From Akkermansia sp. (GTDB taxonomy: Bacteria; Verrucomicrobiota; Verrucomicrobiia; Verrucomicrobiales; Akkermansiaceae), in the NCBI GenBank assembly GCA_017521405.1, contig JAFXCP010000006.1:1-64000 (forward strand): a DNA stretch of 64,000 nucleotides, written 5' to 3'. Position 1 is the stretch's first letter. Each line of letters begins with the position of its first letter. This document shows positions 1 through 64,000 of this stretch, in pieces. Both the position numbers and the translations under genes were made by a program. The notes beneath the pieces are model-generated. The model was not told the origin of the DNA, ran no database searches, and saw only the letters and a program-made list of their open reading frames with translations.

Positions 1-176
1 ATCTGCCCGGGACGGTATTCCTGCTCCCAGCGAACTCCTGCTATCAGCATGGTCTGGAGGATGTCATCCTGTTCGTGCCTGGGTAGCTGGAGCTTGATGA
101 CGATGCCATGTGAAAGGTTCTTGGAAACGGAGACGATAGTAGGGTTGATTCCGGCGTAAGAAAGTGAGTTTTTCAT
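1..176 (-). CDS. Small hypothetical protein, 3' end outside window
   Basis: An open frame starts at the ATG complementary to 174-176 and runs off the left edge (58 codons seen, beginning MKNSLSYAGINPTIVSVSKN). An AGAGGTG sequence about 8 nt upstream is a fair ribosome-binding site and supports this start. The visible part has alternating hydrophobic and charged residues and an acidic segment RHEQDDILQ. I recognise no family. It lies on the far side of the tRNA-His-derived repeats, so it probably belongs to an accessory element continuing to the left. Confidence 0.5.
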   Translation of the reverse strand, partial: MKNSLSYAGINPTIVSVSKNLSHGIVIKLQLPRHEQDDILQTMLIAGVRWEQEYRPGQ

Positions 177-640
177 CACTATCGCACCTCTCGATTAAGC
201 GCGGAGGTTGTTTTTGCCGGGAAAAACGGGGACAATTGAACGTAAACTGCTGATATTACGCTGCAAAAATAAATAAAAAAAGTCCCGCTTAATCGGGGCT
301 CAATTAAGCGGTGTTTGTTTAGTCCGCTTAAAGGATGCCATTTTCTACATTGCGCTCATAGAGAACGAATTGCATCTTTTTACGAAATTTTGTCCGGATG
401 GCGAACACCACCGATTCCCAATGGCTTTATGCAAAGCCGGATTTCGAACACACACAGTCAATAGGTTATGGGTGTCTGTGGGCATTGAGGGGGGCTCAAC
501 GTCACTGTGGAAGTGCAGAGTGCAACGGAGTGCCGGCATAGCGTCGTTTTAACCCAATTCGGGGTCATTAAGGCACTCTGCAACGGAAACCGGCCACGGC
601 ATCGGCAAGCGTAACGCAAAAAGGTTAAGGGGGTAAACAA
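177..640. other. Non-coding interval with CCGCTTAA repeats and inverted repeats
   Basis: No convincing gene is visible. The left part holds four copies of CCGCTTAA or its complement (near 194, 284, 303 and 324). Two of them form a 9-bp perfect hairpin (283-311, loop CGGGGCTCA) with T-rich flanks on both sides. Further right, GCAGAGTGC (515-523) pairs with GCACTCTGC (573-581), and GAGTGCC (528-534) could compete for the same partner. These may be protein-binding sites or an end region of the integrated element, which is an inference. Confidence 0.4.
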
Positions 641-682
641 AAAAAGCGGGGGGATTACGAGATTTTTTCGTAATCCCCCCGC
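641..682 (-). terminator. Perfect 15-bp hairpin terminator beside tRNA-His remnant
   Basis: Arms 646-660 and 668-682 are perfectly complementary with a 7-nt loop, followed on the minus strand by a run of seven T. It sits directly downstream (minus strand) of the tRNA-His 3'-end copy, as the normal tRNA terminator would. Confidence 0.75.
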
Positions 683-683
683 A

Positions 684-696
684 GGGTGGACGATGG
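684..696 (-). repeat. tRNA-His 3'-end repeat, copy 1 (att-like)
   Basis: The 13-bp GGGTGGACGATGG is identical to the complement of the 3' acceptor end of the intact tRNA-His gene (5832-5844). Only the acceptor end is kept and the sequence then diverges. This is the usual trace of an element integrated at a tRNA 3' end. Confidence 0.65.
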
Positions 697-910
697 TAGC
701 CGAACTCGCCGGGATCCTGCCATCATTTTTTGGAAGAACTAAAAGAAAAACTATTGATATATCAATCTTTTTATTTTACCAAAACTACAAAAATGCCATT
801 TTTGGCAGTTTATTGCTCCGTTCGGGCTACAACTCAGACAAATTGCGTTTTAATGCTTAGTTCATGCCTTCTGTGGGAAATTTTTAGAATGATAGCAAGC
901 TCATTTTGTG

Positions 911-939
911 CTGGATAAAAATCGGATAAGTGCTATAAT
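911..939 (+). promoter_or_regulatory. Promoter of the Fic gene
   Basis: TATAAT at 934-939 with a weak -35 (CTGGAT, 911-916) at 17 bp spacing. The start codon is 11 nt beyond the -10 box, leaving a leader of only a few nucleotides. The 697-910 interval before it is AT-rich and shows no gene. Confidence 0.5.
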
Positions 940-950
940 AAGAGTGCGAT

Positions 951-1982
951 ATGGGTAAGTACACGCCACCGTTTCAACAGAACACTACAGTTATAAATCT
1001 ACTGGCTGAGATATGCGAGCTTGTAGGGCGAGTGGAGGTTACGCATCGAGACATCATTTCAGTTCAACTGCGCAGACAGAATCAAATTCGCTCCATTCAT
1101 TCATCTCTCCAAATTGAACAAAATACGCTGTCACTGGAGCAAGTTACGGCAATCTTGAATGGTAAGCGAGTCCTAGGTCCACCGCATGAAATCCGAGAAG
1201 TACAGAATGCTGCAGAAGCCTATGCGCTCATGCAATCACTCAACCCACTTAGTGAAGATGATTTGCTGAAAGCGCATCGGCTGATGATGAATAGTCTGGT
1301 TAAAGAAGCCGGACGTTTCAGGAGTGGGGGCGTGGGCGTAATGGCCGGAAATCAGGTCATTCATATGGCACCCCCAGCTCATCTGGTGCCTTGGCAGATA
1401 AAGGATTTGTTTACATGGTATCAGGAATCTGATTTGCATCCATTGGTGAAAAGCTCCATATTTCACTATGAGTTCGAGTTCATTCACCCCTTTGCTGACG
1501 GTAATGGTCGCATAGGGCGAATGTGGCACACCCTGCTACTGGCTCAGTGGAAATCTTTCTTTGCATGGCTTCCTATTGAGGAACTTATTGCTAAGCGTCA
1601 GAGCGAATACTATAAAGGCTTGCAAATGGCCGATGCTGCTTGTGACTGTGCATGTTTTGTCACCATGATGCTGGAGGTGATTCGTGATGTTCTGCAGGAA
1701 ATGCCTCACGCATCTGAGGCAGCACCTTTTGACCGACTAAGCTCCGACCAAGCTCCGACCAAGTTGACACCAACCGAACAAGAGGCATTCCGAGAGCTGA
1801 CAGAGGCTCTTGGTTCTGATACTCTCTCTGCATCTCAGCTTATGGAGCGCATGGGGCTGGTGCATAGACCTCATTTCCGCCAATTTTACCTTGTTCCAGC
1901 CTTGGAGAAAGGTATCATTGAACGCACGATACCGGATAAGCCAAACAGCCCGCGCCAACGTTATCGTGTTAAAAGTCAATAA
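951..1982 (+). CDS. Fic-domain AMPylase-type protein
   Basis: 343 aa. The Fic active-site motif HPFADGNGRIGR lies at residues 179-190; its histidine deprotonates the target hydroxyl during transfer of AMP (or another phosphoryl group) from a nucleotide. An N-terminal SSLQIEQN segment (51-58) matches the autoinhibitory helix (S/T)xxxE(G/N) of class II Fic proteins with E56 as the blocking glutamate, although the usual G/N is Q here. The N terminus fits the DUF4172-like cap and the last ~70 residues look like a winged helix. The stop lies 23 nt before a GmrSD-type gene, so the two are probably one operon. The target is unknown. Its position in a tRNA-bounded island suggests a stress or anti-phage role, which is inference. 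Confidence 0.88.
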   Translation: MGKYTPPFQQNTTVINLLAEICELVGRVEVTHRDIISVQLRRQNQIRSIHSSLQIEQNTLSLEQVTAILNGKRVLGPPHEIREVQNAAEAYALMQSLNPLSEDDLLKAHRLMMNSLVKEAGRFRSGGVGVMAGNQVIHMAPPAHLVPWQIKDLFTWYQESDLHPLVKSSIFHYEFEFIHPFADGNGRIGRMWHTLLLAQWKSFFAWLPIEELIAKRQSEYYKGLQMADAACDCACFVTMMLEVIRDVLQEMPHASEAAPFDRLSSDQAPTKLTPTEQEAFRELTEALGSDTLSASQLMERMGLVHRPHFRQFYLVPALEKGIIERTIPDKPNSPRQRYRVKSQ

Positions 1983-2005
1983 AATATTTAACATAGGGTA
2001 CAACA

Positions 2006-4549
2006 ATGAAAGGTTCAGAATGTGAGTTTGTTCGGTACATTGGGAACTCAAACTCCCGCTTTATTATTCCCGTATACCAAAGAAATTACGATTGGAAGGA
2101 AGAGAACTGTAGACAACTCTATGCCGACTTGGTGAAAATAGCGAAGACCGGCAGAAAAAGCCACTTCTTCGGGAGCATTGTATCGGCCAATGTGCCTGAC
2201 GGTCGGTATGTGTCTTTCATCGTGATTGACGGCCAGCAACGCCTTACTACTGTATCGTTGATACTGCTTGCTATGTATAACCTTATAGACAAGGGTATAC
2301 TCACACCGAAAGACCCCAATCTGAAGCAATGCATCTGGGAGGACTTTCTCGTAAACAAGTGGCAGCCGGAGGAGACTCGTATCAAGCTGAAACACGTCAA
2401 GGATGATCAGCTGGCCTTTTCTAAATTGTTCTCCTCTTCTGACGAACACATAAAGGAATCCAATCTGACCCTCAACTACAATTTCTTCTACGAGAAGCTC
2501 CAAAAGCAGGAGGTAACACCTGACGAATTGTTTGATGCTATATACAAGCTGTATATCATCAACATTCAGCTAGAATCTGAAGACGACCCGCAGCTAATTT
2601 TTGAGAGCCTGAACTCTACTGGGTTGGATTTAAGCGAGGGCGATAAAATCAGGAACTTTATACTCATGGGCTTACCTATCGAGCAGCAGAATGAGTATTA
2701 CGAGAAATATTGGAACCGAATTGACGCATATACGAAACAAGATGTCAGCGCCTTTATACGAGATTATCTCAGTGTAAAACAGCAGGATATCCCCAAGCAA
2801 AAGAAAATCTACGCTATTTTCAAAGAGTATGTTGAAAGCCGACAGCTCAGTATCGAGACGCTTCTCTCTGACATGCTCGATTATGCAAAGAGATATGCCT
2901 ATTTGCTAGGGGCAAAGACTGGCAACATTGCTCTTGAGGCGTGCATATACAGACTAAACAGATTGGAGACAACTGTAACAAGACCTTTCTTCCTTGAAGT
3001 TTTGCGTCTTTACAATGAGGCAAAACTGACCATCAGTCAGGTTACAGAGGTATTCCTTGTTGCTGAAAATTATCTGTTCCGTAGAAGTATGTGCGAGCTA
3101 CCTACGAATGCTCTCAACAAGATATTCTTGCTACTTCATAGAGAGATTGTTCGCTATGACGGGACTGATGAGAATTATGTGGAAAAATACAAGTATGCGC
3201 TCTTATCGAAGAAAGAGAAGGCTCGTTTCCCTGATAATGATGAGTTTATAACGGCTTTTGCGAATCGTGCTGTTTACCTCATGAACAGCAAGAATAAGAT
3301 ATACGTTCTGGAACGCCTTGAGAACTTTGGGACAGCTGAAGACAAGGATGTATACCGCCATTGTGATGAGGGGACGTATAGCATTGAGCATATTATGCCC
3401 CAGCATCTTACTCCAACATGGCATAATGAGTTGGGGCAGGACTATGCCCAGATACACGATGAGTGGCTGCACAGAATAGCCAATTTGACGCTTACCGCAT
3501 ATAACTCCAAATATAGAAATGCCTCTTTCTCAGAGAAGAAGCACATGGAACACGGCTTTATCGACAGCGGCATTCGCATGAATATGTGGATTGCCCGTAA
3601 AGATAAATGGACATTGACGGAACTTGAAGAGCGCAGTCAATACTTAGCCAACAGAGCTCTCACTATATGGGCAGAGCCCCAGACATCGTTCGCGCCGGAA
3701 GAGAAGCAAATGGATTCTTATGACCTTTCTGACGATAATGAGTTAATGATAGGTCGTACTATCGCGAGATTTGCCTATAAGGCTACCGAGCAACCAGTCA
3801 CAAGTTGGGTAGACATGTACCAAAAGGTATTAGCGATACTGTACGCCGAGGATAGTTCTATCCTCACCAGAATGGCAAACTCAGACGGGGCTGGGCTGGA
3901 ATCCCACCTTAGACCTACCGGGGCAGGCTTTACCAAGAGCGTGGAAATAGCCAATGGGGTACACGTCTTTATCGATAACGATACCCCCAGTAAGCTTTTC
4001 GTATTGAGAAAAGTTTTCCAAGCCTACGAAATAGATTTCTCTGAATTGGTGTTCTATTTGCGTGACGAAAACGAAGAAAACAAGGTGGAAGCAGGTACTC
4101 GATATGAACGGAGAAAACGCTACTGGACTTTTGCCTTGGATTTCATACACGAAGTTCATGGCAAGGGCGCATTCAGCAATGTGAACCCATCGAAGCAAAA
4201 CTGGATAAGCGGTTTTGTCGGGGTACAGGGTGTCAGTATATGCTGTGTGGCAAATCGAGATGGAGCTCGAATTGAGCTTTACATTGCAAAGAACAATGTA
4301 GAAGAAAATAAGCGCATCTTTGACTCGCTCTTTGAGCAAAAGGACGAAATTGAAACCAAGTTAGGGGCATCACTCACATGGCTTCGCGGCGAGAGCATCA
4401 AGTCCTCCAAGATTGAGTACCAGCTCGAAAAAGTCAGTATTGAGAACGAGACTGATTGGCTACAGATGGCCAAGTTCCACGCAGAGTGGAGCAAGAAGTT
4501 CTACGATGTTCTGGTGCCATACATAACCGGACAGTTCTCAAATCTGTAG
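2006..4549 (+). CDS. GmrSD-type restriction-like protein (DUF262-DUF1524-DUF4268)
   Basis: 847 aa. The N-terminal DUF262 (GmrS/ParB-like NTPase) motifs are clear: YQRNYDW (24-30), DGQQR (75-79) and FESLNSTGLDLSEGD near 200. The DUF1524 His-Me-finger nuclease half is marked by EHIMPQ (461-466) and the downstream IANLTL...N segment. The last ~130 residues match DUF4268, often found at the C terminus of such proteins. GmrSD enzymes cut modified phage DNA, so a type IV restriction role is likely. It follows the Fic gene by 23 nt and ends at a shared terminator. It is longer than a bare DUF262-DUF1524 protein because of the extra C-terminal regions. Family call is sure; the DNA modification recognised is not predictable. 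Confidence 0.88.
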   Translation: MKGSECEFVRYIGNSNSRFIIPVYQRNYDWKEENCRQLYADLVKIAKTGRKSHFFGSIVSANVPDGRYVSFIVIDGQQRLTTVSLILLAMYNLIDKGILTPKDPNLKQCIWEDFLVNKWQPEETRIKLKHVKDDQLAFSKLFSSSDEHIKESNLTLNYNFFYEKLQKQEVTPDELFDAIYKLYIINIQLESEDDPQLIFESLNSTGLDLSEGDKIRNFILMGLPIEQQNEYYEKYWNRIDAYTKQDVSAFIRDYLSVKQQDIPKQKKIYAIFKEYVESRQLSIETLLSDMLDYAKRYAYLLGAKTGNIALEACIYRLNRLETTVTRPFFLEVLRLYNEAKLTISQVTEVFLVAENYLFRRSMCELPTNALNKIFLLLHREIVRYDGTDENYVEKYKYALLSKKEKARFPDNDEFITAFANRAVYLMNSKNKIYVLERLENFGTAEDKDVYRHCDEGTYSIEHIMPQHLTPTWHNELGQDYAQIHDEWLHRIANLTLTAYNSKYRNASFSEKKHMEHGFIDSGIRMNMWIARKDKWTLTELEERSQYLANRALTIWAEPQTSFAPEEKQMDSYDLSDDNELMIGRTIARFAYKATEQPVTSWVDMYQKVLAILYAEDSSILTRMANSDGAGLESHLRPTGAGFTKSVEIANGVHVFIDNDTPSKLFVLRKVFQAYEIDFSELVFYLRDENEENKVEAGTRYERRKRYWTFALDFIHEVHGKGAFSNVNPSKQNWISGFVGVQGVSICCVANRDGARIELYIAKNNVEENKRIFDSLFEQKDEIETKLGASLTWLRGESIKSSKIEYQLEKVSIENETDWLQMAKFHAEWSKKFYDVLVPYITGQFSNL

Positions 4550-4574
4550 TAAATTGACAGGCGTTAGCCATAAC

Positions 4575-4608
4575 AAAAAGCCCTTAACCAAAAACTAAGG
4601 GCTTTTTG
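4575..4608. terminator. Bidirectional terminator between convergent genes
   Basis: AAAAAGCCCTTA (4575-4586) pairs with TAAGGGCTTTTT (4596-4607), giving a U-tract on both strands. It separates the GmrSD-type gene from the convergent zinc-ribbon gene. Confidence 0.85.
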
Positions 4609-4619
4609 CTGGTGCATTA

Positions 4620-4820
4620 TTAGTAACTCTTGCGGCGGTCTGGGTTACCCTCGCTATCCAATTTGTAGGATGAAATGAACTGACTTGTCATCTCAGAGTA
4701 ACCGACCTCACCGCAGTAGGGGCAGTTGGCTGTTTCTCTTTCCTTACCGCCAGGGGTTACAGTTCCCCAGATTTCGTATGCGTATTCCTGACCGCACTTT
4801 TTACATTTAATGATTGTCAT
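4620..4820 (-). CDS. Small zinc-ribbon protein
   Basis: 66 aa. Two CxxC pairs, CKKC near residue 6 and CPYC near residue 33, predict one structural zinc site. The spacing resembles FmdB/hydrogenase-expression-type ribbons but the family is not certain. A GGGAG ribosome-binding site lies 7 nt before the ATG. The ATG overlaps the stop of a 27-codon upstream reading frame by ATGA, so it may be translationally coupled in a micro-operon reading away from tRNA-His. Function unknown. Confidence 0.65.
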   Translation of the reverse strand: MTIIKCKKCGQEYAYEIWGTVTPGGKERETANCPYCGEVGYSEMTSQFISSYKLDSEGNPDRRKSY

Positions 4821-4900
4821 CGTAATCTCCCTCGATTTTGAATATTTGCGTGTTGTGTGGCAACGGCTTTCTTTAGTCTTTCGCCGATGCTTTGAACCAT
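4817..4900 (-). CDS. Possible 27-aa ORF coupled to the zinc-ribbon gene
   Basis: ATG at 4898-4900, product MVQSIGERLKKAVATQHANI followed by seven basic-rich residues, ending in a TGA that overlaps the next ATG as ATGA. The frame stays open upstream for 32 further codons but has no obvious start there. Coupling geometry is the only evidence; it could be chance. Confidence 0.25.
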   Translation of the reverse strand: MVQSIGERLKKAVATQHANIQNRGRLR

Positions 4901-4992
4901 GGTTATGCTACTGATTTTCCACTGATTGTCAATTCTGAGGTATGTACGTTGTTGCGTACGTTGAATAAGGCTTTTTTGGGATCGCCTAGGGC

Positions 4993-5091
4993 TTAGTCAA
5001 CGAAGTAGCCGTCCTCGTCCAGCTCCTCCGTGTCCATAGCCTCGCGCTCCTCGTGCTCCTTCAGAAGATTCATTATTTCCTCGTTAGTCAT
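4993..5091 (-). CDS. 32-aa acidic micro-protein
   Basis: ATG...TAA frame encoding a very acidic peptide (begins MTNEEIMNLLKEHEERE, ends ELDEDGYFVD). A promoter-like TATACT lies 28 nt upstream. It is the first of three small frames leading to the zinc-ribbon gene. Small acidic proteins in islands can be inhibitors or DNA mimics; nothing here proves that. Confidence 0.4.
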   Translation of the reverse strand: MTNEEIMNLLKEHEEREAMDTEELDEDGYFVD

Positions 5092-5119
5092 TGGCGTTAA
5101 GCGTTTTGTTTATAATGAA

Positions 5120-5148
5120 AGTATAGCACATAGGGCACAAGAGTCCAG
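5120..5148 (-). promoter_or_regulatory. Putative promoter of the micro-ORF/zinc-ribbon unit
   Basis: TATACT (5125-5120) with a weak -35 CTGGAC (5148-5143) at 17 bp. The first start codon lies 28 nt downstream. Confidence 0.4.
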
Positions 5149-5575
5149 CTTTTTCTTGATTTATTTTCAATAAGTTATGATACTTGAGCGGATAACAAAC
5201 GGATAAGAGCGGATAGGCTTGTAGCCGATTTTGTCCTGAAGGTCCCTTGAAACACCCCTCAAGGCAAGAAATCTTCGTAACTGAGGTACGGGGTAGCCGT
5301 TATGACTTTTGTCGAACTTTTTTCCGAGCGGAAAAGGCTCATGTGGCTGTGAAAAGAACCTGAGCCGAAAATGCAAAAGATTGATTATTAAGAGGGGCGA
5401 GAGGTTTAACCCCCAGCGAGGGTGCTTCACGGGGGTAGAACCCACACGAGTCCCGGGGAGTCCCGAAGGGTTAAAAACGGGGTAAAAAGAGCCCGATTTC
5501 ACATCTATTTGGGGCTCAATCAGCGCTTGTTCCGTTTTCGTAACTGAATGATATTGTATGAATTAAGCCAAAAAG
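5149..5575. other. Island interval without a supported gene
   Basis: Open frames here are short, low in coding character and rich in Pro/Arg/Ser, so I do not call them. The stretch ends with GGGGCTCAATCA (5513-5524), which resembles GGGGCTCAATTA at the other side of the island (295-306). An integrase gene would normally be expected near such a tRNA junction, and none is seen. Confidence 0.4.
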
Positions 5576-5608
5576 AAAAGGCGGCGTTTTCTTTTTGAAA
5601 ACGCCGCC
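5576..5608 (-). terminator. Perfect 12-bp hairpin terminator beside att copy 2
   Basis: Arms 5580-5591 and 5597-5608 (GGCGGCGTTTTC / GAAAACGCCGCC), loop of five T, followed on the minus strand by TTTTCTTTTT. It occupies the same position relative to the tRNA end as the hairpins at 641 and 5789 but has a different sequence. Confidence 0.75.
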
Positions 5609-5613
5609 TAGAG

Positions 5614-5631
5614 GGGTGGACGATGGGATTC
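5614..5631 (-). repeat. tRNA-His 3'-end repeat, copy 2 (att-like)
   Basis: Eighteen bases are identical to 5832-5849 of the intact tRNA-His gene, then the match stops. This longer remnant suggests a second integration or recombination event at the same tRNA. Confidence 0.65.
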
Positions 5632-5767
5632 CCCCTCCGGGGCCGCGGCTGAGCCTTGCTGACGCAAGGTGCCCGATGGGAGGTGTCCCATCGGCTCTGC
5701 CGGATGGACTGCCACCGGCAGTCCATCCCCACAACAACCGCGAGCGGTTGTCGGGGATTCGAATCCC
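5632..5767. repeat. Run of consecutive perfect small hairpins
   Basis: Six self-complementary units follow one another: 5632-5642 (CCCC/GGGG), 5654-5669 (CCTTGC/GCAAGG), 5673-5694 (9 bp, loop GGTG), 5702-5728 (12 bp, loop ACC), 5734-5751 (7 bp, loop CGAG) and 5754-5767 (14-bp palindrome GGGATTCGAATCCC). The last resembles a tRNA T-arm but is not a proper one on either strand. No gene is seen. It may be a structured RNA or a folded recombination site. Confidence 0.55.
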
Positions 5768-5785
5768 GCCACGCTAATGCACAAC

Positions 5786-5820
5786 AAAAAGCCCCATACC
5801 TTAGCAGGTACGGGGCTTAT
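5786..5820 (-). terminator. Terminator downstream of tRNA-His
   Basis: AAGCCCC...GGGGCTT (5789-5795 / 5812-5818) with an extended inner stem, and T-rich sequence on both sides. It lies directly downstream of tRNA-His on the minus strand. Confidence 0.7.
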
Positions 5821-5832
5821 TTGTTGCTCAAG

Positions 5833-5905
5833 GGTGGACGATGGGATTCGAACCCACGACAACCGGAACCACAATCCGGGGCTCTACCGCTGAACTACGT
5901 CCACC
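5833..5905 (-). tRNA. tRNA-His (GTG)
   Basis: Complete cloverleaf read on the minus strand: acceptor GTGGACG/CGTCCAC, D-arm TTCAGCGGTAGA, anticodon GTG, T-loop TTCGAAT, discriminator C73. The encoded extra G at 5905 gives the G-1 typical of tRNA-His. CCA is not encoded. Its 3' end is the integration target repeated at 5614 and 684. Confidence 0.95.
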
Positions 5906-5931
5906 ATTGGGTTCGCACAGGGTGCGGAGGC

Positions 5932-5960
5932 ACTATACACGTTTTTGGAGCGGGATGCAA
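5932..5960 (-). promoter_or_regulatory. Promoter of tRNA-His
   Basis: TTGCAT (5960-5955), 17 bp, TATAGT (5937-5932). A GC-rich stretch follows before the tRNA. Confidence 0.75.
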
Positions 5961-6004
5961 GGTTTTTTTGCGGTTGGGGGTGTTTTTTTTGCGTGGGTGG
6001 TGTT

Positions 6005-6490
6005 TTAGGTGCGGGTGGAGAGTTCGTTGTCGAGGGAGAGGAGGTCTGAGGTGGCGGGACCGCAGAGGAGTATTTTGTCGATGATGCTGACGATTTGGTG
6101 TTCTTCTTCGACTTGTTCTTTAACGTAGTCGAAGAGGAAGTATTGTGTGGCGTAGTCTTTTTCGTGTTGGCAGAGGGAGACGAGTTCGTTGATGCTGAGG
6201 GTGACGCGGCGTTCGTGTGCGAGGGCGAGGCGGAAGATGTCGATGGGTTTTTCCCATTCGAAGAGTGGGCGTGTGAGTGCGGGGATGGTGACTGGGGCGA
6301 GGCGGTGTTCGAGGTGGTTGATGAGTTGCATGGCGTGCAGGTTTTCTTCGGTGTATTGGCGGCGCATCCAGTGGGCCATTCCCGGGAGTCCGTGGGATTT
6401 GAGGGTGACGGAGAAGGCGAGGTAGAGGAGGGCGGAGTCGAGTTCGAGTGCTATTTGGGTGTTGACGGCGTCGATGAGGGCTGTGTTCAT
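6005..6490 (-). CDS. Ferritin, non-haem iron storage
   Basis: 161 aa from the ATG at 6490. Ferroxidase-centre residues of bacterial ferritin are present: E16, E49, H52, E93 and the EQxxEE segment at 125-130. The four-helix bundle length matches family norms (about 160-170 aa). Ferritin oligomers oxidise Fe(II) and store it as mineral in the cytoplasm. The start is set by a promoter whose -10 box ends 7 nt before this ATG; an in-frame upstream start would lie inside the promoter. It is monocistronic, between tRNA-His and the phosphohexomutase terminator. Confidence 0.92.
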   Translation of the reverse strand: MNTALIDAVNTQIALELDSALLYLAFSVTLKSHGLPGMAHWMRRQYTEENLHAMQLINHLEHRLAPVTIPALTRPLFEWEKPIDIFRLALAHERRVTLSINELVSLCQHEKDYATQYFLFDYVKEQVEEEHQIVSIIDKILLCGPATSDLLSLDNELSTRT

Positions 6491-6497
6491 GTTTGCT

Positions 6498-6526
6498 ATT
6501 ATGGCGTGGTGTGTGTGTGTTAGCAA
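6498..6526 (-). promoter_or_regulatory. Ferritin promoter (leaderless geometry)
   Basis: TTGCTA (6526-6521), 17-bp CA-repeat spacer, CATAAT (6503-6498), then 7 nt to ATG. Transcription should start at or next to the start codon. Confidence 0.75.
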
Positions 6527-6550
6527 TCACTGTTAGGGTGTGTGGTGGGC

Positions 6551-6593
6551 AAAAATGAGGGAGACCACGCTGCGAGGTGCAGGGTGGTCTCCC
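6551..6593 (-). terminator. Terminator of the phosphohexomutase gene
   Basis: GGGAGACCAC (6559-6568) pairs with GTGGTCTCCC (6584-6593), with an inner CTGC/GCAG stem. TCATTTTTG follows on the minus strand. Confidence 0.8.
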
Positions 6594-6622
6594 ATGGGGT
6601 GTGGATGGTGTGTGGTTTGTTT

Positions 6623-8569
6623 TTATGCCATGCGGGTGCGGGCGTCTGTTTCGATAGCTTGCCAGAGGGTGGCGATGCTGTTTTCGACGGTGGCGATGGC
6701 GGGGGTGAGTTCGGTGGTGGCGGGGCCGTGGGCAAAGAGGTAGTATTTGATTTTTGGTTCTGTGCCGCTGGGGCGTACGGCGAAGCTGCGTCCGTCCGCG
6801 AGGTAGATGAAGAGCATTTTTTCTGCGGGGATGGGGTCTCCTTCGGCATCGGTCATGGTGCCGGTGGAGAAGTCTCGGAGTGCGGCTACGGGTGTGCCGT
6901 CCATGGATGTGGGCGGGTTTTCGATGTAGCTTTTGGTGAGGGCTGCGATTTTTGCTGCGCCGTCTGCGCCTTCCATGACGATGCTTTTACCGAGTTCTTT
7001 GTAGTAGCCGAGTTGGGTGTAGATGTTGTTGAGGCATTGCAGGAGGCTGGTGCCTTGGGTGGCGAGGTAGGCGTTGAGTTCTGCGAGGCAGAGGGCTGCG
7101 GCGTTGGCGTCTTTATCGCGCACGAAGTCTTGGGCGAGGTAGCCGTAGCTTTCTTCGCCGCCGAAGATGAAGTATTTGCTGTGCCGGAGGCGGAGGGCGC
7201 GTGTTTGTTCTTCTGTCATGCTGCGGTAGCCTTGGCGGAGGTTTTCCGGGATGGCTTGTTCGTATTTGCCGAGTTTCGCAGCGATGTATTTGAAGCCTGT
7301 GAGGACGTTGACGGTGGAGATGCCGAAGGATGCGGCGATGGCGTCTTGCAGGGGGCTGGTGACAAAGGTTTTGACCATGGTGGCGTGCGGGAGGTTTTCT
7401 TCCGTGACGAGGTTGAGTTCTCGGACGGTTTTGCAGCGGTACCATGCCATGAGGCAGCCGGTTTGGTTGCCGGTGAGGAGTTGCATTTTGCCGGTGGTTT
7501 TGTCGCGTACGGCGATGCCCATGCGGTCGGCATCGGGGTCTGTGGCGATGACGAGGTCTGCGTTTTCCGCATCTGCTTGGGCGATGGCCATGTCGAGTGC
7601 GGGGGCGTTTTCCGGGTTGGGGCTGGCGACGGTGGGGAAGCGGCCGTCCAGTGTGTCTTGAGCGGGGACGGTGGAGACGTTGCAGCCGATTTCGCGGAGG
7701 AGGGGGACGATGCAGCGTGCGCCTGTGCCGTGGAGGTTGGTAAAGACGACTTTTGCGGATGTTTGGGTGAAGACGTCCGGGCGGAGGATGATGCCTTTGA
7801 GGCGGTTTGTGTAGATGGCGTCGAATTCGGGGCCGAGGATGCGGAGGGTGCCTTGGGCGTTTTCGGGGAGGGGGGGGAAGGTGTCGGTGGTGAGGGCGTT
7901 TACTTCTGCGATGACGGCTTTGTCGTGAGGGGAGATGAGTTGTGCTCCGTCGTTAAAGTATGCTTTGAAGCCGTTGTCGTGGGCGGGGTTGTGGGATGCG
8001 GTGATGACGACGCCGGTATCTGCGTTAAGTTCTCTGATGGCGAAGGAGACTTCCGGTGTGGAGCAGGGGCCATCGAAGAGGGCGCAGTCGCAGCCGAGGG
8101 CGGTGGTGATGCGGGCGCAGAATTCGGCGAAGTCGCGGGAGAAGTGGCGGGTGTCGTGACCGATGACGATGAGGGGTTTGCGGCCGGTTGCTTCTTGTTC
8201 GACAAAGCGGCGTACGTAGGTGATGAGGCCGCGCATGGCTCTGCCTACGTTAAAGTAGTTCATGGTGGCGGTACCGACGCAGGGGAATTGGGGGCGGTTG
8301 TTGGGACCACCGTTTCCTTGTTCTGCGGGGGTGATGATGGTGCCGATGGTGCGACCCCGGAGACCACCTGTGCCGAAGGCGAGTGTTTTGAAGAAGCGGT
8401 TGTTGAGTTCTGCCCATTCTTGTTTTTCGATGAGCTGGGCGATGGCTGCGGGGACGACGGGGTCCGTGGTGCCGGCGGTGAGGAGTCGGATGTTTTCCAG
8501 GGATGTGGCGAGGAGTTTTCCTTGGGCGACGGCTTGTTCCAGAGCTGCGAGTATAGCGGTATCCATCAT
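6623..8569 (-). CDS. Phosphoglucomutase/phosphomannomutase family protein
   Basis: 648 aa. The alpha-D-phosphohexomutase signatures occur in order: TASHNP (190-195, phospho-serine 192), the Mg-binding loop DPDADRMG, the sugar-specificity loop GGEESYGY, and the C-terminal phosphate-binding RPSGTEPKIKYY. The enzyme interconverts hexose 1- and 6-phosphates and links glycan-derived sugars to glycolysis and nucleotide-sugar synthesis. The length fits the long PgcA-like branch rather than the ~450-aa ManB/GlmM branch; the exact substrate (glucose, mannose or both) cannot be read from sequence. It is transcribed alone from a near-consensus promoter 8 nt from the ATG. Confidence 0.9.
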   Translation of the reverse strand: MMDTAILAALEQAVAQGKLLATSLENIRLLTAGTTDPVVPAAIAQLIEKQEWAELNNRFFKTLAFGTGGLRGRTIGTIITPAEQGNGGPNNRPQFPCVGTATMNYFNVGRAMRGLITYVRRFVEQEATGRKPLIVIGHDTRHFSRDFAEFCARITTALGCDCALFDGPCSTPEVSFAIRELNADTGVVITASHNPAHDNGFKAYFNDGAQLISPHDKAVIAEVNALTTDTFPPLPENAQGTLRILGPEFDAIYTNRLKGIILRPDVFTQTSAKVVFTNLHGTGARCIVPLLREIGCNVSTVPAQDTLDGRFPTVASPNPENAPALDMAIAQADAENADLVIATDPDADRMGIAVRDKTTGKMQLLTGNQTGCLMAWYRCKTVRELNLVTEENLPHATMVKTFVTSPLQDAIAASFGISTVNVLTGFKYIAAKLGKYEQAIPENLRQGYRSMTEEQTRALRLRHSKYFIFGGEESYGYLAQDFVRDKDANAAALCLAELNAYLATQGTSLLQCLNNIYTQLGYYKELGKSIVMEGADGAAKIAALTKSYIENPPTSMDGTPVAALRDFSTGTMTDAEGDPIPAEKMLFIYLADGRSFAVRPSGTEPKIKYYLFAHGPATTELTPAIATVENSIATLWQAIETDARTRMA

Positions 8570-8577
8570 ATGCGGGT

Positions 8578-8606
8578 ATTATACGCGCTCGGGGGGGACT
8601 TGGCAA
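8578..8606 (-). promoter_or_regulatory. Phosphohexomutase promoter (leaderless geometry)
   Basis: TTGCCA (8606-8601), 17 bp, consensus TATAAT (8583-8578), 8 nt, then ATGATG. The stop codon of the upstream gene (8610) lies just before the -35 box. Confidence 0.85.
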
Positions 8607-8609
8607 GTT

Positions 8610-9998
8610 TTAGTGCCGGGGGGTGGCAGGGTTTTCTTCGTCAGCGTGTGGGGGTGGGTGTATGGGGGCGTAGGGTTGCACGGTGTAGCAGCGGCGGAGG
8701 AGGAGGCGCCGTGGTTTTTGGATGTCGGATGGTTTGAACCATACTTCGAATGCGGCGCCGAAGTATTGGTGTTGTTTGCCCCGGCAGATGGCGAAGAGGG
8801 GGATGTGGCGGGGGAAGAGTTTGTTGAGGTCGCTGTTGAAGGCGGTGTGCATCCACTCCGGGACGGAGCCGGGGATGTCGTGGCGGAATTGTTCGTCCGG
8901 GTGGGGGGAGTGTTGTGCGGGGCAATTGAGAAGGCGGAGGGTTTGCCCGGTGGAGATGTTTTTGATGTAGAGGAGGATGGTGCCGGGTTCTCCGGGGTTG
9001 GCGTATATTTCTGCTTGATAGGTGCCGTCTTGGGAGGGGGGCTCGCAGAGGCGTATTTCCGGCATTTTGCCGGAGAAGGATAGTTTGCCTTGGAGGAGTT
9101 TTTCCACGGTTTCCGGGGTGGGGTTCTCTGCAAGGGGCTGCAGGCGTGTGTCGATGGCGGTTATGGCGGCGTTGATGGCTTTGTAGGCGGTTTCGGTGTG
9201 GGAGGTGCCGCGCCATGCAAGGAGGAGGTAATGGTCTTTACCGAGGTCTATGGCGAGGTCCGGAATGCGGTTTTTATCGTCTTCCGGGGGGGGCATGGGG
9301 GCTCCGGGGTGTACGGTGGTGTAGCCTTCGGGGAGGCGGTCTCCGCCGATGAGGCGGCGGAAGCTGACGTGTACAAGGCCGGGTACGCCGGAGGTGGTGG
9401 GGGGCTCCATGACGAGGTGACCGGGTTTGGAGTAGAAGGTGTCATCGGTGCTTCTGCCGGTCCAGCGTGGGGAGTGGTCAAGGTAGTAGCGCAGGAGTTC
9501 TCCGTGGTTGTTTTCGAGGTGGGTGAGGTGTGGCATGGGTGCCACGTTTTGGTGGTCTTGATCTGCGGGGTTGATGGGGATGGAGAGGGATGCGGGGCCC
9601 AGGAGTGTGTCTTTAGCCGGGTGGAGGGTATCGGTTGTTTGGATGGGTGTGGCGTGTTTCTGCTGTTCCGGGGGGGGGACGTTTGCGATGATGGCGAGGA
9701 GAAGGAAGCAGAGGGTGGCGGTGCCCCATACCATGCTCCATTTGATGAGTTGCCAGATGGCGCGTGTGTTGCTCAGCCGCAGCATGTGTGTGGCTGCGGA
9801 GAGGAGCATGAGGGCGGCGGAGGTGCCTATGCTTGCGAGCAGGAAGATGCCTGCATGGTGCAGGATGGCTTCTTGGTGCTGGTGGGGGCAGAAGCCGGGG
9901 TACAGAATGGCAATGCAGCAGCCTAGGGCGATGGCAGCGCAGAGGATGTGCAGTGAGGTGGGGTTTACGAGGATTCGGCGGAGTCCGTATGGGGTCAT
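8610..9998 (-). CDS. Membrane protein with large soluble domain, unknown
   Basis: 462 aa from the ATG at 9998, which overlaps the previous stop as ATGA. Three hydrophobic helices (about residues 13-36, 45-68 and 82-106) are followed by a ~350-residue soluble region. I see no catalytic motif or known family. It is coupled to the upstream signal-peptide gene and is probably an envelope partner of it. Base use matches its neighbours (strongly G-rich plus strand), so recent transfer is not suggested. Confidence 0.65.
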   Translation of the reverse strand: MTPYGLRRILVNPTSLHILCAAIALGCCIAILYPGFCPHQHQEAILHHAGIFLLASIGTSAALMLLSAATHMLRLSNTRAIWQLIKWSMVWGTATLCFLLLAIIANVPPPEQQKHATPIQTTDTLHPAKDTLLGPASLSIPINPADQDHQNVAPMPHLTHLENNHGELLRYYLDHSPRWTGRSTDDTFYSKPGHLVMEPPTTSGVPGLVHVSFRRLIGGDRLPEGYTTVHPGAPMPPPEDDKNRIPDLAIDLGKDHYLLLAWRGTSHTETAYKAINAAITAIDTRLQPLAENPTPETVEKLLQGKLSFSGKMPEIRLCEPPSQDGTYQAEIYANPGEPGTILLYIKNISTGQTLRLLNCPAQHSPHPDEQFRHDIPGSVPEWMHTAFNSDLNKLFPRHIPLFAICRGKQHQYFGAAFEVWFKPSDIQKPRRLLLRRCYTVQPYAPIHPPPHADEENPATPRH

Positions 9999-11260
9999 GG
10001 TTGTTGTTCCTCCGTGTCTGTGGTTTGCAGCAGGAGGCGAAGGAGGGTTACCATGGGTGCTTGTTCTTTCAGTTCGTTGTAGTTTTCTGCGATGGTGGGT
10101 AGGGCTGCCGGGGTGGTAATGAGTTGGTTGTTTTCCACCATGTTTGCCATAATGGTGGCATGTTCCGGCATGTTGTGGGTGCGTAGGTATTCTGCTGCAC
10201 GGAGGAGCATGTCCGGGGTAAGGGCGGGGTGGTTGGCGTGGCGGAGGTGGTGGTCTGCCAGCAGTGCGTTGGCAAGGTCGTCCGTGGGTTGGGTGGGGAG
10301 TCCTTCCTGTTCCCATGGGAGGGGGGAGCCTTGCAGTTTTACTTGCTGGATGAGGGCGGCATGGACTACTCCGGGATCGAATACGGTGGCGTAGTGCCGG
10401 AGGTCGGGCAGAGCTGCTTTTCCTTCTGTTTGGACGAGCATTTCCATGAGGAGTCCCATGGGGGTGGCTGCGTTGCAGTCTATCATGTCATCCTTAGTGG
10501 TGGGGAGCATGGTGGCGAGTTTTTGGAGGGCGAGGCGGAGTTGCCCTGGGGCTACGTGCCAGCCCATGCCGTGCAGGGTGGAGAGGAGGTGTGCGGGGAT
10601 TTCTTCCAGGAAGTGTTCGCCGTGTTCCCAGAGGGGGAGTTGGTTGATGTAGTTTTCTGCTTCGGCGGGGTTGCCGAGGTGCATCATGTTAAGTGCTTCT
10701 CCCAGGGCACCGCGGGGGATGTTGCGGGTGCTTTCTGCGGAGAGGTAGCGCTGTACGAGGTCTGCGGCGCGGGTATAAGCGGGGGTGCAGTAGCGGCGGA
10801 TAAAGTAATCTCTGCTGCCGGGGGTGGTAGCGAGTTGGCTTTGGGCGTTGCGTGTGCGGATGTAGCGCAGGAGCGGGTTTTCTTCGTAGGGGATGCGGAT
10901 GACGAGTTCCGGGGGGAGGAGGTTTTCTGTTCGGAGGGATTCAAGGAGTTGGGGGGTGCCGGAGATGTAGAACATGGCATTGCAGCCGGCTTTATTTTCT
11001 GCCAGAGCATCTGCGCCGTTGGCGAGCATGCTTGTGATGAGGGGGTGCAGAAGGCGGTCGCGAGCTGTTTCCGGGGCAAGGGAGGCGGTGCGGCAGAGTT
11101 CCAGTAGGAGTGTGTCTCCATTGGCGGCGGGGGGCGGGTAGGGGAGGTTTTGCCACAGGCGCGGGATGTCGACAGCTGAGGACACGGGGGGCTCTGCTGC
11201 TGCTGCGGTTGCGGCGCAGAGGGGCATTATTGTGTACAGAGCTGGGTGGTACCACTTCAT
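9995..11260 (-). CDS. Exported ankyrin-like helical protein, unknown
   Basis: 421 aa starting MKWYHPALYTIMPL; the first ~23 residues form a signal peptide ending in an Ala-rich cleavage region. An ankyrin-like unit (LITSMLANGADALAENKAG) lies near residue 90, and the rest is mostly helical with short repeats. It resembles the neighbouring lipoprotein in style and may be a distant paralogue. It forms an operon with the membrane gene (4-nt overlap). Start chosen from the promoter 10 nt upstream. Confidence 0.65.
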   Translation of the reverse strand: MKWYHPALYTIMPLCAATAAAAEPPVSSAVDIPRLWQNLPYPPPAANGDTLLLELCRTASLAPETARDRLLHPLITSMLANGADALAENKAGCNAMFYISGTPQLLESLRTENLLPPELVIRIPYEENPLLRYIRTRNAQSQLATTPGSRDYFIRRYCTPAYTRAADLVQRYLSAESTRNIPRGALGEALNMMHLGNPAEAENYINQLPLWEHGEHFLEEIPAHLLSTLHGMGWHVAPGQLRLALQKLATMLPTTKDDMIDCNAATPMGLLMEMLVQTEGKAALPDLRHYATVFDPGVVHAALIQQVKLQGSPLPWEQEGLPTQPTDDLANALLADHHLRHANHPALTPDMLLRAAEYLRTHNMPEHATIMANMVENNQLITTPAALPTIAENYNELKEQAPMVTLLRLLLQTTDTEEQQP

Positions 11261-11270
11261 GCTGCATTCC

Positions 11271-11299
11271 AATCTAAAGGAAAAAGGCGTGTGTGTCAA
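11271..11299 (-). promoter_or_regulatory. Promoter of the ankyrin-like/membrane operon
   Basis: TTGACA (11299-11294), 17 bp, TAGATT (11276-11271), 10 nt to the ATG at 11260. Confidence 0.8.
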
Positions 11300-11307
11300 C
11301 CTGTAAT

Positions 11308-13137
11308 TTAGGGCTTGGGCGGGAGAAAAGCATCGCGGTGCTTGAGGATGAAGTGTGCGGTGGCAATTTCGAGTGTAAATTTCCAGTGGTGGCTATCGGC
11401 TGTGAGTTGGTCTAGCTCTTCGGGTTTATCCAATGCTGCGGCTATGGCGCGGTAACGGGTCGCAATTTCGGGGGCTCCGGCTTCTTCCATGGCGGCAAAC
11501 ATGGCATTTTGTTCATGTGTGGGCATTTCTCCGTACCATAGGTGGGAGAGGGAGGTGAGGAGGAGTGCTTTGCGGAGGGGGGGGGTATTTGCTGTGCGGT
11601 TGTGTTGTTGGAGCCAGGTTTCCACATCGCCATCCCGAGGGGTGGGTAGTCCTTGGCGGAGGAGTTCTGCGGCGAGGGCGCCGGCTTGGATGGGGGGGGC
11701 TGTGTGCCGGCAGAGTCGTTGGATGTTTTCTTTTGCTTGGGGGTGGCGTGCGAGGAGTTCGATGAGTGTGGCAGCTTCGTCCCATTGGCCGTTTTGGTGG
11801 AGTTTGAGGGCTATGGGTTCCAAAAGTTCCGGGGGGAGTACGATGCCGGGGCAGTGTTGCAAGGCTTCCAAAAGGGCGTTGCCGTGGCGTTCCTGCCAGA
11901 GTCGGGGGCTGGTCCACAGGGGCATGGCTGCTACTGCTGCGGAGGTTTTGGCGGCATCAATTTCGTGGAGTTGTTCTACGGCGAGGGGGAGTGCTTCTGC
12001 ATACAGCGGGTGGTGTAGCATTTCCTCTGTGGGGGAGAGGATGGTTGCTATGGCTGTGAAGTTTTCGGGTGCGGGGTGGCGGTGCAGCATGCCGGCTTTG
12101 CATACGGCGATGATGAGGGGGATGCCTTCTGTGTAGTGGATGGGGGGAGGGGTGAGTTCCAGTCCGTTTTGGCGGAGGATTTGGCGACTGGTCGGGTCTT
12201 TGGTTAGGATGTCCGCGGCGCAGAAGGCGGGGGAGTTTTCTATTCGTGTTTCGGAGAGGTGGGGGTCTGCTCCATGGCGGAGGAGGAGGATGCACATGGA
12301 CATGACGCGGCTGTGGTGTTGCTCTGCGTTATCCTCCGCCGGGGAGAGGAGGTGCAGGCATGTTTCCAGCAGGGCTGTTGTGCCGTGGGCTGTGCGGGCG
12401 TTGGGGTCTGCTCCGGCGGCTAGGAGTTGCTGCACGGTTTCTTCGTGGAGGTTTGCAGCAGCTTGCACCAGCATGGTGTTGCGTGTGTCCGGGTTGTTTC
12501 CTTGTGGGGTGGGAAGCATGCGGCGGAGGGCTGTGTTCCAGCCCATGGCTGCGGGGATAATGCAGGTGGTGGCGTCCGTGGGGCAGTTTGCATCCAGCAG
12601 GTGGAGGAAGAGTTCTTCGCTGTGGGAGTTCAGGCCGGCGTGGTTGATGAGTAGTTCGTTCCGGCCGATGGGTGTATGTAGTTTGGCTCCGTTTTGGCGG
12701 AGTGTTTCGACGAGGGCTATTTGTTGTTTGCCGGTGGTGTTTTCCGGCTCTGCTCCGCGCAGGGAGACGGCTAGTCCCAGTGGGGTGTCTCCGGCGGCGG
12801 TGGTGGCGTTGGGGTCTGCGCCATCCAGGAGGAGGCAGCGGGCGAGTTCATTTTGTTTGAATAGGCAGGCAAGGTGCAGCATGGTGATGCCGCTGGGTGT
12901 GCTTTTGAGGGTGGCATCCGGGGTGCGGGTGAATGCTTGCAGTAGGTGTTCGATTTCTTCCGGGGCGCCGGTTTCCAGAAGTTCTTCTACGCCCATTTCC
13001 GGTAGTGCTTGCATGATGGCTGCCAGTTCCTCTGCTGCTTGGGGGGTGGCGTGGCCTTGGGGGGTGCCATCTCCGCAGGAGAGTAGTGCGGTGGCCAGGA
13101 GTATTCCCAGCAAGTAGGGGCGGCATGCTTTTCTCAT
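11308..13137 (-). CDS. Ankyrin-repeat lipoprotein
   Basis: 609 aa. The N terminus MRKACRPYLLGILLATALLSC is a lipoprotein signal with lipobox LLSC. Ankyrin units are clear: GITMLHLACLFKQNELARCL followed by LLDGADPN, then EETVQQLLAAGADPNARTAHGTTAL and ILLLRHGADPH. The C-terminal ~250 residues are helical repeats without a recognised family. Ankyrin proteins bind other proteins, so an envelope scaffold role is plausible, but the partner is unknown. The start at 13137 is preferred over an ATG 9 nt upstream because the latter overlaps the -10 box. Confidence 0.75.
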   Translation of the reverse strand: MRKACRPYLLGILLATALLSCGDGTPQGHATPQAAEELAAIMQALPEMGVEELLETGAPEEIEHLLQAFTRTPDATLKSTPSGITMLHLACLFKQNELARCLLLDGADPNATTAAGDTPLGLAVSLRGAEPENTTGKQQIALVETLRQNGAKLHTPIGRNELLINHAGLNSHSEELFLHLLDANCPTDATTCIIPAAMGWNTALRRMLPTPQGNNPDTRNTMLVQAAANLHEETVQQLLAAGADPNARTAHGTTALLETCLHLLSPAEDNAEQHHSRVMSMCILLLRHGADPHLSETRIENSPAFCAADILTKDPTSRQILRQNGLELTPPPIHYTEGIPLIIAVCKAGMLHRHPAPENFTAIATILSPTEEMLHHPLYAEALPLAVEQLHEIDAAKTSAAVAAMPLWTSPRLWQERHGNALLEALQHCPGIVLPPELLEPIALKLHQNGQWDEAATLIELLARHPQAKENIQRLCRHTAPPIQAGALAAELLRQGLPTPRDGDVETWLQQHNRTANTPPLRKALLLTSLSHLWYGEMPTHEQNAMFAAMEEAGAPEIATRYRAIAAALDKPEELDQLTADSHHWKFTLEIATAHFILKHRDAFLPPKP

Positions 13138-13144
13138 GCCTTGC

Positions 13145-13173
13145 ATTGTATATGGCTGCGGGGTGGGCAGCAA
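13145..13173 (-). promoter_or_regulatory. Promoter of ankyrin lipoprotein
   Basis: TTGCTG (13173-13168), 17 bp, TACAAT (13150-13145), 7 nt to ATG 13137. The -10 overlaps the upstream in-frame ATG, excluding it as start. Confidence 0.7.
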
Positions 13174-13189
13174 GCCCGGAGTGCGTCAC

Positions 13190-14599
13190 TCAGCAGTTGA
13201 CGGTGGAGTTAAGGCGTGCTATGTGGATTTCTCCGTTGTGCTGTGTTTGCAGGGCTTTTTTCATGGCTTGGGAGCATTCCTTTTCCCCGTGTACGAGGTA
13301 TACTTTTGTTTTAGAGCCACCGGTGGCGTTGAAATAGCGGAGGAGTTCGTTGTGGTCTGCATGGCCGGAGAAGGAGTCCAGTGCTTTGATGCGGGCTCTT
13401 ACGGGGTACACATCCCCCAGGATGCGGACTTCCAGAGCGCCGTTCATGATGCGGCGCCCAAGTGTGTTTTCGGCGCAGTAGCCCACAAAGAGTACGGTGT
13501 TATTCGGGCGGCCGATGCCGTTTTTGAGGTGGTGGAGGATGCGGCCGGCCTCGCACATGCCGGAGGCGGAGATGATGATGGCACTTTCCCGGAGGTTGTT
13601 GAGTTTTTGGGATTCGGAGATGGTGCGTACCATGTGGAGTTGTTCGAAGGAGAAGGGGTCTCGTTCTTCGAAGAGGAAGTGGTATACTTCTTTGTTGAAG
13701 CATTCCGGGTGGATGCGGAAAATTTCCGTGGCACTTACGGCCATGGGGCTGTCTACATATACTTGGTAGTTGGGGAGGGTTCCCTTTTTATAGGCTCGGT
13801 TGAGGATGTATAGGAGTTGCTGGGTGCGTTCTACGGCGAAGGAGGGGATGTAGACGTTGCCGCCGCGTTTCATGGCTTCGCGGATGGTGCGGCAGAAGGT
13901 TTCATCGTCCCGGCTGGGGGATTCGTGGTGGCGTCCGCCATAGGTGCATTCCATGAGCATGATGTCTACATCCGGCACGGGGACGGGGTCTTGCAGAAGT
14001 TCGTTGTTTCCTCTGCCTATATCTCCGGAGAAGAGGAGGCGTTTATGTTTGCCGCCATCGTCCTCATCTTCAATATCGAGTACAATTTGGGCGGCGCCGA
14101 GGATGTGACCGGCATCGTAGAAGGTGAGGGTGATGCCGGGGGCTATGGGGAAGGGGATTTCATAGCCGATGTTAATGAAGCGGCGGAGGCACAGTTCTGC
14201 ATCTTGTTCGGTGTAGATGATTTGAGCCACATTGCCGTTACCTCCTTTGCGGAGGCTCATTTTGTTGAGGAATTTGCAGTCGCTTTCTTGGATGCGTGCG
14301 GAGTCTGCCAGCATGATTTGGCAGAGGTCTCGGGTGGCATGGGTGGCATAGATGAAGCCTTTGAAGCCTTTTTTGACGAGGTTGGGAAGGTTTCCCGAGT
14401 GGTCGATATGGGCGTGGGAGAGGATGACGCAATCCACGCCGGCGGGGTCGAAGTAGGGGAAGTCTCGGTTGATGCGGAGTTGGTCTTCCCGGTGACCTTG
14501 GTACATGCCGCAGTCCAAGAGGATTTTTTTGCCGTTGATTTCCAGCAGGTGCTGGGAGCCTGTAGTTGTTTCAGCTGCGCCGCAGAAGTGAATTTTCAT
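13190..14599 (-). CDS. Beta-CASP metallo-beta-lactamase RNA-processing-type protein
   Basis: 469 aa. The metallo-beta-lactamase motif SHAHIDHSGNLP (61-72) binds two zinc ions; later motifs include SGDIGR, the beta-CASP ISASGMCEAGR and the closing SGHADH histidines. This pattern and length fit the YsxA/CPSF-like beta-CASP ribonuclease group, which act as RNA endo- or exonucleases in the cytoplasm. Substrate not predictable. The ATG at 14599 (second codon after an in-frame GTG) lies 8 nt from the -10 box. Confidence 0.88.
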   Translation of the reverse strand: MKIHFCGAAETTTGSQHLLEINGKKILLDCGMYQGHREDQLRINRDFPYFDPAGVDCVILSHAHIDHSGNLPNLVKKGFKGFIYATHATRDLCQIMLADSARIQESDCKFLNKMSLRKGGNGNVAQIIYTEQDAELCLRRFINIGYEIPFPIAPGITLTFYDAGHILGAAQIVLDIEDEDDGGKHKRLLFSGDIGRGNNELLQDPVPVPDVDIMLMECTYGGRHHESPSRDDETFCRTIREAMKRGGNVYIPSFAVERTQQLLYILNRAYKKGTLPNYQVYVDSPMAVSATEIFRIHPECFNKEVYHFLFEERDPFSFEQLHMVRTISESQKLNNLRESAIIISASGMCEAGRILHHLKNGIGRPNNTVLFVGYCAENTLGRRIMNGALEVRILGDVYPVRARIKALDSFSGHADHNELLRYFNATGGSKTKVYLVHGEKECSQAMKKALQTQHNGEIHIARLNSTVNC

Positions 14600-14607
14600 C
14601 ACTCTCT

Positions 14608-14636
14608 AATCTAACGGAGTATTAGGATATTTGCAA
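14608..14636 (-). promoter_or_regulatory. Promoter of beta-CASP gene
   Basis: TTGCAA (14636-14631), 17 bp, TAGATT (14613-14608), 8 nt to ATG. The -35 abuts the FKBP gene's terminator. Confidence 0.75.
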
Positions 14637-14678
14637 GTAAAAAGCCCGCGTAACAGGAGATTTTTCCTGTTACGCGGG
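14637..14678 (-). terminator. Terminator of the FKBP gene
   Basis: Arms 14645-14658 and 14665-14678 (CCCGCGTAACAGGA and complement) are a perfect 14-bp stem, followed on the minus strand by CTTTTTAC. Confidence 0.85.
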
Positions 14679-14719
14679 AGGGGGAATAAAGGAAGGTGTG
14701 TTCTCTCCGGTGTATGCTT

Positions 14720-15574
14720 TTACTCGGGTGTGTTTTGCAGACCTTGCTGCTGGAGCTGTTGGAGCATTTCCGGGGTGAGCTGCATGGGCATGCCGGTGGG
14801 TGCCGGGGCTTTCTTGATGTCCTTGAGGCTGATGGTGAAAATCAGCGTGGAGTTGTTACCAATGGGACCGGGGCCTTGGGGACCATAGGCAAGTTCAGAG
14901 GGGATGCAGACTTCCCAAGTGGAACCGATGGGCATGAGTTTGAGGGCTTCGGAGAATCCGGGGACTACGCGGTCAATCTGCATGTCGATGGGGGAATCGC
15001 ATTTATCGAACACGGTGCCATCGATGAGCTTGCCTTCGTAGGTGATGGAGCAAAGGGCGTTTTCTCCGTCTTGAGCCGGATCATATTTACGGCCTTCGGC
15101 TGGGGTTACAATGCGGTAGAGTAGGCCGGATTCCGTTTTGGTGACACCTTCTTGCTTGCTGAAGTTTTCTTGGAAGGCTTTACCTTTGGTAAGATTTTCC
15201 TCTGCTTTAATTTTTTCGCGTTCTTGGAGGGTGGTGACGAAGGCGTTCATGCCTGCCTCAATTTCCGGTGTGGAAAGAGCCGGGGCTTTGTTGGAGAGGC
15301 TATCGTCCAATGCTTGGAAGAAGGTATCCTTGTCAAAATCAGCAATGCTGAGGGTGGTGGCACCTGCGGAGGCTTGTTGTCCAAAGCTGTAACCGATGTA
15401 GTAGGAAAAAATCTTCTTGGCTTGTTCCGGGGTAACGGTCGGTGCGGCAGTGGGCTCGGTAGGAGCCTCTGCGGTGGCCGGTGCGGTATCGCCCTGTCCC
15501 TGGGAGAAACAATAAGTGGTGGTGCCGCCGATGAGGGCAAGCCCTGCCAGAATCATCAAGTATGTTTTTTTCAT
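14720..15574 (-). CDS. Exported FKBP-type peptidyl-prolyl isomerase
   Basis: 284 aa from MKKTYLMILAGLALIGG, an N-terminal signal sequence. A Pro/Ala/Thr-rich linker is followed by an FkpA-like dimerisation domain (about 45-130) and a C-terminal FKBP domain. FKBP marks include VTKTESGLLYRIV, ITYEGKLIDGTVFD and IPSELAYGPQGPGP. The family isomerises Xaa-Pro bonds and chaperones secreted proteins in the periplasm. The tail after the FKBP domain is Gln/Leu-rich. Upstream in-frame codons lie inside the promoter and are excluded. Confidence 0.9.
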   Translation of the reverse strand: MKKTYLMILAGLALIGGTTTYCFSQGQGDTAPATAEAPTEPTAAPTVTPEQAKKIFSYYIGYSFGQQASAGATTLSIADFDKDTFFQALDDSLSNKAPALSTPEIEAGMNAFVTTLQEREKIKAEENLTKGKAFQENFSKQEGVTKTESGLLYRIVTPAEGRKYDPAQDGENALCSITYEGKLIDGTVFDKCDSPIDMQIDRVVPGFSEALKLMPIGSTWEVCIPSELAYGPQGPGPIGNNSTLIFTISLKDIKKAPAPTGMPMQLTPEMLQQLQQQGLQNTPE

Positions 15575-15631
15575 ATGGTGAAATGAAGGTTGCGAAATGC
15601 AGGCGGTATTTGCCCGCCCCGTTGCGTGCTT

Positions 15632-15661
15632 ATTATCTCCTGTAAGGACACCATTCGTCAA
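15632..15661 (-). promoter_or_regulatory. FKBP gene promoter
   Basis: TTGACG (15661-15656), 18 bp, GATAAT (15637-15632). Here the leader is about 50 nt, longer than for most genes in the window. Confidence 0.5.
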
Positions 15662-15693
15662 GGGTATATGTGCCGGGAGTGTGACATGCAGAA

Positions 15694-15722
15694 ACTAAAA
15701 AACCTGCCGTTAGAGGCAGGTT
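15694..15722 (-). terminator. Terminator of the tRNA-Gly pair
   Basis: AACCTGCC (15701-15708) pairs with GGCAGGTT (15715-15722), followed on the minus strand by TTTTTTAG. Confidence 0.75.
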
Positions 15723-15730
15723 TTCGAGAG

Positions 15731-15802
15731 AGCGGATGATGGGATTCGAACCCACGACATCAACCTTGGCAAGGTTGCGCTCTACCACTGAGCTACATCC
15801 GC
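15731..15802 (-). tRNA. tRNA-Gly (GCC), copy 2
   Basis: Minus-strand cloverleaf with acceptor GCGGATG/CATCCGC, anticodon loop TTGCCAA and T-loop TTCGAAT. It is identical to the copy at 15822. CCA is not encoded. Confidence 0.95.
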
Positions 15803-15821
15803 GATGCGTGTTTTGTTGGAG

Positions 15822-15893
15822 AGCGGATGATGGGATTCGAACCCACGACATCAACCTTGGCAAGGTTGCGCTCTACCACTGAGCTACATCCGC
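15822..15893 (-). tRNA. tRNA-Gly (GCC), copy 1
   Basis: Same 72-nt sequence as 15731-15802, separated by 19 nt. Both are probably co-transcribed from the promoter at 15936-15963. Confidence 0.95.
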
Positions 15894-15935
15894 ATGTTTT
15901 GTTTTTGTTTCCCGCCGTGGCGTGGAAGCGGGCTC

Positions 15936-15963
15936 ATTATACGCGAATCTTACCGCAAAGCAA
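15936..15963 (-). promoter_or_regulatory. Promoter of tRNA-Gly pair
   Basis: TTGCTT (15963-15958), 16 bp, TATAAT (15941-15936). Confidence 0.75.
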
Positions 15964-16018
15964 GACTTTTTTTGAAAAAAATGAGTTTTTTTTGATTGCC
16001 GCTCGTGGGTAAGAGTGC

Positions 16019-16996
16019 TTAAGGCTTGTGTTTACTCCATCTGCGTGCGAGGTAAGCACAGAGCATAAGTTGCACTTGGTGAAAGACCATGAGAGGAAGA
16101 AGTAGATTGTTGTCCAGACTGCCGAAGATGGCCAGCATCATGGGGGCACCGACGGCCAGACTTTTTTTTGAACCGCAGAAAACGATGGTGATGCGGTCTT
16201 CCCGGGGGAAGCCCAGAAGGCGGCTTGTGCCAAAAGTGGCGGCAAAGGTGAGGAGCAGCAGGAGGGTGCAGGCGAGTACGAGCCAGAGGAGTTGCATGGC
16301 ATGCAGGTGCTGCCAGTAGCCTTGGGCGGTGGCATTGGAGAAGGCCGTGTAAACCACGAGCCAAATGGTGCCTTTATCGTTCCAGCTGATGAGGGCTCGG
16401 TGGCGCTCCACCCAGAGCCGGAGCCAAGGTCGGCTGAGCTGTCCCAGCAGGAATGGCAGAAGAATTTGGTAACAGATTTGCAGGATGGAATCCAGCCCCA
16501 CGGCAGTATTGTTTTCGGCATCTATGGCAAAGAGCAGACTTACCAGAAAGGGGGTAAGGATGACGCCTAATAGACTGGAAACGGAGGCGGAACACACTGC
16601 TGCCGGTATGTTCCCTCCGGCCACGGATGTGAATGCAATACTGCTTTGAACGGTTGAGGGTAAGCAAGCTACATAGAGTAAGCCGGAGTATAGTGCCGCT
16701 CCCACCATGGGCTCGAACAGGGGGCGGAGCAGGGGGACAACCAGCGGGAAAAAGATGAAGGTGAATCCCAGTACGATGGCTTGCAAACGCCAGTTCAGCA
16801 GCCCCTTAATGACAGATTGCCGGGAGAGTTTGGCTCCATACAGGAAAAATAGTAGGATGATGGCGGTATTGGTGAGCCCATCGAAGAAGATGGCCGTGTT
16901 TCCTTGGCAAGGAGCAACGAGCCCCATGCCTAGCGCCAGAAGAATGCCGGCTGTAAAAACATCGAAGAACGATGCGAGCTGCTGCCGAAGTGGCAT
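16019..16996 (-). CDS. SBF-like (bile acid:Na+ symporter family) transporter
   Basis: 325 aa with about ten hydrophobic helices. CLPSTVQSSIAFTSVAGGN (near 113) and FCGSKKSLAVGAPM (near 275) are signatures of the SBF-like family (YfeH/RCH1 group). Members are inner-membrane carriers coupled to sodium. Despite the family name, bile acid need not be the substrate. The start lies 18 nt after the topB stop with an AAGGG ribosome-binding site, so it is probably the second gene of a topB operon. Confidence 0.85.
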   Translation of the reverse strand: MPLRQQLASFFDVFTAGILLALGMGLVAPCQGNTAIFFDGLTNTAIILLFFLYGAKLSRQSVIKGLLNWRLQAIVLGFTFIFFPLVVPLLRPLFEPMVGAALYSGLLYVACLPSTVQSSIAFTSVAGGNIPAAVCSASVSSLLGVILTPFLVSLLFAIDAENNTAVGLDSILQICYQILLPFLLGQLSRPWLRLWVERHRALISWNDKGTIWLVVYTAFSNATAQGYWQHLHAMQLLWLVLACTLLLLLTFAATFGTSRLLGFPREDRITIVFCGSKKSLAVGAPMMLAIFGSLDNNLLLPLMVFHQVQLMLCAYLARRWSKHKP

Positions 16997-17014
16997 GGGA
17001 AGACCCTTGTTTTG

Positions 17015-19888
17015 TTATTTGCGGGGGGGAAATTCGTAGCTTACTCGTCCGGTGGAGCTGTTGAAGATGAGGTAGGCATCAAACTTCTTGCCGCTTTTGT
17101 GGCTCACAAAGTCCCTGATAAGTTCAGTCTTGCCTTTGGTGAGGAGCTTGGCCACTATTTCCGGGGAGAGCGAGACGCCGCACATGGTGTGAGGGATGAC
17201 AAGTGCCTTTTTGTTTTTGCCGAAGGTGAGCCCGGGTACATGCCATGCGGCCTCTGTTTCAAGGAGTTCATATTCTCCGTTTTTGCCTTTTATTTTAAGC
17301 GCACCATGCCGTTGTGCCTTGGAGAGGTCTTCCACTGTGGCATCTGCTGCGGTGAATTTTTTGTCTGCTTTGTCGGCCGTGTTTTTTTTGCTTTTATCTC
17401 TGGGCGGGAATTCGAAGCTCACATTTCCTTTGTGGGAATCCAGCACGAGGTAGGCATCGAACTTGCGTCCGCTTTTTTGGCTGATGAAGTCTGTGAGTAA
17501 ATCACTTTTTCCGGTGCTGAGGATTTGGAGCATTTGGGATTCCGGGATTTCTCGCCCCAGAATGAGGCGGGACATGGTGAGCCCCTTGCGACCGTTACTT
17601 TGGGTAAACTCCGGCACATGCCATTGCTTATCGTTTTCAAGGATTTCCAATTCGCCCTGATTCAGTACCGGATATTTCCCGAGGGTGCGGGAGTCCGTCT
17701 GTTGGGCTGCATCTCCGTTTGTGCTTTGGCGGTCGTTTTCGAAATAGAATTCCGCTTTCCACCCTGAGCGTTCCGTGGCCGGGGGGATAAGGCGCAGTCC
17801 GGCCTTGAAGGGTTTGCCGAATTTGGAGCGGAAACCATCCATCACCGGCAGTTCTTTTGTGGTGATGAGTTCCGAGAGCTGGGTATCGCTCAGGTTATAA
17901 CCGGCGTGAATGCGGCGGATGCGGAATTTGCAGCTATTGCAGGAGATGGCATCGACCTTGCTGCTCAAACCCATAGCACCGCAGGAGGGGCAGGGAATAT
18001 CCAAATCCGGATTGCTGCCGGTTTGCATGTAGGTGCGAACGGCTTCCACAATATCGGAGGTGTATTGGCGGATGTCGCGCATAAAGGTGTTGCGGTCCAG
18101 TGTGCCGCTTTCCATTTGTTTGAGGCGGTATTCCCATTCGCCTGTGAGTTCCGGGCTGGAGAGTGTGCTGAGCCCGATTTTTCCGAGGAGGTCGATAAGA
18201 TCCATGCCCCGGCGGGTTGCGATGAGGTCCTTACCCTCGCGTGCAATGTATTCCTGAGTAATGAGTCCTTCGATGATGGCGGCTCGGGTGGCCGGTGTGC
18301 CAAGGCCCCGCTCCTTCATCGCATCGGCCAAATCCTCGTCCTCCACGAGTTTGCCGGCTGTTTCCATTGCGGTCAGGAGTGTGGCTTCTGTGTAGGCCGC
18401 CGGGGCTTTAGTTTGTTCTTGCCGTGGTTGGATATTTTGGGTATCCACCAGCTCGTTGGGGGTAATGCGGGGAAGCTCGTCTTTTTTCTTCTTATCGGAG
18501 CCGTACAGAATGCGCCATCCCGCTTGAAGCTGCACGCGACCATGTGTGTAGAAATGGTCGCAGACTCCGGGGCTGTTCACTATGGTAATCCGTTCTGTGT
18601 CTTCGTATTCTGCATTGGGCATAAATACGCCCAGGAAGCGTTGGACAACCAGTGTGAAAATGCGTGCAGCATCCCCGGTGAGTGATACGAAGCGCCCGGT
18701 GGGGATAATGGCAAAGTGGTCGCTTACTTTGCTGCTATCGAATACTCGTTTGCTGGGGCGGATGCTGTGAGTGTCCAGAATTTGGCGAGCGTAGGGAGCC
18801 ATTTCCGGCATGCCTTCTGCAATGGCCTCTACGGTGCGCGCAGCGATTTTCAGGTAATCGTTTGGCAGGAATTTGGAATCTGTGCGGGGATAGGTCAGCA
18901 CTTTGTGTTTTTCGTAGCATTCCTGCGCCAGCTGAAGGGTGCGGCGAGCGGAGAAGCCGAAACGGTTGCTGGCTTCCTTTTGCAGGCTGGTAAGATCAAA
19001 GAGCAGGGGTGCGGGCATGGACACCGGTTTACGGGTTTCCTGCACGCCGGCTTTTTTGCCGTGGCAGCGGGCGGCAATGGCTTCTGCCGTAGCTTGTTCC
19101 CACAGGCGTTCTTTGGTGCGTTGGGGGGCTTGGTCGTCCTTTTTCCAAGCCGGATCGAACCAGCGTCCGTTGTAGCAGCCTTGGGTGCCGGCAAAGGTGG
19201 CATGAACCTCGTAATAGGTCTCCGGGGTAAAGGTCAAAATGTCTTTTTGTCGTGCGGCCAGAATGGCCAGAGTCGGCGTTTGGACTCGACCGGTGGGGGT
19301 AACATTAAACCCGCCTGCGCCGGATTGTAAGACGGTGAGGGCTCGGGTGCTGTTGAGCCCTACAAGCCAATCCGATTCGGAGCGGCAGGTGGCGGCGGCG
19401 GCGAGGTTTTGCATGGTTTCATCGCTCTTCAAATGGTGCCATGCTTCCAGAATGGAATCATCCGTCATGCTTTGCATCCAGAGGCGGCGGATGGGTTTGC
19501 GGATTTTTCCGAAACGGATGATGTTTCGGAAGATGAGTTCACCTTCACGGCCGGCATCACAGGCGTTGACGAGGAGCGATACTTCTTTGTTGCGCGCAAG
19601 TTTGAGTACTTTTTTGAGTTTGTCCGTAGATTTGGAGATGGGTTCCAGCTCCATTTCTGCCGGCATTACGGGCAGATACTCCATTTTCCACGGCAGACTT
19701 TTTCCATCCTCCGTTTGTGGTTTTTTCTGTTCTACCAAATGGCCTACGGCAGAGGTGATGATACATTCACTATTACTATAACAGGCATTGGCATCATCTT
19801 TTTTGAATTTGCCCAGCTCTTTGCCAAGCACACGGGCTAAATCCGTGGCTACGCTGGGTTTCTCTGCGATAATGAGGGTCTTGGCCAT
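17015..19888 (-). CDS. topB: DNA topoisomerase III
   Basis: 957 aa type IA topoisomerase. The Toprim domain starts at E9 (AEKPS) and has DAGREGE at 111-117. The catalytic tyrosine is Y333 in LTYPRTDSKF. The C terminus carries a zinc-like CPSCGAMG...CNSCKF segment and about three repeats of the topoisomerase C-terminal domain; two end FDAYLVLDSHKGNVSFEFPPR and FDAYLIFNSSTGRVSYEFPPR. The enzyme passes single strands to relax negative supercoils and decatenate DNA. It is longer than E. coli TopB (about 650 aa) because of the repeats. A promoter lies ~45 nt upstream. Confidence 0.93.
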   Translation of the reverse strand: MAKTLIIAEKPSVATDLARVLGKELGKFKKDDANACYSNSECIITSAVGHLVEQKKPQTEDGKSLPWKMEYLPVMPAEMELEPISKSTDKLKKVLKLARNKEVSLLVNACDAGREGELIFRNIIRFGKIRKPIRRLWMQSMTDDSILEAWHHLKSDETMQNLAAAATCRSESDWLVGLNSTRALTVLQSGAGGFNVTPTGRVQTPTLAILAARQKDILTFTPETYYEVHATFAGTQGCYNGRWFDPAWKKDDQAPQRTKERLWEQATAEAIAARCHGKKAGVQETRKPVSMPAPLLFDLTSLQKEASNRFGFSARRTLQLAQECYEKHKVLTYPRTDSKFLPNDYLKIAARTVEAIAEGMPEMAPYARQILDTHSIRPSKRVFDSSKVSDHFAIIPTGRFVSLTGDAARIFTLVVQRFLGVFMPNAEYEDTERITIVNSPGVCDHFYTHGRVQLQAGWRILYGSDKKKKDELPRITPNELVDTQNIQPRQEQTKAPAAYTEATLLTAMETAGKLVEDEDLADAMKERGLGTPATRAAIIEGLITQEYIAREGKDLIATRRGMDLIDLLGKIGLSTLSSPELTGEWEYRLKQMESGTLDRNTFMRDIRQYTSDIVEAVRTYMQTGSNPDLDIPCPSCGAMGLSSKVDAISCNSCKFRIRRIHAGYNLSDTQLSELITTKELPVMDGFRSKFGKPFKAGLRLIPPATERSGWKAEFYFENDRQSTNGDAAQQTDSRTLGKYPVLNQGELEILENDKQWHVPEFTQSNGRKGLTMSRLILGREIPESQMLQILSTGKSDLLTDFISQKSGRKFDAYLVLDSHKGNVSFEFPPRDKSKKNTADKADKKFTAADATVEDLSKAQRHGALKIKGKNGEYELLETEAAWHVPGLTFGKNKKALVIPHTMCGVSLSPEIVAKLLTKGKTELIRDFVSHKSGKKFDAYLIFNSSTGRVSYEFPPRK

Positions 19889-19928
19889 GGTGGTGGTATT
19901 GGCTCTTTTTAGAGTTGCGCTGGTTTTT

Positions 19929-19958
19929 ATTAGTGGAGAAAAGCGCGTACACTGTCAA
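19929..19958 (-). promoter_or_regulatory. topB promoter
   Basis: TTGACA (19958-19953), 18 bp, ACTAAT (19934-19929). The leader is about 35 nt. Confidence 0.55.
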
Positions 19959-20055
19959 GAAAAAAATGGGTGCTGTGCCGGGACTCTTTTGCTTCTTCCT
20001 ACGGAAGGATAAGTAAAGAAACTTTTTTTACTATGGGGCTTCGGTGCCTTTTTGC

Positions 20056-20084
20056 TTGCCAAATGAGCTTGCTGTGGGTAGAAT
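20056..20084 (+). promoter_or_regulatory. Promoter of hexosamine nucleotidyltransferase/kinase operon
   Basis: TTGCCA (20056-20061), 17 bp, TAGAAT (20079-20084). The leader is about 40 nt. Confidence 0.65.
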
Positions 20085-20130
20085 GCTGCCATCCGCTTCG
20101 TCGGAACAGTATTTTCCAATATCTATTATC

Positions 20131-21039
20131 ATGAAACCTACACTTCTTGTACTTGCAGCAGGTATGGGCAGCCGTTATGGTGGCCTGAAGCAGCTTGACC
20201 CCATGGGCCCCAATGGCGAGGTGATTCTCGACTATTCTGTGTATGATGCCATCCGTGCCGGTTTCGGTAAGGTGGTGTTCATCATCCGCAAGGATTTTGA
20301 AGAGGCATTCAAAGCTCAGGTCGGCGCACGTTTTGCCGGTAAGATTGAGGTGGACTATGCCTTCCAGTGTCTGGATGATTTGCCCGAAGGGTACACGGTG
20401 CCGGAAGGGCGCGTGAAGCCTTGGGGAACGGCTCATGCCCTTTTGGCTGCCCGTGATGTGGTGAAGGAACCCTTTGGCGTGGTGAACGCTGATGATTTCT
20501 ACGGTGCCGATGCTTTCCTGAAGGCTGCCGAGTTCCTTACCGCTACTCCCGCTGCCGATGGCAAGGAGCATTACGGCATGATTGGGTATCCGCTCAAGAA
20601 TACCCTGTCCGACCATGGCGATGTGAATCGCGGTATTTGCGGTATTAAGGATGGCTACCTCGATAGCGTGGAGGAGTACACCAAGATTAAGATGGAAGAG
20701 GATGGTGTGTGCCGCGGTGATAGTCTCTCCGGCGAGCGCAATCCTGTGGACCCCGAGGAGCTTGTTTCCATGAACTTTTGGGTATTCCCGGCCAGCTTTA
20801 TCGGCCTGATTCAGGAGCACTTTACTCGTTTCTTAGCTGCTCATGGCACGGAGCTTAAGAGCGAGTGCTACATTCCCACAGTTGTGGACGAGCTGATTCA
20901 TAACGGCAAAGCTGATTGCAGTGTGATTAAGACTACGGCTAACTGGCTGGGGGTGACGTATCCCAGCGATAAGCCCGCTGTGGTGGAAAGCATTGCCCAG
21001 CTTGTGCAGGAAGGTGTTTACCCTGCCCAACTTGGTTAA
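20131..21039 (+). CDS. Sugar-1-phosphate nucleotidyltransferase-like protein
   Basis: 302 aa. The N-terminal LVLAAGMGSRYGGLKQLDP motif is the nucleotide-binding loop of the GT-A-like NTP transferase fold, and VNADDFYG supplies the metal-binding Asp. It should join a sugar 1-phosphate to an NTP. The next gene, 20 nt downstream, encodes an N-acetylhexosamine-kinase-like protein, so GlcNAc- or GalNAc-1-phosphate is a likely substrate (inference by analogy with the bifidobacterial nahK/lnp pathway). The start at MKPTLLVLAAG is the only one that puts the loop at the N terminus as in the family. Confidence 0.8.
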   Translation: MKPTLLVLAAGMGSRYGGLKQLDPMGPNGEVILDYSVYDAIRAGFGKVVFIIRKDFEEAFKAQVGARFAGKIEVDYAFQCLDDLPEGYTVPEGRVKPWGTAHALLAARDVVKEPFGVVNADDFYGADAFLKAAEFLTATPAADGKEHYGMIGYPLKNTLSDHGDVNRGICGIKDGYLDSVEEYTKIKMEEDGVCRGDSLSGERNPVDPEELVSMNFWVFPASFIGLIQEHFTRFLAAHGTELKSECYIPTVVDELIHNGKADCSVIKTTANWLGVTYPSDKPAVVESIAQLVQEGVYPAQLG

Positions 21040-21059
21040 TTCCTACGATTTTCCTGACT

Positions 21060-22151
21060 ATGTTCGATTTAAAGAAAATCGCGGCTCAGTTTGATTTGCG
21101 CGGGGATTTCGTCTTTGGCTGTCCATATGGCTCCGGCCATATTAATGATACGTTCCGTATTGAGGTGGATCAGGCCGGCATCCGTGTGCGCTTCATCTTG
21201 CAGCGCGTCAATAGTAATGTTTTCCGCCAGCCCATTCCCTTGATGGAGAATGTGAAGCGAGTAACGGATGAGGCTCTGCGCGTGCTGCTGGCCGAGGGGT
21301 GCAAGGAAGCATACCGCCGCACCCTGACTATCATTCCTGCCTGCGATGGCAAGCCCTATGTGCAGGATGAGGAAGGCAATGTATGGCGTGTGTACCCCTT
21401 CATTGAGCGGGCTCGCACGTACGATATGATTGAGAATCCGTCCCAGTGCATTGAGGTGGCTCGCGCTTTCGGTAATTTCCAGAAGCTGGGGGCAAACCTG
21501 CCCGGAGAACCTCTGTTTGAGACGATTCCTGATTTCCATAACACAACAAAGCGCTTCCAGAATTTCCAGAAGGCTATTGCTGCGGACCCTCTGGGGCGTG
21601 CTAAGAGCGTGCAAAAGGAGATTGACTGGTACCTTTCTCGTGAGGCTGATTGCCACAAGGTAGTGAATTACCTTGCCTCCGGCGAGCTGCCGCTGCGTGT
21701 AACTCATAACGACACGAAGCTGAATAACGTGATGCTGGATGACGTGACGGGTGAGGGAATTTGCGTAATCGACCTTGATACGACGATGCCGGGTTCTTCC
21801 CTGTATGACTTCGGAGATATGATTCGTACCTCCACCTCTCCCGCAGCGGAAGATGAGAAAGATCTTTCTCTGGTGACGATGCGCATGGAATACTTCGAGG
21901 CTCTGGCTAAGGGCTATTGTGAGGCCGCCTCCTTCCTTACTCCTCTGGAGAAGGAGCTGCTTCCGTTCTCCGGCAAGTTGCTGACGATGGAATGCGGTAT
22001 GCGCTTCCTGACGGACTATCTGGAGGGGGACACCTACTTCAAGATTAAGCGTCCGGAGCATAATCTGGATCGTACGCGTACACAGATGGCTTTGGTGGAA
22101 TCCATCGAATCCCAGATGGATGCCATGATGAAGGTGGTGGAGAAGTATTAA
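21060..22151 (+). CDS. N-acetylhexosamine 1-kinase-like phosphotransferase
   Basis: 363 aa of the aminoglycoside-phosphotransferase (APH) fold. The catalytic loop is THNDTKLNNVMLD (Brenner-type HxDxxxxN) and the metal-binding loop is VIDLDTTMPG. Overall pattern (GSGHINDTF, FILQRVN, RVYPFIERARTYD) matches NahK-type kinases that phosphorylate free GlcNAc/GalNAc at C1. It sits directly behind a sugar nucleotidyltransferase, consistent with anomeric phosphorylation followed by nucleotide activation of mucin-derived hexosamines. Cytoplasmic. Substrate is inferred, not proven. Confidence 0.85.
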   Translation: MFDLKKIAAQFDLRGDFVFGCPYGSGHINDTFRIEVDQAGIRVRFILQRVNSNVFRQPIPLMENVKRVTDEALRVLLAEGCKEAYRRTLTIIPACDGKPYVQDEEGNVWRVYPFIERARTYDMIENPSQCIEVARAFGNFQKLGANLPGEPLFETIPDFHNTTKRFQNFQKAIAADPLGRAKSVQKEIDWYLSREADCHKVVNYLASGELPLRVTHNDTKLNNVMLDDVTGEGICVIDLDTTMPGSSLYDFGDMIRTSTSPAAEDEKDLSLVTMRMEYFEALAKGYCEAASFLTPLEKELLPFSGKLLTMECGMRFLTDYLEGDTYFKIKRPEHNLDRTRTQMALVESIESQMDAMMKVVEKY

Positions 22152-22170
22152 TCCCGCCCCTGAGCTTTGA

Positions 22171-22210
22171 TAAAAAGGAACCGCCGGCAGGAATATCTGC
22201 CGGCGGTTCC
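22171..22210 (-). terminator. Terminator between convergent genes
   Basis: GGAACCGCCGGCAG (22177-22190) pairs with 22197-22210, a perfect 14-bp stem. The T-run lies on the minus strand, so it mainly ends the Kdo-transferase transcript. Confidence 0.85.
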
Positions 22211-22229
22211 TGCGTAGTATGGGGAGGAG

Positions 22230-23516
22230 TTATGGCTGCGGAAGGTACAGCTCTTCCACAAGCAGAACGCTGCGACGTGTAGCTCCGGAGTGGAGTTGAA
22301 GAGCCGCGAAGGCACGCTCAGCACGGGCTGCTGTGGCTTCCTTGTCCTGCAAAGCATGGCATATGGATTGAGTAAGATTCTCTGCTGAGCAGCGGATAAT
22401 ACCATCTTCTTTTTCCAAAAGGGCAACCAAGTCGGCAAAGTTAGTCATGTCCGGCCCGGTGATGACAGGTTTGCGGGCCGCTATGGCCTCTACCGGATTT
22501 TGCCCGCCACTGGCAAGGAAACTCTTGCCGATGACAACACAATCCGCTAGGAAAGTCCAGTCGCGAAGTTCCCCCGTAGTGTCTGCAATGTAACAGGCAT
22601 TATCCGGGATGGTGGCGGGAAGGCTACCGGCAGTGCGAAGAATGGGGAAGAAGCCGGCCGCTTGAAGTTCGTTTACTACTGTTTGGCGGCGTTCTGCATG
22701 GCGGGGAACAATGAGGGGGAATGCGCCGGCTTCCCGAATGGAAGAGGCTATAAGGGCTTCTTCCCCGGCATGGGTGGACGCTGCTAATACTACCGAGCGT
22801 TCTCCACGGATGCTGTCCAAAAGTGTGCGGAAATCCTCTCGCTCGGATTGGGGGGCATCTCCCATGACATCGAATTTGATGCTTCCGGCCACACGGATAA
22901 TATCGGGGGCTACGCCAATGTGAGCAAAGCGTTCCCGGTCACTCTCGTTTTGGGTGGCTAGCATGGTGAGTCTGGAGAACAGGAGGGAGGTGATGCCCCG
23001 CACCTTGGCATAGCGCCCTTCACTTCGGGGCGAGAGGCGAGCATTCAGCATAATCATGGGGATGCGGAGGCGGTGGCAGGCTTCTGCAAAGTTCGGCCAG
23101 AGTTCTGCCTCAATCAGTACGACTGCGCGAGGATTAAAGCGGCGCAGGCAACGCCCGGAGAGACCGGGTATATCCAAGGGGGAGTAGAGTGCTCGCACTC
23201 CGGGCAGGGCTGCATCTCTCGCCACTTGGTGGCCGGTGGCGGTGCTGGTAGCCAAAACGACGGGTTCCGTGTGGGTTTTGCACCATTCCCGGATGAATTT
23301 GAGGGCAATAAAAACTTCTCCCACACTAACGGCATGAACGTAGAGCCCTCCCTGTGGTTCTTCGTTGCGGGGCATACGATAAATGCCGAAGCGTTCCAGT
23401 AATCCCGTACCGAATCCCCCGCGTTTTTTCATTTTGATGAGGTAGCCCGGGATGGATACGATGAGGAATACGGGCAGGAGCAGATTGTACAGGAGAAGGA
23501 AGAGAATGCGTTTCAT
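22230..23516 (-). CDS. waaA: 3-deoxy-D-manno-octulosonic acid (Kdo) transferase
   Basis: 428 aa. An N-terminal membrane anchor (MKRILFLLLYNLLLPVFLIV) is followed by the GT-B glycosyltransferase of lipid A assembly. Family marks are VHAVSVGEV, EAELWPNF, LNARLSPRS, the AASTHAGEE loop and GGQNPVEAIA. It transfers Kdo from CMP-Kdo to the lipid A precursor at the inner face of the inner membrane, which implies a Gram-negative envelope. The ATG overlaps the rsmD stop by 4 nt. Numbers of Kdo units added cannot be told. Confidence 0.92.
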   Translation of the reverse strand: MKRILFLLLYNLLLPVFLIVSIPGYLIKMKKRGGFGTGLLERFGIYRMPRNEEPQGGLYVHAVSVGEVFIALKFIREWCKTHTEPVVLATSTATGHQVARDAALPGVRALYSPLDIPGLSGRCLRRFNPRAVVLIEAELWPNFAEACHRLRIPMIMLNARLSPRSEGRYAKVRGITSLLFSRLTMLATQNESDRERFAHIGVAPDIIRVAGSIKFDVMGDAPQSEREDFRTLLDSIRGERSVVLAASTHAGEEALIASSIREAGAFPLIVPRHAERRQTVVNELQAAGFFPILRTAGSLPATIPDNACYIADTTGELRDWTFLADCVVIGKSFLASGGQNPVEAIAARKPVITGPDMTNFADLVALLEKEDGIIRCSAENLTQSICHALQDKEATAARAERAFAALQLHSGATRRSVLLVEELYLPQP

Positions 23517-24085
23517 ATGGTCTGGGGGCTGTGCCGATAAAATAGGATGGTGTTTTTTCCATAGGTGCGGGTGTCCACGATTTCCCACCCGGGAAAGTCT
23601 CGGGAATGGGCATCCCCCACACCATAGCCCAGCTGGGCTTCTGCTATAAAATAGCCGCCGGGTGCCAGTAGTTCATGCAAGCGGTCGGTGAGGATTTCTG
23701 CTATCATATCCCGATCTCCCGGTGCTTTGCAATAGGGAGGATCGGCAAAGATGAGGTCGTACTTCCCGGCATCGCGTTTGACGAATTGCAGACAATCGCT
23801 CTGTGTTACGCTACCTCCGGGAAGGCGGCTTCGTTGCAGGTTTTCTTTGGCCATGGCACAAGAGGTGCGGGCGGCATCCACCATGCGGGCACTGGCCGCA
23901 CCACGGCTGAGTGCTTCAATCCCCACGCTGCCGGAACCGCAGAATAAATCCAATACGCGGGCTCCGTCTACCAACGGTCCCAGAATGTTGAAAAGTGCTT
24001 CCCGAACACGATCTTGGGTGGGGCGAACTTCGCCCTGAGGTACACGAATGGGGAGACCTTTAGCTGCTCCTGCGATAATTCTCAT
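23513..24085 (-). CDS. rsmD: 16S rRNA (guanine-N2)-methyltransferase RsmD
   Basis: 190 aa. N-terminal MRIIAGAAKG, RPTQDRVREALFN, SAM-binding LDLFCGSGSVGIEALSRGA and the catalytic DPPY motif identify RsmD, which methylates G966 of 16S rRNA. Length is normal. It is translationally coupled (4-nt overlap) with waaA. A weak hairpin lies upstream (24111-24149) and no clear promoter is seen, so read-through from the gene before it is possible. Confidence 0.92.
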   Translation of the reverse strand: MRIIAGAAKGLPIRVPQGEVRPTQDRVREALFNILGPLVDGARVLDLFCGSGSVGIEALSRGAASARMVDAARTSCAMAKENLQRSRLPGGSVTQSDCLQFVKRDAGKYDLIFADPPYCKAPGDRDMIAEILTDRLHELLAPGGYFIAEAQLGYGVGDAHSRDFPGWEIVDTRTYGKNTILFYRHSPQTI

Positions 24086-24110
24086 GTGCTGTGGGGCTGG
24101 GCGTGCAGAC

Positions 24111-24149
24111 GGGGATTCCGCTTGCGATAGGGCGCAGTGCAGAATCCCC
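24111..24149 (-). terminator. Intercistronic hairpin without U-tract
   Basis: GGGGATTC/GAATCCCC with an inner TGCG/CGCA stem. It lacks a T-run, so it may be an attenuating or mRNA-stabilising hairpin rather than a terminator. Confidence 0.4.
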
Positions 24150-24177
24150 GTTTGGTAAATAAGTGAGGGAAAGGTGC

Positions 24178-24942
24178 TTATTTGCGCCCGGGACGAGATA
24201 TGTGGGCACTGGTGGTCGTAATCGGGAAGCAGAGTACGTAGCCGTGGTTGGCAATGGGACTGCCGCTAATGACGGATTTTTCGGAGAGGTTGTAAACCAC
24301 GAAGACCATACGACCATTAGTCGTCTTGGAGACTCGTACCATTTCCGTCAGTTCAGAGAGAGAATCCTTGCGGGTCATTTTCCATTCGGAGCCGGTTTGG
24401 GCACCGAAGATGAACCGTTCATCTGCGTTCCATTCTCCGCCGGTAAGTTCTCCGTTGTTGGATGTCCATGTGTTTTTCTCTGCGTTGTAGCGCAGGGCAC
24501 CAATGGTGAGCGGCATGGAGGAGGAATCTGTAACACGAGTGCCGGAGAGAACGCTGTATGTCTTGCCGCCGTCGGTACTCTTCATGCCCATGCGAACTGC
24601 CGCCATGCTGACGAGTTTAACCTTTTTCCAGGCTTCGGCATATTTTTCGTATTCTTTTTTGTCCGGCCAGAGGTTGGCATTGTACTCCATGAGGAACATG
24701 GGGTTTAGTTTCTCATCAATCTCCTTGCGTTGCTCCGGGGTGAGTTTAGTGTAGCGTTCGATTGCGGCTCTATGAAGAGCTGTAAATTTTTCATCGGGAA
24801 TGGGCCGTACCACAGAGCCGGGCATTGTACTCCCATCGCAGGGAAGAATCCCATCCAGCGCAGCAGGGGCTGCCGCCATGGCTGCTGTGCTGAACATAAC
24901 AGTTACTGCCGCAGAAGCGGAAAAAGTTCGAAAAATGTTCAT
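24178..24942 (-). CDS. Exported hypothetical protein
   Basis: 254 aa. MNIFRTFSASAAVTVMFSTAAMAAAP is a signal peptide with an AMA-type cleavage site. The mature part has a helical segment KLTPEQRKEIDEKLNPMFLME and a beta-rich C-terminal half ending HISRPGRK. I know no family. The upstream ATG (24951) touches the -10 box directly and cannot be the start if the promoter is correct, so 24942 is chosen. Divergent to a small lipoprotein gene sharing the same -35 sequence. Confidence 0.65.
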   Translation of the reverse strand: MNIFRTFSASAAVTVMFSTAAMAAAPAALDGILPCDGSTMPGSVVRPIPDEKFTALHRAAIERYTKLTPEQRKEIDEKLNPMFLMEYNANLWPDKKEYEKYAEAWKKVKLVSMAAVRMGMKSTDGGKTYSVLSGTRVTDSSSMPLTIGALRYNAEKNTWTSNNGELTGGEWNADERFIFGAQTGSEWKMTRKDSLSELTEMVRVSKTTNGRMVFVVYNLSEKSVISGSPIANHGYVLCFPITTTSAHISRPGRK

Positions 24943-24951
24943 GTGCTTCAT

Positions 24952-24980
24952 AATCTAGCATCCTTTTTTTTTCTTGGCAA
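24952..24980 (-). promoter_or_regulatory. Promoter of exported protein; -35 shared with divergent promoter
   Basis: TTGCCA (24980-24975), 17 bp A-rich spacer, TAGATT (24957-24952), 9 nt to ATG 24942. The -35 lies within the odd palindrome TTCTTGGCAAGAA, which also supplies the divergent -35. Confidence 0.75.
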
Positions 24981-25002
24981 GAAAGAAAAACGGTGGTATT
25001 GT
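24974..25002 (+). promoter_or_regulatory. Promoter of small lipoprotein; -35 shared with divergent promoter
   Basis: TTGGCA (24974-24979), 17 bp, TATTGT (24997-25002), 9 nt to ATG 25012. The two divergent -35 hexamers overlap by five base pairs. Confidence 0.75.
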
Positions 25003-25011
25003 CATGGCGGA

Positions 25012-25452
25012 ATGAAAGTTCGTTCTCTATTAAGTGCGTTTTCTGTTTTAATTGCTGTATTTTCGCTGTTTGCACTTTCTTCGTGTCAGTTAGTCACGCC
25101 GGCAGACCGTATAAGCGAAAATCGCTTGCTTTTCCGGAGCTTGCCTGCGGAGCAGCAATTGATGGTGCAACAGGGGCGCATTTGCGAAGGAATGAGCCCG
25201 GAGGTGGTGTATCTGGCGTGGGGAAATCCCACCCAACCGGCGGTAAAGGGACAAAAAAATGGGCGCAGTTATGAGAAATGGGTGTATTCTACAATGCAAC
25301 CGGTGATGGTGGATACTCCCATGTGGATGGGGGCATGTCGCCATGGTTGGTATGGCGGCGGCGGGGTGGATACCGTCTATGTGCCGCGAGAAGTGGCCTA
25401 TGTTGTTTTTGAAAATGGGAAGGTAACTGAATGGGAATCTCGTGGAAAGTAA
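25012..25452 (+). CDS. Small lipoprotein, SmpA/OmlA-like repeat possible
   Basis: 146 aa. The N terminus MKVRSLLSAFSVLIAVFSLF leads to lipobox ALSSC, so the mature protein is lipid-anchored at Cys ~24. The segment RICEGMSPEVVYLAWGNP followed by YEKWVY and VVFENGKVTEW has the pattern of the BamE/SmpA-like beta fold (xxGMSxxxVxxxxGxP). A role in outer-membrane assembly is thinkable but not shown. Its stop overlaps the galM-like start (TAATG). Confidence 0.7.
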   Translation: MKVRSLLSAFSVLIAVFSLFALSSCQLVTPADRISENRLLFRSLPAEQQLMVQQGRICEGMSPEVVYLAWGNPTQPAVKGQKNGRSYEKWVYSTMQPVMVDTPMWMGACRHGWYGGGGVDTVYVPREVAYVVFENGKVTEWESRGK

Positions 25453-26393
25453 TGCAAAATCAATCATCTATGGATAATAAAATTGATATCTACACGCTGG
25501 AAACTCCGGAAATTATGGTGCGCGTGACGAATTATGGTGCACGTGTGCTCAGCTTTGTTTACCAAGGAGTAAATTGTCTGTATGGTCCCCAAACTCTTGA
25601 GGATTTGGCAGCGGATACATGCTATTGCGGGAGTATATGCGGGCGGGTGGCGAATCGCATTGCCGGGGGGCGTTTTGAGCTGGATGGGAAGGAGTACACG
25701 CTGGCTGTTAATAATGGGCCGAATCATTTGCACGGCGGCTTGCGAGGGTTTAGTGATATTCCGTGGGAAGTAAAGGAGGCAACCCCCACGCGTTTGGTGC
25801 TTTCTCTGGAATCCCCGGATGGAGATGAGGGCTACCCCGGTACGGTAAAAGTGCAGGCTATTTACACGGTGGAGGGACGCCGGCTTGCTTTGCACATGCA
25901 GGCGGAGACGGATGCTACTACGCTGTTGAACCTTACAAACCACGCTTACTGGAACTTGGATGGAGCGGGAACAGTGGATGCTCATTGTCTTCAAGTGCAT
26001 GCCGAAGCCTATACTCCCATGGTGGCCAATATACCTACCGGGGAGATTAGCCCCGTGGAGGGTACTTTGTATGATTTGAGGAAGCCTGCCATCTTAGGCG
26101 AGCGCAATGGCGCAAATGCTTTGGCCGGGGGCTATGATGATAATTATGTGCTGGGGGGGGGAGCCGGGCTGCGCCCTGCTGCTGTGCTGACAAATGGGCG
26201 GCGTACGCTTCGTGTGGATACGGATGCTCCCGGAATTCAGGTGTATACGGGGGATTATTTGCCTTTGCCCAGAGGAGGGGTGGCTCTGGAGGCTCAGAAT
26301 TACCCGGATACGCCGCACCACCCGCAGTTTCCGAGTATTGTGTTGCATCCCGGGCATCTGTGGATGCGTACGATTGTGTGGGAAATTGATTAA
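25452..26393 (+). CDS. galM: Aldose 1-epimerase
   Basis: 313 aa from the ATG in TAATG (alternatives at 25431 and 25470). GalM signatures: NRIAGGRFELDGKEY, NNGPNHLHGG (catalytic His region), LNLTNHAYWNL (second His) and LEAQNYPD (catalytic Glu). It interconverts alpha and beta anomers of galactose/glucose before phosphorylation. It is translationally coupled to a lipoprotein gene, an unusual partner. Some members prefer other aldoses. Confidence 0.9.
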   Translation: MQNQSSMDNKIDIYTLETPEIMVRVTNYGARVLSFVYQGVNCLYGPQTLEDLAADTCYCGSICGRVANRIAGGRFELDGKEYTLAVNNGPNHLHGGLRGFSDIPWEVKEATPTRLVLSLESPDGDEGYPGTVKVQAIYTVEGRRLALHMQAETDATTLLNLTNHAYWNLDGAGTVDAHCLQVHAEAYTPMVANIPTGEISPVEGTLYDLRKPAILGERNGANALAGGYDDNYVLGGGAGLRPAAVLTNGRRTLRVDTDAPGIQVYTGDYLPLPRGGVALEAQNYPDTPHHPQFPSIVLHPGHLWMRTIVWEID

Positions 26394-26420
26394 GGAGGAG
26401 GAAACTCTTGTGCCGGAGGA

Positions 26421-26452
26421 GGGGAAAGCGCAGGCTTTCCCCCCTTTTTTTT
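26421..26452 (+). terminator. Terminator of galM transcript
   Basis: GGGGAAAGC (26421-26429) / GCTTTCCCC (26434-26442), followed by eight T (26445-26452). Confidence 0.85.
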
Positions 26453-26494
26453 GATGCCCCGAGGCGGGCAATAAGTGCGCCCTAGTTGAGTGTA

Positions 26495-26522
26495 TTGATT
26501 TTTTTACGAAATGCGCCATGCT
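26495..26522 (+). promoter_or_regulatory. Putative promoter of the terminase operon
   Basis: TTGATT (26495-26500), 16 bp, CATGCT (26517-26522), 6 nt to ATG 26529. This matches the host-type near-leaderless geometry, although the -10 is weak. Confidence 0.4.
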
Positions 26523-26528
26523 GGGGAC

Positions 26529-27749
26529 ATGGCGATACGAATGAAAGAATGGGGCATGCTGTCCTATCCCCGGCAGAGTGTTCATCTCCCAACGCAGGGG
26601 ATTAGCGGCTGGGCAGATGCCGGGCTATCCTTGGGGCGCGGTATAGAGTCTGTGGGGTCTGCAATAGCAGGAACTTTGGCAGACCAAGTGAAGGTAACGG
26701 GGGATATGGCAGCCTTTGCGGCGCGCTTGGAGGAAATAGGAAAAGAAACGGCGGAGGAATTAGCACAGCAGTCTGTAAATGATTGGGCGTATGCTTGGAA
26801 TGCTGCATGTGCTCCCCGTTTGAAGGAGGCCGTGGAGGAATTGCCTGCTCATTCCCGCGCTGCGGGTAGGCAATTCGCCGCCGATGCGAATATGCGCATG
26901 CTTTTGGAATCCCAGCGGCAGCACGAATTGGAAAAAGTGCAGAATGCACGCCGGCAGTGGCGCCTGCGAATGGAAGATGCGGTACAACGGGGGGATGAGC
27001 AGGAGGCGACCCATTGGTTGGAGCAGGGGCGCGGTGTGTTTGTGCCGGAAAGTGATGTGCCGCAGGAGCAGGTGCGCTTGCAGAGTAATTCTTCCTTAAT
27101 GCGCTGGCAGCACAAGCTGCAGGCAGAGCCTTTGAAGGCTTTGGCTGATTTCCGACAGGAGGAGCCGGAATTGCCTTCTCTGGAGGAGGATGTGCGGACT
27201 TTGCAGCAAAACATGGAGCTTGCACACCGGCAGGCTTTGCTTTCGTGTTCCCGGCGTGTGGCTGCGGATATTTTGAGTGGCAAAACGCCTCAGGATTCTT
27301 GGTTGCAGGAGGTGGAGCAGGCCGGAATCATTAGCGGAGAAATGCGAAAGCGTGCAGCTATGTCTCCGCAATCTGCCGGCATGGAGCAACTGTGTTTCTG
27401 GACTCGCCGGGTGGATGAAGCTGCTACTCCGGAAGAGAGCGCTCGCATTCGTATGGAGGTGGCTCTGGCACCGGTGCCGCTTCCTGAGCGTCAAAAGCTG
27501 CTTCGGCGCATGGAAGTGTTGGAAACAACCCCAAGCGAAGCTCAACGCAATCTTAGCCGTCGCTTATGGCAGCTATACAGTGGCGGCGGAATGGGCTGCC
27601 CGGGGGATTCCATGGCTTTGCAGCGTTTGAGCCGCCTCCAAGAGGAATCTCTGGCTTTGGTGCAGGAGGGAGATGCCCGAAAACTGGATTCCTGGATGCA
27701 ACAGAACGTGCGAGCCCTTCCGTTGCAATGGATTTGCCTTAGTGCCTAA
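26529..27749 (+). CDS. Helical protein, candidate phage internal/ejection protein
   Basis: 406 aa, almost entirely helical and rich in Glu, Gln, Arg and Ala with coiled-coil stretches (for example ESQRQHELEKVQNARRQWR). A Gly/Ala-rich N-terminal segment (WADAGLSLGRGIESVGSAIA) could be amphipathic. No catalytic motif or family is recognised. Position, immediately before a 1789-aa protein and a large terminase, resembles internal virion protein genes of T7-like podophages, but that rests on context only. Start 26529 preferred from promoter geometry. Confidence 0.55.
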   Translation: MAIRMKEWGMLSYPRQSVHLPTQGISGWADAGLSLGRGIESVGSAIAGTLADQVKVTGDMAAFAARLEEIGKETAEELAQQSVNDWAYAWNAACAPRLKEAVEELPAHSRAAGRQFAADANMRMLLESQRQHELEKVQNARRQWRLRMEDAVQRGDEQEATHWLEQGRGVFVPESDVPQEQVRLQSNSSLMRWQHKLQAEPLKALADFRQEEPELPSLEEDVRTLQQNMELAHRQALLSCSRRVAADILSGKTPQDSWLQEVEQAGIISGEMRKRAAMSPQSAGMEQLCFWTRRVDEAATPEESARIRMEVALAPVPLPERQKLLRRMEVLETTPSEAQRNLSRRLWQLYSGGGMGCPGDSMALQRLSRLQEESLALVQEGDARKLDSWMQQNVRALPLQWICLSA

Positions 27750-27753
27750 TGCA

Positions 27754-30700
27754 ATGCTTTTTACTATGCCCACTACTCTAAATATGAATACTACACCCGT
27801 ATTGGAACAGCTTGTGCAGGAGCCGGAGCCGGCCCCCACAACGCCGATGTTGAATGATTGGACGAATTCCGTAGTGCAGGAGCCGCAGGTTTCTCCGTCA
27901 ATGCCTATTGAGGAAAAGGCGGAAACTCCACCCCTTATCGTTGAGGAGCAGAAAAGGGATGAGTATTGGAGCAATCTGCTTACCGGCTCTCCGGATACAA
28001 TTCCGGATGAGATTCGTATAAAAGCGTTGCCAAATGGGGAGAATGCTCCTTCTGTTTCGGAGGAAGAGAGTAATTATGAACTTTTGGGAAATATCAACCG
28101 TTCTTGGATGGTGGATTATTCTCCTTATTCTCGCGCGGATGTGCAGAATAACTGGCCCAGTATGCGGGCAGAACTGGCTCGGGAAATGGGCGTGGATAGC
28201 GATGAGCATGAGGTTTTTGTGGCACTGTCCGAAAAAACTCGTACGGATGAGATTCGGCGGGTGGCACAAAAGCTGTATGAGGATTCATACAAGGCCGCTT
28301 TGCTGGGCGATGCCATGCCGATATTGCCGGAAGAGGAAGATGAGGAAATGGCTGCGGCTTGGAGTGCCGTGGCGGAGCAGGCTCAAAATAAGGCGCGGGA
28401 GGAGCGGGAGGAGTATTTACCTTTGGCTATGCGTGTGTTTGTGGCCTGGGAGGTACTCCGGGCGGCAGAGGTGGAAATGAACTCCTTGCCTTACGTTGTG
28501 CGATATTCACCGGAATTTTTCTCTGCTCTGGAGGAACTTGCCGATATGCCGGAAGAAAAGCGGAATCGCGTTTATAATCTGGCGCAGGTTTTGGCAAAGG
28601 AAGCCGGGGTTGAAACAAAACCTGTGGGTACGGCAGAGGCTATGGGGCGCTCTCTTCTCCGTGGGGCTGATGCTTTGCGCCATAATTTGATTCAAGGCGT
28701 CGGGTATACAGCTGCCGCTGCGGTGGATTCGTTCGGGGCTACTTGGAATTTGAAATCAGTACGCCATGCTGCATCGAAGGTAGATTCCTGGCTCCGAATG
28801 CTTCGAGAGTTGCGGGAGGTGGCACAGGGAAAGGTATACCCTATTACTCTAAAGGAGGAGGAGTCCGGGCTTGCTTCGCAGTTAGCCGTGGACGCTGCCT
28901 CCGGCACACCTATGGCTCTTTTGCCCTTTTGCGGACGTGCCGGGTTTGGCATTATGGCTTCTGCGGCTGTTGGTGATATTGCGGCGGAGGCTCGCAAGCG
29001 GATGCCGGAGGGAGAAATGACGCTGCAAGTGATGTCTGCCATGGCGGGAGCTTCTCTTCAGAGTGCTATTTACTCTTGCATGGGAGATGTGGGTCGCAAA
29101 GTGGTTGGGAATACAATTTCTTCCTTTGCAAAAGCCAAAGGGATGGGGCTCAAGGGCTACTCATTGGCGGCTCTTCAATCCGGGGCTCGTTTTTTGGAGG
29201 CAAATGCTAAGATGCTGCTCGCCGGTAAGGCCTCTCAGGGGATTTCACTTGGTTCTCAGGAGTTTGCGGCATGGAGTGAAGGTCTGGATTCCCACATCGA
29301 TTGGAAGTTATACGGGGATAATCTTCTGGATATTGAGACGAATATGCGGGAGGCTGCCATGAATTTGCCCTATATACTCATTGCTTCCGGGCGTGCCGCC
29401 TTGCATCATTTTCGTTCCCCGGATGCTCTGGTGTCAGATTCTGCTGCATTGGAATCTTGGGGGGTAAGTTCGTCTGTTCGTAAGCGCATTAGCGAGGAGC
29501 CGAATATACAGCGGCAGAATGAGATGCTGCGGAAGGTTCTTTGTGGTTCTAAGCGCTGGGGCGGTATGGGCTTTTTCCCGGAAATTATGCGGGCCATGAA
29601 CCTGCTGAATACAAAGGATTTCCAAGGATTCAAGGATGAGGCTATCGTGCGGGAATTCTTACAGCTTCCTGCACAATTACCCAACCGCTTAAACGAAATG
29701 AAAATACGGGAGCTTCTCACGCCGGAGCTTCAGCAGGAGGCCTTGGCCCGCCTTGCTCCCGCAAAGCTGGGTAAAAGTCTTTCTTCGCGTGCGTTGGAGA
29801 GCTTGCAGATGATGGATTTGTGGTACCGAAAGGCAGATGTGTGGAAACAGCAGATAAAAACGCCTCATGCCGCTCGTTATCGTTTCCTCTCGGAAATTAA
29901 CCGGCAGGGCAGCCTTGTGCCCAAACGATTGAAATTCGATGGTTTTTATCGACCTCATGTGGAAAAGGAACGCCAGCAATACTTGGCTAATAAAATGGAT
30001 GAGCTGAATTCCCTTTCCTATAATTTTCTTCTGCTGACTCATTCAATGGATGGTTTGGCGCATTCTTTCAAGAACCGAGATTTAGCGGAGAAGCATACGG
30101 AGCATATACGAAAGCGTTTGCTGAGCCATGTGTTCCACGCAATTATGCAGGAGGAATGCGGCATCCCGGCAGAGGAGGCTTTTCGCCCTTTTAATGATTA
30201 CATTTATCAGGTGATTCGGGAACGCAGAAAGAGCTTCAATGCTCCGGCTTGGTTATCGCGGAATCGTAAGGTGGGAAGTCAGTGGTTCAAACAGGCTCAC
30301 ACGATGCCTATGGAGCGTTTGGAAGAAAAACATTTTTCGAATCAGCATAGTTATGTGACGTGGCTTAAGCAAAAATCCTGGAAACACTATATGGATAAAA
30401 AACCTTATATTGTGATGGAGGCGCCGAATCGTGATATTAATCAGGGCGAAACATTGGAATGCTTCCGCATCATTACCGGTATGCATGCTAAAGCTGAGTA
30501 TATACGAGAGATTTTGCCGTATATGGAGGATTACCAAACGGCTTTGACTCGCGGGATGTCTCCTTTGCAAGCCATGTCTTATATGATTGAACGTGAGTGT
30601 GGGGAGTACCTCATTCCCGAGATTTGGAAACCTGAATCTTTGGCGGAAAATCCCACAGCTACTGCCGATATGGAGAACTTTACGGCAAGGAATAAGGATT

Positions 30701-33123
30701 TGTATCATCAATACCATGCTTTTACCGGGCGTTCTCTCGAAAGTACGCAATTGGAGGGCGGCCAAAAACTTTGGCGCATCCAACGACCGGATGGCAAATA
30801 TACTCGCTGGCATAGTGCCCCGGAAGAAGCTATTAACGATATGGTGGCTAATTCGCTCAATTCTTTCCGCAGCCTATGGCTGGCAGATAAAAAAATGCGC
30901 GCTCAGGAGAATCTTAAGCCTTTAGGCTTGGAGGGGAAACCGGAGGAAGAATCATTGGTGGAGTATACCACCGCCCATGATCTTCTTGGTGGAACTGCCG
31001 CGCGCGAATTAACCCGGTTTTGGCTGGAAGATGCAACCCGTACGCCGGCTGGACTGGATTATACGCTTGTACCCAAGGGGTATAATTGGAAATTTCTCTC
31101 ATCCGGTAGAGGGGAGAAAAAAGGGGAGGATGTAAAGGCTTTTTGGTATTCTGCCCGTGCGACTCCTTATACCATGATGCGGAACCATTTTGCCGGTTTT
31201 TGGAAGATGGCTTTGCAGGAAAATAGGGTGGATGCAGAGAAGTTGATGGAATTTTTGCATAAGCGTGGTGTTATCCGGCCTCAGGGTCTGCAGAGCATGG
31301 AGGTGCTTGCACATGGGCGGAAACGCTATTTGAAGAATTTTGCCGGGCCAGTGCGTCGCTGGTTTCTTAGGGAGGGTATTAGCCCGGATATTCAGCCGGA
31401 TATACCTATGCTCCAGCATCGCCTTTCCCAATACATGGCGGATTATTCAATGCGTTATTTCCTGAGTAATTTAAATAATCTTCCTATGCCAGATTCTGTA
31501 AGGGAGTGGTTTTCTCTGATTCCGTTATGCCCGGAGGACGCTCCTGCCGATAGAGGCTATCGTAAGGCGAATCGATTTATTACCCTCGGCACGCGAGCAA
31601 ATGGCTATTCGGTAAAGAGGCTACGGAGGTTGATAGGTTTAGTACCGGAGTACAAGGAAAGGTATATGGCAGAGGATGAGCAGTCCTTCATTGGGGAGCT
31701 GTTGAAAGAATCTGTGGGTAATTCCACTACGCAGAGATTGGAGCAGGGGTGGTGCTTTGCTCTTTCCGGCAGTGGCTCGATGCGAGCAAGAGACCACGCT
31801 ATTTGGGACGTTCTGCGAGACCCTGCAAAAAATTGGAATTCCCTTTTGCCGGAAGCACAGCAGGAATTGCGGACGTCTCTGGAAGCGGATTTATCCCGTT
31901 TCTGTGCGCCCGGAGAGGCCATGAGCCCTTCTCTGGAAAAGGCATTATCCAATTTGCAATCTGTTCTGGTAGAACACCCGGAGTTGCGTAACTATATGCT
32001 GGAACCCGGCCCGGTGGAGAAGCTGTTCCGCATGCAGCTGAATGAGCCGGAATTACAAGGGCTCTTCCCAGCACCTAAAACTCGTGCCGAGTTATTTTAT
32101 GATAGCCCGGTGCGATTGATGAGAAATGGCTTTGAGCTTTTCCCGGAGGAGTCATTGCCTGAGACCATGGAAGGTGATGCACGTGTGAAACCTGCTTTGC
32201 GGTTTTTGTCCCGTATGCGCCACCAGTTCACCAGCGTGCCTTATGCTGATGAGTTTGGCATTTGGTGGCAAGGAAAGCGTTATGGAGGAACTCATGGGGA
32301 GCGCCCTCCCGGCCTTGGACCTGAGTGGACACCTCAACCTCTGTTGTTGAATTTCCGGAATTATTTGGAACGTCTGGAGCAGGAGGCGCGGAGCGAAAAC
32401 CCGGAGGGGGTGCTGGAGGTTTGCGGAGTTAAGCTGCGTGGCTTAACTTCGGAGATGCTGGATAGCGCTCTACTGGAAAAAGGTACGCTGTATACGAACC
32501 GCAAAATGCCTAACTATCTGCTTCGCTTGATGCCGGGTGAGGCCTATGCTGCTAACCCTTATCTAAGAGCTCCTTATGTGGTGCATTCTTCCAATGGTGC
32601 ATTGTTACTGCCGCAGACTATCTTACGTAAGCTGGAGGAGCGCCATTTGGCTTTCCAACCCTTACGTTCTTTCGATAGCTTATTGAAGCGCGATTATCTG
32701 GATAAAAGTACATTGCGTATAGGTAGGGAGCATATTCTGGATTTGCTGGATGACGTTGTGTATCGCAGAGCGTCTTCCAGAGCCAATTTGGATGCTTCGA
32801 AGAATGCGGAGTTGAGTAATGTGGAAATCATTATGCAGTTGGCTCAGGATAGTCGATTATCCGATTATGTAGCGCAAATAAATCCCAGAGAGATGACGCG
32901 AGGCGAAGCTTTGGCTGTGAGTTTGCTGCGTAATATGGTGGAATATGAATTTGGCCGGGATAAGCGCCGTGCCGCTAAAGAGTTGGTCGAGCTGTGCAGA
33001 AAGTTGCGTCGAAGTGAGAATGATATGAGCTTGCTGCGTCGTACACTGCTTCGGCTTCGTTCTTACCAGCCGCCCGCAGAGGAGGATTCTGCTCCTCCCA
33101 GTCGCACCTCAACTGAAGAATAA
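27754..33123 (+). CDS. Giant 1789-aa phage-like protein
   Basis: The start lies 4 nt after the preceding stop; MPTTLN 12 nt on is an alternative. An acidic, Pro-rich N terminus (~130 residues) is followed by long helical regions. A hydrophobic Gly/Ala-rich zone near residues 350-480 (AVDAASGTPMALLPFCGRAG, VMSAMAGASLQSAIYSCMGD) could insert in membranes. The rest is Arg/Glu/Leu-rich with no known enzyme motif. Size, composition and neighbour order fit either a gp16-like ejected internal virion protein or a large polyvalent protein of the kind found beside phage terminases. It ends PPAEEDSAPPSRTSTEE. The single long intact frame argues that it is maintained. Confidence 0.6.
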   Translation: MLFTMPTTLNMNTTPVLEQLVQEPEPAPTTPMLNDWTNSVVQEPQVSPSMPIEEKAETPPLIVEEQKRDEYWSNLLTGSPDTIPDEIRIKALPNGENAPSVSEEESNYELLGNINRSWMVDYSPYSRADVQNNWPSMRAELAREMGVDSDEHEVFVALSEKTRTDEIRRVAQKLYEDSYKAALLGDAMPILPEEEDEEMAAAWSAVAEQAQNKAREEREEYLPLAMRVFVAWEVLRAAEVEMNSLPYVVRYSPEFFSALEELADMPEEKRNRVYNLAQVLAKEAGVETKPVGTAEAMGRSLLRGADALRHNLIQGVGYTAAAAVDSFGATWNLKSVRHAASKVDSWLRMLRELREVAQGKVYPITLKEEESGLASQLAVDAASGTPMALLPFCGRAGFGIMASAAVGDIAAEARKRMPEGEMTLQVMSAMAGASLQSAIYSCMGDVGRKVVGNTISSFAKAKGMGLKGYSLAALQSGARFLEANAKMLLAGKASQGISLGSQEFAAWSEGLDSHIDWKLYGDNLLDIETNMREAAMNLPYILIASGRAALHHFRSPDALVSDSAALESWGVSSSVRKRISEEPNIQRQNEMLRKVLCGSKRWGGMGFFPEIMRAMNLLNTKDFQGFKDEAIVREFLQLPAQLPNRLNEMKIRELLTPELQQEALARLAPAKLGKSLSSRALESLQMMDLWYRKADVWKQQIKTPHAARYRFLSEINRQGSLVPKRLKFDGFYRPHVEKERQQYLANKMDELNSLSYNFLLLTHSMDGLAHSFKNRDLAEKHTEHIRKRLLSHVFHAIMQEECGIPAEEAFRPFNDYIYQVIRERRKSFNAPAWLSRNRKVGSQWFKQAHTMPMERLEEKHFSNQHSYVTWLKQKSWKHYMDKKPYIVMEAPNRDINQGETLECFRIITGMHAKAEYIREILPYMEDYQTALTRGMSPLQAMSYMIERECGEYLIPEIWKPESLAENPTATADMENFTARNKDLYHQYHAFTGRSLESTQLEGGQKLWRIQRPDGKYTRWHSAPEEAINDMVANSLNSFRSLWLADKKMRAQENLKPLGLEGKPEEESLVEYTTAHDLLGGTAARELTRFWLEDATRTPAGLDYTLVPKGYNWKFLSSGRGEKKGEDVKAFWYSARATPYTMMRNHFAGFWKMALQENRVDAEKLMEFLHKRGVIRPQGLQSMEVLAHGRKRYLKNFAGPVRRWFLREGISPDIQPDIPMLQHRLSQYMADYSMRYFLSNLNNLPMPDSVREWFSLIPLCPEDAPADRGYRKANRFITLGTRANGYSVKRLRRLIGLVPEYKERYMAEDEQSFIGELLKESVGNSTTQRLEQGWCFALSGSGSMRARDHAIWDVLRDPAKNWNSLLPEAQQELRTSLEADLSRFCAPGEAMSPSLEKALSNLQSVLVEHPELRNYMLEPGPVEKLFRMQLNEPELQGLFPAPKTRAELFYDSPVRLMRNGFELFPEESLPETMEGDARVKPALRFLSRMRHQFTSVPYADEFGIWWQGKRYGGTHGERPPGLGPEWTPQPLLLNFRNYLERLEQEARSENPEGVLEVCGVKLRGLTSEMLDSALLEKGTLYTNRKMPNYLLRLMPGEAYAANPYLRAPYVVHSSNGALLLPQTILRKLEERHLAFQPLRSFDSLLKRDYLDKSTLRIGREHILDLLDDVVYRRASSRANLDASKNAELSNVEIIMQLAQDSRLSDYVAQINPREMTRGEALAVSLLRNMVEYEFGRDKRRAAKELVELCRKLRRSENDMSLLRRTLLRLRSYQPPAEEDSAPPSRTSTEE

Positions 33124-33128
33124 GTACC

Positions 33129-34739
33129 ATGCAGAGTATCATTAAGCAAATACCGGAATTGAAAGGTCGTTTGGATGACCCTCTTTGGAGGATGCAGCAT
33201 TTGTATTGGATTGAGAACAAGGCCGGGCATATGCAGCGTTTTAGTCCCAATGCGGCTCAACTTCGCTTGCACAGGAATCTTTGGAATCGTAATGCTGTGT
33301 TGAAGGCTCGCCAGTTAGGCATATCCACATATGTGGCTATACTGATGCTGGATAGCTGCCTTTTTACTCCGAATTTTCACGCTGGTATTATTGATAAAAC
33401 GCTGCCGGATGCCGAGCAAAAATTGGAAAAAGTGCGGTTTGCTTGGATGCACTTGGATTATCTTCCCCCGAATGCTTCGGGGGAAGACCAATCCCTAGCG
33501 GCTTTAGGTACGCTTATTAAACAGCGTAGCGGCTTGCTCCGTAGGAATGAGTGGCACCCCGTATCGGATGCGAGGACGCGGGTGGCCTTTTCCAATGGAA
33601 GCGATATTCGCCTTGGTACAACACTGCGTGGCGGTACATTGCAGCTGTTGCATGTATCGGAGTTAGCGCATGTATCAGTTCATGCTCCGTGGAGAGCTAG
33701 GGAGATTCGTACGGGAGCTATCAACACCGTTCCCGTGGATGGAAAAATCATTCTGGAAAGTACGCACGAGGGTGGGCGCTATGGCGTGAATTATGAGATG
33801 ACTTGCCAAGCAATGGAAAATCGCAGTAAGCAGGAACTTTCCCCTCTGGATTTTCGGTTTTTCTTCTTTAGCTGGTTTGATAATCCGGATTATACGCTTC
33901 CGGGTACATCCGGTTGGAGCGATACAAGTGCTGCTTACTTCGAGCATTTGGAGCAGGAAAGTGGTGTGCAGCTTTCGCATGGGCAAAAATTATGGTATTC
34001 TCGTATGGAGCGGACGATGGGTGCCGCCATGCGGCAGGAGTACCCCTCTACGCCGGAAGAAGCCTTTTCCACAGGAAATGATGGCGCAATATATGGCGCT
34101 CAAATGGCTATTCTTCGAGAGCAGGGGCGCATTGGAGCTTCTTTTGAGTATCAGAAGAATGAACCTCTCTACACAGCCTGGGATTTGGGCTTGAGTGATC
34201 ATACTTCCATTTGGCTTGTGCAACACTGCGGTGGCCAGGTGTATTGGTTGAACCACTATGCTGCCAATCAACTTCCTCTGGAGCATTTTGCCGGGAAAAT
34301 CCGGGAATGGGAAAGTCGTTATGGCCGGATTGCTGCACATTTCCTACCGCACGATGCAGCCCACCGGGACCCTCATGGGCAATCGTATGTGGAGAGCTTG
34401 GCTCGCGAAGGAATTTTTGCCGTTCGAGTTGTTCCCCGCACGCCGGATGTATGGCGCGGGATTAACAGCTTGCGTGGGTTGCTGAGCCGTAGTTGGTTCC
34501 ACAGGGATACTCTTTTGCAGCGTGTGAATCCGCAGGGTGAGAAGGAGCCCTCCGGGGTGACTTGCTTGGAAATGTACAGGACTGCGCCGCCCGGTGCATC
34601 GGGCCTTTGCCGTGAAGCTCCTTTGCACGATGCTTCCTCCCACAGCGCGGATGCTGCCCGCATGTTTGCAGAGGCTTTATCCCATGGCCTGGTGGCTCCG
34701 GTGCAATTGAGAGTGCCGCCTCGGCGGGCGCTTATGTGA
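33129..34739 (+). CDS. terL: Phage terminase large subunit
   Basis: 536 aa. The ATPase half has the terminase Walker A variant KARQLGIST (59-67), Walker B LLHVSELAH with E178, and coupling motif ILESTHEGG (208-216). The RNase H-like nuclease half shows YTAWDLGLSDHTS (D352), HFLPHDAAHRD (D409) and HSADAARM near the C terminus, so all acidic metal ligands appear intact. TerL cuts concatemers and pumps DNA into procapsids. No small terminase, portal or capsid gene is seen nearby. It starts 5 nt after the giant-protein gene. Confidence 0.88.
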   Translation: MQSIIKQIPELKGRLDDPLWRMQHLYWIENKAGHMQRFSPNAAQLRLHRNLWNRNAVLKARQLGISTYVAILMLDSCLFTPNFHAGIIDKTLPDAEQKLEKVRFAWMHLDYLPPNASGEDQSLAALGTLIKQRSGLLRRNEWHPVSDARTRVAFSNGSDIRLGTTLRGGTLQLLHVSELAHVSVHAPWRAREIRTGAINTVPVDGKIILESTHEGGRYGVNYEMTCQAMENRSKQELSPLDFRFFFFSWFDNPDYTLPGTSGWSDTSAAYFEHLEQESGVQLSHGQKLWYSRMERTMGAAMRQEYPSTPEEAFSTGNDGAIYGAQMAILREQGRIGASFEYQKNEPLYTAWDLGLSDHTSIWLVQHCGGQVYWLNHYAANQLPLEHFAGKIREWESRYGRIAAHFLPHDAAHRDPHGQSYVESLAREGIFAVRVVPRTPDVWRGINSLRGLLSRSWFHRDTLLQRVNPQGEKEPSGVTCLEMYRTAPPGASGLCREAPLHDASSHSADAARMFAEALSHGLVAPVQLRVPPRRALM

Positions 34740-34781
34740 AATGTTTCTCCATCCTTAAATAAATAAACAATACAATATAAT

Positions 34782-35312
34782 ATGCAAACACTAAAAACCA
34801 GATACGGTAGGCGGTATATCGTCTATACAAAAGAAGATTGCACAGTGTGCGAGGAGAATGGACCTGTGCTTTGCCGGGTGGCAGCCGGAGATACGGCGGA
34901 ATTCATCGGGTTCGGTATACCTGTGCAGGTTTCCAGCGATACTGCAGAGGTGCGCGATGCGTTTTCCTTATCTCGGGATTCTGTGGCAGGTGGTGGAGTG
35001 GCGGATATGCCGGTTCGACCCTTGCCGGAGAAGTTCCTGCGTGCCAATGTGGTATATGATATGGGGGCTCTTACGGAAAATACGGATTTGTCCCAGCTTT
35101 CTTTTGAGCCTGCCAATTCCGTGCGCTCCTGCGAAGTTTGGTTTAGTACGGTGGAATCCGTGCCCAGTATTATTTGGCCTTCCGGAATTTGGGTGGATTC
35201 GGCAGATGGAAACGCGCCGGATTTTGAATCGAATTCTCATTACAGACTGGTATTGCGTCAGGAGGGTGTGGGTAATCTTGTTATTTCCGTAGCATATGTC
35301 TATTCCGTGTAA
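34782..35312 (+). CDS. Phage-type small structural protein, unknown
   Basis: 176 aa, beta-rich. MQTLKTRYGRRYIVYTKEDC precedes a domain with VPSIIWPSGIWVDSADGNAP and ends LVISVAYVYSV. Such short N-terminal modules joined to beta domains are common in phage tail-tip or decoration proteins, but I recognise no family. The 42-nt gap after terL contains TACAATATAAT directly before the ATG and may hold a weak internal promoter. Confidence 0.5.
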   Translation: MQTLKTRYGRRYIVYTKEDCTVCEENGPVLCRVAAGDTAEFIGFGIPVQVSSDTAEVRDAFSLSRDSVAGGGVADMPVRPLPEKFLRANVVYDMGALTENTDLSQLSFEPANSVRSCEVWFSTVESVPSIIWPSGIWVDSADGNAPDFESNSHYRLVLRQEGVGNLVISVAYVYSV

Positions 35313-35313
35313 G

Positions 35314-35937
35314 ATGAACCCGCTGGGCGGAAAAAACGAGCTTCCTCCGGGCTATACTCGTTTAGAGTATTTGGAAAGCTTGCCTGATGGGAAACAGTAT
35401 ATTAATCTGGATTATATTCCGGATGGGGAGACTGGGTTATACTGCCGCCATTTGCATTTGGAAAAAAGTTTGAACAATGTTTTCGCCATAGGCGTTAGCC
35501 AAACTTCCACTTCTCCGCCTACCGGTATGATATGTGTTCCAACTATGGGTTACGCTGCTGTGTTCTATGCTTGGGGAGGGCCTTGTTCCGCAGGTCGTCC
35601 TTTGGGGCCTCCCTCAATCTACCCTGCGGAAGGATGGCTGAATTACTACGGTAGCAGGCAGGCTGTGTTGCGATGTAACGGCGCTGAGTGGGCTACATCG
35701 CTAAGCTCTTTTGACTACGAGGTTACGCGTCCTTTGTATATGGGAATGATTAACCGCTGTGGTGTGAATGCATTTGCATTTTATGCGCGATTTTACGAGG
35801 TCCGTATTACTCAGGGGAAGAAGCTGGTGTGCCATTGTGTGCCTGCTTTGGATGCTGATGGGACTCCGTGTATGTACGATGTTATCAGAAAGCGTGCTCT
35901 TTATAATTCCGGCTCCGGTCAATATGTATTGATATGA
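35314..35937 (+). CDS. LamG-like/fibre-type protein
   Basis: 207 aa, starting 1 nt after the previous stop. LPPGYTRLEYLESLPDGKQY followed by INLDYIP is the entry of a concanavalin/LamG-like fold seen in phage tail fibres and Akkermansia surface proteins. The closing FYEVRITQGKKLVCHCVPAL fits the last strands of this fold. A carbohydrate-contact or fibre role is likely. It overlaps the next start as ATGA. Confidence 0.6.
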   Translation: MNPLGGKNELPPGYTRLEYLESLPDGKQYINLDYIPDGETGLYCRHLHLEKSLNNVFAIGVSQTSTSPPTGMICVPTMGYAAVFYAWGGPCSAGRPLGPPSIYPAEGWLNYYGSRQAVLRCNGAEWATSLSSFDYEVTRPLYMGMINRCGVNAFAFYARFYEVRITQGKKLVCHCVPALDADGTPCMYDVIRKRALYNSGSGQYVLI

Positions 35938-36155
35938 ATGCCATTTATGCAAGAATAACGGAATCCGGGGTGCGTTATTGCCTGCGTATTCCGCATGTGA
36001 GTAACGCTTCCGCGAGCCTTTTGGCAGAATATGCAAGTTCTCTCGGTTATAAACGAATGCTGGAATCTCCATGCCCGCAGGAGGGGGATTGGCAGGCTGT
36101 TTATAAGGAGGAGGAAGATTTCATCCGGCAAATATGGGTGAGAGTAGAACAATGA
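35934..36155 (+). CDS. 73-aa protein, unknown
   Basis: Coupled by ATGA overlaps on both sides. Mixed alpha/beta (MNAIYARITESGVRYCLRIP, LLAEYASSLGYKRMLESP). No family recognised; retained as a gene because of its tight coupling in the operon. Confidence 0.6.
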   Translation: MNAIYARITESGVRYCLRIPHVSNASASLLAEYASSLGYKRMLESPCPQEGDWQAVYKEEEDFIRQIWVRVEQ

Positions 36156-36394
36156 ATACACAAGAAGAAAAAGCAGGTTGGCTGGTAAGTCTGTTGACTG
36201 GCTGGGGCATTCGGGAGAGTTGGGCAAAAATCATCGCCGGAGCCGTTATCGGGGCTCTCTGTGCGGCCGGTGCGTTTTGCACTGCCTCTTGCGAAGGCTT
36301 GAGGGAGATGTCCCCGGAGCAGTTGCAGGTGTTACATTACTCGTACCACCGGCTTACCGGGCAGGCTTGCCCCATTGTGGAGGCTCGGAAATAA
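36152..36394 (+). CDS. Small membrane protein, holin-like
   Basis: 80 aa from the ATG overlapping the previous stop. One strong hydrophobic helix, WAKIIAGAVIGALCAAGAFC (about 27-46), follows an amphipathic N terminus, and the C-terminal half is soluble. The size, single helix and position at the end of a phage-like operon suggest a class II-like holin, by analogy with T7 gp17.5. A terminator follows at once. Confidence 0.5.
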   Translation: MNTQEEKAGWLVSLLTGWGIRESWAKIIAGAVIGALCAAGAFCTASCEGLREMSPEQLQVLHYSYHRLTGQACPIVEARK

Positions 36395-36408
36395 TCCGAG
36401 GAAGCACC

Positions 36409-36438
36409 CCCCGGGAGCTATGCTCCCGGGGATTTTTT
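36409..36438 (+). terminator. Terminator of the terminase operon
   Basis: CCCCGGGAGC (36409-36418) / GCTCCCGGGG (36422-36431), loop TAT, followed by ATTTTTT. It also marks the convergent end of mfd. Confidence 0.88.
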
Positions 36439-39400
36439 ACATGCGCAGAAGCATGTCGAGCGTTTCGGCAAGTTTTTTGCCGGGTTTGGTGTTTTGGAGA
36501 CGAGGGAAGCGTTTGTTGATGAGGATGTAATCCCCATTGCGGGTAAGGCGGAGTTGTTGCCCTGCCAGCTCCACTTGGGAGATGAGCCTGCCGGTGGCAA
36601 GGATACGGATTTTCTGAATGGTGGCAAGGTGAGATACTTCGTGGGGCAGGGGACCATAGCGATCTACCCATTGCTGCTTCAGGGCTTCCGTTTCTTCCAA
36701 GGTGGCACAGCGTGCCAGGCGGGAGTACGCTTCCATGCGTGCTTGGGTGGCTTCCATGTAAAAGGCCGGGATGAAAGCGCCTGTGAGTTGGTCTGCTTTT
36801 GCGCTGGTGGCCATTTCGGCTTCGCTCATGCAGAGAAAATCGGCTTTAAAGTTGGCCTCTGCCCGGGCAAGGGGGCGTTTACCTTGCAGGCGTTCGACGG
36901 ATTGCCGCAGGAGTTGGCAATACAGCTCGAATCCAATGGCCGCTATATGCCCGCTTTGTTGTGTTCCCAGCAGGTTGCCCGCCCCTCGTATTTCCAAATC
37001 CCGCATGGCTATTTTGAATCCGCTTCCCAGCTCTGTGTATTGCTTGATGGCGGATACGCGCTTTCGGGCATCGCTGGTGCAGAGTGCTTGCCGAGGTAAT
37101 AGTAAATAAGCGTATGCACGGTGGCCTCCTCGGCCTACCCGCCCGCGCAGCTGGTACAAATCCGCCAGACCAAAGCGATCGGCGCGGTCGATGATGATGG
37201 TGTTTGCATTAGGGATGTCGATGCCGCTCTCGATGATGGTGGTGGAGAGCAGAATATCTGCTTTGCCATCCACGAAATCGCGCATAATGCACTCCAGTTC
37301 ATCTTTGTCCATTTGCCCATGCCCGACGACGATGCGTGCCTTGGGAACCAGCCTTTGCAGCTCTGCCGCCATGTGATGAATGGTTTGTACCCGGTTATGC
37401 AGGAAGAACACCTGACCATTGCGGGCAAGCTCACGCTCGATGGCTTTTGTAATCAATGCCTCATTGTATGGGCATACTGCCGTTTGGACGGGCAGGCGGT
37501 TTAGGGGCGCGGTTTCGATGGTACTCATATCCCGAGCCCCCATAAGTGCTACATACAGGGTACGGGGAATGGGGGTGGCAGAAAGGGTGAGCATGTCCAC
37601 CATGCGGAACATGCGTTTGAATTGCTCTTTGTGGCGTACTCCGAAGCGTTGTTCTTCGTCGATGACTGCGAGCCCCAGATTTTTGAAAGTGATATCCTTG
37701 GAGATGACTCTGTGTGTGCCGATGACGATATCGACGGAGCCATTGGCTATGCCGGCAATGATTTCCCGCGCTTTCGCGGCGGGGGTAAAGCGGCTCAGCA
37801 GCTCGATGCGAATGGGATATTCGCTCATTCTTGCACGGAAGGTGCGGTAATGCTGTGAGGCAAGAACGGTGGTGGGTGCCAGAATGGCCGCTTGTTTGCC
37901 CCCTGTGGCGCATTTAAAAGCAGCTCGTATGGCTACTTCTGTTTTGCCGAATCCCACATCTCCGCATATGAGGCGGTCCATGGGGCGGGGGGATTCCATG
38001 TCCGCTTTGGTTTGGTGAATGGCTCGCAGTTGATCCGGGGTTTCTCGGTAGGGAAAACTCGATTCAAATTGCCACATCCAAGAGGAATCTGCCGCATGGG
38101 CATAGCCGTTATTGCTTTCTCGTTCGGCCTGCACTTCCAGAAGTTGGGCAGCGTAGTCCGCCACCGCTTTTTCGGCAGCTTTGCAGGCACGTTTCCAGCG
38201 TGCATCCCCAAGGCGGCTTAGCTCCGGTGTTTTTGCTCCCAGACCTATGTATTTGGATACCAGATGGCTTTGTTGCAGCGGAATGCGGAGTAGTACCTCT
38301 CCGGCATAGCGGATGTGTAATTCCTCTTCTCCGGTTTTTTCGTCTCGGATGATGCCTTCGAATCTGCCGAGTCCGTGGGAGGCGTGGATGACTAAATCCC
38401 CCGGCAGGATTTCTCGGAGGGGAACTTGGGCTTTCTCTCGGCGGAGGCGGTCGATGCGGTCGTCCCGGCGTGTGCTTCGGGGGGTGCTGTAACGGCCGAA
38501 AATTTCCGCTGCTGAGAGGATGGCCATCTTTGCCGACGGAATGGTGAAGCCGAAGGGTAATTCCCCCTCTCTGCTTTGGACGCCGCTCCATGCATCATCG
38601 TCCCCGCAAATTTCCTCAAAGCGGGCTTTTTCTCCGGCGTGAGGGAAGAACATGATGACTTTCCAGCCCTTTTCTTTCCATTGCCGAAGGCTGCGGCGGG
38701 CTTCTTCCCGGCGAGCCTCCTGCATTACGAAATCTCCTGTTTCAAAAGAGCCTAGGGGGGAGCTGAAGATGGCGGTGGCGTCTCCGGCGTGGATGCTGTC
38801 GATGTCCGGGATAATATCTGTACGATCGGGGGGGAGTTCAAAGAGAAGAACATTCCCCGGATAGCCGCTTCCGGGAAGGCTGATAACCCAATCCAGCGGG
38901 GTAATCCATTCGCTTAAAAGCTGCCCGGAGGGGGGCTCGGAGAGGACAAGCTCGGCTCTGTCCAATTTCCGGAAGGAAAGTTGGGAATCTACATCGAATG
39001 CGCGAATGCTCTCCACCTCATCGCCAAAGAATTCGATACGGAGGGGCCAAGCGGATTGCAGGGGGAAAATGTCTAAAATGCCGCCGCGTAAGCTCCATTC
39101 TCCTCGGGCAGTTACTTGGTCCACGCGCTCAAATTCGTGTTTTTCGAGAATGGAGGTAAGGCGCTCGGGTGGATATTCCTGCCCGAGTGTAAGTTGCAGG
39201 GGCTCTTCGTCTTGGGTAAAGGCAGGCGCTTCTTGCTGCAGGGCTGCGGCGGTTACAAGTACGGCTTGTGTTTCTTGTGGCGGTGTGGCAATTTTTCGGA
39301 GGGCATCCAAACGTTCTGCGGCTAAATCCGGGTCGCTCAGGCCGTTGTTAATGTGGATTTCCTTTTCCGGTATGAAGATGGCCTGTGGGGCTTGCCAGAG

Positions 39401-39634
39401 GGACCATTCTGCGGCGATTCTTTCTTGTGTGGGCAGGGCGTCCGCCACAACCCATATACGGCGAGGCTCCCGCGAGACGCTTGCCACCATGGCAACGGTG
39501 AAGGAGAATGCGGCCGGGCATATGCGATCCAGCACTATCGGTTCATGGGGAGGCGTTATATGATTGCACAGCACCCCAAGCTCCCGAGCAAATGCCGGGG
39601 AGGCTGCAACTTGTTCTGTGAGCGTACGAGCCAC
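36437..39634 (-). CDS. mfd: Transcription-repair coupling factor
   Basis: 1065 aa. Domain order is that of Mfd: UvrB-like N-terminal region (IFPEKEIHINN, GILDIFP), RNA-polymerase-interacting domain (PGDLVIHASHGLGRFEGI), then a RecG-like SF2 translocase with Walker A GDVGFGKTEVA, DEEQRFG and QLRGRVGRGGHRAYAYLLL, and a C-terminal TRCF domain. It removes stalled RNA polymerase and recruits UvrA. The start is a GTG at 39634, placed 9 nt from the -10 box; no better upstream ATG is in frame. Slightly shorter than E. coli Mfd (1148 aa). Confidence 0.93.
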   Translation of the reverse strand: MARTLTEQVAASPAFARELGVLCNHITPPHEPIVLDRICPAAFSFTVAMVASVSREPRRIWVVADALPTQERIAAEWSLWQAPQAIFIPEKEIHINNGLSDPDLAAERLDALRKIATPPQETQAVLVTAAALQQEAPAFTQDEEPLQLTLGQEYPPERLTSILEKHEFERVDQVTARGEWSLRGGILDIFPLQSAWPLRIEFFGDEVESIRAFDVDSQLSFRKLDRAELVLSEPPSGQLLSEWITPLDWVISLPGSGYPGNVLLFELPPDRTDIIPDIDSIHAGDATAIFSSPLGSFETGDFVMQEARREEARRSLRQWKEKGWKVIMFFPHAGEKARFEEICGDDDAWSGVQSREGELPFGFTIPSAKMAILSAAEIFGRYSTPRSTRRDDRIDRLRREKAQVPLREILPGDLVIHASHGLGRFEGIIRDEKTGEEELHIRYAGEVLLRIPLQQSHLVSKYIGLGAKTPELSRLGDARWKRACKAAEKAVADYAAQLLEVQAERESNNGYAHAADSSWMWQFESSFPYRETPDQLRAIHQTKADMESPRPMDRLICGDVGFGKTEVAIRAAFKCATGGKQAAILAPTTVLASQHYRTFRARMSEYPIRIELLSRFTPAAKAREIIAGIANGSVDIVIGTHRVISKDITFKNLGLAVIDEEQRFGVRHKEQFKRMFRMVDMLTLSATPIPRTLYVALMGARDMSTIETAPLNRLPVQTAVCPYNEALITKAIERELARNGQVFFLHNRVQTIHHMAAELQRLVPKARIVVGHGQMDKDELECIMRDFVDGKADILLSTTIIESGIDIPNANTIIIDRADRFGLADLYQLRGRVGRGGHRAYAYLLLPRQALCTSDARKRVSAIKQYTELGSGFKIAMRDLEIRGAGNLLGTQQSGHIAAIGFELYCQLLRQSVERLQGKRPLARAEANFKADFLCMSEAEMATSAKADQLTGAFIPAFYMEATQARMEAYSRLARCATLEETEALKQQWVDRYGPLPHEVSHLATIQKIRILATGRLISQVELAGQQLRLTRNGDYILINKRFPRLQNTKPGKKLAETLDMLLRM

Positions 39635-39643
39635 TCCTGCTTT

Positions 39644-39672
39644 AGTGTAGCAGGTAAGGCGGGGATTGGCAA
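39644..39672 (-). promoter_or_regulatory. mfd promoter (GTG start, leaderless geometry)
   Basis: TTGCCA (39672-39667), 17 bp, TACACT (39649-39644), 9 nt to GTG 39634. Confidence 0.75.
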
Positions 39673-39696
39673 ATATAATTTCTGCGCTTCCTATGC

Positions 39697-39726
39697 TTGA
39701 CTATTTTGCCGGCTCTGCGCTATACT
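39697..39726 (+). promoter_or_regulatory. Promoter of gamma-carbonic-anhydrase-like gene
   Basis: TTGACT (39697-39702), 18 bp, TATACT (39721-39726), only 6 nt to ATG 39733; transcription should begin at the ATG. Confidence 0.8.
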
Positions 39727-39732
39727 TTCGGC

Positions 39733-40242
39733 ATGGCGATAGAATCCTTTGCCGGCAAGATGCCGGAAATGCAGGCTCCGGCTTATATTGCTGCGAGCGC
39801 GGATATTATTGGCAATGTGAGTTTGGCGGCGGAAAGTTCTGTGTGGTATCATGCTACTGTGCGGGGAGATGTGGCACCCATCATTATCGGGGAGGGGAGC
39901 AATGTGCAGGATAATTGCTGCCTGCATGTGGATTATGAGCAAGGGTGCCGTTTAGGGAAATATGTGACGGTGGGGCACAGTGTGACTTTGCATGCTTGTA
40001 CGGTGGAGGATTCTTGTCTTATCGGTATGGGGGCAGTGGTGCTGGATGGTGCGATAATTGGCCATGGCTCTATCGTGGGGGCTCATGCGCTGGTTACGAA
40101 GGGAACCATTATTCCTCCCCATAGCTTGGTATTGGGGGCTCCTGCCCGGGTGGTAAAGCAGCTTCCTCCGGAAACGGAGCTTGCTAATACGAACCATGCC
40201 AAGGAGTATATACGCTTGGCCAAGCAATATGCTTCTCGCTAA
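39733..40242 (+). CDS. Gamma-carbonic anhydrase-like hexapeptide protein
   Basis: 169 aa left-handed beta-helix. Features: VWYHATVRGDVAPIIIGEGSNVQD, LHVD (first zinc His), VTVGHSVTLHAC (second and third His), and GAPARVVKQL near the end. This is the YrdA/PaaY/CaiE-like gamma-CA family, which are zinc trimers; many have weak or no carbonic anhydrase activity, so the physiological role is open. Convergent with the next gene. Confidence 0.88.
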   Translation: MAIESFAGKMPEMQAPAYIAASADIIGNVSLAAESSVWYHATVRGDVAPIIIGEGSNVQDNCCLHVDYEQGCRLGKYVTVGHSVTLHACTVEDSCLIGMGAVVLDGAIIGHGSIVGAHALVTKGTIIPPHSLVLGAPARVVKQLPPETELANTNHAKEYIRLAKQYASR

Positions 40243-40251
40243 AAGGGTGGT

Positions 40252-40860
40252 TTACTCCGCCTTTTTTTTTCGGGGTGCGCGTTTGCTGCGGGGGGTGCCG
40301 GGGCGGGTTGAGGTTTTTGAGGAGGCGGTACGTTTCCCTGCTGCCGATTTCTTTTGCTTGCGCGGTGCTGCGGTGAGCGGATTTTTACGCTTGGGCATGA
40401 GTGTGTAGCCTACGCTGCCCATGAGCAGTCCGGTAATGAGTAGCAGGGCATCTCTTCCCCAGATGAATTGAGCTTTGTATACATGGGCTTGGCTGGGGTC
40501 TAGTGGAGGGGTAATAATGCTCACTTGTTGCCCCACGGTATAGTCGCAGGCATCGGGGTCCGGCATCAAACGGGTGAATTGCATTCCCCCCGGCAGGGTG
40601 AAGCTGACGATAGGTTGGTAGGAGGTGCTGCCTCCCCATGCCCAATTTCCGTGGTTGAGTGCTTGCCAAGTGCTTTCGAAGGGTTGTCGGCGTACATCGC
40701 TTACGCAGCCTTGCACGATGACCGATTCGTGCAAAAAGACAGCGGTAAGCAGCATTTGATACAGAGCTACGAGGCAGAGACCGCCGCCAAGTATAAGGAG
40801 GAGTCTGTGGTAGCGTTCTCCGATTAGTTGGTAAATGATTTTACGCAGCATAGGAAGCAT
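40252..40860 (-). CDS. DUF3592-like membrane protein with basic tail
   Basis: 202 aa. Two transmembrane helices (about 19-40 and 137-155) flank a beta-rich soluble domain with VSFTLPGGMQFTR and YTVGQQVSIITPPLDPSQA, the DUF3592 pattern. The last ~45 residues are extremely Lys/Arg-rich (PRKQKKSAAGKRTASSKTS and on), like a histone H1 tail, and lie after TM2, probably in the cytoplasm. The ATG is 1 nt beyond the preceding stop, so it is the last gene of the clpP operon or of its distal part. Confidence 0.7.
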   Translation of the reverse strand: MLPMLRKIIYQLIGERYHRLLLILGGGLCLVALYQMLLTAVFLHESVIVQGCVSDVRRQPFESTWQALNHGNWAWGGSTSYQPIVSFTLPGGMQFTRLMPDPDACDYTVGQQVSIITPPLDPSQAHVYKAQFIWGRDALLLITGLLMGSVGYTLMPKRKNPLTAAPRKQKKSAAGKRTASSKTSTRPGTPRSKRAPRKKKAE

Positions 40861-40861
40861 A

Positions 40862-41758
40862 TCAGCTCACGGCAACACGTTGTTCGTAGGATTCCACACG
40901 TCCTCGTGCCATGCAGTTACCTGCCCATTGGAGTACTACGGTGATATCCGGCATGCCGGCGGCGCTTCGGGCGGAAAACTGGCGGTGGCGTGGGGTGAAA
41001 AGAGTTTTCTGGGGGAGCCGGGTGAGTAATTCCCGGGCTTGCTGTGCTTCCATGCGGAAGAATTCTTCTGCCCGAGGCAGGGAAATTGCAGATTCTTCTG
41101 CCCAATTGACGCAGCGGATGCCCACTCCGTAGCGTGCTGCTGTATCTTGCAATTCTTCTTCATTGATAGCGGCATCTCCACCCAGAAGGAGGAGTTCTGC
41201 TTCCTGAGCCCATTGTCCGCAAGCCAAGGTGCGGAAAAACGCTTGCCGGCAGCTTTCTTCCGAATCTGCGAAACCGATACATACGGCGCGGAAAGTGGGG
41301 TCCGTATCGTGTTCTTCCATTAGGTAGGAGCCGTCTTCCTGATAGTAGCCTGCGGGCCATTGTACCGCCACGATATCCGGATGCCCCCAGCTATCCTCCT
41401 CCTCTATGGGGTACACAAAAACACCCATACCGGCAGTGTCGTATAAGCGCACGGCAAGTGCCATGGCCAGATGAATGTCGGAATCCGTTTCCTCGTTCCC
41501 GGTAAAGAGCTGTTGCAGGGAGGAGGATTCTTCTCTACTACCACGGAGGTAGTATCCTTGCCCTCCGGGGATGCGCGCTAAGCACGATTCCGGGTCTAAA
41601 ACCATGAAGGAGAATTGAGAACGTAGGGAATGGTCCGAGTATGCATCTCCGAGAACGGCGCGTACGCGTGCAATCAGTTCCTTGCCTTTAATGGCATCGT
41701 TCTCCCGGGTGGGTAGAAGTGTGGGGAGAATGGCGTCTAACTGTTCTCGAAGGCTCAT
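40862..41758 (-). CDS. Hypothetical protein (possible nuclease-like or regulatory domain)
   Basis: 298 aa, soluble, no signal peptide. N-terminal ~70 residues (LIARVRAVLGDAYSDHSLRSQFSFMVLDPESCLARIP) resemble a winged-helix/HTH-like segment; the middle has WGHPDIVAVQW, like the PD-(D/E)XK-type domain of proteins that read VxxxxxxGHPDLV. I cannot assign a function. It lies 24 nt after tsaD and 1 nt before the DUF3592-like gene, so it is operonic. Confidence 0.6.
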   Translation of the reverse strand: MSLREQLDAILPTLLPTRENDAIKGKELIARVRAVLGDAYSDHSLRSQFSFMVLDPESCLARIPGGQGYYLRGSREESSSLQQLFTGNEETDSDIHLAMALAVRLYDTAGMGVFVYPIEEEDSWGHPDIVAVQWPAGYYQEDGSYLMEEHDTDPTFRAVCIGFADSEESCRQAFFRTLACGQWAQEAELLLLGGDAAINEEELQDTAARYGVGIRCVNWAEESAISLPRAEEFFRMEAQQARELLTRLPQKTLFTPRHRQFSARSAAGMPDITVVLQWAGNCMARGRVESYEQRVAVS

Positions 41759-41782
41759 GGTCGGGGCGTTTGGAAACTGCGC

Positions 41783-42835
41783 TCAAGCTCGTGTTTGCAT
41801 GCCGGAGAGGCGAAGATTGGGGTCCACGGGGGTATCCAAGGAGGAAAAATCCCCGGCCTTTGCTCTCAGCATTCCGGCGAAGGCAATCATGGCGGCGTTA
41901 TCCGTGGTGAGGCTGTTTGGTGGCAGAATAAGTTGAATACGGGCTTGCTTGCAGCTTTTTTCCAGTTGGCGGCGCAGTCCTTGGTTGCAGGAAACACCAC
42001 CGGATACGGCAAGAATCCGGTGTCCGGTTTGTTTACATGCGCGCAATGCTTTATGGATAAGCACATCCACAATGGCTGCGCGAACTCCGGCACAGAGGTC
42101 GCAAAGGGTTTGCTTCGGCAGGTCGTGCGGATTGCCGCCGGGGCTGAGTTTTGGCAGTAGGTAGAGCACCGCTGTCTTTAACCCGGAGAAGGAGAAGTTT
42201 AAGTGGGCTTCGTGCATCATGGGGCGGGGCAGGGAGAAGCGCTCCGGATTTCCTTGCTCCGCAAGTTTATCGATTTCCGGACCTCCCGGATAGGGTAAAT
42301 CCAGCATTTTGGCTACTTTATCGAATGCTTCGCCGGCTGCATCATCCACAGAGCGCCCCAGCAGCGTGTATTTCCCCGGTCCTTGTACATCCACCAGCAG
42401 ACTGTGCCCGCCGGATACTACCATGGAGAGGTGGGGAATGAGCCCCTGCGAATGGGTAATGAAGGGGGAAAGCATATGCCCCTCCAAGTGGTTGACGGCT
42501 ACAAAGGGTTTCCCTGCTGTCAGGGCAAGGGCTTTGGCCGCAGTGTTGCCCACAAGCAGGGCGGCTACTAATCCGGGACCTGCGGTACTGGCAAAGACGT
42601 CTACCTGATGAATGCTGCGCCCTGCTTTATCCAGTGCTTCCTGTAGTACGGCAGGAAGGTTGGCGGAGTGGTTCCGAGAGGCCAGTTCGGGGATGACTCC
42701 GCCATACATGCGATGCAATGGAATTTGGGTGGAGATGATGGAGCTGAGCAGCTGTGGCTGCCCGCCACCGGGTGGCTCTTCGATAAGTGCCACTGCAGTT
42801 TCATCGCAACTGGATTCTATGCCCAATACCAACAT
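41783..42835 (-). CDS. tsaD: tRNA N6-threonylcarbamoyladenosine transferase subunit
   Basis: 350 aa starting MLVLGIESSCDETAVALI, the Kae1/TsaD signature. Metal-binding H116 and H120 (VNHLEGHMLSP), GGHSLLV, PYPGGPEIDKL and NFSFSGLKTAVL follow in family order. TsaD transfers threonylcarbamoyl to A37 of ANN-decoding tRNAs with TsaB/TsaE. It starts 4 nt after clpX. Length is normal. Confidence 0.94.
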   Translation of the reverse strand: MLVLGIESSCDETAVALIEEPPGGGQPQLLSSIISTQIPLHRMYGGVIPELASRNHSANLPAVLQEALDKAGRSIHQVDVFASTAGPGLVAALLVGNTAAKALALTAGKPFVAVNHLEGHMLSPFITHSQGLIPHLSMVVSGGHSLLVDVQGPGKYTLLGRSVDDAAGEAFDKVAKMLDLPYPGGPEIDKLAEQGNPERFSLPRPMMHEAHLNFSFSGLKTAVLYLLPKLSPGGNPHDLPKQTLCDLCAGVRAAIVDVLIHKALRACKQTGHRILAVSGGVSCNQGLRRQLEKSCKQARIQLILPPNSLTTDNAAMIAFAGMLRAKAGDFSSLDTPVDPNLRLSGMQTRA

Positions 42836-42839
42836 AGAG

Positions 42840-44168
42840 TTATTTTTTTGCTCGTTTGCGGGTAATTTTCGGCTGAGCTTGGCCGTTGACAACATCTTCC
42901 GTGATGGTGACGCTGCGTATGCTCTTGTCGCTTGGTACTTTGTACATGATATCGAGCATGAGGCGTTCAAAGATGCCACGGAGAGCGCGGGCTCCTGTGC
43001 CGCGTTCGATGGCTTGGCGCGCCATGGCTTTGAGTGCGCCTTCCTCCACTTCAAGTTTGACTCCGCTCATGCCCAGCAATTTGTTGTATTGCTTCAGAAG
43101 GGCATTCTTGGGTTCTGTGAGGAGCTGTACAAGCTGCTCTTCCGTAAGGGTGGTAAGGGGGGCAAAGATGGGCAGACGCCCGATGAGTTCCGGAATCATG
43201 CCGAACATGAAGAAGTCCTCCGGCATGGCTTTGTTGAGGATTTCTTCCTCTGTGTATTCCTTCGTATCGCGGTCTTCTTCAATAGAAGCGAAGCCCATGG
43301 CTGAAGAGCCTATGCGTTTGCGAATAATGCTTTCCAAGCCAACGAATGCGCCGCCGCAGATGAAGAGAATGTTTTCCGTGTTAACGCGGATGTACTGTTC
43401 GTTGGGGTGTTTGCGGCCGCCCTTGGGAGGGATGTTGCATTCCGTTCCTTCTACGATTTTGAGCAGAGCCTGCTGCACACCTTCGCCGGACACATCTCGC
43501 GTGATGCTGACGTTTTGTGTTTTGCGACCGATTTTATCGATTTCATCCACATAGATGATACCTCTTTCTGCTTTCGCTACATTCATATTTGCAGCTTGCA
43601 GCAGGCGCAGTACAATGTTTTCCACATCCTCGCCCACGTAGCCGGCCTCCGTGAGAGTGGTGGCATCCACAATGCAGAAGGGAACATCCAGTATGCGTGC
43701 CAGTGTTTTGGCCAACAGGGTTTTGCCGGAGCCCGTGGAGCCTGCCAGAAGAATGTTACTCTTTTCGATTTCCACGCCATCGTTCGTGGTGGCTTGGCGG
43801 AGGCGGAGGTAGTGGTTATATACGGCTACGCAGAGGGTTCGTTTGGCCAAATCCTGCCCGATAACGTAGTTGTCCAGCATGCGATGCATTTCCTCCGGCG
43901 TGGGGAGCTCGTCTTGCTTGCGTGTTTGGACTTCCAGCACGGGGCTGTTATCGGGCATCGGCTCTTGAGGAACTACTTCAGGGTGTGTATTGCGAATGAG
44001 GGTCAGGATTCGCTCGGCTGCCACGTCTCCCATATCGGAGATGAGCATTTGGTAATCCATGCCTTCCACGCACTGAAAACAGGTATGTACCCCATCGATG
44101 TCGAGCATGGGGCGCCCTTCGCATTCATGCCCGCCACACAAGTGGCAGATTTTTGCATTCTTTGCCAT
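42840..44168 (-). CDS. clpX: ATP-dependent protease ATPase subunit ClpX
   Basis: 442 aa. The N-terminal zinc-binding domain has C8/C11/C30/C33. The AAA+ core shows Walker [16 protein letters not shown], Walker [14 protein letters not shown], sensor GGAFVGLE and the ClpP-binding loop region. An insert after the zinc domain is modestly longer than in E. coli ClpX (424 aa). ClpX unfolds ssrA-tagged and other substrates for ClpP. It begins 12 nt after clpP. Confidence 0.95.
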
Positions 44169-44180
44169 GGGTGGAGGTGT

Positions 44181-44795
44181 TTATTTTTTTCCCGGGGCCG
44201 GAGTATGCTCCAGAATGCGATCCACAAGACCATATGCTTGGGATTCTTCTGCCGTCATGTAGTTATCGCGGTCCTGATCCTGCTTTACGGTATCAAAATC
44301 CTTGCCGGTGTGTTTGGCGAGGATGCCGGTGAGGCGTTTGTCCAGACTGAACATGAATTTGATGGTGCGCTCCACATCGGCCGCGGTACCTTGGGCTCCC
44401 CCGCGTACTTGGTGAATCATTACGTGAGAATTCGGCAGGCAGAAACGCTTACCCTTGGTGCCGGCAGCCAGTAGCACGCTGGCCATGCTGGCGGCAATGC
44501 CTATGCAGTAGGTGTTAATATCGCAGGAGATGAACTGCATTGTATCGTAAATGGCTAAACCGGCTGTTACGGAGCCGCCGGGAGAGTTGATGTAGATATG
44601 AATGTCCTTTTTGGGATCCGTCATCTGGAGGAAAAGTAATTGGGCAATGACGGAATTGGCCACGGTGTCATCAATCTCTGTGCCGATGAAGATAACGCGG
44701 TCAAGCAGCAGGCGAGAGTAAATGTCGTAAGCGCGTTCTCCCTGACTGGTCTTTTCGATGACGGTGGGAATGTAGTAGTTTTTCGGCGTTTCCAT
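44181..44795 (-). CDS. clpP: ATP-dependent Clp protease proteolytic subunit
   Basis: 204 aa. The catalytic triad is visible: S103 in GIAASMAS, H128 in SHVMIHQ, D177 in [15 protein letters not shown] and [10 protein letters not shown] are standard ClpP landmarks. First gene of clpP-clpX-tsaD and two hypothetical genes, from a promoter with a short (~8 nt) leader. In-frame upstream codons extend beyond the promoter and are not used. Confidence 0.95.
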
Positions 44796-44809
44796 AGTAC
44801 TTGTGCCGC

Positions 44810-44839
44810 AGTATAGCACAGCTTCTCCCCCTGCGGCAA
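44810..44839 (-). promoter_or_regulatory. clpP operon promoter
   Basis: TTGCCG (44839-44834), 18 bp, TATACT (44815-44810), 14 nt to ATG. Confidence 0.7.
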
Positions 44840-44870
44840 AGGCTTTTCGGGGCATAATTCTATTATGCCA

Positions 44871-44917
44871 CAAAAAGAGGGGCAGGGCACGGAGCTTGCG
44901 TGGCTCCTCGCCCTGCC
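44871..44917 (-). terminator. Terminator of the DUF2147 gene
   Basis: GGCAGGGC (44881-44888) / GCCCTGCC (44910-44917) with an inner GGAGC/GCTCC stem, followed on the minus strand by CCTCTTTTTG. Confidence 0.8.
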
Positions 44918-44967
44918 TGAGTGGGACATGAGAGATAATTCTGTTTTTTGTTCCGAATTGGTCGGAA

Positions 44968-45417
44968 TCAGATTTTCGGTTTCTTCGGGGTGGGGGCGGC
45001 AATGCCTGCCTGCGAGGCGGTGTTTTTCAACCATGTTTGGTTGCGCCCCAAAAAGGCAATCTTACCGCGCACGATGAGTTTGTCTCCCTCTCGCCAAATC
45101 TCGCAGCCATATACTTTACCCTTGGTGGGGTCTAAAATTTTGCCGCCACTGTATGTGTCATCATCCTTTTGCAAATCCCATATGATGTCCAACCCCAACA
45201 CCTTGGGTTTGCCCGGAATTTTTGCTGTGGCGTTCTTGTTCTGAATCAGTTCCACCACGCGTCCGTAGAACTTGCCCTTGTACTCGTATATCTGCACCAC
45301 GCTCTTGGCTTCTTTCGTCTCGTCATCAATTGTGGTCCACAGACCTACAATGTCCTGTCCGGCCTGTGCTGCGAGCGCGCAGACAATCATCGCTGCTGTA
45401 AGGAATAATTTTTTCAT
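44968..45417 (-). CDS. Exported DUF2147 protein
   Basis: 149 aa. Signal peptide [20 protein letters not shown], then the DUF2147 pattern: [73 protein letters not shown]. This is a small periplasmic beta-barrel-like domain of unknown function, common in Gram-negatives. It is preceded by two tandem promoter copies. Confidence 0.88.
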
Positions 45418-45445
45418 AAGTGCGTATGTGTTTTTACTGCTGTTT

Positions 45446-45475
45446 TTTATATGTAAAAAGCTAGAGTTGGGTCGA
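45446..45475 (-). promoter_or_regulatory. DUF2147 promoter, proximal copy
   Basis: TCGACC (45475-45470), 18 bp, TATAAA (45451-45446). Its -35 and spacer share CTCTAGCTTT with the distal copy 33 bp upstream. Confidence 0.5.
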
Positions 45476-45479
45476 GGGT

Positions 45480-45508
45480 AATTTACACGAAAGCTAGAGC
45501 AAGGTCAA
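45480..45508 (-). promoter_or_regulatory. DUF2147 promoter, distal copy
   Basis: TTGACC (45508-45503), 17 bp including CTCTAGCTTT, TAAATT (45485-45480). The region looks like a tandem duplication of one promoter. Confidence 0.55.
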
Positions 45509-45579
45509 GCTTTTGTTGAAAAAAAACAGGCAAATCACGTAGAAAATGAGTAAATGGGGCGAGTTGCGGCAATCTGAGC

Positions 45580-45608
45580 TTGACGCCGCATGGGTGAGGT
45601 GCTATGCT
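45580..45608 (+). promoter_or_regulatory. Promoter of carboxyltransferase gene
   Basis: TTGACG (45580-45585), 17 bp, TATGCT (45603-45608). The ATG at 45604 is inside the -10 box, so translation must begin at 45625. Confidence 0.7.
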
Positions 45609-45624
45609 TACGGCAACGAATTAT

Positions 45625-47124
45625 ATGAAACCTGCTACATTTAACTGCACAGTACTCCGCGACGGTCATCAGTCTCTGGCCGCCACTCGTATGTCCACCG
45701 AGCAGATGCTCGAAATAGCTCCCATTTTGGATACAATGGGGTTCTCCGCATTGGAAACATGGGGCGGTGCTTCCATTGATTCCGGTTTGCGTTTCTTGGG
45801 GGAACATCCGTTCGACCGTTTAGACACCCTTAAGAAGCTGGCTCCCAAGACTCCGCACATGATGTTGCTCCGCGGGCAGAATCTTGTGGGCTATACCCAT
45901 TATGCTGATGATGTGGTGGAAGCATTTGTGAAGCTGAGCGTGAAGCACGGCATGAACATTTTCCGTATTTTCGATTGCTTGAACGACCCGCAGAACATGC
46001 GGACGTCCATCAAGGCCGCGAAGGAGGCCGGCGGGCAGGCTCATGGTACGATTTGCTACACGACTTCCCCCGTGCATAATCTTGAGTACTTTGCCAATCT
46101 GGCTAAGGAAATTGCCGATATGGGCGCGGATGCCATCGTGATTAAGGATATGGCCGGCCTGATTCCTCCGGCAGAGACAGCCGCTTTGACGGAGGCTATT
46201 AAGAAAGCCACGAATCTGCCTGTGTGGATTCACACGCACGAGACGGCCGGTTTGGGGGCTGCTACTTACGTGGCAGGTATTAACGCCGGGGCAGATGCGG
46301 TGGACGTGTCCATTGCTCCGTTCGCCAATGGTACCGGCCAGCCGGATTGCATGCGCATGCTGGCGTTGATGAATGGCTACGAGCGTTGCCCGCAGTTGGA
46401 GGACGAGGCTGATTTTAAGAAGAAGCTCTCCACCATTTCCGCCATGCTTCAGCCTGTGTACGACAGCCTTTCCCGCTTTACCAGCCACGCTAATGAGGTG
46501 GTGAACAGCGATACCCTGCGTTATCAGGTGCCCGGCGGTATGCTTTCCAACTTCCGCAGCCAGCTCAAGGAGATGAACATGACCGATAAGTTCGAGGAAG
46601 TGTTTGCTGAGATTCCTGTGGTTCGCAAGGCTTTGGGGTGGATTCCTTTGGTAACGCCCACATCTCAGATTGTGGGTGTTCAGGCGATGATGAACGTGAA
46701 GTTCGGACGCTGGAAGAATATTACCCCGCAGTGTGCGGATGTGGCATTGGGTTACTACGGTCGCACGCCTGCTCCCGTGGATCCTGAGCTGCAGGCCATG
46801 TGTGCCAAGAAGATGGGCAAGGAACCTATTACCTGCCGCCCGGCGGATTTGATTAAGCCCGGTATGCAGGATTTGCGCGATAAACTGGCTGCCAAGGGAA
46901 TGCCGGTTACGGATGAGAACTGCGTCATTTACGCTATGTTCCCACAGCAGTTGGAGGACTACTACGCCGGTAAGCGCCCCGAGCCGCCCACCACTCCCAA
47001 GCCCGAGAATTTCGGCGCTCCTGTATCCCTCAGTACCGTGGGTGTGGCCGCAGCCATCTCCGGTCGCAACATGAAGCTCAACATTATGGGCCGCGAGTAC
47101 GATGTGACCATCGAGGAGAAGTAA
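45625..47124 (+). CDS. Pyruvate/oxaloacetate carboxyltransferase subunit without biotin domain
   Basis: 499 aa. TIM-barrel carboxyltransferase of the PycB/OadA family: TVLRDGHQSLAATRM, ALETWGGASID, LLRGQNLVGY, IFRIFDCLND, IVIKDMAGL, IHTHETAGLGAATY, DVSIAPFANGTGQP, plus the conserved C-terminal domain with VPGGMLSN. It moves CO2 between biotin and pyruvate/oxaloacetate. No biotin-attachment (MKM) domain is in this chain; the protein stops at NIMGREYDVTIEEK, so a separate biotin carrier protein is needed. None is in the window. Could be part of a Na+-pumping decarboxylase or a two-subunit pyruvate carboxylase. Confidence 0.88.
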   Translation: MKPATFNCTVLRDGHQSLAATRMSTEQMLEIAPILDTMGFSALETWGGASIDSGLRFLGEHPFDRLDTLKKLAPKTPHMMLLRGQNLVGYTHYADDVVEAFVKLSVKHGMNIFRIFDCLNDPQNMRTSIKAAKEAGGQAHGTICYTTSPVHNLEYFANLAKEIADMGADAIVIKDMAGLIPPAETAALTEAIKKATNLPVWIHTHETAGLGAATYVAGINAGADAVDVSIAPFANGTGQPDCMRMLALMNGYERCPQLEDEADFKKKLSTISAMLQPVYDSLSRFTSHANEVVNSDTLRYQVPGGMLSNFRSQLKEMNMTDKFEEVFAEIPVVRKALGWIPLVTPTSQIVGVQAMMNVKFGRWKNITPQCADVALGYYGRTPAPVDPELQAMCAKKMGKEPITCRPADLIKPGMQDLRDKLAAKGMPVTDENCVIYAMFPQQLEDYYAGKRPEPPTTPKPENFGAPVSLSTVGVAAAISGRNMKLNIMGREYDVTIEEK

Positions 47125-47145
47125 GCTGTCTGAATTTCTTATTAC

Positions 47146-47182
47146 AAAGCCGCCGTTCAGAACTCCGAACGGCGGCTTTTTT
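47146..47182 (+). terminator. Terminator of carboxyltransferase gene
   Basis: AAAGCCGCCGTTC (47146-47158) / GAACGGCGGCTTT (47167-47179), then TTT. Confidence 0.88.
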
Positions 47183-47216
47183 CGTGCGGGGAGTGAGGTA
47201 AATACTGTGTGGGGTA

Positions 47217-47245
47217 TTGACAAAAAGGTGCCTCGGTTGTAAATT
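47217..47245 (+). promoter_or_regulatory. argD promoter (leaderless geometry)
   Basis: TTGACA (47217-47222), 17 bp, TAAATT (47240-47245), 9 nt to ATG 47255 (6 nt to an in-frame GTG). Confidence 0.8.
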
Positions 47246-47254
47246 CGTGCCGTG

Positions 47255-48490
47255 ATGAATAACGAGCATGTGTTACCGACGTACGGCCGCGCTCCTTTTG
47301 AGGCGGTTCGGGGGGAGGGGTCTTATCTGTATGATGCAGAGGGGCGCCGCTATGTGGATTTTTGTGCCGGTATAGCCACCTGTTCGCTGGGGCACTGCCA
47401 TCCGGTATTGGTAAAAGCAGTGGCAGAGCAGGCGGCCACGTTGATGCACTGCTCGAACTTATATGGTATTCCCGGGCAGGAAAAACTGGCGCGCCTGTTG
47501 GTGGAACAAGTAATCGGAATCCCGGGACGTGTGTTTTTCTGCAATTCCGGAGCCGAGGGGAATGAGGGGATGATTAAGGTGGCTCGTCGCTTTGGACATC
47601 GCCGCCCGGCGGCGGATGGATTCCCGCGTTACGAGGTTATTACCTTCAATAAGAGTTTCCATGGGCGTACGCTGGGAACGCTGGCTGCCACGGGGCAAAC
47701 TAAGGTGCAGGTGGAGTTCGACCCGCTCCTTAATGGGTTCAAATACGTGGATTTTAATGATATTGAGGGCTTGCGCGCTGCCGTATCTCCCTGTACCTGT
47801 GGTATTATGCTGGAGGCGGTGCAAGGGGAAGGTGGTGTTAATCCCGCCACGCCGGAGTTTTTACGGGCTGTGGCGGAGTTGTGCCGCCAAAAGGATTTAC
47901 TGCTTATGATTGATGAAGTGCAGTGCGGCATAGGGCGTTGCGGGGCAAGTATGGGCTGGAAAGCCGTGTGCCCGGAGGTGGAGCCGGATTTGGTATCCTG
48001 TGCTAAGGGAATAGGCGGAGGTTTCCCTATGGGATGTTTTTGGGTAAGTAATCGTGCTATTGATGATGCCGGTACACAGCTTTCTTCCATTATGGGGCCC
48101 GGTTCGCATGGCTCTACCTTTGGCGGAACGCCTCTGGCTTGCGCTGCCGGTTATGCCGTAGTGAATGAAATTCTTACTCAGGGGTTGGTGGAACGAGCTG
48201 CCCGTATGGGGGATGTTGTGAAATCTACGGTGGAGTCTTGGAATCTTCCCTGTGTGGAAATCGTGCGAGGTTTGGGGTTGTTGCGTGGTGTAGGGCTGAA
48301 GAAGGGCTCCTTCGAGGTGCCGGAGGGACAAACCCCCGCTTCCCATGTGAATAACCTTTGCCGGGAAGCCGGATTGCTTTGTTGCCCGGCCGGCCCGGAT
48401 ACGCTTCGCGTTATCCCTGCTCTCAATGTGCCGGAAGAGGTGCTTGCTGAGGGTCTTGCAATACTCAAGGCGGTATTGTCCTCATTGTAA
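47255..48490 (+). CDS. argD: Acetylornithine aminotransferase family protein
   Basis: 411 aa class III PLP aminotransferase. FFCNSGAEGNEGMIKVARR, FHGRTLGTLAATGQ, LMIDEVQCGIGR and the PLP-lysine motif SCAKGIGGGFPMG are present, with the ArgD-like GSHGSTFGGTPLACAA. It makes acetylornithine from N-acetylglutamate semialdehyde; close relatives act on succinylornithine or succinyl-diaminopimelate. No other arg genes are near. GTG at 47252 is an alternative start. Confidence 0.85.
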   Translation: MNNEHVLPTYGRAPFEAVRGEGSYLYDAEGRRYVDFCAGIATCSLGHCHPVLVKAVAEQAATLMHCSNLYGIPGQEKLARLLVEQVIGIPGRVFFCNSGAEGNEGMIKVARRFGHRRPAADGFPRYEVITFNKSFHGRTLGTLAATGQTKVQVEFDPLLNGFKYVDFNDIEGLRAAVSPCTCGIMLEAVQGEGGVNPATPEFLRAVAELCRQKDLLLMIDEVQCGIGRCGASMGWKAVCPEVEPDLVSCAKGIGGGFPMGCFWVSNRAIDDAGTQLSSIMGPGSHGSTFGGTPLACAAGYAVVNEILTQGLVERAARMGDVVKSTVESWNLPCVEIVRGLGLLRGVGLKKGSFEVPEGQTPASHVNNLCREAGLLCCPAGPDTLRVIPALNVPEEVLAEGLAILKAVLSSL

Positions 48491-48518
48491 ATACGTAGGT
48501 TTACATTTTCCCATTTTC

Positions 48519-48550
48519 CTCCGGATGCCTATGGCGTCCGGAGCTTTTTT
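48519..48550 (+). terminator. Terminator of argD
   Basis: CTCCGGATGCC (48519-48529) / GGCGTCCGGAG (48533-48543), loop TAT, then CTTTTTT. Confidence 0.88.
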
Positions 48551-48551
48551 C

Positions 48552-48579
48552 TTGCCTTATTTCCAGAAATAGGTATATT
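48552..48579 (+). promoter_or_regulatory. GH20 promoter (leaderless geometry)
   Basis: TTGCCT (48552-48557), 16 bp, TATATT (48574-48579), 9 nt to ATG 48589. The ATG at 48583 is only 3 nt from the -10 and is therefore not the start. Confidence 0.7.
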
Positions 48580-48588
48580 TACATGGTA

Positions 48589-50631
48589 ATGAGAAATTTA
48601 GTAGCTACCATAATGATGATGTGGACGATGACGGCACTGGCCTTTGCTTCGTGGACGTCTCCCCATCCGTTAGAATGGGAGGAAAAGGCTCCGGCGGCGT
48701 TAATCCCATTTCCTCAGAAGGTAACGTGGGAAAAAGGAACGCTCTCCATCCCTACGGAAAAGGGCTGGAAATTGAAGGGAGGCGTTGCTAAGAAAAAATC
48801 TATTAAAATAGCGTGGAAGGGTATTATTGGGGATTGTTCCGGCAAGGGAAAAGCTCCCCTTGTGGTAACTCTTGCTAAGGAAAAACTGCCCTCGGACGCT
48901 CAGAAGGAAGGGTATACTCTTGTTGTAAATGAAAAAGGTGTTCGGATTGGGGCTGAAACTGAGACAGGTTTTTTCTACGGATTGCAAACTCTGCGTCAAT
49001 TGGCGGCTAATAAGAAGAAACTCCCCTTTTGTAAAATAACGGACTGGCCTGCTTTCCGATATCGCGGGTATTTGCAGGATTGCGGTCGCAATTTCCGCAA
49101 GGTGGAGCGTTTGAAAAAAGAACTGGATTTAGCGGCGCAGCTTAAAGTCAACCTTTTTCAATGGCATTTGACCGATTACCCTGCGTGGCATGTTCAATGC
49201 AAGGTGCATCCGAAATTGAATGATCCCAAATATCGCACTCGAGATGTAAATGATACATACAGTTACAAGGAGATACGAGAGGTGATAGAATATGCCCGGG
49301 AGCGCCATATTCTGGTTATTCCGGAGTTGGATATGCCGGGGCATAGTGGTTATTTTAAACGTGCTTTCGGATTTCCGATGCATACTGCGGAGGGGATGAA
49401 AATCGTGGGCGAATTGTGGGATGAGTTTCTGAAAGAAATACCTAAGGAGTTGTGCCCGATTATTCATTTTGGTGGGGATGAGGTAAAGATTCCCAATGCG
49501 AGAGAGTTTGTTGATTTTGTGGTGCAAAAGTTGGAGGCTGATGGGCGTATTGCTATGCAGTGGTCCAGCCGTCGAGATTTAGCAAAGCATGAAAATGCTA
49601 TTGGTCAACGTTGGTTGGACGGTGCAGATGTAGCGGAAATTTCCTTGACTAACCTTAAGGGGCGTACGTTTGACTCTATCATCGGATACACGAACGTGTA
49701 TGAGCCGGCGATGATGGTGCGTCGCTACTTTTTCATGCGTCCCTGTGGGGCAGCTAAGGGAGACCAGGAACGCCTGGGTACCATCATGGGAATTTGGCCG
49801 GACGGACGTGTGGACGATAAGGAACTCATTCCCGAGCTGTGTAATATGTGGCCTGCCATGTGTGCTATGGTGGAACGTTCTTGGAAAGGTGGGGGCGCAG
49901 ATGGTGATAAATTCCCCGCTGATATGCCCTCTCCGGATACGGAGGCCGGCAAGGCATACCGTTTGTTTATGGCTCGTGCGGCGTCGATTCGTAAGACTAT
50001 TTTTGCACAGGAGCCTTTTCCTGTTTGGCCGGAGTCTTCGGTGGAATGGACTCTTGTGGAACCGATGGAAAGTACACGTGCAGAGTCTGTACGAGCGGAT
50101 GTGTTAAAGGGTGATTTGGAAAATCTGAAAACTCGGAAGGCTTATTGCGGTAGCCTTTATTTCCGTACTCGTGATGGTTCCGGCTGTATCGGTATGTTCC
50201 GAAAAGGGAAGCCGGGGCAGACTCTTTGGGCTGTGACGAAGTTTAAGGCGGCTAAGGCCGGGAATCAAAAGTTCATGATTGGATTTGATGCCCCGGAGCG
50301 TTCCAATCGTCGGTATATGGGCTTACCGAAAAACCCGGGGGATTGGACACCGACGGGGGCTCGAATCTGGCTTAATGGTAAGGAGATAAAAAATCCTCAC
50401 ACATACAAGTACGCTGGGCAGCGCCGTTCAGGTAATGCGTGGCAGTTTGATGGCCCCCCGCTGGATCCGGAGGAGCTTTGGTGGATGCTTGACCCCGTGG
50501 AGCTGCCGATTCGTAAGGGAGAGAACACTGTCGTGATAGAGCATCCCTTCATCGATTATAATCAAGCGTGGCAGCTTTCCTTTATTCCGCTGGAGCAGCC
50601 GCGCAAATCCCGAGGGGGAAAGAAGCGTTAG
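48589..50631 (+). CDS. Exported GH20 beta-N-acetylhexosaminidase
   Basis: 680 aa. Signal peptide MRNLVATIMMMWTMTALAFA. A GH20 N-terminal alpha/beta domain (about 40-150) precedes the catalytic barrel with YRGYLQDCGRNFRKVE, QWHLTDYPAW, VIPELDMPGHSGYF and the catalytic pair D297-E298 in HFGGDEVK. The C-terminal ~200 residues look like an added beta domain. GH20 enzymes remove terminal GlcNAc/GalNAc by substrate-assisted catalysis, a core mucin-degrading activity; released sugars could feed the kinase at 21060. Probably periplasmic or secreted. Confidence 0.92.
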   Translation: MRNLVATIMMMWTMTALAFASWTSPHPLEWEEKAPAALIPFPQKVTWEKGTLSIPTEKGWKLKGGVAKKKSIKIAWKGIIGDCSGKGKAPLVVTLAKEKLPSDAQKEGYTLVVNEKGVRIGAETETGFFYGLQTLRQLAANKKKLPFCKITDWPAFRYRGYLQDCGRNFRKVERLKKELDLAAQLKVNLFQWHLTDYPAWHVQCKVHPKLNDPKYRTRDVNDTYSYKEIREVIEYARERHILVIPELDMPGHSGYFKRAFGFPMHTAEGMKIVGELWDEFLKEIPKELCPIIHFGGDEVKIPNAREFVDFVVQKLEADGRIAMQWSSRRDLAKHENAIGQRWLDGADVAEISLTNLKGRTFDSIIGYTNVYEPAMMVRRYFFMRPCGAAKGDQERLGTIMGIWPDGRVDDKELIPELCNMWPAMCAMVERSWKGGGADGDKFPADMPSPDTEAGKAYRLFMARAASIRKTIFAQEPFPVWPESSVEWTLVEPMESTRAESVRADVLKGDLENLKTRKAYCGSLYFRTRDGSGCIGMFRKGKPGQTLWAVTKFKAAKAGNQKFMIGFDAPERSNRRYMGLPKNPGDWTPTGARIWLNGKEIKNPHTYKYAGQRRSGNAWQFDGPPLDPEELWWMLDPVELPIRKGENTVVIEHPFIDYNQAWQLSFIPLEQPRKSRGGKKR

Positions 50632-50639
50632 CTTATTGC

Positions 50640-50864
50640 TTAGGCTTGCTCTTCAAATCGCGGACCCTCCGCGCCGGCATCGACCTGTTCGACGAGTTCG
50701 AACAGGTCGAGCTTTTTTATTTCCTCTTGCTCTGCAAAATCAAGAAAGTTTTCCAAGGCATGTAAAATAAATTCGGTACGAGTGATTTTGTGGTGCAGAA
50801 GTGCTTGTTCTAAGCGTTCGTGTTGGGCGGCGGAGCAGCGGAAGGTGACGGAGTGCAGATTCAT
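50640..50864 (-). CDS. Small ribbon-helix-helix-like protein
   Basis: 74 aa. The pattern MNLHSVTFRCSAAQHERLEQ, then ALLHHKITRTEFILHALENF, is strand-helix-helix as in RHH/CopG repressors; the C-terminal third is very acidic. It may be a DNA-binding regulator or an antitoxin without an adjacent toxin. Stop is 8 nt from the convergent GH20 stop. Confidence 0.6.
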   Translation of the reverse strand: MNLHSVTFRCSAAQHERLEQALLHHKITRTEFILHALENFLDFAEQEEIKKLDLFELVEQVDAGAEGPRFEEQA

Positions 50865-50874
50865 TGTGCATGCT

Positions 50875-50903
50875 ATTCTAGAGCAAAATTTCTCTGTTAG
50901 AAA
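50875..50903 (-). promoter_or_regulatory. Promoter of RHH-like gene
   Basis: TTTCTA (50903-50898), 17 bp, TAGAAT (50880-50875), 10 nt to ATG. Confidence 0.5.
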
Positions 50904-50945
50904 GACAAGTTATTTTGTAAACATTGTGCTACAACCTAATATGGA

Positions 50946-50973
50946 TTGTCTTATGCTTTCCGTGGTGTAAGAT
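50946..50973 (+). promoter_or_regulatory. Promoter of AP2-like gene
   Basis: TTGTCT (50946-50951), 16 bp, TAAGAT (50968-50973), 10 nt to ATG 50984. An in-frame ATG at 50972 overlaps the -10 box. Confidence 0.55.
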
Positions 50974-50983
50974 GGTGTTTACT

Positions 50984-51268
50984 ATGAAGCGTATACGAAA
51001 TATCACACGTTTTACATATGAGTTTACTTCGTTCCAGGGGTGGCGTGTTACTTTGTGCCGGAATCAGGTGCATTTCACACGGTATTTTTCTGATAAGCAG
51101 TACGGAGGGGAAGCCCCGGCTCTTGCTGCTGCTGTGGAAATGAGGAATCGTGTTTTGGCTAATCTGCGTGCGTATCCGGAAAATCCGGCAAAGGCATTTG
51201 AGCTGTGCCGGGAGGATACCCCGCAAACTTGTTATCCCAGAGGTTTGCGCCCTCGTAAGAACGTTTGA
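50984..51268 (+). CDS. AP2-like DNA-binding-type small protein
   Basis: 94 aa. TSFQGWRVTLCRNQVHFTRY, then FSDKQYGGEAPALAAAVEMR, matches the bacterial AP2/ERF-like domain consensus (GWxVxIxR...xFSDxxYGGxxxALxAA), a three-stranded sheet plus helix that binds DNA. It is the whole protein apart from short basic ends (MKRIRNITR, PRGLRPRKNV). In bacteria such domains occur in mobile-element nucleases and as lone regulators. Own promoter and terminator. Confidence 0.65.
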   Translation: MKRIRNITRFTYEFTSFQGWRVTLCRNQVHFTRYFSDKQYGGEAPALAAAVEMRNRVLANLRAYPENPAKAFELCREDTPQTCYPRGLRPRKNV

Positions 51269-51270
51269 AT

Positions 51271-51305
51271 GCCGTCCCCGTGCAGCTCGGGGACGGCCGG
51301 TTTTT
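51271..51305 (+). terminator. Terminator of AP2-like gene
   Basis: GCCGTCCCCG (51271-51280) / CGGGGACGGC (51288-51297), then CGGTTTTT. Confidence 0.85.
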
Positions 51306-51334
51306 CTGTCCAGCTACAGACAGGCCGCAATGCA

Positions 51335-52723
51335 TCAGGTATGTTTGAAGGCCATCGCCTCGGATTCTTCGAGGTGCTGTGCCGTTGTGTGCTGCGACAG
51401 AAAGTCGATGCCTCGTTTCATGTCCTCAATCAGGAGGCTCGCCATGTCCATGGTGAAACCTTGCCGTACCATAATGCGCATTACAACGGTATCCTCCACA
51501 TGAGCGGGGAGACTGAAGGCCGGCACTTGCCACCCACGGATTCTGAGCCTGTCGGACAGTTCGTATAGATTGTAGGGTGTGGCGTTATTTGCTTTCATGT
51601 AGAAGCATACGGCCGGTATGTCTTTCTGCGGATTACCTTGGCTGATAAATTCAAAGGCTCCCAATTTGCTGATTTCCTTCGCCAGATATGCGGCTACGTT
51701 ATAGGCTGCCATATGGATATTTTTGTACCCCTCCTTACCTAGGCGCACAAAGTTGTAATACTGGGCAATTACTTGCCCTGCCGGGCGGGAGAAGTTGATG
51801 GCGATGGTGGGAATGCTTCCGCCCAGGTAGTTTACTGCAAAGGTGAGTTCCTTGGGCAGTTCGTTTTCATCCCTCCAGATTACCCAACCACAGCCCAAGG
51901 GAGCAAGCCCATATTTGTGCCCGCTGGAGCTGATGGATTTGACGCGAGGAAGACGAAAATCGAAGGGAATTTCCGGGGCACAGAAGGGGGCAAGGAATCC
52001 ACCGCTGGCTGCATCTACGTGTATATCCACATCCGGACCTCCTGATGCGGCAAGTTTATCCAGTACTTGTGCCACGGCTTCGGGAAACTCATACTGCCCT
52101 GTGTAGGTAACACCAAAGGTGGGTACCACGCAGATGGTGTTTTCATCCACACGGCGGAGGATTTCTTTTTCACTCATGCAGTATTGGCCCTTTTCCATGG
52201 GGATTTCCCGGATTTCCACCCCCCAATAACGACAAAATTTGTGCCAGCAGATTTGTACCGGTCCGCATACTAAATTGGGTTTGTCGCAAGGTTTGCCCTC
52301 TTCTTGTCTTTTCCGGCGCCAGCGCCACAGGGCGGCCATTCCACCGAGCATGCATGCTTCGCTGGAGCCAATGGTGGAGCAGCCGATAATGCGCTCTTGT
52401 GCCGGGGCATTCCACAGGGAGGCAATCATGCGTACGCAGCGCATTTCCAGCTCCGCGCATTGTGGATATTCGTCCTTGTCAATCATGTTTTTGCTGATGC
52501 TGAGATCCATCAGCTTGTGAATTTGCTCGTCATCCCAGGTTTGGCAAAAGGTTGCCAGATTTTGACGTGCGTTGCCATCGAGCAGGAGTTCTGCTTTGAT
52601 GAGTTCGTAGGCATCCTCCGGGCGCATAGAATCCTCGGGGAATGCAGCGGAGGGTAGGGGCTTAGCCACATCCTCCGCGCCATAGATGCTTGTGCGGGTG
52701 TTATCGTGTTGGCAGTGTTTCAT
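51335..52723 (-). CDS. gadB: Glutamate decarboxylase
   Basis: 462 aa, close to E. coli GadB (466). PLP lysine is K270 in [45 protein letters not shown] and [11 protein letters not shown] are family marks. It converts glutamate to GABA and CO2, consuming a proton (acid resistance). No GadC antiporter is in the window. The ATG at 52723 has GGAG 4-5 nt upstream; it lies 46 nt after lnt and is probably co-transcribed. The C terminus ([22 protein letters not shown]) keeps the His-Thr end of GadB. Confidence 0.93.
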
Positions 52724-52769
52724 GTCTCCGTAGAGACACTTGCCGCCACCTTCTTCGTGCAAAAACAGC

Positions 52770-54680
52770 TTATGGCTTCCTCCTCCAGCCGGGGATGCTT
52801 GTACCCAGTGCCAGCACTCCGCATACGCCTACTGCCCAGTTGCCCAATAAGGCAAAAAGAGTATAGCCCGCCTCTTTGTCCACCGGTAGCACGGCATAGC
52901 TATACCCGGCCATGTGCGGGCTGCCATCCGCTTTACACAGCGCATGGATGAGGGCGCCATTGGGGGCAATGGCACAGGTAAGCCCCATATTGGCTGCCCT
53001 CACCATTGGGCGGCGCAGTTCGATGCAGCGGAATGCTGCGTTGCGAGCCTGCTGTACGCCGCAAGCGGAGTTCCGGAACCATGCATCGTTCGAGATGTTG
53101 ATGATGACTTGCGGTCCCTTCCGAACAAATTTGGTAAGGAGAGGTCCTACGGTGTCTTCGTAACAGATGGCGGGAATGACACCCACTGTCTCATTCGTGC
53201 CGGGAACCGGCGTGGGGATGGGCATATCTCCTGTGCCGGGGCGTATACCTTCGTCAATCTGAGTTCCCGTCATTTCTGCGTAGATATCGCTAATCCATTG
53301 GAAGTTTTCCGCATAGGGAATGTACTCACCAAAGGGCATGAGGTGCTGCTTGGAAACAGTGGAAATGCTCTCTGCTCCGGCAGGAATAAAGGCCATGGAG
53401 TTGCTCATACCACGGTAGCGGGCTCGTGCCGAATCCTCAGGGAAAGGTTCCCAGAGGTATTCGTCCACGCCGGAGAAAAGGACGAAAGATTGTCCGCCGA
53501 GTTGCTGTATTTGCTCCCGCACCAGAGGTAATCCGTTCGGGGAAAAGAGGGAACTCTCCAAGATGCCGTCCGAGAGGAGTTGCCCGGTGGTGATGTTTCT
53601 TTGCAGGGGGGTACCCATGGCACTCTCCGGCCATACGACCCATACCGGCAGCTGTTGGATGATGCCGACTTCCGGGTTTTTCATTGCACGGCGTATGGTG
53701 TTTTTCTGGATGTCCTCGAAGGCGTTTCGAGTTGTGCGGAGGTACTCTCCATACAAGCCGGGTTGCATGGGTCCTCCTTCGATGCGTTCCCTCTGGTCAA
53801 TGTTGATTTGTACACCCATTACCGGAAGTTGTAACACACTTTCCCTTTGCATCATGTGCGTAGGGGAGTATGCCTTGGAAAGTGCGAGTCCTCCCAAAAA
53901 GAGGCCAAAGAGAATAATGGCCATACCATAGAAATCCCAAGGGGGACAGCCTTTCCCCACACCATGAAAGTGTTTCCATGTGCGGCGGAAAGCACCCCAG
54001 AGGATGATGGCGGTGCAGGCAGGAAGGAAGGAAAGCGCGGCCGTGCCTACATATTCCGCCCACTGCACCATGGAGAGCCCGTTGTAGAGACCCATACCTA
54101 GGCTGTTCCAACTGAAACCGAGGGTGCCGCTGGCACGCATCCATTCGATGCAGACCCACAGGGCACCGCCCCCCAGTGCCGCACGGAGGGTGGAGAGCAA
54201 ATCCCGGTGTGCCCAAGCGGCCCACACTTCTTTTTTTTGCGGATAGGATAAGGATTCCGTGGCGGGACCTTCTTCCAGTCTGGGGCGTAAAAGGGTATTA
54301 GCTATGCCTCCCCAAAGCCCCACCAGTAGCGCGTATACGGACATGAGTGGAAAAAAGGCGATGGCCAAAAAGATGGGCTGGGGAATCCGGAATACATACC
54401 CCACATTGTGAATCCACCAGAAGGATACGCAGTACCACCCCATGCCGTACAGCCAGCCATGGAAAAATCCGCGCCGAAAGCCTCGCTCCCCCAGCCAGAG
54501 AACGCTTAGAAACGGCAGCAGCCCCGCCCATACCCAATTGCCAAAATCGTACGGAGGAAAGGCAAGTGCCATGGATGCCCCGGAAAGAAGGCAAACTAAC
54601 CACCCTAAGCGCAAAAACAAGCTGCGCCGGGGCTCTGCTTTAGCGAGCGCGGCCGCCGAATCGGCAGGTTGTGGACTCAT
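52770..54680 (-). CDS. lnt: Apolipoprotein N-acyltransferase
   Basis: 636 aa, longer than E. coli Lnt (512). About seven N-terminal membrane helices precede a carbon-nitrogen hydrolase domain with the Glu-Lys-Cys triad: E in [10 protein letters not shown] in [14 protein letters not shown] in [10 protein letters not shown] final helix follows. It adds the third acyl chain to lipoproteins in the inner membrane, consistent with the lipoprotein genes in this window. The extra length lies in the loop between helices (about 135-175) and around 300-400. Confidence 0.93.
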
Positions 54681-54700
54681 TGTGTGTGTAAGGGAGGGGA

Positions 54701-55297
54701 TTACAGCTCGTTTGCCGGTATGCAGGTAAAGCCCATGTGGTGCAGTTCCGCGCTGCCCTCATTGCGGTAGGATATTTCCACCCTCCAGAGAGGTTCCTCT
54801 GTATTTAGCTGGTGAAGGAGGTAATCATCCCCCGTGGTGTAGCCGGTTTCAATGCGTACTGTGGCGTTTTTGCCCTCGGTTTTAATGTTATTGCTTTCCC
54901 GGGATTCAAAAGTTCCGGCGTTGTAGGGCAGGTAAACGGTATCACCCTGCTGGTTGCCCCGGCTATTAAGAACCTCCAGCACAAGGTGCCCTTTCCCGGT
55001 GCCTTCGCCAAGTTGCAGGGTGATTTCGGGGTAGCAATGGCTTCGCAGTTCCATACGAGCGTCCCCGACAGAGCTTTTCCAGCATGCTTGCATACTATCG
55101 ATGGAGATGTTCTCCCCCTTCCACGGAAATACGATGCCGCCCTCCCGCCAATTATCTACAGGCAAGGCATTGTATACATAGAGCCCTGCACCCAGAGCTG
55201 CCATGAGGGAAAGACACCCTACCCCTCCCCATATTTTTTGAGAAAGGCTCATTTTTAGTTCTCCGTTGGCTTTCTTTTGAGTATCCTGCTCGCGCAT
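54701..55297 (-). CDS. Membrane-anchored hypothetical protein upstream of lnt
   Basis: 198 aa from ATG 55297 (MREQDTQKKANGELKMSLSQ). One helix (about residues 23-44, VGCLSLMAALGAGLYVYNAL) anchors a periplasmic beta-rich domain (ISIDSMQACWKSS, ITLQLGEGTGKGHLVLEVLN, ELHHMGFTCIP). No family recognised. It is first in an operon with lnt and gadB. The promoter 8 nt upstream decides the start. Confidence 0.6.
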   Translation of the reverse strand: MREQDTQKKANGELKMSLSQKIWGGVGCLSLMAALGAGLYVYNALPVDNWREGGIVFPWKGENISIDSMQACWKSSVGDARMELRSHCYPEITLQLGEGTGKGHLVLEVLNSRGNQQGDTVYLPYNAGTFESRESNNIKTEGKNATVRIETGYTTGDDYLLHQLNTEEPLWRVEISYRNEGSAELHHMGFTCIPANEL

Positions 55298-55305
55298 GAC
55301 TCCAT

Positions 55306-55335
55306 TTTGTACCGAAAAATGCAATGATGCAACAA
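55306..55335 (-). promoter_or_regulatory. Promoter of lnt-gadB operon
   Basis: TTGTTG (55335-55330), 18 bp, TACAAA (55311-55306), 8 nt to ATG 55297. Confidence 0.55.
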
Positions 55336-55401
55336 AAAAGGTTTACATTCCGCAAAAAAAGAGTAAAAAATAAGGTCGGTTCAAACCAACCCATACACAA
55401 A

Positions 55402-55635
55402 ATGGCCGATATCGACGATAAAACTGAAAAAAATGTACCCGGTAAGTTCTATGTGGATTGCAACTGCATCGACTGTGACCTGTGCCGTGAAACCGCTCCC
55501 GATTTCTTCGCTCGCGATGATGATGAGGGTGTTTCCTATGTGAGCAAGCAGCCTGAGACGGACGAGGAAATCGCCCTGTGCCAAGAGGCTCTTGAAGGGT
55601 GCCCCGTACAGGCTATCGGTGACGATGGGGAGTAA
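55402..55635 (+). CDS. Small [4Fe-4S] ferredoxin
   Basis: 77 aa from MADIDDKTEKNVPGKFYVD. Cluster ligands CIDCDLC (CxxCxxC) and the distal Cys of EGCPVQAI hold one [4Fe-4S] cluster; a second cluster is absent, as in D. gigas-type ferredoxins. It carries electrons in the cytoplasm; partner enzyme unknown. Upstream in-frame ATGs would give a basic extension not typical of ferredoxins. Confidence 0.85.
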   Translation: MADIDDKTEKNVPGKFYVDCNCIDCDLCRETAPDFFARDDDEGVSYVSKQPETDEEIALCQEALEGCPVQAIGDDGE

Positions 55636-55672
55636 AGCCCCGCTGCCGGTAAGAGTTTAATCCTCTGGATTG

Positions 55673-55711
55673 AGCGGTTCGGAGGTGCGTTCCTCCGAAC
55701 CGCTTTTCTTA
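55673..55711 (+). terminator. Ferredoxin terminator
   Basis: AGCGGTTCGGAGG (55673-55685) / CCTCCGAACCGCT (55692-55704), then TTTCTT. Confidence 0.85.
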
Positions 55712-55719
55712 CCAAAATT

Positions 55720-56208
55720 GTGGCACGCAAAAAGAAAGCAGAGGCTTTGCCTCTTGCCGCGCCTCTTCCGGTCTCCCGCCGAGTAGAGCCGCATTATCGT
55801 ATGCACCGTATGCCGGATGGTTCGGAGCGGGCAGAGCCGGTGCAGAGCTTCGCGGAGGTGTGCCGAAACCAAGCCTTGGCCGATTTTCTGGGGGGATGCC
55901 CGGAGGCTTTCTCCGGGGAGCATATGCGCCCCATGGATTCCATTTTGGGGGAATTGCTCAGCGAGCTAAAATTGCAGGAGGAGGCATTTGCTCCTGCCAT
56001 TTTGGACGAGGCCTGGTTGCAGGCCGTGGGACCCGGATTGGCAGATGTGTCTCGTTTGGTCGCAGTTTCTCGTAAAAGTGCGCGTGTGGTGGTGAGCCAC
56101 CCGAGTGTGCGTTACGAGGTGACGAGGCTGCGCCCTCAGATTATCCAAGCTCTGAATCGCTCGTTTGGCGAAGGTGTTGTGGCGCGGCTCAGTTTAGTGA
56201 ATAGCTAA
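55720..56208 (+). CDS. DUF721/DciA-like protein
   Basis: 162 aa with a GTG start. The C-terminal half, AWLQAVGPGLADVSRLVAVS, then KSARVVVSHPSVRYEVTRLR, fits the DUF721 KH-like domain of DciA, which loads the replicative helicase DnaB in bacteria lacking DnaC. The N-terminal part is basic and less conserved. It ends 10 nt from the convergent response regulator. Confidence 0.7.
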   Translation: MARKKKAEALPLAAPLPVSRRVEPHYRMHRMPDGSERAEPVQSFAEVCRNQALADFLGGCPEAFSGEHMRPMDSILGELLSELKLQEEAFAPAILDEAWLQAVGPGLADVSRLVAVSRKSARVVVSHPSVRYEVTRLRPQIIQALNRSFGEGVVARLSLVNS

Positions 56209-56218
56209 TGCTTGTTCG

Positions 56219-56902
56219 CTATTCCTGCGGGGAATAGTAATAACCGATTCCTCGTTCTGTGACAATACAGGAGGCGTACTCTCCTAATTTCTGGCGCAGT
56301 CGTTTAATGTGCGTATCTAAGGCGCGTGTTTGGGTTGTGTCTGCGTAGCCCAGAATGAGGTTTTGGAGCTTGTAACGGTCCTGTACTTTTCCCGGGCGCT
56401 CCAGCAAGTAGGCCAGTAGTTTGAACTCGGAGGTGGTTAGGTCTAAGGTGGCTCCATTGAGGGTGGCGTGCAGGCTATTCTTATCCAAGCTAATAGGTCC
56501 GGCAGAGATGAGCATTCTGGTTGCACTCTGGTTCGCTCTTTTTAAAATGTTTCGTACGCGGAGTACCAACTCCTTGGTGCTGAAAGGCTTGGTAATGTAG
56601 TCATCTGCTCCGAGCGCTAGGCCTTCTAATCGGTCGTCCGGCTGTGCTTTTGCTGTGAGAAAGAGGGTGGGGATGCCGGCAGTGAGCGGATTAGCCTGCA
56701 TGGCGCGGAAGATTTCCAGCCCATTCATTCCGGGTAGCATCACATCCAAAATCACACAATCCGGGATTTTTGCGCGGATGAGTTCCCAGGCCTCCGTGCC
56801 ATGATGTACCATGGAGGTGTTCCAGCCCTCCCGCTCTAAGCGAAAGGCCACCAAGCCTGCGATGTCCTCATCATCTTCCACTATCAGAATGTGCATGCTC
56901 AT
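56219..56902 (-). CDS. OmpR/PhoB-family response regulator
   Basis: 227 aa. Receiver domain MHILIVEDDEDIAG with phospho-acceptor Asp in CVILDVMLPGMNG, switch Thr in LFLTAKAQ and Lys in DDYITKPF. A winged-helix DNA-binding domain follows (LTTSEFKLLAYLLERPGKV, ALDTHIKRLRQKLG, TERGIGYYY). No histidine kinase gene is adjacent, so it is an orphan here. Start at MSMHILIVED; MHILIVED 6 nt on is equally possible. Confidence 0.9.
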   Translation of the reverse strand: MSMHILIVEDDEDIAGLVAFRLEREGWNTSMVHHGTEAWELIRAKIPDCVILDVMLPGMNGLEIFRAMQANPLTAGIPTLFLTAKAQPDDRLEGLALGADDYITKPFSTKELVLRVRNILKRANQSATRMLISAGPISLDKNSLHATLNGATLDLTTSEFKLLAYLLERPGKVQDRYKLQNLILGYADTTQTRALDTHIKRLRQKLGEYASCIVTERGIGYYYSPQE

Positions 56903-56922
56903 ACTTGTGTGTTGGTAGGTGG

Positions 56923-56951
56923 ATTTCAGCACATACGATGGGAGTTTTCAA
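56923..56951 (-). promoter_or_regulatory. Putative response-regulator promoter
   Basis: TTGAAA (56951-56946), 17 bp, TGAAAT (56928-56923), a weak -10; 20 nt to the first ATG. Confidence 0.35.
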
Positions 56952-56991
56952 GAATATTTTTGTGACGCTAAAGCCACATGGCGAAGATGTG

Positions 56992-57933
56992 CTATACTTG
57001 TGCTGCCTCTTCCCACAGTGGGAGCTCCGCCCCAATAAGCCATGGCGTATATTCCGGCGGAATGGGGGATTGCAGGGCGATGCGCTTGCCCGTGGATGGG
57101 TGGTTGAATGCCAAGCGCCATGCATGCAGCATGAGCCGCCCGGGTTTTGCTTTTTGCCGTTGCGGGTGAGCATAAATGGGGTCTCCCACCAGCGGATGCC
57201 CTAAATGCAGCATATGTACTCGTATTTGGTGGGTGCGCCCGGTGTGCAGAGTACACATGACGAGGGATGAATCCGTGGAGGCATCGTAGTGCAATACCTG
57301 CCAATCCGTAATAGCTGGTTTGCCGGACCCCGGATTAACTACTGCCATTTTGAGGCGATTAACCGGGTGGCGCCCTATGTTGGTAAAGATGGTGCCGGTA
57401 TTTTCTTTGGGGCAGCCTTGCACTACGGCAAGGTAGATTTTCCCAGTATCCCGGTTGGCAAATTGCGAGGTAAGGGAGAGGTGGGCAGAATCGTTTTTGG
57501 CCACGACGATGCAGCCGCTGGTATCCTTATCCAAACGGTGAACAATACCGGGGCGTTCTACGCCGCCTATGCCGGAGAGCCCGTTTCTGCAGTGCCATAA
57601 CACAGCGTTTACCAAGGTGCCATCCGGGTTGCCTGCGGCCGGGTGTACCACCATGCCGCTTTCTTTATCGATGACAATAACGTCCTCGTCCTCGTAAAGC
57701 ACGGAGATGGGGATATCCTGTGGTTGTGCTTCTGCAGGTTCCGGTTCCGGGATGTTGATTTCGATACGCATCATCCGTTCCACCGGGGTTTTAGCCTTGG
57801 TGGATTTTCCGTTAATCGTGATTTGGCCTTCTTTGATGAGAGCTTGGATTCTGGCTCGGGAAAGCTCCGGAAGCTGTGCTGCCAAAAATTGATCCAAGCG
57901 GGTGCCGAAGGAATCTTCTACAATGATGAGCAT
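56992..57933 (-). CDS. rluD: RluD-like 23S rRNA pseudouridine synthase
   Basis: 313 aa. An N-terminal S4 RNA-binding domain (TRLDQFLAAQLPELSRARIQ) precedes the RluA/RluD catalytic domain with HRLDKDTSG carrying the catalytic Asp; HTGRTHQIRVH and GHPLVGDPIY complete the pattern. Members pseudouridylate helix 69 of 23S rRNA. Last gene of hprK-nif3-rluD with 17 nt spacing. Confidence 0.9.
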   Translation of the reverse strand: MLIIVEDSFGTRLDQFLAAQLPELSRARIQALIKEGQITINGKSTKAKTPVERMMRIEINIPEPEPAEAQPQDIPISVLYEDEDVIVIDKESGMVVHPAAGNPDGTLVNAVLWHCRNGLSGIGGVERPGIVHRLDKDTSGCIVVAKNDSAHLSLTSQFANRDTGKIYLAVVQGCPKENTGTIFTNIGRHPVNRLKMAVVNPGSGKPAITDWQVLHYDASTDSSLVMCTLHTGRTHQIRVHMLHLGHPLVGDPIYAHPQRQKAKPGRLMLHAWRLAFNHPSTGKRIALQSPIPPEYTPWLIGAELPLWEEAAQV

Positions 57934-57950
57934 AGCGTTGAGTTTCTCGC

Positions 57951-58712
57951 TTACATGCCGGTGGGATGGTCGATGAAGATGCAGGGAAGCCCGAAAGAAT
58001 CTTCCAATAGCTTCCCGATAGCCTTCACTCCGAATGTCTCCGTAGCATAGTGCCCGGCAAAAAGGATGTTGATTCCCATGTCTCGTGCGGCGTTGCTTAC
58101 CCAGTGGTTTTCTTCCCCTGTCAGGTATGTACTGTATCCTTTAGCTTGTACTTGGTAAATTTCCTCACCTCCGCCGCCGGAGCATAGAACAATGCGCCCG
58201 GCCGGTGCAGACTCATCGTGCATTACGCCGGTGACTTCGGCACCGGTGATGGCGGCGTATCGCTGGCTGAGTTCTCCCACGGTGCCGGGGTAGAATCCGG
58301 AAAGACCAATCAGGGTGCCGTGGTAGTCTAACTCCGGTTTTACGTCCTGCAAGCCCAGTTCTCGGGCTATGCAGGCATTATTCCCCAATGTGGGGTGCAT
58401 ATCCAGCGGAAGGTGGGCGGAATACACGGCCAAATTTCCCTGTAGGCAGGTTTCCACCTTGCGTTTCCACCACCCGGTGAGGGGGCGCAATCCGCACCAG
58501 AAAAGTCCGTGGTGAAGTATCAGCAAATCCGCACCTGCTGCCACGGCGGCTTCCAGTGTTTGTTGGGAACCATCCACGGCTAGTGCAACTTTGTTAACGC
58601 TGCCGGAGTTTTCCACCTGCAGCCCATTCATGGCTACGGCGGCGTCTTTAATTTCTGCTATCCGTAGGGTGGTGTCCAGCAGGTCGGCAATTTGGTGAAG
58701 GGGGGTACTCAT
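57951..58712 (-). CDS. Nif3-like dinuclear metal protein (DUF34)
   Basis: 253 aa. Metal ligands are visible in LLILHHGLFW, AHLPLDMHPTLGN and AGHYATETFG. The family (YbgI/Nif3) forms toroidal hexamers with two metals per subunit; GTP cyclohydrolase I type 2 and metal-chaperone roles have been proposed, none certain. It lies 11 nt after hprK. Confidence 0.9.
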   Translation of the reverse strand: MSTPLHQIADLLDTTLRIAEIKDAAVAMNGLQVENSGSVNKVALAVDGSQQTLEAAVAAGADLLILHHGLFWCGLRPLTGWWKRKVETCLQGNLAVYSAHLPLDMHPTLGNNACIARELGLQDVKPELDYHGTLIGLSGFYPGTVGELSQRYAAITGAEVTGVMHDESAPAGRIVLCSGGGGEEIYQVQAKGYSTYLTGEENHWVSNAARDMGINILFAGHYATETFGVKAIGKLLEDSFGLPCIFIDHPTGM

Positions 58713-58723
58713 AAGCTTGGTGT

Positions 58724-59698
58724 TTAGTCGGCATTGCCTCGGTAAATGGTTTTGCGTGCGATTTCTCGATTCAGGCGTTTATTAAATTCCCCGGCCATAT
58801 CGTAGCCGCTTTCGCGCAGGTATTTGCCTAAAGCTGCCACTTCTACCAGTCGGGACATATCACGCCCCGGTGCTACCGGCAAGTTGAGACGTTCGACATC
58901 CACGCCGAGAATGGAGGTCGTTTTGTGTTCCATGCCAAGGCGTTCAATTTCCGTCATCTCTCCGGCAAAGAGGTTAATGATGAGGTCAATGCGCTTTTCC
59001 CTTCGGTAGGCTTTCAGACCGAATAAGTTGGTTACATTGATGATGCCCAGCCCGCGGATTTCGATAAAGCCGCTGCTGAGGGATGGTGCATGGGCAATGA
59101 GTTCCCCTCCTAAATTGCGGATGCGTACCATATCATCGGCCACCAAAGCTGCACCGCGTTCTACTAAACCGAGGGAAATTTCGCTCTTGCCTACGCCTCC
59201 TTTCCCGGTAATCAGTACGCCCACGCCACGCACATCGACCATGCAACCATGTACGGTGGTGCTATCGGCGAATTCGTTCTCCAAAATGACTGTGGCCCGA
59301 TTTACGAATTCCATGGTGAGCAAATCCGAGCGGAATACGGAAATGGAATGGCTGTCCGCAATTTGGAGTACATCTTGCGGCACATCATAGCCGCGTGCAA
59401 AGATAAAACAGGGGGTATCTTCGGCGCAAATACCCTCCAAGCGAGTGTGGCGTTCTTCTCCTTGAAGGGTGGAAAGATAGGCCATTTCTGCGGCTCCGAA
59501 TACTTGGATGCGCTCGTGTGCAAAATAGCCGAGATAACCCGCAAGTGCCAAGCCCGGGCGGTTCAATGCCGGCTGGATGATATATCTGCTCATCCCTGCC
59601 GGAGTATTTAGCAGTTGTAATTCCAAATCGGTCCTGTATTTCTCGTAGAAACGAGCCACAGGCACTTGCTCCACTTTACGGACGATGGGGTCTTTCAT
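58724..59698 (-). CDS. hprK: HPr kinase/phosphorylase
   Basis: 324 aa. Walker A GKGGVGKS (165-172), the downstream DDMVRI and the HprK signature EIRGLGIINV are present. It phosphorylates or dephosphorylates Ser of HPr, or an HPr-like protein, in carbon regulation. No ptsH is visible here. The promoter is 10 nt upstream. Length matches the family. Confidence 0.93.
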   Translation of the reverse strand: MKDPIVRKVEQVPVARFYEKYRTDLELQLLNTPAGMSRYIIQPALNRPGLALAGYLGYFAHERIQVFGAAEMAYLSTLQGEERHTRLEGICAEDTPCFIFARGYDVPQDVLQIADSHSISVFRSDLLTMEFVNRATVILENEFADSTTVHGCMVDVRGVGVLITGKGGVGKSEISLGLVERGAALVADDMVRIRNLGGELIAHAPSLSSGFIEIRGLGIINVTNLFGLKAYRREKRIDLIINLFAGEMTEIERLGMEHKTTSILGVDVERLNLPVAPGRDMSRLVEVAALGKYLRESGYDMAGEFNKRLNREIARKTIYRGNAD

Positions 59699-59708
59699 AC
59701 CGGACTTT

Positions 59709-59738
59709 ATTGTACACGATGTTCACTGTGGGAGTCAA
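59709..59738 (-). promoter_or_regulatory. hprK promoter (near-leaderless)
   Basis: TTGACT (59738-59733), 18 bp, TACAAT (59714-59709), 10 nt to ATG. Confidence 0.8.
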
Positions 59739-59744
59739 GACTTC

Positions 59745-60421
59745 CTACACGCGCAGAAAAGCCTTATGTTTGTACAGAAAGTGCAGTACCACCCAGAATA
59801 ATCCATAGGAACAAAGAGCAAAGAGTAGGGTGGCATGCTCCTCCCCGCACAAGCGGCTTACGCCATAAAAAAGCGGGTGGGCAATACCCCACCACAGGTT
59901 GTGCCCGTGGGGACCATGTACCTCTGCCAGAAGGTAGGCCAGTAGTGCATTGCAGCCAATGACTTGCAGCGGGTAGGCCAGCCAGTGCAAATAGGTGCAG
60001 CAGTCAAATAATAAGTGAAATAATGCCAGAAGCAGTAAACACCAGCCACCGCTCCACAGTACCATGGTAGTTGTAAACAGGTGCTTGATGAGGGGCGTGT
60101 CTTTTTCCAAGCCCCATGCTGCCAGTGACCTTGCAGGTGGCAGTCGATGTAATAGGCCAAATTGTTGCGGGGCTGGAAGAGTCCTGCTTCCTGGTGCTGA
60201 TAGGGTACAAAACGTAACAATGCCCAGTATAGCAGTAGGCTGCATAAAAGTACGATGGAACTAATTAGGTATCCTTCTGCAATGGCTTGCAATGTGTTAC
60301 AGAATTAGCTCATATGCTCCGTTTCGGCACTTGCAAGATTTCCTTGCACCAGCATGCCTCGCAGGGCATCGATGCTGATGATTCTTTGCCGGGCAGGGGC
60401 GGTGGTGAGGTTATTTTGAGC
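59745..60421 (-). pseudogene. Decayed HGSNAT/DUF5009-like membrane acyltransferase
   Basis: Three family fragments appear in order but in different frames. RQRIISIDALRGM (near 60370-60400) is the N-terminal signature. GYLISSIVLLCSLLLYWALL...LAYYIDCHLQ (about 60120-60270) matches the middle, and LIKHLFTTTMVLWSGGWCLL...YPLQVIGCNALLAYLL (about 59920-60105) the C-terminal helices. The frame breaks between fragments, and much of the region between SIDALRG and GYLI is missing. Intact relatives transfer acetyl groups to glycan amino sugars across a membrane. The stop of the upstream gene overlaps the first fragment. Confidence 0.75.
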
Positions 60422-61355
60422 TATGGGTAAACGATTCTCCGAAAATGCGACCAAAGACGGGACCATTAACAAAATCGGCCAGTTCTGCCACGCCGTAGCA
60501 GCCATTTGCCTGCCACTCCTGAAGGAGAGGAATTACTCTGTGTGCTACAAGGCGAGCCGTGGGTGCTGCTGTTCCCCAGCAGTCCGGCCAAGGCTGAGCC
60601 GGATTAGCGAAGTTTTCCAAAAGTTCGTGTCCTAGGTGACGAAGTTTCGGTGCTAAGGTACGGGCGGTCTGTTCATCACAGACGGAAGCCATACGGAATA
60701 AGAAACGCAGCAATTCTTGCTCCACCCTGCTCCCGCAGAAACGCTCCGGAAGCCCGCTGGGAGCACCTGCGACCAAATGGCGTACCGGGTTATCCAGAGT
60801 CACACTCTTCGGTAGTACGGGGGTAACCAAATCGGCCGCTCCATCCTCTGCATCTAGTACTATTTCTTGTACTGCTAAACACGTCGATTCCTTATTTTGA
60901 AAGGATTGCTGCATGCTTATCTTCCATACAAGCATGATATGTTGCTGACGATGTATCTTTCCATTGGGCATGCGCAGGTGCGAGTGCCCCATATCGTAGA
61001 TACCATACTGTGTGTGCGTGTGCCGGAGGGAGCTTTCCGCATGCAAAATCGGGGCTGCGCTGCCGATAATAAGTTTCTCTCCTTCAGTGGAAAAGTTCAA
61101 CGTCCACGCTGCTTTTCCCTTTAATCGGCGGAAGATATCCTCGTCTCCCACAAACACTGTTCTTGCCGGACTGTTTGCAAGATTCCAAGTGTAGTTAATT
61201 CGGAGAGGATGAGCCGGCTTTTTTTCTAAATATATCATTTGCACGGATGGAAACTGCACAGAATCTGCTTGCCATGCCGGTCTTAGCGCCACACACAAAT
61301 ATGCTGTGGTAAAAAAGGCAAGAAGTACAGCAATGCGAGTAAACCATTTCCTCAT
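60411..61355 (-). CDS. Exported/anchored hypothetical protein
   Basis: 314 aa. MRKWFTRIAVLLAFFTTAYLCVAL is a signal or anchor helix. A beta-rich N-terminal half (WTLNFSTEGEKLIIGSAA, IMLVWKISMQQSF) is followed by a helical C-terminal half (QELLRFLFRMASVCDEQT). No family recognised. It immediately precedes, and was probably co-transcribed with, the decayed acyltransferase. Start fixed by the promoter 9 nt upstream. Confidence 0.65.
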   Translation of the reverse strand: MRKWFTRIAVLLAFFTTAYLCVALRPAWQADSVQFPSVQMIYLEKKPAHPLRINYTWNLANSPARTVFVGDEDIFRRLKGKAAWTLNFSTEGEKLIIGSAAPILHAESSLRHTHTQYGIYDMGHSHLRMPNGKIHRQQHIMLVWKISMQQSFQNKESTCLAVQEIVLDAEDGAADLVTPVLPKSVTLDNPVRHLVAGAPSGLPERFCGSRVEQELLRFLFRMASVCDEQTARTLAPKLRHLGHELLENFANPAQPWPDCWGTAAPTARLVAHRVIPLLQEWQANGCYGVAELADFVNGPVFGRIFGESFTHSSK

Positions 61356-61364
61356 CGTTGTTCT

Positions 61365-61393
61365 ATTGTAAACCGGTGGCATGCCCGAATCAA
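61365..61393 (-). promoter_or_regulatory. Promoter of exported hypothetical (divergent to hisC)
   Basis: TTGATT (61393-61388), 17 bp, TACAAT (61370-61365), 9 nt to ATG 61355. Its -35 lies 3 bp from the hisC -35. Confidence 0.75.
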
Positions 61394-61396
61394 GGC

Positions 61397-61424
61397 TTGA
61401 GTTCCGGCATGACAGGTATATAAT
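61397..61424 (+). promoter_or_regulatory. hisC promoter
   Basis: TTGAGT (61397-61402), 16 bp, TATAAT (61419-61424), 13 nt to ATG 61438. The ATG at 61423 overlaps the -10 box. Confidence 0.75.
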
Positions 61425-61437
61425 GTTCCCATCTGCT

Positions 61438-62541
61438 ATGTGTCAGGACATTTCCTTCTACGCTAATTCCTTTGTGCAATCCCTCGTCGCTTATCGCCCC
61501 GGCAAACCTATTGCGGAAACTGCTCGGGAGTTGGGGTTAAACCCGGAGCAAATTATAAAGCTGGCTTCAAATGAAAACTCATTGGGTGCTTCTCCCAAAG
61601 CCATCGAGGCAATGCAGCGTGCTGTGGGCGGTGTGCATTTATACCCGGATGGGGCATCATACGCTCTGCGTAAACGATTAGCCGAGTTTCATGCAGTGGA
61701 AATGGAGCAAACTGTGGCGGCGGCCGGCAGCAGTGAGTTAATAGAGCTGCTGGGGCATGCTTTCCTCTCCGAGGGGAAGGAGGTCATAGCTGCTCAATAC
61801 AGCTTTGCCATGTATTCCATCGTGGCTCGTTTGTTGAATGCCCGTTATGTGGAAGTGCCTAATCGCGCGCGGTGGATTCACGACTTGGAGGCCATGCTGG
61901 CAGCCATCACCCCGCAGACTCGTCTGGTATTCATTACCAATCCCACCAACCCTGTGGGTTCTATGGTGGGGCAGCAGGAGCTGGATGACTTCATGAACCA
62001 TGTGCCTTCTCATGTGGTAGTTGCCATTGATGAGGCTTATATTGACTTTGCCGCAGAACAGCCTGATACCATTAAATATGTGCGGGAGGGGCGCAATGTG
62101 ATTGTTCTGCGTACTTTCTCGAAAGCGTATGGGCTGGCCGGTGTGCGCGTGGGCTATGGTATTACAACGCCCGCTATTGCGGAGCTTTTGCATAAGGCTC
62201 GTAGCCCCTTTAATGTGAATTTGGTGGCTCAGGTTGGCGCTCTGGCGGCACTGGAGGATAGGGAGCATCTGGCTGCTTCCGTGCATATGGTGGAGGTAGG
62301 TCGCCGTCTGTACGAAGAAACCTTTGCTGCGTGGGGCATGGAATATGTGCCGAGCCATACCAATTTCATTTTGGTAAATGTGGGCTGTGGCCGGGAAATT
62401 TACCAGCGTGCTTTAGAACAGGGTGTTATTACCCGGCCTATGGATGCTTATGGCCTACCTCAATATATTCGCATTACCATTGGCACAGAAAAGGAAAATA
62501 CACGCTGCTTGGAGGTGCTGGGTATGCTATTGGGTAAGTGA
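61438..62541 (+). CDS. hisC: Histidinol-phosphate aminotransferase
   Basis: 367 aa class I/II PLP aminotransferase. IIKLASNENSLGASPKAIEA, YPDGASYALRKRLAEF, ITNPTNPVGSMV, DEAYIDF and the PLP lysine in TFSKAYGLAGVRVGYG define HisC. It makes histidinol phosphate from imidazole-acetol phosphate; HisC homologues can also use aromatic amino acids. It stands alone, without other his genes. Start from promoter geometry. Confidence 0.9.
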   Translation: MCQDISFYANSFVQSLVAYRPGKPIAETARELGLNPEQIIKLASNENSLGASPKAIEAMQRAVGGVHLYPDGASYALRKRLAEFHAVEMEQTVAAAGSSELIELLGHAFLSEGKEVIAAQYSFAMYSIVARLLNARYVEVPNRARWIHDLEAMLAAITPQTRLVFITNPTNPVGSMVGQQELDDFMNHVPSHVVVAIDEAYIDFAAEQPDTIKYVREGRNVIVLRTFSKAYGLAGVRVGYGITTPAIAELLHKARSPFNVNLVAQVGALAALEDREHLAASVHMVEVGRRLYEETFAAWGMEYVPSHTNFILVNVGCGREIYQRALEQGVITRPMDAYGLPQYIRITIGTEKENTRCLEVLGMLLGK

Positions 62542-62644
62542 TACCCCTAGCTTTAAGTGGTTTTATATTCTCTGCCGTCCTCCTTTCATTGGTGTGTGTT
62601 GGCGCTTGAACGGAGAAATCTTCCAAAAAATAATCAATTTTTAC

Positions 62645-62673
62645 TTGACTCCGATACGCCTATTGTGTATACT
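62645..62673 (+). promoter_or_regulatory. tRNA-Cys promoter
   Basis: TTGACT (62645-62650), 17 bp, TATACT (62668-62673). Confidence 0.8.
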
Positions 62674-62692
62674 CCGTCCGCACACAGCACAA

Positions 62693-62766
62693 GGCGGGAT
62701 AGCCAAGTGGCCTAAGGCAACGGTTTGCAAAACCGTCATTCGTGGGTTCAAATCCCACTCCCGCCT
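62693..62766 (+). tRNA. tRNA-Cys (GCA)
   Basis: 74 nt: acceptor GGCGGGA/TCCCGCC, anticodon loop TTTGCAA (GCA), T-loop TTCAAAT, discriminator T (U73, typical of tRNA-Cys). CCA is not encoded. Confidence 0.95.
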
Positions 62767-62780
62767 CGAAAACAGAGAGC

Positions 62781-62820
62781 GCAATAGCAGGTGAGTATGC
62801 CTGTTATTGCGTTTTTCTTT
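62781..62820 (+). terminator. tRNA-Cys terminator
   Basis: GCAATAGCAGG (62781-62791) / CCTGTTATTGC (62800-62810), one G-T pair, then GTTTTTCTTT. Confidence 0.85.
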
Positions 62821-62907
62821 TTTTGGGGAGGGCGTGGGGGCTGCAATATAAAAAGCGTGCAATCCGTATAGTGGATTGCCCGCTTTTGTTTCTGGCTCGA
62901 GGATTGA

Positions 62908-64000
62908 TTATAAGGAAACGCCTTCCATGGCTATTACCTCGAAGGGGTGGAGGGTAATGGCGATTTCCTGGTCGACATCGAGTGTTTTGTTCATTACGGA
63001 AAGAATGCGCTGGTCTTGGAAGGAGCTGCGGAGACGTATGGAACCCTTGATATAGGGCGGAATATCTAAGAGCTTACGCAGACTTGTTTGCATGGTTTTG
63101 GTGTGAGCCGAGGAGTTACGAAGGGAAAGGGTGCATTTTTCCCGATTCCATGAGGCCCAACCATAAATATCTCCATCCTTGCCGTCCCAAGGATTGCCGC
63201 CTACCCAGTGTACGTCTGCCAGTACATCGGCATTTCGGCGAATCCAAGAGATACAGTTAGCCAATTCATCCCAGAGGAGTCCTCCTTGTTGATCCATGAG
63301 GTCAGAATCAACATAGATTTCCTGAAGCCCGGAGCCACAGGTGAATGCTGCACGCATTTCTTTGATACAGTTGGTCGGTGCTTTGCTCATAACCTGAGGC
63401 GGTCCGTTCTTGGTAATCATGGTGCCATGGGTCATGATGGAGTTGATGGGCATGAGCGGGGCACCTGTGACGAATACCTCATGTACAAGGCGGTCGCGGT
63501 AGGTAATCCATTTGTCTCGGGGGTCGCCCATGTTGCCGGCCATGCCAAAGTCATCTTCTTGGCGCCACACGGAGTCCGCATGCAGGAACCAGAAGGGACT
63601 GGCCCACGTGCCGACGGATGTGTTGATAAAGATGTCGGGGCGGCTCTTTCGCAATGTTTTCAACACGCGAAGAATGCCTTCCGCATCTTCCAGAACTCCG
63701 GGGCCTTTAGCATGAAACTTCGTGGAAATGCCGTCAAATTTGAAGTATCGCATGTCGTACTGCTGTACCATGTAGCGGCAGCGGTCAAGGAAAGCTTCAA
63801 AGTATTCCGGGTTAGAAAGCTCAAAATTGCTGATTTGGTTATTCGGGTGAGTTTTGTTCCAATACCGGATACGCTGCCGTTTGGAGGAACCATAGCCACC
63901 TACTGGCCCAAGCCAAGTGCCGATGCCGGCGTTCATGCCGACAGCCACTTTGTTGAGTTCGGTGAATCCCTGCGGGAAACCGGCATGGAAGTCCCAGAGG
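62908..64000 (-). CDS. GH36/alpha-galactosidase-like protein, N terminus outside window
   Basis: At least 363 aa, open to the right edge (reading LWDFHAGFPQGFTELNKV there). GTWLGPVGGYG, RYFKFDGIST (the KxDG strand that carries the nucleophile Asp in clan GH-D), TSVGTWASPFWF and DSVWRQEDDFG resemble bacterial alpha-galactosidase-like proteins often annotated as enterotoxin in Akkermansia and Bacteroides, an annotation without functional proof. The C-terminal ~80 residues form a beta-sandwich tail. Likely exported glycan hydrolase, but the signal peptide is not in view. Confidence 0.7.
   Translation of the reverse strand, partial: LWDFHAGFPQGFTELNKVAVGMNAGIGTWLGPVGGYGSSKRQRIRYWNKTHPNNQISNFELSNPEYFEAFLDRCRYMVQQYDMRYFKFDGISTKFHAKGPGVLEDAEGILRVLKTLRKSRPDIFINTSVGTWASPFWFLHADSVWRQEDDFGMAGNMGDPRDKWITYRDRLVHEVFVTGAPLMPINSIMTHGTMITKNGPPQVMSKAPTNCIKEMRAAFTCGSGLQEIYVDSDLMDQQGGLLWDELANCISWIRRNADVLADVHWVGGNPWDGKDGDIYGWASWNREKCTLSLRNSSAHTKTMQTSLRKLLDIPPYIKGSIRLRSSFQDQRILSVMNKTLDVDQEIAITLHPFEVIAMEGVSL

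Follow-up and report, generated by a model that had tools for sequence, protein, structure and literature searches.

The seven-gene block in the window, a 64,000-nucleotide stretch of Akkermansia DNA, probably belongs to a set of four or more chromosomal loci, five in relatives that have gp14, which jointly encode a domesticated T7-like virion working as a gene transfer agent (GTA). Judged from their genomes, Akkermansia appear to have inherited and maintained most components of a short-tailed phage particle in the form of separate, scattered genes, with matching switches in some species.

The window block comprises seven open reading frames on the plus strand, every frame open, and their coordinates (26529-36394) bear out an earlier note on this DNA, which had described seven open same-strand genes. 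The features are as follows.

26421..26442, + strand: terminator-like hairpin followed by a T run, 3' of galM
26466..26474, + strand: GGGCAATAA element, exactly 20 nt upstream of the -35-like hexamer
26495..26500, + strand: -35-like hexamer TTGATT of the gene A promoter, 28 nt before the start codon at 26529
26529..27749, + strand: gene A, helical protein of 406 aa, without a profile match
27754..33123, + strand: gene B, giant protein of 1789 aa, without a profile match
33129..34739, + strand: terL, large terminase, with terminase profile matches and intact motifs
34782..35312, + strand: gene D, weakly like (E about 1e-4) fibre-type proteins after terL in Akkermansia prophages
35296..35937, + strand: gene E, akin (E 1e-17) to the 367-aa protein encoded after terL in the prophage of G033
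35934..36155, + strand: gene F, 73 aa; its relative in the G053 prophage (E 8e-7) is a 201-aa protein encoded between terL and portal
36134..36394, + strand: gene G, 86 aa, read as holin-like, with homologues after terL elsewhere
36409..36431, + strand: terminator-like hairpin of 10 pairs at the operon end

With the starts used here, the gaps measure 4, 5 and 42 nt and the overlaps 17, 4 and 22 nt; the close packing noted before stands, while the range then given, from 4-nt overlaps to 42 nt, was slightly narrow. The claimed framing by terminators is matched by the two hairpins, although, as a class, such hairpins turn up about as often in shuffles (mean 12.5, against 14 here). Given the 28 nt between hexamer and start codon, the transcript of gene A may be nearly leaderless. 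Searched against Pfam and PHROG, genes A, B, D, E and F returned no usable match up to E 1, and a PDB profile search with gene A gave a single match at E 0.12. By position and conservation, gene A is a probable ejection or internal virion protein, and by size and gene order gene B is a probable T7 gp16-like internal or ejection protein. TerL was rightly called intact: besides its profile matches, the motif KARQLGIST, which we take to be Walker A-like, is invariant in 22/22 sequences, and the acidic, presumably nuclease-type motifs are kept in the same number. The podophage ancestry proposed for the block is likewise supported.

Conservation divides the block in two. A-B-TerL was present as an operon in all 22 Akkermansia genomes inspected, with A and B diverging fast (median identity about 0.25), and a TerL orthologue at 60-100% identity occurs in 58 of the 77 genus genomes. 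A second TerL class, 39-52% identical to the window TerL, contributes 22 copies in 17 genomes; the orthologue cut-offs were set after the gap between 60% and 52% was visible. Genes D, E and F had no orthologue elsewhere in the stretches inspected, where orthologues of gene G were confined to G034 and some relatives; homologues of gene G follow terL in G034, G036, G041 and G032, with weaker ones in prophage loci. The four downstream fibre- or holin-like genes are lineage-specific, and the "complete seven-gene operon" does not hold as a unit, only A-B-TerL being kept. Nor is its placement general: among 20 other loci, the retrieved flanks show galM upstream in 2. The prediction that many strains would keep exactly seven genes between galM and mfd therefore fails; the A-B-TerL trio and its dispersed partner loci support domestication by a pattern other than the one predicted. 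The same block within a full prophage, named beforehand as the result that would speak against that reading, was not found, and the 11 second-class TerL loci inspected are prophage-type.

The absence of portal, capsid and tail-tube genes holds inside the window, but the same genome carries them at three further sites: a portal with tail-tube A (TTA) and a scaffold-like gene, TTA lying divergently to portal-scaffold; the major capsid gene (MCP); and tail-tube B (TTB). The block is therefore not "cut loose" from the remainder, since these five genes are conserved at other chromosomal sites. The portal is of T7 type (PF12236, E 7.7e-125; PDB portal 8ck0, E 7e-39), TTA matches phrog_394 (E 3e-38), TTB phrog_376 (E 4e-128) and the capsid PF19821 (E 1.8e-77), a PDB search with the capsid giving chance-level matches only. 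The scaffold-like gene belongs to phrog_3742, the family of a prophage protein encoded between portal and capsid. A portal at >=60% identity occurs in 59/77 genus genomes; with prophage copies counted, capsid and TTB matches reach 63/77 each and gp14 matches 59/77, gp14 not being found in the window's own genome. In six single-contig genomes, the distances among TerL, capsid, TTB, portal and gp14 run from 82 kb to 1.6 Mb, the exception being one adjacent pair in one of them. Short of a genome-wide search, the scattered set could be assigned no small terminase, endolysin or regulator. The capsid leader is conserved in sequence, without compensatory pairs and with no Rfam family above threshold.

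These scattered genes follow the host tree and are under strong purifying selection. Identity of TerL, portal, MCP and TTB tracks that of mfd (r 0.95-0.97), and of 17 splits in their trees 9-13 recur in the host tree, where 1000 label shuffles gave no more than 5. The trees cover 20 genomes, G028 and G040 (2/22) being left out for lack of capsid, TTB or portal loci; mfd of G005 reads as two pieces, the longer of which was entered. For the same four genes dN/dS is 0.03-0.17, and over the components about 0.03-0.3, mostly 0.03-0.2 (up to 7 pairs; for G021-G042 dS is saturated and the TTB value unusable, and scaffold is missing for one pair). These values, well below 1, agree with the earlier argument for selection instead of decay. 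No portal above 39% identity was found in other genera among 261 family genomes. A satellite or a recent deletion remnant was dropped on the trees and dN/dS, and an autonomous T7-like temperate podophage was rejected because the virion genes are not contiguous in one excisable unit.

The loci also share a promoter element in three genomes. GGGCAATAA precedes the capsid, TTB, portal-operon and TTA genes at the same distance as in the window, its spacing to the hexamer being fixed, and some hexamers at that distance are poor -35 boxes. A 9-mer is common to all four upstream regions in both G000 and G034 (0/300 control sets), and G031 has a 10-mer in three of four (0/300 control sets); neither A in G031 nor TTA in G034 has an exact match upstream. 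A lineage-specific element is thus clear in 3/20 genomes tested, and no shared one was found in the A. muciniphila group. In a first 16-mer motif search with 40 control sets each, G034 reached 45 and G031 42 (control maximum 40 for both), while G000 stayed at 37 (maximum 38), its shared core being shorter, and none of the other 17 genomes exceeded its control maximum. A scan of G034 with nothing but this element pointed to an additional virion gene, of gp14 type, and gp14 of G031 carries the element at the same spacing. The exact G034 15-mer precedes gp14 in 1/21 genomes, namely G034 (21 genomes with a locatable gp14 start, out of 30 loci), so the element is very lineage-specific. GGGCAATAA and TGAAACGCGGTACCG may be the sites of a putative activator.

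By eye, variants of the element can be seen in G021, G039, G040, G042 and G028. Five scan matches outside known promoters were all treated as chance: three (L217, L218, L221) lie inside host genes, one (L220, C22:73654) has no adequate space for a -10 ahead of the next ATG and is followed by degenerate frames including an RHS-like fragment, and the last is L224.

On balance, and with some reserve, we favour a genus-wide podophage-derived GTA, A. muciniphila included, in which nearly every virion part would have its own locus, unity would come from a host activator and a promoter site co-changing between species, and chromosomal DNA would move among mucus-dwelling kin. A host-encoded activator would turn on the loci through the shared site, placed at a constant spacing ahead of sigma-70-like promoters; capsid, scaffold and portal would assemble, and TerL would pump chromosomal DNA, presumably at random, into the heads. 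A, B and gp14 would form the ejection apparatus and TTA and TTB the short tail, the holin-type protein would aid release, and the particles would carry chromosomal DNA to kin. Podophage heads hold about 40 kb; if the packaged length here is similar, loci separated by 82 kb to 1.6 Mb would hardly fit together into a single particle, and selection would have to act on the host, as expected of a GTA.

In the excerpts of PMC9662315, GTAs are defined as tailed particles of caudoviricete-derived proteins, significant similarity to such proteins being accepted, that hold mostly random host DNA and deliver it to other cells; they are fully endogenized, often in multiple loci, their genome is not fully packageable, and they are mostly vertically inherited, co-diversifying with the host. 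In Akkermansia, the profiles of terminase, portal, capsid, TTA, TTB and gp14 point to caudoviricete ancestry, at the level of proteins; the set is fully endogenized across multiple loci, and in the 20 genomes it is mostly vertically inherited and co-diversifies with its host. The "gene-transfer-like packager" among the options listed earlier is the one favoured here. Verrucomicrobia stand at 3.5x the contig abundance among transduction-pattern contigs of mouse-gut virus-like particles (excerpt of PMC7667829), a circumstantial signal, as Akkermansia is unnamed in that passage and prophages could explain it. Counting against a GTA, two prophages are reported for mitomycin virions of A. muciniphila YL44 (excerpt of PMC8008629).

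The main rival, which we consider unlikely, is a killing particle like PBSX, in which DNA-filled short-tailed particles kill non-kin and transfer no genes. PBSX packages random 13-kb chromosomal DNA yet behaves as a bacteriocin (excerpt of PMC7667829). The G034 promoter element also stands upstream of a 1932-aa RHS-repeat protein, and the absence of D-F from the other stretches inspected suggests that fibre-like genes may vary, as a killing role would have it. The RHS link, however, is found in one genome only, PBSX is one cluster unlike these scattered loci, and simple killing would need no conserved, catalytically intact-looking TerL, although PBSX too packages DNA. It is quite improbable that the parts were exapted for a role without DNA, as a protein shell, vesicle or secretion device: the fast divergence of A and B and the missing small terminase, within the search described, would fit, but TerL keeps its motifs throughout and is as conserved as mfd. 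A slowly decaying relic of an ancestral prophage split by rearrangements, already disfavoured, is very improbable; its fragmented locations and the downstream genes not found in most other loci are outweighed by open frames, the low dN/dS, TerL and portal retained in 58-59/77 genomes, and the promoter element common to three. Hardly credible, too, is a live phage, satellite or split prophage still spreading horizontally: related prophages exist in the genus and four IMG/VR records hold the portal locus at 97-100%, yet in all four it sits at the record end and in the two whose genes were read it is joined to unrelated prophage-like sequence, consistent with automatic boundary calls, while a pattern search of IMG/VR for close relatives found no TerL orthologue and the gene trees follow the host.

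To our knowledge GTAs are known in few lineages, and the matches listed from the open-licence literature included none reported from Verrucomicrobiota or Akkermansia. If active, the dispersed GTA proposed here would give a much-studied gut bacterium a mechanism of gene flow, explain why prophage catalogues miss or misread the scattered set, and offer a clean case of a virion from dispersed small loci, joined to the eye by nothing but common promoters and inheritance together. Because the commensal can be cultured, one can test whether a particle can still arise from phage genes so dispersed, and which advantage to the host keeps them.

Among known systems, the structural genes of RcGTA are mostly gathered in a single siphovirus-type head-tail cluster, whereas the Akkermansia set is of podovirus type, with terminase, portal, capsid and TTB genes apart. 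Like that set, RcGTA and its relatives (Rhodogtaviriformidae) are phage-derived, vertically inherited and encoded at more than one locus (excerpt of PMC9662315). FpGTA of Faecalibacterium resembles it in belonging to a gut commensal and in having a separate second operon; the ten ORFs of FpGTA I form a 10.5-kb operon, and its packaged DNA of 8.4-8.9 kb has been observed (excerpt of PMC12946183), whereas in the proposed Verrucomicrobiota GTA the core genes stand alone or in small operons spread over at least four distant sites. PBSX of Bacillus subtilis is likewise a domesticated particle and packages chromosomal DNA, as Akkermansia would, but it is a single cluster and kills rather than transfers (excerpt of PMC7667829). 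Closest in content are the temperate podophages of Akkermansia themselves, such as that on G033:C32 (loci L061/L062), with homologous TTB, TerL, portal, scaffold-like, capsid, TTA and gp14 genes; unlike the scattered set, the G033 prophage holds these homologues and a small terminase within about 15 kb.

Re-reading of the window block bore out its seven open reading frames, their spacing and both terminators, with small corrections, while the earlier note's proposal that all seven form one unit had to be narrowed to a conserved core of three: the helical protein A, the giant protein B and the large terminase TerL. Each of these is present in 22 of 22 genomes, and all 20 further loci fetched keep the order A-B-TerL on one strand. 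A and B are called putative ejection proteins, on the basis of gene order and size only. In the stretches inspected, genes D, E and F have an orthologue in no other genome, and G has orthologues only in G034, G036, G041 and G032. D-G resemble, some only weakly, Akkermansia prophage proteins that mostly lie after terL (best E-values 7e-5 for D, 1e-17 for E, 8e-7 for F and 4e-9 for G), a likeness that would make them most plausibly a receptor-binding/release module specific to the lineage. The source genome, G000 (38 contigs, 1.99 Mb, 99.7% complete), falls in the same genus as the compared genomes G005, G045 and G047. Elsewhere in the window, between positions 5000 and 15000, a tract of about 9 kb is strongly strand-asymmetric (GC skew reaches 0.4 and AT skew -0.3); it contains long genes on the minus strand, and two tRNA-Gly genes come after it.

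Profile matches of TerL are to PF17289 and to several terminase PHROGs. A comparison with 50,697 phage records gives 370 matches, every one below 60% identity, and the best-ranked of the best 20 of these 370 reaches 36.5%. Within the genus, an orthologue at 60-100% identity occurs in 58 of 77 genomes, mostly drafts, plus a contig-edge fragment in G043, and a second class at 39-52% accounts for 22 copies across 17 genomes, the cut-offs having been fixed after the gap was seen. The KARQLGIST and acidic stretches, which we take to be functional motifs, are retained in 22 of 22. On contigs of named genomes, the G005 TerL has matches of 90-99% identity at five loci, of which three are titled Akkermansia muciniphila, one Akkermansia sp. 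and one Akkermansiaceae bacterium. Throughout G063-G076 (14 genomes), neither TerL nor portal is present at ≥60%, and no internal virion protein of the gp14 type is found, with the exception of a 33-residue TerL-like fragment (58% identity) in G065; G046 (98% complete) and G002 are also without TerL and portal orthologues.

Other particle genes lie at separate chromosomal sites. A Pfam search of G000 found one T7-type portal (PF12236, E 7.7e-125) on contig C7, the same family being found in 0 of 14 control genomes. Its neighbours are a divergent tail-tube A gene (phrog_394, E 3e-38), p131, p93 and a scaffold-like gene of the functionally uncharacterised family phrog_3742, which a prophage protein encoded between portal and capsid also matches. 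Directly downstream of the scaffold-like gene is a 48-bp tandem repeat of about seven copies (L073:3200-3534). Profiles built from prophage capsid and tail-tube B proteins placed the capsid gene on C22 (PF19821, E 1.8e-77) and the tail-tube B gene on C31, some 27 kb past the window end (phrog_376, E 4e-128). Of the 77 genomes of the genus, 59 have a portal at ≥60%; capsid and tail-tube B are each matched in 63, prophage copies being counted for these two. Where loci are in hand, the portal is present in 21/21 genomes, tail-tube A in 19/21, the scaffold-like gene in 20/21, and capsid and tail-tube B in 20/20 each.

In six single-contig genomes, the closest pair among TerL, capsid, tail-tube B, portal and gp14 is 106-132 kb apart in five, and the largest distance between scattered genes is 1.6 Mb; in the sixth, G058, the closest pair is 82 kb apart once gp14 and terL, separated by just 1.9 kb, are set aside as a pair. 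In G039, TerL is directly followed by tail-tube B. Unlike this scattered set, a G033 prophage holds small terminase, tail-tube B, TerL, portal, scaffold-like gene, capsid, tail-tube A and gp14 within about 15 kb. Akkermansia genomes also contain temperate podophages whose portals are of PF12236, as at L061/L062 (G033:C32) and similar loci (L051-L070); these are kin to the scattered set and clearly separate from it. A second tail-tube B-like and a second gp14-like match adjoin at G058:C1:20280-23448, far from the scattered set of that genome.

Upstream regions were read first, which raised the suspicion of shared elements, and these were then tested against 300 sets of upstream regions drawn at random from loci of the genome concerned, the promoter statistics covering the loci in hand. 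An exact 9-mer is common to all four upstream regions (A, capsid, tail-tube B and portal operon) in G000 (GGGCAATAA) and in G034 (TGAAACGCG), and a 10-mer to three of four in G031, each with 0/300 controls. The remaining 17 of the 20 genomes, among them the A. muciniphila group, gave no comparable shared element by this test; in one of these, G045, a 9-mer present in three regions was equalled by 2/300 control sets. In G000 the distance from the element to the -35-like hexamer after it is exactly 20 nt at five of five promoters, that of tail-tube A among them (TTGATT, GTGACA, TTGCCT, TAGATT, TTGCAG), and in G034 it is 21 nt at four (TTGACC, GTGACA, TTGCAT, TGGATT), its tail-tube A promoter being without the element at this spacing; some of these hexamers, in both genomes, are poor -35 boxes.

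Scanning G000 for element plus spacing returned 10 sites, of which five are the known promoters; the reversed pattern returned two. In G034, a 15-mer with ≤2 mismatches gave 19 matches (reversed control, 0), seven of them exact, two of which are apparently one place at overlapping contig ends. Three exact sites are known promoters, and the tail-tube B promoter has one mismatch. A new exact site lies upstream of a 174-aa protein matching an internal virion protein family (phrog_418, E 2.8e-7), a missing virion gene reached through the G034 element alone. Another precedes a gene broken off by contig ends, and a further one a 1932-aa RHS-repeat gene (L244:532-6330; PF05593, E 4e-16). A two-sequence profile of the 174-aa gp14-type protein has matches in 59 of 77 genomes, a count that takes in prophage copies, and none in G000. 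The G031 gp14 promoter, which played no part in deriving the element, has TCGCCGCGA placed 14 nt ahead of TTGCAG; the hexamers found at that distance at the other promoters are TTGCAT (tail-tube A), CTTGCA (portal operon), TGTCTT (tail-tube B) and CTGTAC (capsid), and the exact 9-mer is absent from the A promoter. The element varies from lineage to lineage, as would be expected if a putative activator changed in step with its sites.

The capsid start is also preceded by a leader some 105-140 nt long (L092:8313-8440, minus strand, in G000), which has homologues in 10 other genomes (alignment A6). The blocks GGCAAGAGC ... GACCCCG..CGGGTAATC ... GCCGATTTGCC are conserved in the 11 genomes, among which a closing helix is possible and compensatory changes are none; Rfam returned nothing above threshold.

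No TerL orthologue was found when viral_contigs was queried with two proteins in a pattern-based search for close relatives, and the capsid had at least 80 matches, at 32-40% identity among the matches listed. Four IMG/VR records (L297-L300) carry a portal 97-100% identical, and all four end in the tail-tube A/portal locus, therefore containing part of the scattered set filed as virus; in the two with genes read, the locus is joined to unrelated prophage-like sequence, which looks like automatic prophage boundary calling. Among 261 family genomes, no portal above 39% was found in any other genus.

Over the 20 genomes for which these loci are available, pairwise identities correlate with those of host mfd at r 0.949 for TerL, 0.971 for portal, 0.970 for capsid, 0.958 for tail-tube B, 0.915 for A and 0.874 for B. 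Of 17 splits, TerL shares 12 with the mfd+alaS tree, portal 12, capsid 9 and tail-tube B 13 (maximum 5 in 1000 label shuffles). Recent horizontal spread of the scattered genes is not needed. TerL, portal and capsid are conserved on par with the host genes (median pairwise identity 0.65, 0.63 and 0.65 vs 0.59 for mfd and 0.68 for alaS), with tail-tube B at 0.36 and A and B diverging fast (0.25 and 0.24). In seven close pairs, dN/dS is 0.036-0.165 for TerL, 0.033-0.095 for portal and 0.028-0.158 for capsid; it is 0.098-0.174 for tail-tube B (six of the pairs), 0.092-0.217 for A and 0.125-0.312 for B, with mfd and alaS at 0.028-0.140. Neutral decay of the scattered genes is strongly disfavoured.

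Among the matches listed, literature on Akkermansia or Verrucomicrobia with gene transfer agents (GTAs), prophage or transduction does not report this system, nor does that on GTAs with podovirus. An independent hint comes from mouse-gut virus-like particles, in which Verrucomicrobia reached 3.5-fold the contig abundance where contigs showed transduction patterns (PMC7667829); Akkermansia would be the putative source of this signal, which prophage induction could also explain. For A. muciniphila YL44, the available part of the account describes mitomycin virions from two prophages and is silent on background chromosomal packaging (PMC8008629). The GTA definition, as given in PMC9662315, comprises six features. 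Three are found here, namely phage ancestry of the proteins, endogenization in several loci and vertical descent, and inability of the set to package itself is plausible; random packaging and delivery are experimental matters, and therefore the scattered set would work like a GTA, a wording we prefer for now to the statement that it is one.
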